In this document: piece by piece, positions 1 through 25,049 of the stretch
Layout: the number at the start of each line of letters is the position of its first letter
Numbering within the stretch: position 1 is the first letter of the stretch
Virus record (IMG/VR): IMGVR_UViG_3300044846_000970
Location: 1-25,049 of that record
Length of the DNA stretch: 25,049 nucleotides
Strand: one strand, 5' to 3'
From: a virus
Notes under the pieces: generated by a model
Told to the model about the DNA's origin: nothing
The model's input: only the letters and a program-made list of their open reading frames with translations
The model's database searches: none
Made by a program: the position numbers and the translations under genes

Positions 1-2
1 CT

Positions 3-80
3 ATTAACGCTGCTCCTGCCTTTCCTATCACACTAATCGCAACGGCTACTTTATACTACCAACAAAACAAACTCACATAA
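3..80 (+). CDS. C-terminal end of an unidentified gene upstream of the tape measure gene
   Basis: An open frame enters from the left edge and encodes 25 residues ending in YYQQNKLT before a TAA stop. The piece is hydrophobic and Ala-rich (INAAPAFPITLIATATLYYQ) and could be a membrane or helical C-terminus. The stop overlaps the next start as TAATG, so the two genes are probably translationally coupled. In tailed phages the genes just before the tape measure gene usually encode tail tube or tail-assembly chaperone proteins; that role is inferred from position only. Too little is present to name a family. Confidence 0.5.
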   Translation: MNAAPAFPITLIATATLYYQQNKLT

Positions 81-253
81 TGGACACTATCAAAAACTCA
101 ATGCGCTATTTGCAGCTAGGTATTAAGACACAACCACGACACGACCACTCATTACGCAAGTGGCAGCGTGTTATGTGGTTTATAACCCTGTATGCATGGC
201 GCACGTTCTTATTCTTTTTACTCATTTACTTAATCGCTAATCTTATTTACTAA
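80..253 (+). CDS. small single-pass membrane protein
   Basis: This 57-residue ORF is packed between its neighbours, with TAATG overlaps at both its start and its stop, which strongly supports it being a real gene. The first half is polar and basic (MDTIKNSMRYLQLGIKT, then Arg/His/Lys). The second half, about residues 31-56, is a hydrophobic aromatic stretch (VMWFITLYAW, then FLFFLLIYLIANLIY) that should cross the membrane. I do not recognise a family. Position directly before the tape measure gene suggests a tail-assembly accessory role, but a membrane segment is unusual there and no function is assigned. Confidence 0.65.
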   Translation: MDTIKNSMRYLQLGIKTQPRHDHSLRKWQRVMWFITLYAWRTFLFFLLIYLIANLIY

Positions 254-2364
254 TGGCTGAACCTATTGTACGGAAGTTTGTAATTGACACCACCGAAAGT
301 GAACAAAACCTTAAAGAGTTAAATGTTCAAATCAATGCGACATCAACCGCCATCAATAGTGGTGCGCAGTCGTTTGAGAATGTAGCAGCTGCAGAAGATG
401 AAGTAGTAACATCTACCAAATCACTAAAGGCGCAGCTACGTGAATTACAAGCGCAGTTAGCCAACACCGAACCCGATTCTGCAAAGTATCGCGAACTTGC
501 AGCGGCAGCGGGTGATTTAAAAGACAAGATAGGCGATGCAGCCGAAGCAGTAGGTACACAGGCGGGTGGTGCCTTCGAGCGTGTGAGTGGATCACTAGGA
601 TTAGTCACGTCACGTATCACTAGTCTTGACTTCACAGGTGCTGCAGAAGGTGCGAAGTTATTAGCGTCAAACATCACTTCTATAAAGCCGGGTGATATTG
701 TAAAAGGTATTCAAGGTATAGGTACTGCCTTTGCATCCGTTGGTAAGGCATTACTCACTAATCCTATATTCTTAATAGGTGCAGCCATTGCCGCTGCGAT
801 TGTGTATGCAGATGAACTATTGACATTGGTTGATGGTGTGACAGATGCCGAACTAGAACAATTAGATATTCAAAAGCAACGCGCTGCACAGTCGAAGCAA
901 CAACTGGATGCGATTAGTGACCAAGAAAACATACTGCGATTACAAGGCAAGACAGAGCGTGAGATATTGCAGATTAAAATAGCGCAGGCTAATCAAGCAA
1001 TACTTGACCAAAAAGCGGTAATACAAACCTTAGAGATACAAAGGCAGCAACAGATAGACGCTGCCGAAAGAAATCGTAAAATCACTAGTGGTATTATTCA
1101 GTTCTTGACATTGCCTTTGCAAATCTTGTTAGGTTCGGTTGATACTATTCTTCTTGGATTAAATAAAGTTGGTGTCATTAGCGATGAAACATTTGCTAAG
1201 GTTGGCAACCAGCGTGACAGATTAAATCAAAGCTTAAGCACACTAGTATTTGACCCTGCAGAAGTAGCTAAAGAAGGTGATGCTGCTGTAGCTGAACAGA
1301 AGAAGATACTACAGCAATTAGAAAACCAACAGGCAGGGTTTCAATTATCCGTTAATCAGATAGATCAAAAAGGAATTGATGATAGAAAGGCCGCACAGGA
1401 TAAAGCGGATGCTGATGCACAAGCAAAAAAAGATAAGAAAGCAGCGGATGCAAAAGCAAAACGTGACAAGGATTCAGAAGATGCTAAGGCCGCAGCAGAA
1501 AAAGAAGCAGCAGACAAGTTAAAAGCAGAAGAAGAACTGTTTGATGAGCTGCTAAAATCATTTGAAGAATCCGAAAAGAAAAGAACTGAAATAGCTGCAG
1601 CGGAAGCGGCAAAGAGAAAGAAAGCAGAAGAAGATTATAACACGGCTATAACTGCACTACGTGCCGAACAAGATGCTGCTAATCTCACTCAAGACCAAGC
1701 AGAAATACTTGCAATCGACAATAAGTATTTAGACCTACGAGAGAAAGCAATAGCCGCAGGTGAAAGCACAGTTGAAGTAGATGCCGCATACAAGGCCGCG
1801 CTCGATAAGCAAGAACAAGATAGTGCAGCAAAAAGGATAGCAACCGAGGAAGCCGTGCAAGATGCTAAGTTAGGTTTGGCTAGTGAAGCATTAGGTTCTA
1901 TCAATGCGCTCGTTGGTGCATTTGCTAAGAAAGACGAAGCGAGTGCAAGACGTGCATTTAAAGCACAGAAGGCTATAAGCATAGCACAGGCTACAGTTGA
2001 CACATACAAAGGTGCGAACGCAATCTTTGCAAGTGCAGCGGCTAACCCTGCAACCGTGCTATTCCCTGCACAACCATTCATTGCTGCAGGTTCTGCAATC
2101 GCAGCGGGTATCGCTAACGTTGCCACAATCGCAAAGCAAGAGTTCCAAGGTGGTACGCCCCCGGCTAGTAATGAAACACCACCACCTTCGCTTAGTGATG
2201 GCGGCGGCGGCGGCTCACAGCCTGCAGCATTCAATCCATTTGCATCTTCATTCTTACAAGATAGACCAGAGCAACTAACGCCCCGTGCATATGTCTTAGC
2301 GGGTGATGTGGCAAGTCAACAAGAAGTGCGGATAAAGGTTGAAGACTTATCGCGAATAGGATAA
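253..2364 (+). CDS. phage tail tape measure protein
   Basis: The 703-residue protein is built as tape measure proteins are: long Ala/Lys/Glu/Gln-rich coiled-coil helices with a few hydrophobic patches, near residues 167-190 (FLIGAAIAAAIVYADELL), 279-302 (FLTLPLQILLGSVDTILLG) and 595-626. Residues about 380-480 are a charged AKAKRDKDSEDAKAAAEKEA-type coiled coil. The tail end has a Pro/Gly linker (TPPPSLSDGGGGGSQ) followed by a short module, AYVLAGDVASQQEVRIK, that resembles the C-termini of tape measure proteins of Bacteroidota phages. The family sets tail length at about 0.15 nm per residue, which would imply a tail near 100 nm (inference). It starts with a one-base overlap with the preceding gene. 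Confidence 0.87.
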   Translation: MAEPIVRKFVIDTTESEQNLKELNVQINATSTAINSGAQSFENVAAAEDEVVTSTKSLKAQLRELQAQLANTEPDSAKYRELAAAAGDLKDKIGDAAEAVGTQAGGAFERVSGSLGLVTSRITSLDFTGAAEGAKLLASNITSIKPGDIVKGIQGIGTAFASVGKALLTNPIFLIGAAIAAAIVYADELLTLVDGVTDAELEQLDIQKQRAAQSKQQLDAISDQENILRLQGKTEREILQIKIAQANQAILDQKAVIQTLEIQRQQQIDAAERNRKITSGIIQFLTLPLQILLGSVDTILLGLNKVGVISDETFAKVGNQRDRLNQSLSTLVFDPAEVAKEGDAAVAEQKKILQQLENQQAGFQLSVNQIDQKGIDDRKAAQDKADADAQAKKDKKAADAKAKRDKDSEDAKAAAEKEAADKLKAEEELFDELLKSFEESEKKRTEIAAAEAAKRKKAEEDYNTAITALRAEQDAANLTQDQAEILAIDNKYLDLREKAIAAGESTVEVDAAYKAALDKQEQDSAAKRIATEEAVQDAKLGLASEALGSINALVGAFAKKDEASARRAFKAQKAISIAQATVDTYKGANAIFASAAANPATVLFPAQPFIAAGSAIAAGIANVATIAKQEFQGGTPPASNETPPPSLSDGGGGGSQPAAFNPFASSFLQDRPEQLTPRAYVLAGDVASQQEVRIKVEDLSRIG

Positions 2365-2370
2365 AAAGAA

Positions 2371-2392
2371 AGCCGCCCACGTTTGGACGGCT
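2371..2392 (-). terminator. hairpin, probable intrinsic terminator
   Basis: Arms AGCCGCCCA and TGGACGGCT pair over nine positions with one C-A mismatch around loop CGTT, seven bases after the tape measure stop. The uridine-rich tail (TTCTTTTTAT) lies on the minus strand; the plus-strand tail is TCTGAAAC. As written it is a better terminator for leftward RNA, although a hairpin here could also mark the 3' end of the tape measure transcript. Confidence 0.55.
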
Positions 2393-2459
2393 TCTGAAAC
2401 TAAACCTATTGAAAACAATGCTATGATGAAAACGTGTCAAATATAAATAACTTTGAAAA

Positions 2460-3053
2460 ATGGAAAAAAGAAAAGTAGTAAAATGCGTAATTGATGAAGA
2501 AGGTCGTCTTGGAATTACGGCGATGGGTTTAGTCGATGCGCCCGCGATAGAAGAAAACTGGATTGCACTTTCTAAGGTGCAGCTTAGTGCGGTCAATGAT
2601 GAACGTAAAATGTTATACGGTCCCGCGCTTATACCGGATAAAGAGATATTACGCTATGATGATAAGGGCGAACCTTACTATGTGTACTTTGAAAAGGCTA
2701 CGGTGCAGGCTATAGCGCATCAATTCTTTAAAAAGAATTTGCAGCATACCACCAACCTACAACACGAGATTCCCGTAACAGGTGTGACAGTAGTTGAGTC
2801 ATGGTTGAAAGAGGGTAAGAATGATAAGAGCATCGAACTAGGTTTGCCTGATTTGCCCGATGGCACATGGTTTATTGGCACGCACGTAGACGAAGACCAC
2901 GTGTGGAGTGACGTGAAAGAAGGCAAGATAAAAGGCTATAGCATTGAAGGCTTCTTCAATGAAGTGGGCGTAGCCATGAGCGGTGTCAAAAACTACGAAG
3001 CAGAATTGGTGATGGAGCTTGATGAACTACTAAGCAAAGCAACCAATAAATAA
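2460..3053 (+). CDS. XkdF-like prohead serine protease
   Basis: The 197-residue protein has the layout of the XkdF-type phage prohead protease: an N-terminal strand ending in GLVDAPAI, then LIPDKEILR near residues 57-65, a His in NLQHEIP (His102), the ESWLKEG...DKS segment near 113-124, LPDGTWFIGTHVDEDHVW near 132-149, and KIKGYSIEGFF with the probable nucleophile Ser161. These enzymes cleave scaffold and capsid proteins inside the prohead during maturation. Location two genes before the scaffold and three before the major capsid fits. Assignment is by remembered motif pattern; the exact catalytic residues are inferred. A weak TAACTTTG lies just before the start but has no -33 partner. Confidence 0.82.
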   Translation: MEKRKVVKCVIDEEGRLGITAMGLVDAPAIEENWIALSKVQLSAVNDERKMLYGPALIPDKEILRYDDKGEPYYVYFEKATVQAIAHQFFKKNLQHTTNLQHEIPVTGVTVVESWLKEGKNDKSIELGLPDLPDGTWFIGTHVDEDHVWSDVKEGKIKGYSIEGFFNEVGVAMSGVKNYEAELVMELDELLSKATNK

Positions 3054-3058
3054 CACAT

Positions 3059-4123
3059 ATGATAAATGTAGAAAAGGCACTTGATGTGCTAGGATTACCA
3101 CCCGAATTTGAAGCCTATAACGGGCAGATAAACACGCGCATCACTAATGGCTTTGTTGTGTACGAGAACAATGATTTTAGCAGCGGCAAAAACGTTATAA
3201 CGTACACAGTTGAAAAGACCACCAACACACAACTGTTTGGATTGTATCCGCTCAACTATGCGAGCATGGCACTATACAACATGAGCTTTCAACTTGGAGG
3301 CATGACACCTAAAGGCTACCAGTTGCATTGTCCTAGCAAGTGGATAAAGCATGAGCCGCCAAGTGGTGTAGCCGGGCAAACTGTTTACTACGTAGAAAGC
3401 AATATGTTTTTCAATGTAGATCGCATAGACCTCACATATGAGCCATATGAAACCGTGGTCAATGGTATAGCTGAAGACATGATAGACCCACTTATGCGGG
3501 TGCAGTATAAGTCACGCTTACTAGGTAAGGATGCAACAGGCAAAACAATTATAAAGTGGACAAGTCGTGGTGCGATTACGCCAAAGCGCAGACTGCGCAA
3601 AGCAGAATTCTTGAAGCTTGCTAACATGACAGAAGACGAAATGATTTGGAACTGTCGCTGGGTATTCCCTATCGTGCCTGTTAAGGGTGAAACACACATT
3701 ACATCGATTGCCATGGACATCGAAAAGTTGAATGATACGCAAGTTAAAAGCACGGTGTACATCAACGGCATTGATGCAAACACTTTCAATTATAAAGCGC
3801 TTATCAATTCATTCGGTCAAACGTACGGAGGCTATAAGCAGATGTATCGATTGTACAATGGTGAACGTAGCACACCCACAACCATGAACGTGTACGGTAG
3901 CACCATTGACATCGGACAGAATCCAACTGAAGACAGCACGCTAAACTTACAGGCAGGTGGTGAAAACACGTACAACATCATTAACCGCACACTTACATTC
4001 AATCCGTCCTTAACTGAAGAGGCAAAGCTACTTGCATACATGGAGTTCTTACCTGCCAATGGCAAGAATGAAAGCACGGGAAAATGGTTGAGTTTAGAAA
4101 CGGGAATGGAATCATTTTATTGA
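3059..4123 (+). CDS. unknown protein of the capsid block, probable virion component
   Basis: This 354-residue protein starts five bases after the protease stop and ends before a strong terminator, so it belongs to the capsid transcript. It is rich in beta-prone and aromatic residues (YGGYKQMYRLYNGE, NTYNIINRTLTFNPSL), lacks signal peptide, membrane segment or coiled coil, and carries a basic patch ITPKRRLRKAEF near residue 175. I do not recognise a family. Position between protease and scaffold suggests a head-associated structural protein or a minor tail protein. No enzymatic motif is visible. Confidence 0.7.
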   Translation: MINVEKALDVLGLPPEFEAYNGQINTRITNGFVVYENNDFSSGKNVITYTVEKTTNTQLFGLYPLNYASMALYNMSFQLGGMTPKGYQLHCPSKWIKHEPPSGVAGQTVYYVESNMFFNVDRIDLTYEPYETVVNGIAEDMIDPLMRVQYKSRLLGKDATGKTIIKWTSRGAITPKRRLRKAEFLKLANMTEDEMIWNCRWVFPIVPVKGETHITSIAMDIEKLNDTQVKSTVYINGIDANTFNYKALINSFGQTYGGYKQMYRLYNGERSTPTTMNVYGSTIDIGQNPTEDSTLNLQAGGENTYNIINRTLTFNPSLTEEAKLLAYMEFLPANGKNESTGKWLSLETGMESFY

Positions 4124-4179
4124 TATATTAGCACCGGTTAGTGTAACCGAAAGTAATTAGGTATTTAAGATTAAAAAGA

Positions 4180-4207
4180 AAGGCCCAAACGAGGGCCTTC
4201 TTTTTTT
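4180..4207. terminator. strong, probably bidirectional intrinsic terminator
   Basis: AAGGCCC and GGGCCTT form a perfect seven-pair stem with loop AAACGA, followed by CTTTTTTT on the plus strand. The left flank is TTAAAAAGA, so the minus-strand transcript also gets a U-rich tail. It would end the rightward protease transcript and the leftward ribbon-helix-helix transcript from 4361. Confidence 0.85.
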
Positions 4208-4223
4208 GACACAGTTTACCACT

Positions 4224-4361
4224 TTACAGTATACACGCTCTTACATATTCAGCTAGGTTCATCTTGTGAGCCTTCGCCGCCTTCTGCACAGTCTTAAGTT
4301 GTTTGTCATTTAGCCTAACACTAATCTTAGTGTTCATGGGCAATGGAAGTTTGGTAGTCAT
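4224..4361 (-). CDS. small ribbon-helix-helix (CopG/Arc-like) DNA-binding protein
   Basis: A 45-residue reading frame runs against the surrounding genes in the gap between the 354-residue protein and the scaffold gene. It reads KISVRLNDKQLKTVQKAA followed by AHKMNLAEYVRACIL. That is the ribbon-helix-helix pattern: a short strand with alternating residues (ISVRL), helix A, a turn, and helix B starting NLAEYVR. Such proteins bind DNA as dimers and usually repress promoters. It ends 17 bases from the bidirectional terminator at 4180-4207, so it has its own end signal. I see no convincing promoter. A role as a late-gene regulator is inference. Confidence 0.7.
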   Translation of the reverse strand: MTTKLPLPMNTKISVRLNDKQLKTVQKAAKAHKMNLAEYVRACIL

Positions 4362-4451
4362 AATGTATGTAATTTTTTACAGTCGCTAAGGTAATCAATT
4401 TGGCGCGTGCAACAAAACGCGGTTTTGTCTACTATACCAAAATTACCAAAA

Positions 4452-5051
4452 ATGTCAGATATCAAAAATCAAATCAAAGCAGTCTTCACAAAGTACGGCA
4501 TTGAACCATCTGCACTAGGTATCAAGTTTGAAGAAGAAACAACTGAAGCAGCTACCGAAGTAAAGTTTGCCGTAGAAGGCACGCTTGCTGATGGTACAAA
4601 AATCTACTCAACAGCTGATGAGTGGGTAGTAGGTGTTGACATCTTCACACTAGATGCCGATGGCAACCCAGTCCCAGTACCTGCAGGAGAATACATCCTA
4701 GAAGACGGTGTTACCAAAGTCTACGTAGGCGAAGACGGAATGGTAGCAGAAATCGAACGCGAAGAACAATCTACTGAAATGAGCAGCGAAGACCTCGTTG
4801 CCGTAATAGGTCAATTGTCTGAACGCATTGCTGCACTAGAAGTTGAAAAAACTGAACTAGCTGCTGCAGTAGAAAACGCTAAGAAGGATGCCGAAGCCGT
4901 GAAAGCTGAACTCGCTTCAGTTAAGAAAGCTCCTGCCGTGCCTTCTGTAAAGTCACAAGAATTTAAAAAGAATGTAGCACCTGTGGTTGCATCGAATGGT
5001 AACTCATTCAGCGATTTCATGGAAGGTCTACGTGCCAAACAAAGTAAATAA
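4452..5051 (+). CDS. head scaffolding protein
   Basis: The preferred start is the ATG at 4452 (MSDIKNQIKAVFTKYG), giving 199 residues; an in-frame GTG at 4407 would add 15 residues of poor character. The first half holds a small beta module with DGTKIYSTADEW, PAGEYILEDG and VYVGEDGMVAEIE, a type seen in scaffold and core proteins of Bacteroidota phages. Residues about 110-170 are a long acidic/Ala/Lys coiled coil (LSERIAALEVEKTELAAAVE). The C-terminus SFSDFMEGLRAKQSK is a short basic helix, typical of the capsid-binding end of scaffolds. The gene lies 24 bases before the major capsid gene, the standard order. Confidence 0.8.
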   Translation: MSDIKNQIKAVFTKYGIEPSALGIKFEEETTEAATEVKFAVEGTLADGTKIYSTADEWVVGVDIFTLDADGNPVPVPAGEYILEDGVTKVYVGEDGMVAEIEREEQSTEMSSEDLVAVIGQLSERIAALEVEKTELAAAVENAKKDAEAVKAELASVKKAPAVPSVKSQEFKKNVAPVVASNGNSFSDFMEGLRAKQSK

Positions 5052-5075
5052 TTCACCTCATAATTTTATTTAAAA

Positions 5076-5972
5076 ATGCCAACAACAACTTCACTCACCA
5101 CCACCTATGCAGGTGAATTAGCTGGTGAAATCGTAGCAAAGGCACTATTGTCAAACGTATCAACTCAGTACGTTACAATGAAGCCTAACGTACCTTACAA
5201 ATCAGTAGTACGTAAAATTGATGACACTGTAACATTCGCTGCAGGAACTTGTGATTTCACTCCAACTGGAACAATCACTTTGACTGAGCGCATCTTGACC
5301 TTGGAAGAATTCCAAGTGCAACGCCAAATCTGTAAGAAGGACTTCTTCATTGACTGGACAACTGCAGATGTAATGAGCGGCCGTGTAAACACCCAAATCC
5401 AAGACGCTATTATTGGCCGTTTGGTAGGTGGTATCGCTGCAGCTAACGAGACTATCATGTGGTCAGGTGTTAATGCAACAGCCGGTCAATACGATGGTTT
5501 CGAAACTTTGATTAAGGCAGGCGGTTCAGGTGCTGTATCTGCAGGTTCAGGTGCATTGTCTGACACTAACATCATCGCAACTATTTGGGATGTAATCAAC
5601 ACAGCTCCTGCAGCCGTTAAGGGTGCTGCTGAAAAGCCAGCTATCTACATGGGACAGGCTGCATGGGAATCATACATGCAAGCTCAAATCGCTGCAGGTA
5701 ATGGTTGGTACTTGACAGGTGGCCCTGAGGTTAGCCGTCGTTTCGTAGGCATGTATGAAATCTATGTATGTCCGGGTATGACTGCAAACAATATCATCTT
5801 CGCTCAACCTAGCAACTTGATGCTTGGAACATGGCAGGAAAACCAAATGAACGAAGTGTTCATCTTGGATATGCAGAACTTGGATGGATCACAGAACGTA
5901 CGTTACGGTGCACGCTTCTACTTGGGCGCACAGATTGCAGTTGGTGAAGACATCACCTACTGGGGCGCATAA
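5076..5972 (+). CDS. major capsid protein
   Basis: The 298-residue protein directly follows the scaffold and is followed by its own terminator, as highly expressed capsid genes often are. Codon use is more uniform than in neighbours (frequent GGT, GCT, AAC, ACT). It has the pattern of HK97-fold capsids of Bacteroidota siphophages: GELAGEIVAKALLSN near the start, TLTERILTLEEFQVQRQICKKD with the FFIDW segment near residues 65-95, and a C-terminal part with MYEIYVCPGMTANNIIFAQP and VRYGARFYLGAQIAVGEDI. It builds the icosahedral shell. No cleavage site is obvious. Confidence 0.88.
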   Translation: MPTTTSLTTTYAGELAGEIVAKALLSNVSTQYVTMKPNVPYKSVVRKIDDTVTFAAGTCDFTPTGTITLTERILTLEEFQVQRQICKKDFFIDWTTADVMSGRVNTQIQDAIIGRLVGGIAAANETIMWSGVNATAGQYDGFETLIKAGGSGAVSAGSGALSDTNIIATIWDVINTAPAAVKGAAEKPAIYMGQAAWESYMQAQIAAGNGWYLTGGPEVSRRFVGMYEIYVCPGMTANNIIFAQPSNLMLGTWQENQMNEVFILDMQNLDGSQNVRYGARFYLGAQIAVGEDITYWGA

Positions 5973-5982
5973 TTAAAATAAC

Positions 5983-6006
5983 AAAGGGGGTATAATAGCC
6001 CCCTTT
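5983..6006 (+). terminator. intrinsic terminator after the major capsid gene
   Basis: A perfect eight-pair stem, AAAGGGGG with CCCCCTTT around loop TATAATAG, lies 10 bases after the capsid stop. The T run is only three bases, so it may only reduce read-through to the next gene. Confidence 0.7.
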
Positions 6007-6030
6007 AAACTCTTTAAAATATACATAGCT

Positions 6031-6573
6031 ATGGCTTGTGAATTAACTACAGGTTTTACACTCGGATGCCTTGAAGGTATCGGAGGTGTTAAAGAAGTCT
6101 TGATTGCTAACTACGAAGACTTTGAAAGCGGTATCACTTATGGTGGTACTAATGGCGAAGTAGACGGATTGCCTACGGCTACTATTTATCGCTACGTTCC
6201 ATTCCGCAATAGCGGTTCTTACATTGAGACAGTAAACAAGAACTTGGAAACAGGTACACTTTACTTCTCGCAAGAAGTTGGATGGACTTTCGGTAAGCTC
6301 AACCAAGATATGCGTAACGAATTCTTGAATGTAGCAAAGGCTAAAATGATTGTATTTGTACGTACCAATGATGACCAAATCTTGTTGGTAGGTGCGGGCG
6401 AAGGCTCACAGCTTACTGCTGGTACTGTACAATCAGGTGCACAGAAGGCGGATTTGATGGGTTACCAAGTTACAACAGTTGCTGAAGAACTTTCACCAGC
6501 TGTACACCTTGAGCCGTTCACCTCTGTACCATTTGACAACTTCGCAGGTATTACTGTAAGCCCTGCTTACTAA
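6031..6573 (+). CDS. probable tail tube (major tail) protein
   Basis: This 180-residue protein is placed between the capsid and portal genes and flanked by terminators on both sides, as expected for a very abundant virion protein. It starts MACELTTGFTLGCLEGIGGVKEV and has YRYVPFRNSGSYIETV, GTLYFSQEVGWTFGKLNQDMRNEF and IVFVRTNDDQILLVGAGEGS. I recall this pattern from structural proteins of Bacteroidota phages that behave as major tail or tube subunits. The size and beta-rich character fit a tube protein. Alternative: a head decoration protein. The role is inferred from pattern, size and context. Confidence 0.62.
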   Translation: MACELTTGFTLGCLEGIGGVKEVLIANYEDFESGITYGGTNGEVDGLPTATIYRYVPFRNSGSYIETVNKNLETGTLYFSQEVGWTFGKLNQDMRNEFLNVAKAKMIVFVRTNDDQILLVGAGEGSQLTAGTVQSGAQKADLMGYQVTTVAEELSPAVHLEPFTSVPFDNFAGITVSPAY

Positions 6574-6608
6574 GACTTTGTCTTGTTGTTTTTGTATTCA
6601 TTGTGTGT

Positions 6609-6639
6609 AAAGGGGGCGGTGCTTGTGCTGCCCCTTTTT
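6609..6639 (+). terminator. intrinsic terminator after the tail-tube-like gene
   Basis: AAAGGGG pairs with CCCCTTT, and an inner GC pair is possible with one bulged G, around a loop of about 12-15 bases. The stem runs into TTTTT at 6635-6639. It sits 36 bases after the 6573 stop. Confidence 0.78.
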
Positions 6640-6651
6640 AAATAAATAAGC

Positions 6652-7041
6652 ATGATATATCTAACTACCAACACAGCGAATCAAACCGTCTACCTTTCAT
6701 TAGATGAGGCACGCCAGTACTACGCTACTGCGTTCACTCACTATCTTATCATAATCACACACGAAGAAAATAGCACAACGGGCGAAGAACTTGCGCAGGT
6801 TGCAACTATAGTGTTGGAAAATGTGCGCATTACGCAGCTCACAGTAACGACCGTAGGTCTTACCTTAGCGGGGCGTTATCGCTATGTGGTATATGGACAA
6901 AATAGTTCTAGCAATATTAACCCTACGAATGTTAGTGTTGTGGGTGTTGTACAACGTGGCTACGTTGTGTTGACAGATAACGAGCAGTTCTATGATGTAC
7001 CTAGCGAAGTAATATCTAATGACATTATCTATGGAGCATAA
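6652..7041 (+). CDS. conserved Bacteroidota-phage hypothetical protein
   Basis: The 129-residue protein starts MIYLTTNTANQTVYLSL and continues with YYATAFTHYLIIITHEEN, VENVR-like strands and GRYRYVVYGQNSS. I recall proteins of this shape (short N-terminal strand, then a beta-rich body with a RYRYVVY-type segment) near portal and capsid genes of Bacteroidota phages, where they have no settled function. It is likely a small virion protein. The end overlaps the portal start, suggesting coupled translation. Confidence 0.65.
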   Translation: MIYLTTNTANQTVYLSLDEARQYYATAFTHYLIIITHEENSTTGEELAQVATIVLENVRITQLTVTTVGLTLAGRYRYVVYGQNSSSNINPTNVSVVGVVQRGYVVLTDNEQFYDVPSEVISNDIIYGA

Positions 7042-8959
7042 AGAATCGAATATAGTTAGCTTGAAGCTTAGTGAATATGTAGCTAAGTCCGATGCTGAAA
7101 AAGTAGACCGCAAAGGTTGGGTTAACTACGGTGACCAAAACGACTTCCCACAATACCTGCGCGACCTTGCGCATGAATCACCCGTACACGGTAGCCTTGT
7201 TGTTGCCATTGGTGATATGATAGCTGGTAAGGGTATCAAGTCAGAACAATACCAACAAGAATTAGACGCACTCGATGTAAACACTTTGACGTATGCAGCC
7301 GCACACGACTTGAAGTTGTTTGGTGGTTTCTTTATCGAAGTCATTTGGTCTAATGATCGCACAGTTATTAGCAAGCTAAACCCGATACCATTTGAAGAAT
7401 GCCGTATTGCAGTTAACCAAGATGATGATAGCGAGATAGGTATATTTCACAGCTACGACTGGAGCAACACACGTAAGAAAAAAAACACGCCCGAATTCAT
7501 ACCAAAGTATAACTACCTTACACGTAATGAAGAGCCGCGCCAAATCTATTGGTGCTTTACCTACACAGGCAGCGATGTCTATCCACGTCCTGATTATTGG
7601 AGTGCGATTAATTACATTGAACTAGACAAACAAATTTCGATATTCCATATCAATCAAATCTCAAACGGTTTATTTCCTTCAACCATTATTAACTTCTACA
7701 ACGGGCAAGCAACGCCCGAACAGAAGCAGCAGATGATGATGGACTGGGAAAACAAGATGAGTGGTGCGCGTAATGCAGGTAAGGTGGTAATGTTCTTTAA
7801 CGAGCGCGACCAACCAAAGACTGAAATCACACCATTCCCAGTTAATGATGCGGATAAGCAGTATCAATTAATGGATACTACCGCAACACAAAAGATAATA
7901 ACCGCACATCGTGTTACTACGCCACTTCTTTTCGGTATACGCGAAACATCAGGCTTTGGTAGTAACAAAGATGAAATGACAACGGGACTTGAGATATTTA
8001 ATAAGCAAGTCATTGAGCCATATCAAACACTAATCGATAAGAGCATCACGGAGTTATTAAGTAATCAAATGCCGGGTGTTTCTTTTGAGATTGTACCAAA
8101 CACACCACTTGTAGCAGAACAGGCATCTGTCGTAACCGATGCAAGCGCAACAGGCACTACTGCAGATGTCGCTGCTACAGCTTTGAATGGTGCGCAGATT
8201 ACATCACTCGTTGACATCGTAATGCAAAGTGCTGCAGGTGCAGTTCCTGTGACAAGTGCGAAGGCTATTGTGCAGGCTGCATTCCCAACATTGCCAGCGG
8301 CTACGGTTGATGCAATCTTTGCGGATGTATTGCCCGGTAGTTTGCAACCTCAAGAGGTCATCATGAGTGACGAAAAAAAAAAAGATGAAACCATAGGTGA
8401 TGCGCTTATAGCATTAGGCGAAGAACAAAGCGAAGACTGGATATTGATAGATTCATTTAACGCAGATGAAGAAATTGAACACGAGTTTGCAGTTCGCACA
8501 GGTGCTGCTAGGCCCGCCGCTAAGAGCGAGCAGGATGCTATTATCGATGGTAAATACTTTATTACTCGTTACGTTTATGCAGGTAGCTTTAGCCATGATA
8601 ATATGCGCCCATTCTGTAAGAAGATGATGGAAGCGGGCAAGCTATACCGCAAAGAAGACATCGTGTCAATGGAGAATGTTGCGGTTAATCCCGGATGGGG
8701 GCCTGAAGGAGCGGACACATACGACATTTGGTTTTACAAAGGCGGTGGTAACTGCAGGCACTTTTGGGAAAAACGAGTTTACGTAGATGCAAAAGGCGCG
8801 AAGATTAATCCTAATGACCCAGATGCAAAGCGTATCGCTGTGAGCATGGCTGAACGTATGGGCTACAAGGTGCGTAATAACGCATTAGTAGCAAAGCTTC
8901 CTGAAGATATGCCATACAATGGCTTCCTACCTACTAACCCTATTTACGGTAATCAATAA
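7031..8959 (+). CDS. portal protein with a C-terminal minor-head-like extension
   Basis: The first 400 or so residues match portal proteins of Bacteroidota phages: WVNYGDQNDFPQYLRDL near the start, SPVHGSLVVAIGDMIAGKG, FFIEVIW, a central helix-rich region, and VTTPLLFGIRETSGFGSNKD. The portal dodecamer forms the DNA entry channel. The next part, SLVDIVMQSAAGAVPVTSAKAIVQAAFP, is also usual in such portals. The last 150 residues form an extra domain with RYVYAG, RPFCKKM, LYRKEDI, VNPGWGPEGADTYDIWFYKG and GGGNCRHFW, resembling the Cys/His-containing ends of MuF-type head morphogenesis proteins (inference). An in-frame ATG at 8363 could give the C-terminal part alone. The upstream ATG at 7019 would add four residues. 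Confidence 0.83.
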   Translation: MEHKESNIVSLKLSEYVAKSDAEKVDRKGWVNYGDQNDFPQYLRDLAHESPVHGSLVVAIGDMIAGKGIKSEQYQQELDALDVNTLTYAAAHDLKLFGGFFIEVIWSNDRTVISKLNPIPFEECRIAVNQDDDSEIGIFHSYDWSNTRKKKNTPEFIPKYNYLTRNEEPRQIYWCFTYTGSDVYPRPDYWSAINYIELDKQISIFHINQISNGLFPSTIINFYNGQATPEQKQQMMMDWENKMSGARNAGKVVMFFNERDQPKTEITPFPVNDADKQYQLMDTTATQKIITAHRVTTPLLFGIRETSGFGSNKDEMTTGLEIFNKQVIEPYQTLIDKSITELLSNQMPGVSFEIVPNTPLVAEQASVVTDASATGTTADVAATALNGAQITSLVDIVMQSAAGAVPVTSAKAIVQAAFPTLPAATVDAIFADVLPGSLQPQEVIMSDEKKKDETIGDALIALGEEQSEDWILIDSFNADEEIEHEFAVRTGAARPAAKSEQDAIIDGKYFITRYVYAGSFSHDNMRPFCKKMMEAGKLYRKEDIVSMENVAVNPGWGPEGADTYDIWFYKGGGNCRHFWEKRVYVDAKGAKINPNDPDAKRIAVSMAERMGYKVRNNALVAKLPEDMPYNGFLPTNPIYGNQ

Positions 8960-8967
8960 TTACAACT

Positions 8968-9537
8968 ATGCCTGAAGTACTATTAATATCCGAAAACTTT
9001 GTAAAGAAGTACACCACCGTAAATGGTAGTGTTGACCCGAACCTTATCTATCCTGCCGTATATCTTGCGCAGGATAAGTGGTTGCTTCCATTTTTGGGAA
9101 CTGATTTGCTTAACAAGATTAAAGCAGATGTGGCCGCAGGTACAATAAGCGGTAATTATGAACTACTACTAGAGGACTACATCCAAAAGATGCTTCTTTG
9201 GTGGGTAATGGTGGAGCTTATGCCTAACCTTAGCTACCGTATGGACAATGGCACGTTAGTACAACGTCAAAGTGAGGACACTGTAGCGGTAAGTGATTTA
9301 GTCATGAAGGATATGATTGACCGTGCAAGGCAAAACGCAGAACACTACACCACTTTACTAGTTGATTACTTGTGTGCTAACAACGCTTTGTTCCCGGAAT
9401 ACAGCACAGCAACATGGCCTGATAGATCACCAAGGACGGATGTGACAAATACGCTCAACTATCAATTTAGTACGGGCAACACGGCCACAAGTTTCCGTCC
9501 TACTTACAGTCGCAATATCATTAACCGTATACCATGA
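8968..9537 (+). CDS. DUF6712-like head-tail connector protein
   Basis: The 189-residue protein is mostly helical and starts LLISENFVKKYTTVNGSVDP, then IYPAVYLAQDKWLLPFLGTDL, a GNYELLLEDYIQKMLLWWVM helix and a C-terminal stretch ending NALFPEYSTATWPDRSP. This is the pattern I associate with the DUF6712 family of Bacteroidota phage proteins, found next to portal genes and thought to be head-tail adaptors. It begins nine bases after the portal stop and ends as ATGA with the next small gene. Adaptor function is inferred from helical make-up and position. Confidence 0.72.
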   Translation: MPEVLLISENFVKKYTTVNGSVDPNLIYPAVYLAQDKWLLPFLGTDLLNKIKADVAAGTISGNYELLLEDYIQKMLLWWVMVELMPNLSYRMDNGTLVQRQSEDTVAVSDLVMKDMIDRARQNAEHYTTLLVDYLCANNALFPEYSTATWPDRSPRTDVTNTLNYQFSTGNTATSFRPTYSRNIINRIP

Positions 9538-9656
9538 GTGATAAGAAGACACTAAAACAAGAATACACCGAAAGATTAAGACGTTATGAACGCGAGCTTT
9601 CACTTAAACTACGTGCAAATGGCAACAAAGAAGCAGATAAAAGCAAGTCAAAATAA
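9534..9656 (+). CDS. small basic hypothetical protein
   Basis: This 40-residue ORF begins with an ATGA overlap on the connector gene and ends inside the following membrane-protein gene. It is highly charged (MSDKKTLKQEYTERLRRYER, ending KEADKSKSK), predicted as a single helix. No family is recognised. The coupling overlaps on both sides support translation. Confidence 0.5.
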   Translation: MSDKKTLKQEYTERLRRYERELSLKLRANGNKEADKSKSK

Positions 9657-10032
9657 CGAGGCTATCAAGAAGCTACGTTATAAACTAGAGTTATTTGATG
9701 GCTTTTGGTCTATACCGATTGCCTTCTTGATTTTTAGTGTGAGCGGTACGCTATCATACCAATATTTTGGTGATGCTTTGATAAGCACGGAGTACATCCA
9801 GTATGTAATCCTAGCAGGTCTTATCATGGTCTTCGCCAACTTCATTGTGTTCATGGGCATACGCTTCAACTTCCGCTCACTGCAGCGGGAAATCTATTCA
9901 CGCGACATCAAAGAAGAACTTAAAACGTCACTAACTACATGGCAAAAAATCTCTTTATATCTGCTGTTGTACTTTGCTTATTTTGCTGCCTTCCTATTCA
10001 TACTGCGCACGCTAATGACGGTTATTGTGTAA
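9619..10032 (+). CDS. three-pass membrane protein, holin candidate
   Basis: The ATG at 9619 (MATKKQIKASQNN) gives 137 residues; an in-frame ATG at 9586 would add 11. After a basic N-terminus there are three clear membrane segments: FWSIPIAFLIFSVSGTLSY, IQYVILAGLIMVFANFIVFM and ISLYLLLYFAYFAAFLFIL, with a charged loop FRSLQREIYSRDIKEELK between the second and third. It sits directly before the endolysin gene, whose start lies 94 bases inside it. Size, topology and position fit a class I-like holin, but no family signature is visible, so this is inference. Confidence 0.6.
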   Translation: MATKKQIKASQNNEAIKKLRYKLELFDGFWSIPIAFLIFSVSGTLSYQYFGDALISTEYIQYVILAGLIMVFANFIVFMGIRFNFRSLQREIYSRDIKEELKTSLTTWQKISLYLLLYFAYFAAFLFILRTLMTVIV

Positions 10033-10514
10033 GGCTAGTAGCCTATGCGCACGTTGGTGTTCGCGAGAAAGGCGGTAACAACATGGGCTTTAACGACCGC
10101 TACTTTGAGCGGCTTATGCGCGAAGTAGGGTGGAAGCCTACCTACCAATGGTGCGCATTCTTTGTACGTGCCGTATTCCATGAGTGTAATGTCGATGCAA
10201 AATCTAAAGTGACAGGGTGGTCACCTACGTGCTACAACAAAAAGGATGTAATCTTTACAGATGGGAGGTTCTATCAATCCTATAAGCCGGGTGATGTGCT
10301 AGTAATGACACTATCATACAAGCATTGGCGCAATACAAATAGGTACAAGGCTATTGGTCACACAGGAATAGTAGATAAGGTTAGTGAATATTCAGTACGC
10401 ACCATTGAAGGCAACACCAATGATCGTGGTGATAGAGATAGCCGCTTAGGTGATGGTGTGCTAGTTAAGATAAGACCATTGAATAAGTCAATACACATAA
10501 CAAGATGGAACTGA
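9939..10514 (+). CDS. secreted CHAP/NlpC-P60-type endolysin
   Basis: The 191-residue protein opens with a signal peptide, MAKNLFISAVVLCLFCCLPI, with a cleavage motif AHA-N near residue 26. The mature part has HVGVREKGGNN, the nucleophile Cys72 in YQWCAFFVRAVF, PGDVLVM near 117-123, His141 in IGHTGIVDKV, and Asn159 in IEGNTN. The ordered Cys-His-Asn triad and these flanking motifs mark a papain-like CHAP or NlpC/P60 peptidoglycan peptidase or amidase. Export by the host Sec system means the holin may only be needed to trigger release. The entire signal peptide coding region overlaps the end of the membrane-protein gene. Confidence 0.83.
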   Translation: MAKNLFISAVVLCLFCCLPIHTAHANDGYCVRLVAYAHVGVREKGGNNMGFNDRYFERLMREVGWKPTYQWCAFFVRAVFHECNVDAKSKVTGWSPTCYNKKDVIFTDGRFYQSYKPGDVLVMTLSYKHWRNTNRYKAIGHTGIVDKVSEYSVRTIEGNTNDRGDRDSRLGDGVLVKIRPLNKSIHITRWN

Positions 10515-10924
10515 CAATAAGAAGCAAGCGCATATTGATAGCTAGTGCAGTTGTTGTAACTACATTAGTAGTGTTTGTAATGTTAAAAAGTTGCAATACT
10601 CCTGCACCATCACCTGCAGTTGACAGACTGGAGTCTATCAATGATTCACTATACCGTGCGATTGAAAAAAATAACGCAATAGCAAATAACTTGTATGCCA
10701 AAATAGATAGTTTAACTATGCGCGGCGATACGATTATTCAGTTGCAAGATGTAACAAATCAATACTACCGAAATGACGTATACCAAATTCTTAATTCTGA
10801 TGATGCTACTGCCGATCGTCAGTTTCGCGCAACGCTCAAAAAATCAGACAGCCTCCTCAAGTCTGGATTTTACTCCAAAACTTACGACCTACGAGGTGCA
10901 ACTGATGAATCTGAATTACACTAG
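10505..10924 (+). CDS. inner-membrane spanin-like protein (Rz-like candidate)
   Basis: The 139-residue protein overlaps the endolysin end by 10 bases. It has a short basic N-terminus, one membrane segment (ILIASAVVVTTLVVFVML, about residues 10-27), then a periplasmic Asp/Ser/Leu-rich helical region (DRLESINDSLYRAIEKNNAI, then KIDSLTMRGDTIIQLQD) with the IDSL heptads usual in phage spanins of this host group. Its last 50 codons overlap the start of the next gene in another frame. This topology right after an endolysin matches i-spanins, which help fuse inner and outer membranes. No sequence family is certain. Confidence 0.62.
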   Translation: MELTIRSKRILIASAVVVTTLVVFVMLKSCNTPAPSPAVDRLESINDSLYRAIEKNNAIANNLYAKIDSLTMRGDTIIQLQDVTNQYYRNDVYQILNSDDATADRQFRATLKKSDSLLKSGFYSKTYDLRGATDESELH

Positions 10925-11213
10925 CATGATGTACTGGTATCAAACATCCATGGAAATCGATTCATTGTATCAACTTGAGAAACTCAAGACGCATTACTAT
11001 TCTAAAATCACAGGCATACAGGCCAACAGCTACGAAACACTAGCACAGATATACGACAACAAGCAAAGCATAGAGAAGGCAATAGCACAGGAGAAAGAAC
11101 TACAGATAAAAGACTTAAAAAAGCGCAATCGTAGACTAGTAGCACACAACGTGGTATTGTCATTAGGTATTAGTGCGCTTGCAATTTCAACTTTATACTT
11201 TGTAATCTTATAG
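10773..11213 (+). CDS. exported coiled-coil protein with C-terminal membrane anchor, spanin-like
   Basis: The 146-residue frame starts inside the previous gene, with 152 bases shared in a different frame. It opens with a convincing signal peptide, MTYTKFLILMMLLPIVSFAQ, whose SFAQ end is typical of Bacteroidota secreted proteins. A helical region follows (SIEKAIAQEKELQIKDLKKR) and the C-terminus is a membrane segment, VVLSLGISALAISTLYFVIL. Signal peptide plus C-terminal anchor is the layout of unimolecular spanins, but there is no lipobox Cys, so it is not a standard lipoprotein. A later ATG (MNLNYTSMM) near 10905 would give a shorter form without the signal peptide. The first start is preferred because the signal peptide is unlikely to arise by chance. 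Confidence 0.6.
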   Translation: MTYTKFLILMMLLPIVSFAQRSKNQTASSSLDFTPKLTTYEVQLMNLNYTSMMYWYQTSMEIDSLYQLEKLKTHYYSKITGIQANSYETLAQIYDNKQSIEKAIAQEKELQIKDLKKRNRRLVAHNVVLSLGISALAISTLYFVIL

Positions 11214-11215
11214 AC

Positions 11216-11542
11216 ATGGACTTTCAACCGAGAGATTTAGTAACGTTAGTAGGTGGTGCGATATCATTAACAGGATTGTACTACGCATTGAAGCGCGATG
11301 TGGTCAAAGTATCAAGCGCACTGGGTAAGGTCGAATCATATCACAAACGCGAAGTAACTATGCTAGCAGAATCACTTAAAGACACCAAAGATGAATTCAA
11401 TTCTAAGTTGAATACCATGAAAGACGAACAGAACAAAGCCATTGATAAGCTCGAAAAGAAGATTGATGTGATTGCGTCACAGAACTTGACCATTAGCAAC
11501 AATCTTGCAGAATTAGCCGGGTTTATTCGTGGCACTAAATAA
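11216..11542 (+). CDS. membrane-anchored coiled-coil protein of the lysis block
   Basis: The 108-residue protein has one N-terminal membrane segment (LVTLVGGAISLTGLYYAL) followed by a long Lys/Glu/Asp-rich coiled coil (LAESLKDTKDEFNSKLNTMK and onward) that ends ELAGFIRGTK. Many Bacteroidota phages carry a protein of this build close to their lysis genes. The reversed topology relative to XhlA (anchor first) argues against simple homology. It begins three bases after the previous stop. It may help lysis or anchor something at the membrane, but no function is assigned. Confidence 0.6.
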   Translation: MDFQPRDLVTLVGGAISLTGLYYALKRDVVKVSSALGKVESYHKREVTMLAESLKDTKDEFNSKLNTMKDEQNKAIDKLEKKIDVIASQNLTISNNLAELAGFIRGTK

Positions 11543-11548
11543 GCCACT

Positions 11549-12589
11549 ATGCAAGGTGAATACTTTGAGGTATACAAGGAAGTGCACGAAGGCGCAGGTA
11601 CGATAGCTTCACGGCTACGTGCTGCCATGACTAAGCACAATATCAAAATGCAATACGGCTCATTTGAGCGATTGTATTTTAGTTGGCGCAAAAGACATAA
11701 GCTTTCAGCTGATTCACCTGTTAAAGCGCAGGCAAAAGGTAATTTGACCAAACTTGAAAACCATTTTACTGACTTCGGTAACATGGTCAATGAGTTAATG
11801 CCTGAACAAAGTAATCCGCTAGACCTGCCACCTTCGCAGGAAGCCAACTATAAACCGTTTAAGCTTCCGATTAATCACAATAACATACTTCTGCTTTCAG
11901 ATATACACGTGCCGTATCACAACATACAGGCATTGACGTTAGCATTAAAGTATGGGCTAGAGAATGAAGTCAATACAATTCTTTTAAATGGTGACATCAT
12001 AGACTTCTATGCCATCAGTCGCTTTGAAAAAGACCCGCGTAAAAGAAACTTCGGACATGAAGTGCTAATGACAAGGCAATTCTTAGCTACGCTGCGTAAG
12101 CTATTTCCGAACGCGGCTATCTATTACAAGTGCGGCAATCACGATGTGCGTTATGATCACTACATCATGCGCAATGCACCCGATTTGTTGGGCATGGATG
12201 AGTTCAATTTTGAATCACTCATGCACCTGGATAAGTACAATATCACATTCATACCGGATAAGCAGATAATTCATGCCGGGAAGCTAACCATTCTGCATGG
12301 TCATGAACTAGGAGCGTCCGTATTCAGTCCCGTAAACATCGCACGCGGTTTGTTCTTACGTGCTAAAGACAGCGCATTGTGTGGACACCACCACCAGGCA
12401 AGTGAACATACAGAACCTAACATCAATGGTAAGATTACAACGTGCTGGAGCGTGGCCTGTCTATGTGAGCTGCACCCTGATTATATGCCTATCAATAAAC
12501 ATCACCACGGATTTGCACACGTGCGCGTTATGGATACGGGAGATTTTGAAGTGAGTAATTACAGGATTGTGAACGGTAAGATTAGATAA
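11549..12589 (+). CDS. metallophosphoesterase with N-terminal HTH-like domain
   Basis: The 346-residue protein carries the full calcineurin-like metallophosphoesterase signature: SDIHVPYH (Asp118, His120), NGDIIDFY (Asp149), GNHDVRYD (Asn197, His198), LHGHE, and GHHHQ near residues 289-293. These residues bind two metals and hydrolyse phosphoesters. The first 60 residues form a helical region ending in FERLYFSWRKRHK that looks like a DNA-binding helix-turn-helix, followed by a linker. The substrate may be DNA or RNA ends (inference). It closes the rightward late operon. Confidence 0.82.
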   Translation: MQGEYFEVYKEVHEGAGTIASRLRAAMTKHNIKMQYGSFERLYFSWRKRHKLSADSPVKAQAKGNLTKLENHFTDFGNMVNELMPEQSNPLDLPPSQEANYKPFKLPINHNNILLLSDIHVPYHNIQALTLALKYGLENEVNTILLNGDIIDFYAISRFEKDPRKRNFGHEVLMTRQFLATLRKLFPNAAIYYKCGNHDVRYDHYIMRNAPDLLGMDEFNFESLMHLDKYNITFIPDKQIIHAGKLTILHGHELGASVFSPVNIARGLFLRAKDSALCGHHHQASEHTEPNINGKITTCWSVACLCELHPDYMPINKHHHGFAHVRVMDTGDFEVSNYRIVNGKIR

Positions 12590-12594
12590 CAAAA

Positions 12595-12614
12595 AGCCTC
12601 CACGTTAGGAGGCT
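12595..12614 (-). terminator. hairpin, probable terminator for leftward transcription
   Basis: AGCCTCC pairs perfectly with GGAGGCT around loop ACGTTA. On the minus strand the stem is followed by TTTTTGTT, the proper tail of an intrinsic terminator; the plus-strand tail is AGTTGT. It lies past the convergent end of the leftward operon, so that RNA may run antisense to the HExxH gene before stopping here. It could also mark the 3' end of the late transcript. Confidence 0.65.
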
Positions 12615-12677
12615 AGTTGTATCAATCTATAACAAAAACAATAATGCAATGAACCACTACACTATGTCGCAAAGATA

Positions 12678-12923
12678 ATGAAACGCAAACCACATCCTAA
12701 AGTTATTCAGCGCAAACTTGGACGCGAAAAAGCGGATGGGTTGTATAGTGATAATGTGATAGAGATAGACCCAACACTACCACCGCTGCGCTATTTCATT
12801 GTCTTAATTCATGAATACCTTCATCACATTCAGCCTGAGTGGAGTGAGGAAAAGGTTGATGCGGAAGGTGAAGCACTGGGCCGCTTTCTTTGGAAGCATG
12901 GTTACCGCAAGGTGCAGCAATGA
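12678..12923 (+). CDS. small HExxH metalloprotease-like protein
   Basis: The 81-residue protein has the zinc-protease core HEYLHH at residues 45-50 (HExxH, with E46 catalytic) inside VIEIDPTLPPLRYFIVLIHE. A further Glu within PEWSEEKVDAEGEALG could be the third ligand. It ends LWKHGYRKVQQ. Phages often encode such minimal HExxH proteins of unknown target. It is the last rightward gene before convergent leftward genes and lies after the hairpin at 12595-12614, so it may have its own expression. Activity is not shown by the sequence alone. Confidence 0.7.
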   Translation: MKRKPHPKVIQRKLGREKADGLYSDNVIEIDPTLPPLRYFIVLIHEYLHHIQPEWSEEKVDAEGEALGRFLWKHGYRKVQQ

Positions 12924-12953
12924 TGCGCCCGCTGCTAAGTATTAGGAAGCGCA

Positions 12954-13166
12954 TTAGTTTAGTTCTAATCCTTCCACGATTTCACACATCTCATCGTATA
13001 GCTGCGCGACTACTTCTGCTGTCATGCCGTCGTAATCATTCCACTTATCCTTCTTGCGCATCATGCTCATGATGTCGCTAAGTGCATCTTTATACCGCGC
13101 AGCATTCAAAGTGTATTCGTATTCTACTGCATCATCAGGCAGGTTAAATGTTAGTGTTGCTTTCAT
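12954..13166 (-). CDS. conserved small phage protein
   Basis: I chose the ATG at 13166 (MKATLTFNLPDDAVEYEYTL) because it gives a 23-base overlap with the upstream gene and matches the N-terminus, an MKATLTFNLP strand, that I recall from many phage proteins of this kind. The 70-residue product is acidic, with a short strand and then helices (YKDALSDIMSMMRKKDKW). An ATG at 13223 would add 19 residues. Function unknown. It is the last gene of the leftward operon and converges with the HExxH gene. Confidence 0.7.
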   Translation of the reverse strand: MKATLTFNLPDDAVEYEYTLNAARYKDALSDIMSMMRKKDKWNDYDGMTAEVVAQLYDEMCEIVEGLELN

Positions 13167-13371
13167 CTTGTGTTCTGTTTGGTGTTCCTGCTTTACCATC
13201 TGTATAGCCTTCATTGTACGCATTAACTATGTTTTCTAATTCGCGTGTTTGCGCTTTCATCATAAACGCATCCAGTTCAATCCAAGATATGTTAACCGTT
13301 TTGCCTTGGAATCTTTTACGTAGTGACTTGCTAAGTGTGCGCAGCGCGGTTTCTTTTTTAGTTTCACTCAT
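13144..13371 (-). CDS. small hypothetical protein with I..AY..GY.DG motif
   Basis: The 75-residue protein begins MSETKKETALRTLSKSLRKR and contains ELENIVNAYNEGYTDGKAG. The same kind of motif (helix, then AY..G..DG) appears in the products at 14651-14857 and 14854-15153, and is frequent in small proteins of Bacteroidota phages. The three may be related or paralogous. The function is unknown. Overlaps with both neighbours support expression as part of the leftward operon. Confidence 0.65.
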   Translation of the reverse strand: MSETKKETALRTLSKSLRKRFQGKTVNISWIELDAFMMKAQTRELENIVNAYNEGYTDGKAGTPNRTQDESNTNI

Positions 13372-13534
13372 GTATTAAAAATGTTTTTTGAAAATCTATT
13401 TCTTGATTGATTCGGTGAATGATGCGATTCACCCGGCTACATTCCGTGCTGCCTTTTGGCGTATCTGCTAGGTATCTATGCCGTAGCATTCGCAGTTCAT
13501 CAACACTAAACTGTTGCAGTTGTTTTCTTGTCAT
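13364..13534 (-). CDS. small basic hypothetical protein
   Basis: A 56-residue frame fills the apparent gap between the genes at 13371 and 13506 and overlaps both (8 and 29 bases). It reads MTRKQLQQFSVDELRMLRHR, then YLADTPKGSTECSRVNRIIH and ends QKTFLIHE. The content is helical and basic with no recognised family. Overlap with both neighbours, no gap and no better frame support it as a real gene. Confidence 0.6.
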   Translation of the reverse strand: MTRKQLQQFSVDELRMLRHRYLADTPKGSTECSRVNRIIHRINQEIDFQKTFLIHE

Positions 13535-13781
13535 GTGCTTTGAGTTTTAGTATTTCACTTTTTACGTGCTGGTAGTAGGCTTTCACAGAGTAGTATTCAC
13601 CTGTGCCTTCAAAGTCATTGACTATGTCGGTAGGTGCATTTACTATGGCTTCATCTACGCAGTATAGCGCAGCGTTCAAAGCTTTGATGTGTATATCAAC
13701 TAAGTTACCTTCTTGCTTTTCGCCTTCGACTATATCAAAATAGTTCGAGTACAGTTGCCATGCTTTGTCTTTTGCTTTCAT
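13506..13781 (-). CDS. small hypothetical protein, Bacteroidota-phage type
   Basis: The 91-residue protein opens MKAKDKAWQLYSNYFDIVEG and contains AALYCVDEAIVNAP and YQHVKSEILKLKAH. This plan (helix, AL..VDEI segment, YW..V..EI..L end) is common in Bacteroidota phages and lacks a known function. Its start has a perfect Shine-Dalgarno sequence, GGAGGTGA at 13785-13792, six bases from ATG after GGAGG. That is rare in this window and suggests strong initiation. The start overlaps the upstream gene as ATGA. Confidence 0.7.
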   Translation of the reverse strand: MKAKDKAWQLYSNYFDIVEGEKQEGNLVDIHIKALNAALYCVDEAIVNAPTDIVNDFEGTGEYYSVKAYYQHVKSEILKLKAHDKKTTATV

Positions 13782-13942
13782 TGATCACCTCCCTTGTATG
13801 CTTCGTTATCGAGAAAATGACACATGTGATTTGCTAATTCCATGACATCGTAATAATTCATGCTACCTGACGCACATTGTGCTTTGACTATTTCGGTTGC
13901 CATTTGTAACGCCAACTGTCTATTGTTTATGTTTTCGCTCAT
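13778..13942 (-). CDS. small hypothetical protein
   Basis: This 54-residue frame has ATGA overlaps with the genes before and after it, which makes translation likely. It reads MSENINNRQLALQMATEIVK, then CASGSMNYYDVMELANHMCH, and ends EAYKGGDQ. The final Gly-Gly-Asp codons also form the Shine-Dalgarno site of the next gene. Mainly helical; no family recognised. Confidence 0.62.
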   Translation of the reverse strand: MSENINNRQLALQMATEIVKAQCASGSMNYYDVMELANHMCHFLDNEAYKGGDQ

Positions 13943-14196
13943 GGTTCTATATAGTTTGGAAGGTTATTGCCTGTGTAATAAAAATACAATTGATTCAGTT
14001 CATCCATATACTTGACATATTTATACATTGAAAACAATGTACCGTCTTCTTGTTTATGCCTAAGAACAGCTCTCGGAGTAAATCCGAAATCAAATCCAAT
14101 TTTATCATACCAATATACTTGGTCGGTTTCTGATGCTCTAAATCCGTAATCAAGAAGTGTTGCTTTATTGATTGGTATACGCTCTTTTGCTTTCAT
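13939..14196 (-). CDS. conserved small phage protein
   Basis: The 85-residue protein starts MKAKERIPINKATLLDYGFR and ends with YMDELNQLYFYYTGNNL. That pattern (RIPI...LLxxGF, then a VHxLQNLYFALTGxEL-like C-terminal helix) is widespread in Bacteroidota phages and genomic islands, without a known role. Its start is one base from the stop of the alpha/beta-hydrolase-like gene. The leader has only a weak Shine-Dalgarno match (AAAGGCGA). Confidence 0.72.
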   Translation of the reverse strand: MKAKERIPINKATLLDYGFRASETDQVYWYDKIGFDFGFTPRAVLRHKQEDGTLFSMYKYVKYMDELNQLYFYYTGNNLPNYIEP

Positions 14197-14648
14197 TAGT
14201 AGTCGCCTTTAAAGTGATTGAAAAAGTATGCGGGTATTTCGCTATGTTTTAGATTCATGCTTACAGCCTTACCACCTGTTGCATTGATTTGGTTGGCTAC
14301 ATCGTCCATGCTCTTGTTAGTACCACCCCAGTTGGATTGATTGTAGAACATGTACGTGTTAGTGGTGTATGCAATCTTTGCATAATCCATGCGAGTTGAT
14401 GGGTCAAGCAATACCACCATTGCGTAATCTTGCGAGTAGTTACGTAGCACATCCAAACCACCTGCACTAAATCCTATGAGTGCAGTTGTCTTCGGGTCTA
14501 CGTTTGCGATACTGGATAGCTTAGTTCCGTATGGTGCTATGTGTATTTCATAGCGTGACCACATCCAAGCGGGAATCTGTTTTTCCATCCATGCCGGGGT
14601 AGCATAGTGCATGCCCCCCCAAATGATTAGTGTGCAAAGTGCGTTCAT
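14196..14648 (-). CDS. small alpha/beta-hydrolase-like protein
   Basis: The 150-residue protein has the order of elements of a minimal alpha/beta hydrolase: a strand with oxyanion-hole-like turn TLIIWGGMHYATP near residues 6-18, strand YEIHIAPYG, nucleophile elbow ALIGFSAGG with Ser61, strand MVVLLDPS with Asp82, strand NTYMFYNQSNWGG near 97-109, and KHSEIPAYFF with His135. A Ser-Asp-His triad is therefore possible. It lacks the usual N-terminal strands and cap. The first 20 residues could be mistaken for a signal peptide, but more likely form a core strand. Substrate unknown. This is unusual cargo among tiny phage early genes. Confidence 0.66.
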   Translation of the reverse strand: MNALCTLIIWGGMHYATPAWMEKQIPAWMWSRYEIHIAPYGTKLSSIANVDPKTTALIGFSAGGLDVLRNYSQDYAMVVLLDPSTRMDYAKIAYTTNTYMFYNQSNWGGTNKSMDDVANQINATGGKAVSMNLKHSEIPAYFFNHFKGDY

Positions 14649-14650
14649 GG

Positions 14651-14857
14651 TTACTTGTATGTTTCGTTGTAGTATTGTTTATGTTCTCCATTAAAACAAT
14701 CAGAATGACCTTCGTCATAGGCATCCTCAATCTGCTCCTTTTCCTTTACTTTGGCAAGCATCTTCAAATCACTTATTGCTATTGCATTCAATGTGCCTTC
14801 GGCTATTTGGTTGCGTAGTTCATCTATCAACCATTCTACTGCTGTTTCTTTTTTCAT
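14651..14857 (-). CDS. conserved small protein with EQI.DAY..GH.D motif
   Basis: The 68-residue protein reads MKKETAVEWLIDELRNQIAE, then AKVKEKEQIEDAYDEGHSDC and ends QYYNETYK. The order TAVEWL, KEKEQIxxAYxxG and YYNETYK is a familiar small protein of Bacteroidota phages, function unknown. Its start has a textbook ribosome-binding site, AAGGAGGTGA at 14861-14870, six bases from the ATG after GGAGG, and an ATGA overlap with the upstream gene. Confidence 0.75.
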   Translation of the reverse strand: MKKETAVEWLIDELRNQIAEGTLNAIAISDLKMLAKVKEKEQIEDAYDEGHSDCFNGEHKQYYNETYK

Positions 14858-15153
14858 TTGTCACCTCCTTCAAATATATTCTCATAGTATCCTTTGCCAC
14901 TATATCTAAATATGTTCTGCTTTGTTTCAGTTACTTCAATGTGCCAAAACACACCTAATTTAAAACCCATGTCGAAGGCTTGTATAATATCCTTGCGGCA
15001 ATTAGTTTCGGCTACTTCCTTAAGTTCATCCATTGCAGCAACAAATTCTGCGGGACTCATGGTACGTTCTGAATAACGTTTGAATAAGGCCCGAAAGCCT
15101 TGGTCAAAATATGTTGCAGCTTGTATGCTGTGGTTTGTGTTTTTATTACTCAT
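14854..15153 (-). CDS. small hypothetical protein related to its downstream neighbour
   Basis: I prefer the ATG at 15153 (MSNKNTNHSIQAATYFDQGF) over the one at 15168, because GGAGGTAG at 15156-15163 lies five bases before it and the overlap with the upstream gene becomes eight bases. The 99-residue product has AEFVAAMDELKEVAETNCRK and DIIQAFDMGFKLGVFW, echoing the AY..G..DG motif of its neighbours. It ends NIFEGGDK. Function unknown. Confidence 0.66.
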   Translation of the reverse strand: MSNKNTNHSIQAATYFDQGFRALFKRYSERTMSPAEFVAAMDELKEVAETNCRKDIIQAFDMGFKLGVFWHIEVTETKQNIFRYSGKGYYENIFEGGDK

Positions 15154-15349
15154 CACTACCTCCGTCATATTGAATCGCTAAATGAATGATTAATCCCACA
15201 TTTAATATACCCCATATCATTAGCAAACTGAATCTACCCATTTTAGGCCATTTTGTAACATCGGTTTCTAACGTAATGAATAAAGCGCATAGATATGCAA
15301 GCACTGCTGATGCTACTAAGTAAATCAGTATTTTAATTTGCTTACTCAT
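15146..15349 (-). CDS. small two-pass membrane protein
   Basis: The 67-residue protein has two membrane segments, KILIYLVASAVLAYLCALFI and LLMIWGILNVGLIIHLAIQY, joined by a loop TLETDVTKWPKMGRF. Its length and topology resemble small phage membrane proteins, including some holins, but it is far from the lysis genes and in the early strand. It may remodel the membrane or block superinfection (inference). Its start overlaps the exonuclease stop as ATGA; its last codons (GGSDE) carry the next gene's Shine-Dalgarno site. Confidence 0.65.
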   Translation of the reverse strand: MSKQIKILIYLVASAVLAYLCALFITLETDVTKWPKMGRFSLLMIWGILNVGLIIHLAIQYDGGSDE

Positions 15350-16116
15350 AGTGCTAAGGTATTAAGGTATTCACGCCACATCGGTACACGCTCCTGGAGC
15401 TTTGCAATTGCTGCTTCATCAAACTCCACAACCTTCTCGTGGATGCGTTCAGCAATGGGTATATCAAACGCCCATTCATCACGTGGTGTTTCTAGGTTTG
15501 CATCCGGGTATTCGCGAAGGAATCGTGGCATGTCGTATATCATGTTACGTTCAATGCTCTTTGCCTTCTTTAAAAATACAGGGTCACCTTGTGGATCAAT
15601 AAGATTTAGTCTGCGCGATAGGCGGTACTTTTCATCATTAATCATTTCGATGGGTGCGCTTACTAGCACATAACAAAACGTAGCACGCGGTGCGCCCGTG
15701 AGCCAACAATATGCTTGCCCCTGCCAGTAGTAATCTTTGCTTATATCATTCTGCTTTGCATCCATGAAGGTGTGTATATCCCAACTGCTTTTGATATCAG
15801 GCACGTTTACAACCAGTCCTATTTCATCATCTTTGATAAGTAAATCGGGTGTGCCTTTGATGTACTCATTTACAAACATCTCTTCATTCTTAAATACGAT
15901 TTCACCGCGTGACCTGCGCCACATATCAATGGCATCATTCTCTACGGCTAAACCTTTCTCAATGTACTTGTTGCTAATCTCTTTGTAGCGATTGTACTTC
16001 TGCTGGATGTAGACTTCAAGCAGTGCGCTCTTTGTGGTTTCGCTAAGTCCTGATTTAGTCCTAGCATCGGTCATCAACTTACCAAGTTGTGACGCTCTGA
16101 ATAGTGTGTTGTTCAT
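15346..16116 (-). CDS. lambda-Exo/YqaJ-type recombination exonuclease
   Basis: The ATG at 16116 (MNNTLFRASQLGKLM) is chosen; the longer frame from 16137 would need a TTG that lies inside the promoter -7 box. The 256-residue protein has the YqaJ/lambda-exonuclease core: Glu59 in KGLAVENDAIDMW, GTPDLLI with Asp91, the DIK motif (Asp107, Lys109) in VPDIKSSWDIHTF, and the helix YYWQGQAYCWLTG. These enzymes resect duplex ends to leave 3' tails for an annealing protein, which is encoded next to it. Together they form a phage single-strand annealing recombination pair. Confidence 0.85.
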   Translation of the reverse strand: MNNTLFRASQLGKLMTDARTKSGLSETTKSALLEVYIQQKYNRYKEISNKYIEKGLAVENDAIDMWRRSRGEIVFKNEEMFVNEYIKGTPDLLIKDDEIGLVVNVPDIKSSWDIHTFMDAKQNDISKDYYWQGQAYCWLTGAPRATFCYVLVSAPIEMINDEKYRLSRRLNLIDPQGDPVFLKKAKSIERNMIYDMPRFLREYPDANLETPRDEWAFDIPIAERIHEKVVEFDEAAIAKLQERVPMWREYLNTLAL

Positions 16117-16134
16117 GTTATATTGATTGATGGT

Positions 16135-16142
16135 CAAATATA
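16135..16142 (-). promoter_or_regulatory. candidate Bacteroidota promoter -7 box
   Basis: The minus strand carries TATATTTG (consensus TAnnTTTG) 18 bases before the exonuclease ATG. No TTTG is present at the -33 distance; a palindrome occupies that place. The downstream TTTGACCATCAA resembles the 17.2 kb promoter region (TTTGACCCATCAA), which supports a real start signal. Confidence 0.5.
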
Positions 16143-16145
16143 CAA

Positions 16146-16817
16146 CTATTCGGAAATTCCGAACTGTTGCTTTTTGTTATTGATTTCGTCAGCTACCTCA
16201 GCAAGTACCTCAGGGCTGCAGGCTTTGAAGATTTTGTGAAGCTGTGTGAGGTCGGTTGAAGCTGCGATAAGTTCACGCACATACGCTACGTCCTGCTCAT
16301 GCCCCCTGCCTAACGCACCCTTCAACTTGAATGGCTTGTATGTATCCTTGTTCTTGCGGTTAAGGTCACGACCAAACACTTTTCCTAATGACAATGCAGC
16401 GTTTTTAAGGCATTCTGCTTTGAGTTTACCGAATGCTAAGTCCATTGCATTAGCTTTTTTATTATCGGGGTTTAATGCCCATCTATTGCGGTCGCTGCCT
16501 GTTACATTATCCGGTACTTTGTCCACCATAATGATGACAGATGCCGCCCCTGTACGCCTTAATTCATATCCACTGATGGGATGTATCACCACTAAATCCA
16601 TTGATGCCTGCACTTCATTAGCTAATACCGCCCACTTGAAATTCTCAGTGCGCCAATGTCCAAAGAATAATTCATCAAGTGTAGTTTCTACGTGGCTAAT
16701 GACTAGCGTGCGTGCTTTCTTATCGGGTGTTGATTCAATACCCAGTTCATCAGGTTCTGCATTGAGCATCTGCTGAAACTTCTGCAATGCTTCAAGATTG
16801 TCTTTGTGAAAGTTCAT
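16146..16817 (-). CDS. Rad52-like single-strand annealing protein
   Basis: The 223-residue protein contains a pattern I know from phage Rad52-family annealing proteins: GHWRTENFKWAVLANEVQAS near residues 53-72, then VIHPISGYELRRTGAASVII, and LKAECLKNAALSLGKVFGRD followed by LNRKNKD. Such proteins coat 3' tails and anneal complementary strands during phage recombination and concatemer formation. The partner exonuclease lies directly downstream. The C-terminal 50 residues are helical (ELIAASTDLTQLHKIFKACS) and probably mediate contacts. Confidence 0.8.
   Translation of the reverse strand: MNFHKDNLEALQKFQQMLNAEPDELGIESTPDKKARTLVISHVETTLDELFFGHWRTENFKWAVLANEVQASMDLVVIHPISGYELRRTGAASVIIMVDKVPDNVTGSDRNRWALNPDNKKANAMDLAFGKLKAECLKNAALSLGKVFGRDLNRKNKDTYKPFKLKGALGRGHEQDVAYVRELIAASTDLTQLHKIFKACSPEVLAEVADEINNKKQQFGISE
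16149..16163. promoter_or_regulatory. perfect 7+1+7 palindrome upstream of the exonuclease gene
   Basis: TTCGGAA-A-TTCCGAA lies in the last codons of the annealing-protein gene (coding for FGISE) and covers the -33 area of the candidate promoter at 16135-16142. It could be an operator or a small hairpin. The coding constraint may also explain it. Confidence 0.4.
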
Positions 16818-16848
16818 GTTATTATTGATTTGGATTTAAAGATACAAA

Positions 16849-16950
16849 TTAATACTTCATTAGGCAATCATTTAACTCTTGACAATAGTTAAGAATTGCT
16901 AAAACAATTGCGGTGTACACGATGTACTTAATGATTTTGCTTGCTTTCAT
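16849..16950 (-). CDS. possible 33-residue membrane peptide
   Basis: A short frame starting MKASKIIKYIVYTAIVLAIL is followed by NYCQELNDCLMKY and a TAA. The hydrophobic stretch could insert in a membrane. It lies in the 186-base gap between the annealing gene and the 59-residue gene. Nothing beyond its composition and the fit to the gap supports it; the rest of the gap shows no other feature. Confidence 0.3.
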   Translation of the reverse strand: MKASKIIKYIVYTAIVLAILNYCQELNDCLMKY

Positions 16951-17003
16951 AGTTTTGATTTTTAGAAGTTAATGTGCGTTGATGAGCCGCACCCCTCGTT
17001 TGA

Positions 17004-17183
17004 TTAAAGTGATTTGAAAAATTCTGCTACTTTACCAATAGTTGTATTGTTAATCAAATCCTGAATATTCTCATATGAATTCTTGCGAATAGTACCCAAA
17101 TAATTCACGGTAGTAATTACGCAATCATTGTAAATGTTTACTGTTACTTCGAAACCTTTTGCTACTTCAATTGTGTGTGTCAT
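17004..17183 (-). CDS. small hypothetical protein with own promoter
   Basis: The 59-residue product starts MTHTIEVAKGFEVTVNIYND and ends KVAEFFKSL, with a beta-rich first half. No family is recognised. A promoter with an operator-like palindrome lies 31 bases upstream. The first seven codons (MTHTIEV) and flanking bases are identical to the start of the gene at 22534-22869, a 23-base perfect match. It opens the transcript that probably carries the recombination genes. Confidence 0.6.
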   Translation of the reverse strand: MTHTIEVAKGFEVTVNIYNDCVITTVNYLGTIRKNSYENIQDLINNTTIGKVAEFFKSL

Positions 17184-17214
17184 TGTTTTGTGTTTTTGTT
17201 GTTGTTTGATGGGT

Positions 17215-17245
17215 CAAATGTACTGCAATTATTTGCAGTAGCAAG
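17215..17245 (-). promoter_or_regulatory. Bacteroidota-type promoter with embedded operator
   Basis: On the minus strand CTTG (-33, one mismatch to TTTG, 17242-17245) is followed after 19 bases by TACATTTG (17215-17222), matching TAnnTTTG. The ATG of the 59-residue gene is 31 bases further. The spacer holds CTGCAAATAATTGCAG (17223-17238), whose outer six bases on each side are perfectly inverted and which matches two copies at 23168-23210. Confidence 0.72.
17223..17238. promoter_or_regulatory. operator-like 16-bp element, copy 1
   Basis: CTGCAAATAATTGCAG (minus strand) sits exactly in the promoter spacer, where a bound repressor would block RNA polymerase. It matches copy 3 (23195-23210) at 15 of 16 positions and copy 2 (23168-23183) at 13 of 16. 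Confidence 0.65.
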
Positions 17246-17301
17246 AACAAAATTGTTAAAGAATGTTAAAATGTAGTAATGACGCGGGTTACATGGAGAC
17301 A

Positions 17302-17376
17302 ATTTGTCCCTTATAGGGTACAAATATTCGAAGATTTGTAACTTTTATAACCCATCGGGTACACACGAGGGTATAA
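17302..17376. other. structured noncoding stretch after the large terminase gene
   Basis: The 233-base gap 17184-17416 has no plausible gene. Besides the promoter it holds two bulged hairpins: ATTTGTCCC with GGGTACAAAT (17302-17325) and TTATAACCCATCG with CGAGGGTATAA (17345-17376). The element GGGTACA occurs three times (near 17316, 17357 and 17410), with a related GGGTTACA near 17286. Neither hairpin has a clear U-tail. It could be an RNA regulatory structure, a 3' end, or a packaging or replication site; nothing decides between these. Confidence 0.45.
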
Positions 17377-17416
17377 ATGCAACACAATTACTCTTGTTCA
17401 TACCTTCAAGGGTACA

Positions 17417-18715
17417 CTACGCCCACGAATAGCTGCCGTAATTTGGGAATAGTTCAAAGTACATGCGCATCATTATGGCATCAGCGTAGTCAGGACTCTT
17501 GCCGTGCATGCGGGCTATCTCATCTTTGCTTATCACAGCAAGTTTGCCGTCTGCTTCGGGTTGCCTTCTGCGTATCATGTCCAGTTCTTGCACTATCACA
17601 TCCCGGAACTGTGACACTTTAAAAATTATTTTATTCTGTTCGATTAATTCTGCAAGCTTGAAATAACATTCTGCCTTTTGGTTGGTGAACTTATCGGCTT
17701 GCTTAGCACGGCCACCATTAAGGAACCCCCTGCAACGGAGCGCATCAACCGCACCCCCTCCAACCCCATCTTCATCACAGATCACATTGCTAAGTTTGAT
17801 GCTGTGCCTGTCGCATAGTTGACGAATGGTGGCAACTACGGTGGTGATAGGTTGTTTACGTAGCTCGTGTATTTCCATTAACTGCAATCCATGCCACACA
17901 CATATGACGCTACGGTCTTTTCCTAGTCGTGCGATGTCTGCACTTATATATTTTTCTCCTTTGCTTTCTTCATCCCGGAAGCAGCGCACTAAATCATCGT
18001 ACTGGTAAAGGTTGTCTACGCTTTCATCGTATTCCCAGTCACCGTGTAATAGCCTTCGTCTATCTATTTCGGGCAAACGTTCTAGCGTTTCAAGATAGCT
18101 TTCAGGTAGGTGTGGGTTGTCAGTAGGTAGTGAAGGGATAAACGCCAGGTGTTGTGGCAAACTATCCATCTTATGTGGTGCGTAGAACTCATTGTAAAGC
18201 CATCCTTTAGATGGATTGCAAGTGAGTAGCATCTTTGGTGGCAAATCATATTCGCGTAGCTTAAAACGAATGCGGGACTGGAGTATATCTATCGCTCGTT
18301 TGCTAACCTGTGCCGCCTCGTCTACGTAGGCATCTGTTAATTCCAACCCGCCTAGGCTATGGAACTCCGCATCTGAAGGGTATGCAAAAAGGTCTTTGAG
18401 TATTATCTCGCTGCCATTGCTGAATGTTATAACGTGCGTTTGATTGTTGATGGTGTAGTGTTCATTAGGTGCTAAGCCTAACATGTGCGCTACTTCAAAG
18501 AATGTCTTTAGCGTGGTCTTCTTTAACGTATCCAACTTGCTACGGCCTATCAAACCTCGCGTGCCTGGATACTTGAACCTGCGGCTTATTTGCCATGCAC
18601 AACCTATGAACGACTTACTTCCACCTGCTGCACCTCCGAATAGCACCACACGTGCCGGGTGTGAATTACCCAGTACGCGTAGTGCTTCATTTTGTTTCGG
18701 TAGGTACTCAATCAT
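17417..18715 (-). CDS. terL: terminase large subunit
   Basis: The 432-residue protein shows both terminase modules. The ATPase has Walker A GGAAGGSKS (residues 27-35), Walker B TDAYVDEAAQ (Asp132, Glu133) and a coupling-motif-like LLTCNPSKGWL (about 163-173). The RNase H-like nuclease has YISADIARLGKDRS (Asp260), VICDEDGVGGG (Asp314-Asp316) and SPDYADAIMMR near residue 410. It pumps DNA through the portal and cuts concatemers. Unusually, it is encoded in the leftward early/replication operon, next to an SSB-like gene (TAATG overlap), away from the portal and from the small-subunit candidate at 24524. Confidence 0.93.
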   Translation of the reverse strand: MIEYLPKQNEALRVLGNSHPARVVLFGGAAGGSKSFIGCAWQISRRFKYPGTRGLIGRSKLDTLKKTTLKTFFEVAHMLGLAPNEHYTINNQTHVITFSNGSEIILKDLFAYPSDAEFHSLGGLELTDAYVDEAAQVSKRAIDILQSRIRFKLREYDLPPKMLLTCNPSKGWLYNEFYAPHKMDSLPQHLAFIPSLPTDNPHLPESYLETLERLPEIDRRRLLHGDWEYDESVDNLYQYDDLVRCFRDEESKGEKYISADIARLGKDRSVICVWHGLQLMEIHELRKQPITTVVATIRQLCDRHSIKLSNVICDEDGVGGGAVDALRCRGFLNGGRAKQADKFTNQKAECYFKLAELIEQNKIIFKVSQFRDVIVQELDMIRRRQPEADGKLAVISKDEIARMHGKSPDYADAIMMRMYFELFPNYGSYSWA

Positions 18716-18948
18716 TAGAAGGGTAAATCACCTGTGCCTTGTGAATCATCTACCTCTTCACGCTTCACCAATGGCTCACTCATCTTGCCACTAAAGAACT
18801 TACCGCTCTTGCCTTCCTTTACCCACGCAGCAAGGCGCATCTTCTTACCATTGACCATGATTTCACCTGTGTATTCAGGTGCATTGTTTGTTGTTTTGTT
18901 GTTTTTGAATAGGGTGAATTGACCCTCTTGCATTGTGTAGTTACTCAT
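18715..18948 (-). CDS. SSB-like protein (DUF736 type) with DLPF tail
   Basis: The 77-residue protein has GQFTLFKNNKTTNNAPEYTG, then EIMVNGKKMRLAAWVKEGKS and GKFFSGKMSEP, a pattern like small DUF736-type OB-like proteins. It ends in an acidic Gly-rich tail, DDSQGTGDLPF, that matches the DDDLPF tip through which bacterial SSB recruits repair and replication proteins. It therefore probably binds single-stranded DNA or competes for SSB partners. It is much shorter than cellular SSB (about 170 residues). Stop and terL start overlap as TAATG. Confidence 0.7.
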   Translation of the reverse strand: MSNYTMQEGQFTLFKNNKTTNNAPEYTGEIMVNGKKMRLAAWVKEGKSGKFFSGKMSEPLVKREEVDDSQGTGDLPF

Positions 18949-18953
18949 TGTGT

Positions 18954-19136
18954 TTAATTATTAATTACGTTTATGTCTTCGTACATTAGTGATATAGTAA
19001 TCTTACCACCTAACTCTGTTGTTTCAACTATATTAAAATCTAATTGCTGGATGCTGTGGCCTTCGATGTAACCGATGTATACTTCTGTATCATCTGAATA
19101 CTGTGCGAGCTTATCCCACAATTCACCTATTGTCAT
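18954..19136 (-). CDS. small conserved hypothetical protein
   Basis: The 60-residue protein starts MTIGELWDKLAQYSDDTEVY, a helix followed by D-D-T-E-V, a layout common in small phage and plasmid proteins of unknown function (MTVGELIxxLxxxxPDxEV). The rest is beta-prone (TELGGKITISLMYEDINVI). It is acidic. Its start forms an ATGA overlap with the upstream gene. Confidence 0.68.
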   Translation of the reverse strand: MTIGELWDKLAQYSDDTEVYIGYIEGHSIQQLDFNIVETTELGGKITISLMYEDINVINN

Positions 19137-19288
19137 AACTTATAGTCGTCATTACCTGTCATCAAATGCAATTCGTTAAGCAGTAGCCACATCGCTTGAT
19201 TGTCTTGCATTGATGGGCGCATACTTCTTCTGATTGCTAAGATAACAAGCTTTCTCAATAGTTCGTTTTCTTTGTTTACATCGTGCAT
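19133..19288 (-). CDS. small helical hypothetical protein
   Basis: This 51-residue frame fills the gap between two genes and overlaps its downstream neighbour as ATGA; its start follows the upstream stop as TAGTATG. It reads MHDVNKENELLRKLVILAIR, then MQDNQAMWLLLNELHLMTGN and ends DDYKL. The helical content and its tight fit support it. No family is recognised. Confidence 0.6.
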   Translation of the reverse strand: MHDVNKENELLRKLVILAIRRSMRPSMQDNQAMWLLLNELHLMTGNDDYKL

Positions 19289-19289
19289 A

Positions 19290-19976
19290 CTAATACTCGT
19301 TTTGCTGTTCAATCAATTCGCGGTAACGTTCCTTCCTAAACTCTGTGAACTGGTACGGCTTGTTGTTATACACGCGGAAGCGCATATCATTGTCCCATGA
19401 AGGCAGTTCATCGTATTCATCCATCAGCATTTGTTCAAACCGTGACGGCTTGGAACGCTTTGCTTCTTGTGCCGGAGCTTCTTCTATCTTCAACTTATCC
19501 GCTGCCTTTTGGATAGCGTCCACCACCTGCGGATGTTGGAACATTTCGTAGATGTTGTTGTTGCTTTGTTGGTCTTTCACCATACGTGTAGTTACCGCAT
19601 CACGCTTGCTAAAAAACTTGCGTATCCATTCAAAGAATACTTGCCCATCAATGCGATTGTATACCGGTCCATATTCACCTTTCATTGCCATTCGAAAACA
19701 CATTTTAAATTCTTCAACACGCAAGTAGTAGTATTCTTCAATAATCAATTCAGCAGTTAGCATCAGTTGTTGTGGACTCATTGGTTGTTGCAAATTAAAG
19801 TACTGCTGACACTCATCCATAAGCGCAATTAAAACACTTAACGCAGCTTGTTCTCCTTTAGCTTTTCTAATCTCACTCAGTGCTGGTGATGTCTTGGTCG
19901 CTAAAACTTGTTGCAACGCTGTTTCGATATTGTTCACGGAACTTCTCAAGTTCGCTAGCTCGTTTTTCTCTTTCAT
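19290..19976 (-). CDS. DUF6633-like replication-associated protein
   Basis: The 228-residue protein contains MSPQQLMLTAELIIEEYYYL and then EEFKMCFRMAMKGEYGPVYN followed by RIDGQVFFEWIRKFF, about residues 66-122. This is the pattern I associate with the DUF6633 family, found beside replication initiators in Bacteroidota phages and elements, where a helicase-loader-like or primosomal role is suspected. N-terminal residues are a coiled coil; the C-terminus is acidic and aromatic. Its first 104 bases overlap the end of the initiator gene in another frame, suggesting coupled synthesis. Confidence 0.7.
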   Translation of the reverse strand: MKEKNELANLRSSVNNIETALQQVLATKTSPALSEIRKAKGEQAALSVLIALMDECQQYFNLQQPMSPQQLMLTAELIIEEYYYLRVEEFKMCFRMAMKGEYGPVYNRIDGQVFFEWIRKFFSKRDAVTTRMVKDQQSNNNIYEMFQHPQVVDAIQKAADKLKIEEAPAQEAKRSKPSRFEQMLMDEYDELPSWDNDMRFRVYNNKPYQFTEFRKERYRELIEQQNEY

Positions 19977-20658
19977 TTTGAATTATGTTTTTTGGTTTTT
20001 GATTTTTGATTTTATCCCATTCCCGGCGCATCCAGTTCTTAACTGTGCTTTGCCAATCCTTCATTGATGTCTTGCCTACTATCCATCCATTGGCTTCATA
20101 GTGATCCATAAAGGTGCGGGCGAAATTAACTAACTGAACCTCGTTCATAAAATTCCTACCCGCTGCATTTAGTTCGCCCATCAGGTTGTAGACATCATTC
20201 TCATGAGGCTTCACAAACTTTTTGCGCGTAGTCTTTTTTTCATTTGCATCTTCAATTATAATTTCATTTTCATTTATATTTTCATTTTCATTTACTAAAG
20301 GCATTGCCGTGGCATATGCCGTAGTAGATGCCGTGGCATCTGTATCACAAGTTTGATTTTTTCTTTTTTTCCATCCATCAATAGCACGCACACGCTGCTT
20401 TTCAGCATGAGCCTTACGCTTATCTATTTCAATTTCAAGGCGTGCATTAAAAAAAAGTCCATCATCATCTTGCTGAAACTTTGCCAGCACATCTGCCGTG
20501 GCATTGCCGCAGCATAGCCGTATCATCTTTTCGGTTAAATGTCCTTTTTGATGTTGTAGGCAAAGCAAAGTGATGTATTGACCACGTTCTTCCATAGTCA
20601 AATCCTGCACACCCGAAATGAAATCGGATGAATAAAAAAGAAAAGCCGGGTCTTTCAT
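19873..20658 (-). CDS. replication initiator / DnaT-like protein (DUF1376-type N-terminus)
   Basis: The 261-residue protein begins with AFLFYSSDFISGVQDLTMEE followed by RGQYITLLCLQHQKGHL, the DUF1376-type winged-helix start seen in phage replication initiators. A Thr/Ala and Asn/Glu-rich linker follows (DATASTTAYATA, NENENINENEIIIED; about residues 105-140), then a helical domain with WQSTVKNWMRREWDKIKN typical of phage O- or DnaD-like proteins. It should open the phage origin and recruit helicase. The linker DNA holds tandem repeats that could be its binding sites. A promoter and structured leader precede it. Confidence 0.75.
   Translation of the reverse strand: MKDPAFLFYSSDFISGVQDLTMEERGQYITLLCLQHQKGHLTEKMIRLCCGNATADVLAKFQQDDDGLFFNARLEIEIDKRKAHAEKQRVRAIDGWKKRKNQTCDTDATASTTAYATAMPLVNENENINENEIIIEDANEKKTTRKKFVKPHENDVYNLMGELNAAGRNFMNEVQLVNFARTFMDHYEANGWIVGKTSMKDWQSTVKNWMRREWDKIKNQKPKNIIQNEREKRASELEKFREQYRNSVATSFSDQDITSTE
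20230..20339. repeat. candidate replication origin: tandem 12-bp iterons beside AT-rich DNA
   Basis: Plus-strand TGCCGTGGCAT occurs at 20305-20315 and 20329-20339, with TGCCGTAGTAG at 20317-20327 exactly between: three units at a strict 12-base spacing. A fourth perfect copy lies at 20494-20504. The unit is itself nearly palindromic (ATGCC-GT-GGCAT). Beside it, 20230-20294 is very AT-rich with repeated ATTTTC/TTTCAT blocks. Iterons within the initiator gene next to an AT-rich stretch resemble the lambda O/ori layout. Coding repetition is the alternative explanation. Confidence 0.5.
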
Positions 20659-20664
20659 AAACTA

Positions 20665-20736
20665 AATACCCACCACTACACACAAAGGCAACCCAGCGCA
20701 CGGTTGTGCTTATGGCAATGCGGTAATGGTGGGATT
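20665..20736 (-). promoter_or_regulatory. structured leader of the replication-initiator gene
   Basis: The 107 bases between the promoter -7 box and the initiator ATG hold a distant inverted repeat: CCCACCA near 20727-20733 and TGGTGGG near 20669-20675, with AAT/ATT extending it after one bulge. A smaller CAACC/GGTTG stem lies inside. The 3' arm is about seven bases before the ATG, so folding could hide the start. A 12-codon frame (MKNILNPTITALP) starts just upstream. Confidence 0.4.
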
Positions 20737-20765
20737 TAAAATGTTTTTCATACTGAGTTGCAATG

Positions 20766-20796
20766 CAAATATAGTCAAACTATATCTACTTCCAAA
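20766..20796 (-). promoter_or_regulatory. Bacteroidota consensus promoter for the replication genes
   Basis: On the minus strand TTTG (20793-20796) is followed after exactly 19 bases by TATATTTG (20766-20773), a full match to TTTG-N19-TAnnTTTG. It overlaps the last codons of the upstream gene and would start a transcript for the initiator, DUF6633, SSB-like and terminase genes. A TTGCAATGCAA palindrome lies just downstream. Confidence 0.75.
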
Positions 20797-21214
20797 TAAT
20801 TGTTGCGATTAAGAAACCTAGTATCACACCAACTGTAAGAATGATAATCATTTTACTATTGCTTCTATCGTAATTCAATAGATCAACATCAGGTTGCGGT
20901 GCTGGCTCTGTGCGCTCAACTCGTTTGATGGGTTTGATTGTGAGCTGTGCTATGCCTGCCTTTGATTGACTATTTGCAATACGTGACTGCTTGAAACATT
21001 CTTTCGCAAATGCATTAGCAATAGCGGTGGTTGGCATATCACCAGTCCAGTGAGTTACTTTGTTCTTGCGTTTAATCATGCCGCGTTCTTTCATCAATGT
21101 AATTAACCGATTACTCACGCGGTGTTCTTGACGCATAGCGTCCATGTCAAAAGATTGGGCATTGTAGAGCGCAATCATAAAATTGTAATACTTTGTTTTT
21201 GTGTCTGTTCTCAT
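20786..21214 (-). CDS. HTH-like protein with C-terminal membrane anchor
   Basis: The 142-residue protein starts with a winged-helix-like domain (KYYNFMIALYNAQSFDMDAM, then RVSNRLITLMKERGMIKRKN and VTHWTGDMPTTAIANAF), a type seen in DNA-binding proteins of Bacteroidota phages. A Pro/Arg/Glu linker follows. The last 23 residues are a membrane segment, MIIILTVGVILGFLIATIIW, ending in Lys. A DNA-binding domain tethered to the membrane is unusual and could attach phage DNA or a promoter to the membrane (inference). The end overlaps the initiator promoter. Confidence 0.65.
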   Translation of the reverse strand: MRTDTKTKYYNFMIALYNAQSFDMDAMRQEHRVSNRLITLMKERGMIKRKNKVTHWTGDMPTTAIANAFAKECFKQSRIANSQSKAGIAQLTIKPIKRVERTEPAPQPDVDLLNYDRSNSKMIIILTVGVILGFLIATIIWK

Positions 21215-21573
21215 TGCTCTAAATACGTTTTAATTGTTATTGTAAATTCTTCAAATGACCTGCACACCTTAACTGCATATCCTGCATTGATAAGCTGCGC
21301 GTGAACGATTTTTTGTGTGTCCGATAGTTTGCCTTTCTCTGTTTTCATCTCGATAAACAAAGCGTGGTGTGGCCCGTTGCTCATGCATATCATTAAATCA
21401 GGCATACCGGGCATGGCTCCTTCTGCTTTCAATAGGTTCCATCTACGCGCTCTTTGTACAGGTGTACCACCTATGTACACACCATTAGGAAAGGAAGCGA
21501 TTAAAACGCGCGGGAATGAGTATCTAAACCATTCAACACAGCGTTGCTGAATCTTGCTTTCTTCATGCTTCAT
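21211..21573 (-). CDS. VRR-NUC domain nuclease
   Basis: The 120-residue protein has the full VRR-NUC layout: ESKIQQRCVEWFRYSFP at the start, FPNGVYIGGTPVQRARRWNL, LKAEGAMPGMPDLMI with Asp59, LFIEMKTEKGKLS with the catalytic Glu75 and Lys77, then QKIVHAQLINAGYAVKVCRS. These are PD-(D/E)xK nucleases that, as stand-alone phage enzymes, cut structured or branched DNA; this one probably processes recombination or replication intermediates. It overlaps both neighbours. Confidence 0.85.
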   Translation of the reverse strand: MKHEESKIQQRCVEWFRYSFPRVLIASFPNGVYIGGTPVQRARRWNLLKAEGAMPGMPDLMICMSNGPHHALFIEMKTEKGKLSDTQKIVHAQLINAGYAVKVCRSFEEFTITIKTYLEQ

Positions 21574-22093
21574 GTAACATCATTTTAAAGGTGTACCAAA
21601 ATAAGCCTACATAGTCGTATTGTGCATCAATACATACTGCAGGCAGCGTATCACGTAGTTCGCCATACTCCCAGTGTCCTAAAGGCTGCACTTCATAATC
21701 ACATTGTGTAGATGTTTTGCTATACTGGATGCTGCTTAATGGCACAGGTTCGGTAAATTTCACAACATACGAGTAGTTGTGATTGATTGTGACTAGGTAA
21801 AACATCCGCGCGGGTGAATAGATGCGCTTTGGTTTTTCAGTTTGGCGAAAGTGACCACCTACATTGTATTCATTTGCGCTGTCAATCTCATCAGTATTCG
21901 AATCGTAGAAGTCAAGCTCCTGCTTTATATGCCGCCACTTAGTAGATGCTAACCGATTATTGTACACTACTAACATCCATTCGTGAACAGTCTTTTCAGG
22001 CACGCCTAAATCAACTTGAATCTGTTTGATTGAATGCTTATTCAATGCTTTGCGCAGGTAGTTGACTTGTTTTTGTGTGGGTAGCTTATTCAT
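21563..22093 (-). CDS. hypothetical protein with N-terminal helix-turn-helix
   Basis: The first 60 of 176 residues look like a helix-turn-helix (QKQVNYLRKALNKHSIKQIQ followed by VDLGVPEKTVHEWM), the order of a HTH with recognition helix PEKTVHEWM. The rest is beta-rich and aromatic (YSPARMFYLVTINHNYSYVV, VCIDAQYDYVGLFWYTF), of unknown fold. It is likely a regulator or DNA-binding accessory of the early region. ATGA overlap with the upstream gene. Confidence 0.6.
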   Translation of the reverse strand: MNKLPTQKQVNYLRKALNKHSIKQIQVDLGVPEKTVHEWMLVVYNNRLASTKWRHIKQELDFYDSNTDEIDSANEYNVGGHFRQTEKPKRIYSPARMFYLVTINHNYSYVVKFTEPVPLSSIQYSKTSTQCDYEVQPLGHWEYGELRDTLPAVCIDAQYDYVGLFWYTFKMMLHEA

Positions 22094-22311
22094 AGTTTTC
22101 CTGTTATATATAATTCAACTACTATCATTTCTTTAATGTCATCATCTGCCCATTCACACTCATAAACGATACTTTCAATTTTACCAACTATCCATTCATC
22201 TTCTTTCATAAATCCTACACGTTCTCCAATGCGTGGGATAGTAGGCATTTTAACATAAAATCTTTCATCTAAATCAGAATGACATATTGCAACAGTTATT
22301 AAATTATTCAT
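22090..22311 (-). CDS. small beta-rich hypothetical protein
   Basis: I prefer the ATG at 22311 (MNNLITVAICHSDLDERFYV), with an eight-base overlap on the upstream stop, over that at 22320; AAGGTG lies just before it. The 73-residue protein has PRIGERVGFMKEDEWIVGKI and ends IVVELYITGKL. This short PRIGExV...W.V..I pattern occurs in small phage proteins of unknown role. Acidic overall. Confidence 0.62.
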   Translation of the reverse strand: MNNLITVAICHSDLDERFYVKMPTIPRIGERVGFMKEDEWIVGKIESIVYECEWADDDIKEMIVVELYITGKL

Positions 22312-22537
22312 CACCTTCATGTTTTATGTTTATAGAATTGATTAGCTCACACACCGGCACATCCATAGCCTTACTCATGTTGATCAGTTGTGATAGTTGT
22401 ATCACTCGCACATCACGCATCCAGTTGTAAAAGGTTCTTTCATTTACGGGTGTGTTGTTACGTTGCATAGCACGCAGGAGGGCAGCCTTACTGCCCACCG
22501 TGCGTACAACGAGTTCATTGAATCTTTGCTGCTTCAT
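22304..22537 (-). CDS. XRE/Cro-like helix-turn-helix regulator
   Basis: The 77-residue protein is a compact helical DNA-binding domain: SKAALLRAMQRNNTPVNERT with recognition helix region TFYNWMRDVRVIQLSQLINM and then SKAMDVPVCELI, which matches the Cro/CI (XRE) layout with a five-helix bundle. It is an early gene and the best in-window candidate for the protein that binds the 16-bp operator copies, including those at its own promoter (inference). ATGA overlap with the gene above. Confidence 0.72.
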   Translation of the reverse strand: MKQQRFNELVVRTVGSKAALLRAMQRNNTPVNERTFYNWMRDVRVIQLSQLINMSKAMDVPVCELINSINIKHEGDE

Positions 22538-22869
22538 GAAATCGGTTTAAGTTGTGGATTCGCCATGTAGAATATTTCGCGGTGTATCTCGCTGAACTTG
22601 TGTTGAAACACGGCCGCGTCAATAGGCTCATACAAACGCTCTCGCATATCCTTTTCTAAGCGTGCAGATACTTCTTCGGCATCTTCATACTTGCAGGTGT
22701 CTACATTAGCATAAACGCTATTCATGCGAATCTGAATAAGCACTAATTGCTCTGTAATGCAACAGTAGTTTTTTTGGTAAGTGCCACATATGTAGTAATG
22801 TGGTAGGGTTACATTAGTAGTCCCCACTACCGTAGGGGCTACTTGTTGTACTTCAATTGTGTGTGTCAT
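22534..22869 (-). CDS. hypothetical early protein
   Basis: The 111-residue protein starts MTHTIEVQQVAPTVVGTTNV and has YYICGTYQKNYCCITEQLVL, then an acidic helical half (EDAEEVSARLEKDMRERLYE). I do not recognise a family. It shares its first seven codons and the bases around its start with the 59-residue gene at 17004-17183. Three Cys residues cluster near residues 28-37. It lies second in the main early leftward transcript. Confidence 0.6.
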   Translation of the reverse strand: MTHTIEVQQVAPTVVGTTNVTLPHYYICGTYQKNYCCITEQLVLIQIRMNSVYANVDTCKYEDAEEVSARLEKDMRERLYEPIDAAVFQHKFSEIHREIFYMANPQLKPIS

Positions 22870-22889
22870 TGTGTTTATTGGATTTTAAA

Positions 22890-23132
22890 TTAATCTTCGT
22901 TATCATAGCAGCAATCGCAAGTGGTGCGAACGCTAGCGTATTGAGATACTACATATGATATAGCGTCTTCGATGAAACAGTCCCAGTGACAAGCCATGTC
23001 ATCAGCGTCCAAACCTTCATTGTTTTTTTCAAGAAGTTTGGTAGCTTCTTCTTTCACTTCATCATAGTAGTTAACTGTGTAGTCGCAGTGGATGCAAGTG
23101 TCATCCTCGTAGTAAAAATCTGATTCGTTCAT
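22890..23132 (-). CDS. acidic Cys-rich protein, first gene of the early leftward operon
   Basis: The 80-residue protein is strongly acidic (MNESDFYYEDDTCIHCDYTV) with a CxxC pair (CIHC) near the start, ACHWDC in the middle and CDCCYDNED at the end. The paired cysteines and His suggest metal binding. No family is recognised. It is the first gene after the strong consensus promoter at 23171-23201, the usual place for host-takeover proteins in phages, which makes it a candidate inhibitor of a host factor or a DNA mimic. That is inference only. Confidence 0.62.
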   Translation of the reverse strand: MNESDFYYEDDTCIHCDYTVNYYDEVKEEATKLLEKNNEGLDADDMACHWDCFIEDAISYVVSQYASVRTTCDCCYDNED

Positions 23133-23152
23133 AGTGCTTATTGTTTTGTTGT

Positions 23153-23160
23153 TATCTTTG
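23153..23160 (+). promoter_or_regulatory. candidate rightward -7 box for the sigma-like gene
   Basis: TATCTTTG fits TAnnTTTG on the plus strand and would start RNA near 23167, ahead of the sigma-like frame. No TTTG lies at the -33 spacing, so this is weaker than the opposite promoter. Operator copies 2 and 3 lie just downstream. Confidence 0.35.
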
Positions 23161-23167
23161 TTTGACC

Positions 23168-23210
23168 CTGCAAATATATACAGGATTACTTACACTGCAA
23201 ATAATTTCAG
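23168..23210. promoter_or_regulatory. two operator-like 16-bp elements (copies 2 and 3)
   Basis: CTGCAAATATATACAG (23168-23183) and CTGCAAATAATTTCAG (23195-23210) are direct copies 27 bases apart. Copy 2 covers the -7 box and copy 3 the -33 box of the leftward promoter, so occupancy would block it and possibly the rightward start. Confidence 0.68.
23171..23201 (-). promoter_or_regulatory. Bacteroidota consensus promoter of the early leftward operon
   Basis: On the minus strand TTTG (23198-23201) precedes TATATTTG (23171-23178) by exactly 19 bases, a full match to TTTG-N19-TAnnTTTG. The first ATG of the operon is at 23132, giving a leader of about 30 bases. Confidence 0.8.
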
Positions 23211-23218
23211 AAATATTT

Positions 23219-23758
23219 TTGGATAATTGTGTAAATAGTGAAATATCAAGGCATTACGGTTCGTGGATAAACAAGGCAACGGGCCTAACACACGACAAAA
23301 CACGGGCAAAAGACCTCGTGCATGAAGTCCTTACACGGTTACTGGATAGACCAGAACAGGATGTGGTGGATATTGTTTGCCGTGGTAAGGTAAGGCAGTA
23401 TGTTGATCGTGCTTTGTGGCTATCATGGCATAGCAATAGAAGTGATTACGCTATGCGATACCGTAAATACTACGAGCTTATCACAGACAAAGGTGTAGAT
23501 GATACTAAACAGGATGAAACGTGGCTAGGTTCCTTTGTAGACGGTGAATATTTATACAACGCAATTGATAGACTAAATGAACACGATGCCATCTTACTGC
23601 GTCTATACGCTAAACCCGATTTCAACTATCAAAAATTAAGCACGGAAACAGGCATACCATATGCCTACCTTCGTCTATCAATACACCGCGCATTAAAACG
23701 AATACGCACATATGTTCAACTTCAACGTACCACCAGCAATCCAACGCGAGAGGCTTGA
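23219..23758 (+). CDS. sigma-70 family (ECF-like) RNA polymerase factor
   Basis: The 179-residue reading from TTG at 23219 has a region-2-like helix, KDLVHEVLTRLLDRP (about residues 32-46), a middle segment with VRQYVDRALWLSW, and a C-terminal region-4-like helix-turn-helix, DAILLRLYAKPDFNYQKLST then ETGIPYAYLRLSIHRALKRI. This two-domain layout matches the small sigma-like proteins of Bacteroidota phages, probably used to direct host polymerase to phage late or middle promoters. No in-frame ATG exists near the start, so the true start is uncertain (TTG or an upstream ATT/ATA). It is divergent from the early operon and shares the operator region with it. Confidence 0.74.
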   Translation: MDNCVNSEISRHYGSWINKATGLTHDKTRAKDLVHEVLTRLLDRPEQDVVDIVCRGKVRQYVDRALWLSWHSNRSDYAMRYRKYYELITDKGVDDTKQDETWLGSFVDGEYLYNAIDRLNEHDAILLRLYAKPDFNYQKLSTETGIPYAYLRLSIHRALKRIRTYVQLQRTTSNPTREA

Positions 23759-24176
23759 GATCTGCAAGAAATGTAAATGGTTTAATACTCAATGGTCAAC
23801 CTGTGGCACACCTTTGATAGGTGGCACGGTTATGCCTGAAGAAAACGAAGTAACCTACTACAAAGAAAAGATAAAGCTTTGCGGTTGCTTCATGCATCAC
23901 AAGGTAAAGTACCGCTTTACTTCATGCCCGGCTAGAAAGTGGAATGCATTAGACTGGAGTGAAACCGAAATACAAAAACTCGATGAGTTTATTCAGCGCA
24001 TAGACGGTGCGCATAAGATAACGCAAGAAGATACCGCCCTTCTTTACTACTGGCTAGGTAAGGTAACTAAGAAGCATGAGAAACCAAGTCAATGCGCATC
24101 GTGCATACGTGACCTGATTAGTGAATTCAGAAGGCAGCTAGGTAAGTTGAATGAACATAAGCAAGCAAAACAATAA
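23712..24176 (+). CDS. Cys-rich zinc-binding-like phage protein
   Basis: The 154-residue protein overlaps the sigma-like gene by 47 bases. It begins with RLEICKKCKWF (a CxxC pair), then STCGTPLIGGTV, KIKLCGCFMHHKVKY with another CxC, and FTSCPARKWN. Together these form a likely zinc site; this cluster is common in Bacteroidota phages. The C-terminal half is helical (SETEIQKLDEFIQRIDGAHK) with a second Cys pair, CASC. Function is unknown; nucleic-acid or protein binding are possible. Confidence 0.7.
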   Translation: MFNFNVPPAIQRERLEICKKCKWFNTQWSTCGTPLIGGTVMPEENEVTYYKEKIKLCGCFMHHKVKYRFTSCPARKWNALDWSETEIQKLDEFIQRIDGAHKITQEDTALLYYWLGKVTKKHEKPSQCASCIRDLISEFRRQLGKLNEHKQAKQ

Positions 24177-24188
24177 TAAATTACACAA

Positions 24189-24509
24189 ATGACAGAAGAC
24201 ATTCAAAACAAGTATCCTGAAATTCACAACTGGGAATTTTGGAAAGTAAGCGAAGCAGGTTATGAAAAATATGATAACATGGTTGCTTTACGAATAACGC
24301 CATCGAACAAGTTAGCCGTGCGCTTTGTACAGGCATTTGGATATCCAAAGATATTTTATGTTCCTTTTGAGTATTGGTGTGATAGTGAAGCACCATTATG
24401 GAAGATTACACCAAATAAAAACTACGGTTTTTATATCAGACCAAAATTGATTCCATTGAGTGAGCGCGAACAACTTGCACTTATTCAATACGTCAGTAAT
24501 TGTAATTAA
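24189..24509 (+). CDS. hypothetical protein
   Basis: The 106-residue protein is aromatic and beta-prone (HNWEFWKVSEAGYEKYDNMV; GYPKIFYVPFEYWCDSEAPL), with Ser/Arg/Glu helix SEREQLALIQYVSNC at the end. No family is recognised with confidence. It lies between the zinc-binding-like gene and the small-terminase candidate, with 12- and 14-base gaps, and is probably co-transcribed. Confidence 0.6.
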   Translation: MTEDIQNKYPEIHNWEFWKVSEAGYEKYDNMVALRITPSNKLAVRFVQAFGYPKIFYVPFEYWCDSEAPLWKITPNKNYGFYIRPKLIPLSEREQLALIQYVSNCN

Positions 24510-24523
24510 CAAATCTATACAAT

Positions 24524-24793
24524 ATGCCATTTCCAAAAGGAGTATCAGGCAACCCTAGTGGTAGACCACAGGGTGCAGTAAGTGACAAGGTAAGAATGTG
24601 GAATGAGTTAGGCGAATGGTTTGTGCAAGAAGGCGCAGCCAAATGTATGCGCATCATGAATGATATGGAAGATGAAGAATACATCAAACACTACACAGCC
24701 TTACTGGAATACTTCAAACCAAAACAGGCACGCATTACACATAGCGGTGATGAGAAAGCACCCGTAATCATTCAGGTGCATTCCGATCTGTAA
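24524..24793 (+). CDS. small terminase subunit candidate
   Basis: The 89-residue protein starts MPFPKGVSGNPSGRPQGAVS. The GxSGNPxGRPxG element (DUF5681-like) is often found at the start of small terminase subunits and related DNA-binding packaging proteins. A helical core follows (MWNELGEWFVQEGAAKCMRI; HYTALLEYFKPKQ). It is short for a small subunit and has no clear helix-turn-helix. The large subunit lies about 6 kb away on the other strand, so the pairing is inferred. It could instead be an unrelated DNA-binding protein. Confidence 0.55.
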   Translation: MPFPKGVSGNPSGRPQGAVSDKVRMWNELGEWFVQEGAAKCMRIMNDMEDEEYIKHYTALLEYFKPKQARITHSGDEKAPVIIQVHSDL

Positions 24794-24826
24794 CAAAAAC
24801 ACAATAAAAACTACAATACAAAGAGC

Positions 24827-25049
24827 ATGAAACTTAAGTTCAGCATAGCGGCGAACGCAAAGGGTGTGACCTTAGCCAAGTACATCGACTACCAAAACGC
24901 GGTCGATAAGCTGGAGCAGGTGCGCATCATAACCGGTAAGAGTACCGATAGCATAAGGATGCTACAATCAAATGTGATAGATGATATCATAATGCGATTT
25001 GAAGCAGCGATAAAGCTAGGTAGTAATGACTTTGAACGCAAGGTGCGAA
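24827..25049 (+). CDS. truncated gene, possible tail-assembly protein
   Basis: The frame starts ATG at 24827 and runs off the window after 74 codons. It reads MKLKFSIAANAKGVTLAKYI, then VDKLEQVRIITGKSTDSIRM and LQSNVIDDIIMRFEAAIK. A short strand followed by VTLAKYIDY and helices resembles proteins that precede tape measure genes in Bacteroidota phages (tail-assembly chaperone type), but this is a weak impression. If correct, it and the 3-80 fragment would bracket missing genes before the tape measure gene. Confidence 0.45.
   Translation, partial: MKLKFSIAANAKGVTLAKYIDYQNAVDKLEQVRIITGKSTDSIRMLQSNVIDDIIMRFEAAIKLGSNDFERKVR

Follow-up and report, generated by a model that had tools for sequence, protein, structure and literature searches.

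Three short symmetric sites lie at putative early promoters of the virus record IMGVR_UViG_3300044846_000970, and they raise the question of which protein, if any, reads them. The window analysed here is the whole record (25,049 nt), and it is the stretch that all copy counts for this virus cover. The candidate operators are O1 (CTGCAAATAATTGCAG, 17223–17238, minus strand), O2 (CTGCAAATATATACAG, 23168–23183, plus strand) and O3 (CTGCAAATAATTTCAG, 23195–23210, plus strand). Each is an imperfect palindrome of the form XTGYA-N6-TRCAX, and the outer CTG...CAG is common to all three. The sites probably serve as operators for an XRE-like protein that the phage itself encodes (22304–22537, minus strand) and that would act like Cro, as a self-limiting early repressor. 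Because the site letters change in step with this protein among relatives, it is the likely early-gene switch.

Bacteroidota promoters differ from the textbook type, and the sites were compared with boxes of the TTTG and TAnnTTTG kind. A putative leftward early promoter, TTTG-N19-TATATTTG (23171–23201, minus strand), has its -33 TTTG (23198–23201) within O3 and its -7 box TATATTTG (23171–23178) within O2, 19 bases apart, and is one of two strict matches to TTTG-N18..21-TAnnTTTG in the window. Judged by order and strand, this promoter would drive the XRE-like gene, the third ORF of the leftward operon, so that the operator-like sites overlap the putative promoter of the protein's own operon, as in Cro-type systems. 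O2 also starts 7 bases downstream of the -7 box TATCTTTG (23153–23160, plus strand) of a putative rightward promoter of the sigma-like gene. A TTTG at the -33 place of this promoter was looked for in the sequence and was absent; in most relatives' loci, visual inspection showed a similar -7 box ahead of that gene. O1 fills the spacer of the putative recombination-gene promoter, abutting its -7 box TACATTTG (17215–17222, minus strand), with a TTG 19 bases upstream (17242–17244). One part of the shared core, CAAATA, corresponds to the reverse of a -7 or -33 box, which leaves the outer bases as the informative part of the site.

The 16-bp pattern found no match in 100 dinucleotide shuffles, a figure that overstates significance since the pattern had been derived from the sites themselves. 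When as many as 3 mismatches were tolerated, 11 matches were obtained in the window against 5.2 expected, and 2 of 100 shuffles reached 11. One of the 11 is a putative fourth, weaker operator, CTGTAAAAAATTACAT (4367–4382, minus strand), whose end lies 5 bases ahead of the start codon of a gene for a ribbon-helix-helix (RHH) protein, behind a putative promoter with the -7 box TACCTTAG (4386–4393, minus strand) and TTTG at 4413–4416. This site, like O1, adjoins promoter boxes and does not overlap them. The preliminary description had reported three 16-bp copies, each on or between promoter boxes, where binding would block polymerase. Its coordinates, strands and promoter placement hold, as do the three copies as exact matches; the relaxed scan adds the fourth at the RHH gene. 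Across 14 genomes the loose core NTGYAN6TRCAN showed no enrichment (6–9 matches per genome, shuffle means 4.8–7.1). A strict AT-centred motif gave 29 matches in the same 14 genomes, 27 at the O1, O2/O3 and RHH-start loci and 2 outside them, and was absent from G002 and G015.

In IMG/VR relatives the sites mostly stay in place and their letters change by phage group. The half-sites read GTG in relatives whose terminases are about 97% identical, and ATG or GGG in other groups. Of 104 records that extend 100 bases or more past the terminase, 92 carried an O1 site matching 6 or more of the 8 core positions beside a -7-like box and 12 had no O1 site at 6/8. A similar repeat was visible by eye in G003, G017, L040–L042, L073 and L078, which failed the site filter, so the O1 counts lean to the search pattern. 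By eye, paired sites with group-specific letters could be recognised ahead of the sigma-like gene in the majority of 65 relatives; 83 of the 93 records with upstream sequence were retained for these sites, and groups C and D include O2 sites of poor symmetry. At the RHH start, a first score of 5/8 passed all 81 records, including G010 and the cut-off G026, and therefore did not discriminate; these two were removed by hand and the sites re-scored. At least 6 of 8 core positions were then found in 35 of 36 distinct upstream stretches (28% of shuffles), and at least 7 of 8 in 19 of 36 (3% of shuffles). G010 keeps the site at O1 and has none at the RHH gene.

Sites at distant promoters of the same genome resemble each other in their letters, both for O1 and O3 (0.498, n = 44) and for O1 and the RHH site (0.50, n = 20; 0/5000 given the terminase in both cases). 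The O1 letters followed the XRE-like protein, encoded 5 kb away, more closely than any other of 24 genes (Mantel 0.60, n = 58), in contrast to the adjacent terminase (-0.03, n = 57). The signal persisted when any one of 24 other genes was controlled for (partial r 0.316 or more, no more than 1/1000 shuffles) and after deduplication (0.537, n = 45, 0/2000). It was 0.588 without the K33 genomes (n = 22) and weaker inside them (0.234, n = 23, 6/2000). The fewest changes of the O1 outer base (n = 31) were 3 on the XRE tree, 4 on the trees of the sigma-like gene and of gene 23712, and 6 on the terminase tree. Covariation of O2 and O3 with the XRE-like protein may be linkage because its gene lies close to them. 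The preliminary description had proposed that one phage regulator serves the early operon, the recombination-gene promoter and perhaps the sigma-like gene, with the XRE-like protein as first candidate, and had suggested a comparison of related phages for covariation of site and regulator. The O1 letters do covary with the XRE-like protein and not with the adjacent terminase; these data fit a single phage regulator, for which the gene that best covaries with distant O1 would remain the first candidate.

The XRE-like protein has 77 aa. It had no Pfam match, its best PHROGs match was a function-unknown family at only E 0.047, and a PDB profile search gave a weak match to 3omt, an Xre-family entry (E 0.025). 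Four of five structure models were poor (pLDDT 49–60) and one was good. The predicted helices (residues 3–13, 17–26, 33–41, 48–58 and 62–69) would form a five-helix, lambda-repressor-like fold with a helix-turn-helix. Many of the top structural matches of the model were XRE-type regulators: Foldseek returned C.BclI with a probability of 0.97 and a TM of 0.64, at a best E of 0.77 and with no match at E 0.001, and VIA Z values were 8.4 for NGO0477, 8.1–6.5 for TP901-1 CI/MOR and 5.6 for 434 Cro, a range in which helical folds may share only a common arrangement. Residue 33, the first of the predicted recognition helix, tracks the outer base of the site, basic residues occurring with G and acidic ones mostly not, a pattern that rests on about three independent changes, so that Fisher values ignore descent. 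In the right half of O1 the base was C in 13/13 distinct acidic-33 pairs and G in 27/29 basic-33 pairs; in its left half, G was also present in 3/13 acidic-33 pairs. The left base of O3 was G in 37/39 basic-33 and 0/15 acidic-33 cases. These counts include two records with a mis-extracted O3 (G034, G051) and one with a probably mis-called O1 (L094).

The 45-aa RHH protein (4224–4361, minus strand), encoded within rightward structural genes, was the other candidate of the preliminary description. It appears to be a ribbon-helix-helix family member by two Pfam matches above cut-off, DUF6290 (30.6 bits, cut-off 27) and NikA-like (28.7, cut-off 27), both of which we take to be RHH families. Pfam RHH_1 itself stayed under its cut-off (15.6 versus 20.5), and a PDB profile search found no chain of RHH type at E values up to 1. 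Small RHH repressors repress their own promoters, and this one could be the repressor that reads all sites, its own promoter included, with the XRE-like protein doing something else. Such a role would account for the site at its start in nearly all upstream stretches, for its correlations with its own site (0.74, n = 29, the best), O2 (0.68, n = 28) and O3 (0.66, n = 27), and for the tie of the two trees in the 16 genomes with both genes, at 1 O1 outer-base change each. We nevertheless consider it unlikely. The RHH gene adjoins its own site, so the match there may be linkage, and G010 has the O1 site without one at the RHH gene. At O1 (n = 21), the RHH protein adds nothing given the XRE-like protein (0.012, 2289/5000 shuffles), whereas the XRE-like protein given RHH retains 0.325 (7/5000). 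At the RHH site the values were 0.43 for RHH given XRE and 0.159 for XRE given RHH. With a site at its start and no signal of its own at O1, the RHH gene is easier to see as a fourth target than as a reader. Arc and CopG are small RHH repressors for comparison; the 45-aa gene resembles them in having a site at its own promoter and differs in that covariation at distant O1 points to the XRE-like protein.

A little less likely still is joint use of the operators by both proteins, whose folds differ, with one acting early and the other late as CI and Cro do. Both proteins fit the RHH site, and they co-diverge across about 18 kb of the window (Mantel 0.82, n = 29). This pair ranks third of 276 gene pairs, the two higher ones being adjacent genes, and its value stays at 0.64–0.76 after control for the RHH site, an RHH-neighbour gene or the sigma-like gene. 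Against this, no residual RHH signal is found at O1, and the co-divergence may reflect the RHH gene and its site moving jointly, with only matched sets surviving. A host regulator such as LexA, tying the early genes to host damage, is very improbable: the E. coli SOS box has the form CTG-N10-CAG, which is present in the window's three sites, but this form is not retained across relatives, where GTG, ATG and GGG occur even down to near-identical terminases for GTG, and the letter changes follow a phage protein. That the sites are mere AT-rich Bacteroidota promoter sequence with no regulator is hardly credible, since distant promoters resemble each other in their site letters, and since O1 and the RHH site adjoin the boxes without covering them, even if the core is partly a reversed box and its loose form is not enriched genome-wide.

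For the XRE-like protein as reader we infer the following circuit. The protein would occupy XTGYA-N6-TRCAX as a dimer, with one recognition helix to each 5-bp half-site and residue 33 helping to set the outer base. At first, a host sigma factor would transcribe two operons, for leftward replication and for recombination, together with the sigma-like and RHH genes. The XRE-like protein, accumulating from the leftward operon, would then cover promoter boxes at each of O2/O3, O1 and the RHH site and so turn off its own operon along with the other targets. A lysogeny switch is not supported: tyrosine integrase (PF00589), resolvase (PF00239) and ParA (PF13614) each matched 0 of 22 long records, not all of which are necessarily complete. 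The switch is therefore more likely to be temporal (Cro-like) than one between lysis and lysogeny. G001 carries a 127-base terminal repeat.

Phages lambda and 434 have Cro-type lytic repressors. The telomere phage PY54 is reported to offer a further example (PMC4488713). The system proposed here resembles them in that its protein is small, has a single domain of XRE-like fold and comes from the early operon that it would shut off, and in that symmetric operators lie over the boxes of divergent promoters. It differs in its Bacteroidota-type promoters, in a spread of sites over three loci, the recombination operon and the RHH gene among them, and in long relatives with no integrase, resolvase or ParA match. 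In TP901-1, divergent promoters are reported to be under repressors (PMC7250872), and its CI/MOR entries 6tri, 3zhi and 6to6 are among the best structural matches of the XRE-like model; TP901-1, however, is temperate with the two repressors CI and MOR, whereas here an XRE-like and an RHH protein occur and no lysogeny gene was found in the long records. Repressor specificity varies along a continuum among cluster A mycobacteriophages (PMC6550527), and it would vary among related phages here as well. Those phages are reported to be temperate with many dispersed stoperators (PMC9283540), unlike the about four symmetric promoter sites and lack of any sign of lysogeny here.

The circuit is compact and testable, and its relatives supply natural protein–operator pairs, with a single helix position that follows a single DNA base. 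To our knowledge, little has been written on how Bacteroidota phages regulate their early genes, and among the titles listed from a partial literature collection for such operators and repressors none concerned this phage lineage. It is puzzling that fast-diverging repressor specificities are retained in phages whose long records gave no lysogeny gene. We tentatively suggest, as a conjecture with some small chance of being right, that in this lineage the XRE-like and RHH proteins share one early operator set and have co-diversified into several specificity groups, and that the repressor system of strictly lytic phages sorts co-infecting relatives much as immunity groups do. If relatives silence each other's early promoters, lytic phages would in this way compete with one another.

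Of the other genes at the sites, the sigma-like gene (23213–23758, plus strand, start codon provisional) matched phrog_1740 (E = 1.6e-7); Pfam sigma region 4 was under cut-off and the phage collection searched gave no match. The operon behind O1 holds a RecE-like exonuclease (15346–16137, minus strand; phrog_5715, E = 2.6e-45; phrog_434, E = 3.8e-11). Between it and O1 lies a gene (16146–16817, minus strand) that matched only phrog_15333, a function-unknown family (E = 0.0083), and may by its position encode a recombinase. The closest phage terminase was that of Flavobacterium phage 11b (49%), and a pattern-based scan of genome contigs returned no terminase relative, in line with the rejection of a lysogeny switch. 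Two further proteins were rejected as site readers: the O1 correlation of the sigma-like protein fell from 0.485 to 0.022 given XRE (n = 48), and that of ORF 21563–22093, which has a weak Sigma70_r4_2 match, was 0.02 given XRE. Residual O1 correlations given XRE were seen for 2460–3053 (0.268), 8968–9537 (0.20), 11549–12589 (0.189), 22534–22869 (0.159) and 20786–21214 (0.148).

The three 16-bp sites of the preliminary description (O1, 17223-17238, minus strand; O2, 23168-23183; O3, 23195-23210) were exact matches, and each is an imperfect palindrome built of XTGYA half-sites of 5 bases. Behind the -7 box of the RHH gene (4224-4361, minus strand; 45 aa), at a distance of 3 bases, there is a fourth copy, CTGTAAAAAATTACAT (4367-4382, minus strand). 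Promoters were read with the consensus for Bacteroidota, which has TTTG near -33 and TAnnTTTG at -7; in Flavobacterium johnsoniae the -33 motif was reported as not found (both from PMC7366714). The proposed placement of the sites on or between promoter boxes held: O2 contains the -7 box and O3 the -33 box of the leftward early promoter, O1 occupies the spacer of the exonuclease operon promoter, and O2 is also at the expected transcription start of the sigma-like gene (23213-23758). All four positions would suit steric repression.

The 25,049 bases make up the entire IMG/VR record, which is probably a fragment of a longer genome, since the long relatives measure 28-36 kb and one of them, G001 (31,924 bases), has a terminal repeat of 127 bases. 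The nearest phage terminase was that of Flavobacterium phage 11b (49%). Relatives were collected by record searches and by four protein scans, in which the queries were the terminase and the sigma-like, RHH and XRE-like proteins (best 80 matches in three of the four). After removal of entries whose middle 300 bases recurred in another, the set contained 196 records or pieces, including this one.

By eye, most of 65 loci showed paired sites before the sigma-like gene, and the half-sites differed by group: CTGCA in the group of this phage, GTGTA, GGGTA or GTGCA in group B, ATGCA or GGGCA in group C, and others elsewhere. O1 passed in 92 of 104 records (threshold 6 of 8 core positions). The RHH gene was found in 22/50 and 14/18 of the records searched; among the 50, it was found in 16 of the 17 that reached 28 kb or more. 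Sites at its start matched at least 6 of 8 positions in 35 of 36 distinct upstream stretches (28% of shuffles) and at least 7 of 8 in 19 of 36 (3% of shuffles). The sole miss at the lower threshold, the long relative G010, has no inverted repeat at the RHH start; its RHH protein (37% identity) and its XRE helix are both divergent. A strict AT-centred motif gave 29 matches in 14 genomes, of which 27 were at the sigma-like, O1 and RHH loci and one each elsewhere in G001 (group B) and G004 (group C); two genomes, G002 and G015, had none. Counts per genome were not above those of shuffles and, therefore, the placing of the sites rather than their number is informative.

To relate the site letters to a protein, protein distances were set against site distances for 24 genes. 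O1 correlated best with the 77-aa XRE-like protein (22304-22537, minus strand; 0.60, n=58), which supports its proposal as the nearest candidate repressor, and the signal survived when any one of 24 other genes was controlled for. O1 showed no such correlation with the exonuclease (0.16, n=39), with the gene beside the exonuclease (0.17, n=44) or with the terminase, which adjoins O1 (-0.03, n=57). The RHH protein, put forward as the other candidate, fared unevenly: at O1, XRE retained 0.325 given RHH and RHH retained no signal given XRE (n=21 for both), and the RHH site favoured RHH (0.43 vs 0.159 for XRE, n=28), but it adjoins the RHH gene. O2 and O3 favoured XRE (0.462 and 0.548 given RHH, n=27), but the XRE gene is close to both. 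Within one genome, the sites of different promoters agree. By parsimony XRE required the fewest changes (3, n=31), and the two proteins tied in the 16 genomes with both genes. Judged by distance correlations, control tests and parsimony, the site letters track XRE best, and RHH may have a share. The two proteins, encoded ∼18 kb apart, also co-diverge (Mantel 0.82), and neither does so as strongly with any neighbouring gene tested. This co-divergence may reflect operators in common or matched sets surviving jointly.

The XRE positions sharing most information with O1 were 41, 32, 33, 49 and 43; the predicted recognition helix spans 33-41 in the best of five models (pLDDT 78, against 49-60 for the rest). 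A basic residue 33 accompanied an outer G in 27 of 29 cases in each O1 half, and did so too in O3 and on the left side of the RHH site (16/17). An acidic residue 33 accompanied C in the O1 right half (13/13) and mostly A outside it, with G in 3 of 13 O1 left halves. This pattern comprises few independent changes, three on the XRE tree. Residue 33 would be the equivalent of Gln28 of the 434 repressor, which contacts base 1. Contact between an acidic residue and cytosine is at least a published proposal: in a model of the 933W repressor (PMC3317979), a glutamate outside the recognition helix contacts cytosine.

A Cro-like temporal brake is likelier than a lysogeny switch, because tyrosine integrase, resolvase and ParA families had no match in 22 of 22 long records and control families were found in 14, 10 and 14 of 14 genomes. 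Ten G001 proteins compared with PHROGs matched tail, exonuclease or unknown-function families, or nothing.

Further features were observed. A TTTAACA-rich element, often TTTTAACAATTTTTAAC, lies directly upstream of the O1 promoter (∼17244-17275, minus strand); it occupies the same place in most relatives inspected, adjoins O3 in several, and is perhaps an UP element or the site of another protein. Between the terminase and O1, relatives such as L008, L011 and L036 carry a recurring inverted repeat, GGTTACAATCTGTAACC, perhaps a terminator, accompanied in some by a TTTATACCC-rich stretch. A strict promoter, TTTG-N19-TATATTTG (20766-20796, minus strand), precedes the primosomal-like gene (19873-20658), and no good XTGYA-N6-TRCAX operator was seen at it; TTAAAATGTTTTTCAT (20736) lies nearby, and several relatives, e.g., G009, G012 and G001, carry it unchanged or almost so. 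Among the genes behind O1, a 150-aa ORF (14196-14648, minus strand) contains a GFSAGG motif of the kind found in alpha/beta hydrolases.

Follow-up and report, generated by a model that had tools for sequence, protein, structure and literature searches.

A probable phage replication origin within the coding region of a DUF1376 initiator gene

The virus record IMGVR_UViG_3300044846_000970 (25,049 bases, possibly a fragment; hereinafter, the window) very probably carries a phage replication origin within the coding sequence of the phage's own initiator. The putative origin consists of an array of short repeats and an AT-rich tract at 20233-20338, together with an auxiliary pair of repeats at 20494-20514, and would be worked by the DUF1376 protein that is encoded over it, through binding, melting and helicase recruitment (Table 1). 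The case is built from comparison of sequences, namely the sites themselves, their conservation as DNA, the local extreme of AT content, the joint exchange of the N-terminal domain of the initiator and the repeats among relatives, and the helicase loaders and helicases encoded beside relatives of this gene. An earlier note on this DNA had proposed an in-gene origin of the lambda O/ori type, and both the DNA-level conservation of the repeats and the exchange of the repeat class along with the N-terminal domain argue for this reading. GC skew, tried as an origin locator, was discarded: in this fragment, the total skew tracks gene orientation and the third-position skew is close to zero in every gene group, so that skew is uninformative on the position of the origin. 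Given that the window may be a fragment, a second origin could lie elsewhere.

Table 1. Coordinates of the putative origin, the initiator gene and the adjacent partner gene in the window
Feature	Position	Strand	Remarks
Initiator gene, 261 aa: DUF1376 N-domain, low-complexity linker, helical C-domain	19873-20658	minus	ORF, Pfam, PHROG, AlphaFold model
DUF1376 domain, residues 8-79; predicted winged-helix-like; proposed iteron-binding domain	20422-20637	minus	
Degenerate iteron TGCTGCGGCA	20505-20514	minus	GGC AAT codons invariant in relatives
Iteron TGCCACGGCA within the DUF1376-domain coding sequence	20494-20503	minus	Codons GCC-RCG-GCA invariant in 14/14 diverse relatives
Iteron TGCCACGGCA, linker unit 1	20329-20338	minus	
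Degenerate iteron TACTACGGCA, linker unit 2	20317-20326	minus	TACCACGGCA here in most relatives
Iteron TGCCACGGCA, linker unit 3	20305-20314	minus	
Half-site TGCCT closing the iteron run	20299-20303	minus	Met/Leu-Pro codons; Pro codon CCT in 13/13
AT-rich stretch with GAAAAT-type hexamers; proposed DNA-unwinding element	20233-20298	minus	AT maximum of the record; change-over point of recombinants
C-terminal helical domain, residues 149-220	19999-20214	minus	Common to relatives with differing N-domains
Conserved partner gene (phrog_35728), overlapping the 3' end of the initiator gene; proposed helicase-loading partner	19290-19976	minus	

All repeat units and the AT-rich tract are located inside the initiator gene. 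The repeat copies listed in the earlier note, TGCCGTGGCAT at 20305-20315, 20329-20339 and 20494-20504 and the variant TGCCGTAGTAG at 20317-20327, are correctly placed, and conform to an iteron consensus, TGCCRCGGCA, with the linker units set at 12-bp steps and the middle one being degenerate; on the coding strand, the linker reads GATGCCACGGCATCTACTACGGCATATGCCACGGCAATGCCT, then TTAGTAAATGAAAATGAAAATATAAATG. A fifth unit had been overlooked; it is also degenerate, its coding-strand sequence is TGCTGCGGCA, and it is spaced 11 bp from the fourth one. Each unit is near-palindromic, TGCC-RC-GGCA, a symmetry that had not been remarked on: the perfect units in the window have the form TGCC-AC-GGCA, and the GCCGCGGC variants found in relatives are perfect palindromes. 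The sequence GCCACGGCA occurs three times in the record, both strands included, compared with 0.11 occurrences expected under a first-order Markov model, and all three copies fall within the initiator gene.

The AT-rich stretch that was claimed to lie next to these repeats is borne out as well. The segment 20230-20294 is 83% AT, and the most AT-rich 65-bp segment anywhere in the record begins at 20234 (85% AT). The AT maximum of the locus falls within this tract in 55 of 78 relatives, and the tract is within the top 1% in 68 of 78. The 79 relatives taken from viral contigs have mutually related loci, so that locus counts are not counts of independent events, and the decisive tests were run on non-redundant sets. 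In the relatives from genome assemblies, a tract of the GAAAAT or AATATA type usually comes after the iteron run; another branch has (CCAACA)n, which encodes TPTPTP, and CATAAT or TTACCC hexamers are found elsewhere, so the tract is AT-rich in some lineages but not always. The hexanucleotide tract usually comes directly after the iterons (at about gene position 440 in L241, about 6890 in the L155 locus and about 1190 in the L142 locus, and at 20233-20298 in the window), with the encoded dipeptide varying by lineage: NE (GAAAAT), TP (CCAACA), HN (CATAAT) or LP (TTACCC). Such tracts might reflect slippage or a role of the DNA.

The alternative that survives best, itself improbable, is that the repeats are operators for the DUF1376 protein or for another regulator, through which it governs its own transcription or the expression of early replication genes, with the origin located elsewhere. 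Initiators often autoregulate, near-palindromic 10-bp repeats are typical of operators as well, and the internal pair at 20494-20514 is closer to the gene start. The main cluster, however, lies approximately 320-355 bp into the gene, next to the most AT-rich part of the record, and the operator explanation does not account for the constant order of iterons followed by an AT-rich tract, which is seen in most relatives. The internal pair on its own may be either a distal iteron or an autoregulatory operator; loci L069-L071 have GCCACGGCA in the place of its degenerate unit.

The origin reading gains from the way in which the initiator genes are assembled. The relatives have a common C-terminal half and several classes of N-terminal domain, each class with its own repeat. 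N-domains ending in KQR..GWKKR are accompanied by GCCRYGGC units in 43 of 45 cases (of the other two, L049 is a truncated fragment, and its linker escaped the automatic search), those ending in SRRNNR by CATATG-core units in 31 of 31 and by GCCRYGGC units in none of the 31, and SRRxNGxxGGRP domains by CCTAATGG-like units in 10 of 12. Direct reading reveals ACGGCATTG-like repeats in the fourth class, where the automatic count found them in two of five members; the single member of this class that was tested has no Pfam match. The same C-terminal domain is joined to a different N-domain in L055, L056, L064, L065 (where this domain lacks a Pfam match) and L066, along with these loci's own repeats of the ACGGCATTG or ACAGCATTG type.

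Recombination between the classes can be traced within the gene. Pairs drawn from different classes are 42-59% identical up to the end of the iterons and 97-99% identical beyond this point in three of four pairs, as in L022/L042, L037/L066 and L022/L066 (42-56% identity before the iterons), whereas the downstream identity of L003/L026 is 78% owing to another change-over close to the 3' end. It is within the AT-rich tract that the recombinants change over. The same pattern is seen in a second branch, where L241 and L244 are 95.5% identical over the 447 nt after the linker, compared with 52% before it, and where L241 has GCCACGGCA, L244 carries four 11-bp TCAACGRACGC-like units that run through all three frames. 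In these alignments, the N-domain and the repeats are exchanged as one, as expected of an initiator and its binding site. It is highly improbable that the repeats instead serve another DNA transaction, be it packaging (pac), transcription antitermination or recombination, as a hot spot for module exchange, even with a recombinant change-over right beside them: the repeat class tracks the class of the initiator N-domain, which a packaging or antitermination site need not do, the terminase gene is elsewhere (17417-18715), and the change-over occurs in the AT-rich tract, with the repeats moving together with the N-domain.

The presence of the repeat in three reading frames, the invariance of its codons and the comparison with synonymous recoding jointly indicate that it is selected as DNA, and not only as protein. 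Retention of the Thr/Ala linker with altered codons would have spoken against the lambda-type proposal, and the reverse is seen in the relatives, where the DNA unit is preserved and the encoded residues vary. Across the relatives, one unit is read in all three frames, with SHG/CHG or MPRH/PRQ in place of ATA. Thus, AGCCACGGCAATGCCACGGCAATGCC is translated as SHGNATAM in L058 and L061, and TGCCACGGCAATGCCACGGCA as CHGNATA, inside the DUF1376 domain, in L069 and L071; the repeat region of L068 is translated as SRGIAAA, L143 and L147 read ATAMPRH, and L155 reads ALPRQCHGNA. The residues between the units vary among S, Y, N, H, D and M, with the units retained.

A search that was blind to genes leads to the same family. 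The pattern GCCRCGGCANTGCCRCGGCA, which represents a pair of units spaced by 11 bp, was scanned over 2.9 million viral contigs and matched 22, in 20 of which, according to the reading of ORFs and Pfam results, it falls in a DUF1376-type gene (L144 and L154 are the exceptions); the translations at the pattern are ATAMPRH, ALPRQCHGNA, CHGNATA and SHGNATA, which cover all three reading frames. The 12-bp triple is within DUF1376 genes in 33 of the 35 matching loci with a GC content below 50%, and the 34th (L098) is a truncated copy of a DUF1376 gene. The triple pattern also matches GC-rich stretches that encode perfect amino acid repeats (AAPAAS, HGTAHG, PRGS) unrelated to DUF1376; these were set aside.

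When 14 diverse relatives, including the window, are aligned by codon, the internal site GGC-AAT-GCC-RCG-GCA shows no codon variation where the residue is shared, compared with a mean same-residue codon identity of 0.50 elsewhere in the DUF1376 domain and with values of 0.64 and 0.31 for the codons right after the site. Synonymous-codon resampling of the initiator gene reached three copies of GCCACGGCA in 0 of 20,000 trials. When 83 non-redundant linkers were compared with their synonymous recodings, an excess of repeated 8-mers was detected in 50 at p<0.01, the window and ydaU of the Escherichia coli Rac prophage being among these (p=0.0005), and in 62 at p<0.05; for the 33 linkers that fall short of p<0.01, either the test is weak or iterons are absent. 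The notion that the Ala/Thr linker is a spacer selected as protein, with the DNA repeat as a by-product, in line with its low complexity and predicted disorder and with the ability of slippage to give tandem ATA codons, has next to no probability and is rejected because the frame and codon data contradict it: one DNA unit encodes different peptides in three frames, codon invariance is confined to the units, and resampled genes never regain the three copies.

The protein encoded in the window matches the Pfam family DUF1376 (PF07120) with E=1e-6 and 29.4 bits, just below the cut-off of 30.1, and this is its sole Pfam match; other genes with the same repeat exceed the cut-off (L142, L143, L145 and L147). 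The protein also matches the PHROG ‘primosomal protein' (E=8.6e-15). Of its earlier description as a ‘DUF1376/DnaT-like initiator', the relationship to DUF1376 stands, and the likeness to DnaT was not confirmed. In the AlphaFold model, the N-terminal and C-terminal parts are ordered and residues 104-145 are disordered. Structural comparison of the N-domain produced weak-to-middling matches to winged helices (e.g. Z 5.6 for the ORC2 WH and Z 3.7 for the DnaD N-domain), and the Foldseek search with the initiator model gave no significant match, with the DnaD N-domain at the top rank (E=2.8). A search of solved structures with the protein profile gave nothing useful, the annotated phage collection only distant partial matches, NCBIfam no match for the proteins of the window, and the Rfam and tRNA scans of the window no hits.

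If the array functions as an origin, the winged-helix-like DUF1376 domain would bind the TGCCRCGGCA iterons, probably as dimers, with the 11-12-bp spacing bringing the sites to the same face of the helix. Binding would then melt the adjoining GAAAAT-rich stretch, and the C-terminal domain, the putative contact with the helicase-loading side, would bring in the helicase together with the product of the gene just downstream. Homologues of this partner gene are present in 84 of the retrieved loci; it has no recognised helicase-loader domain in Pfam or PHROG, and its predicted structure has no informative match. Among the genes that come after DUF1376 genes in relatives are those for a DnaC-like helicase loader (L061, L068), DnaB (L071) and a Toprim-helicase (L074).

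Origins within initiator genes are known from several phages. In ori-lambda, and likewise in Stx phages, O-binding iterons, each an imperfect 19-bp inverted repeat in lambda, are located in the middle of gene O and are followed by an AT-rich unwinding tract (PMC7466680). The window resembles this organisation in having dyad-symmetric iterons in the middle of the initiator gene and an adjoining AT-rich tract, but differs in the size and spacing of the units (about 10 bp every 11-12 bp) and in the extra codon-invariant pair in the sequence for the DNA-binding domain. The N-domain shows no match to the lambda O family (DUF1376 alone in Pfam); the sole link to PHROG 678, ‘replication initiation O-like', comes from a relative, L241, by way of its C-terminal part. 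The arrangement in the window would, by this comparison, work like ori-lambda but with an initiator of a different family. Lambda, P22 and L have distantly related O-like initiators, each with its own in-gene iterons; gene 18 of P22 and L is described as a possible distant homologue of lambda O and, in Salmonella phage L, contains six 11-bp repeats, TGTCCAACGGA (PMC8022706). In L244, the 11-bp units (TCAACGRACGC type) look similar to those of gene 18 of phage L.

The oriL of Bacillus phage SPP1 consists of direct repeats and an AT-rich element inside gene 38, whose product, gp38, is the origin-binding protein and acts alongside a helicase loader, gp39, and a helicase, gp40 (PMC6316719). Here the likeness to the window is one of arrangement, the window having no recognised loader or helicase. 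A parallel within the DUF1376 family is the Rac prophage of E. coli, which carries an active origin, oriJ (PMC3945230). The Rac gene ydaU encodes a DUF1376 protein (92 bits), its linker contains two copies of TGTTCAAACA, one of TGTTTGAACA and related units, mostly at 11-13-bp steps (L160, 5512-5590), and the next gene encodes the IstB/DnaC-like YdaV. The ydaU-ydaV pair is like the window in combining DUF1376 with linker repeats and unlike it in the sequence of the repeats. On the strength of this pattern, the ydaU linker repeats are a candidate location of oriJ.

The genome assemblies that contain DUF1376 relatives belong to Bacteroidota, Clostridia and a few other groups, with matches in Escherichia as well, and the GCCRCGGCA class of repeats is retained in deeply diverged members, on contigs with GC contents from 27% to 69%. 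There is a reasonable, if less secure, case that DUF1376 comprises sequence-specific replication initiators on a very broad scale, from phages and prophages across several phyla, each carrying its origin in the form of dual-coding linker iterons that are free of any fixed frame, with exchangeable pairs of N-domain and iterons. The family is still of ‘unknown function' in Pfam, the literature search found nothing that links DUF1376 to an origin or an initiator role, and such a broad origin-carrying initiator family appears to be undescribed in the literature searched. Should the proposal hold, a widespread, unnamed family of phage genes would become a testable replication initiator, and the origins of many uncultured phages could be found from sequence as DNA-level repeats in the DUF1376 linker. 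The pairs of N-domain and iterons would be a natural collection of initiator and DNA-site specificities, and the natural recombinants that pair an N-domain with a repeat class should allow the DNA-recognition code to be read. The linker would also be a clear example of a dual message, protein and origin, in one sequence, with one DNA unit used in three frames.

Elsewhere in the window, the late genes occupy 253-10514 on the plus strand, with the tape measure gene at 253, a protease-like gene at 2460, a capsid-like gene at 5076, the portal gene at 7019 and the endolysin gene at 9939. The series runs opposite to the customary head-to-tail arrangement, and the terminase gene lies on the opposite strand. 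The portal protein (7019-8959) has approximately 290 extra C-terminal residues past the matched portal region.
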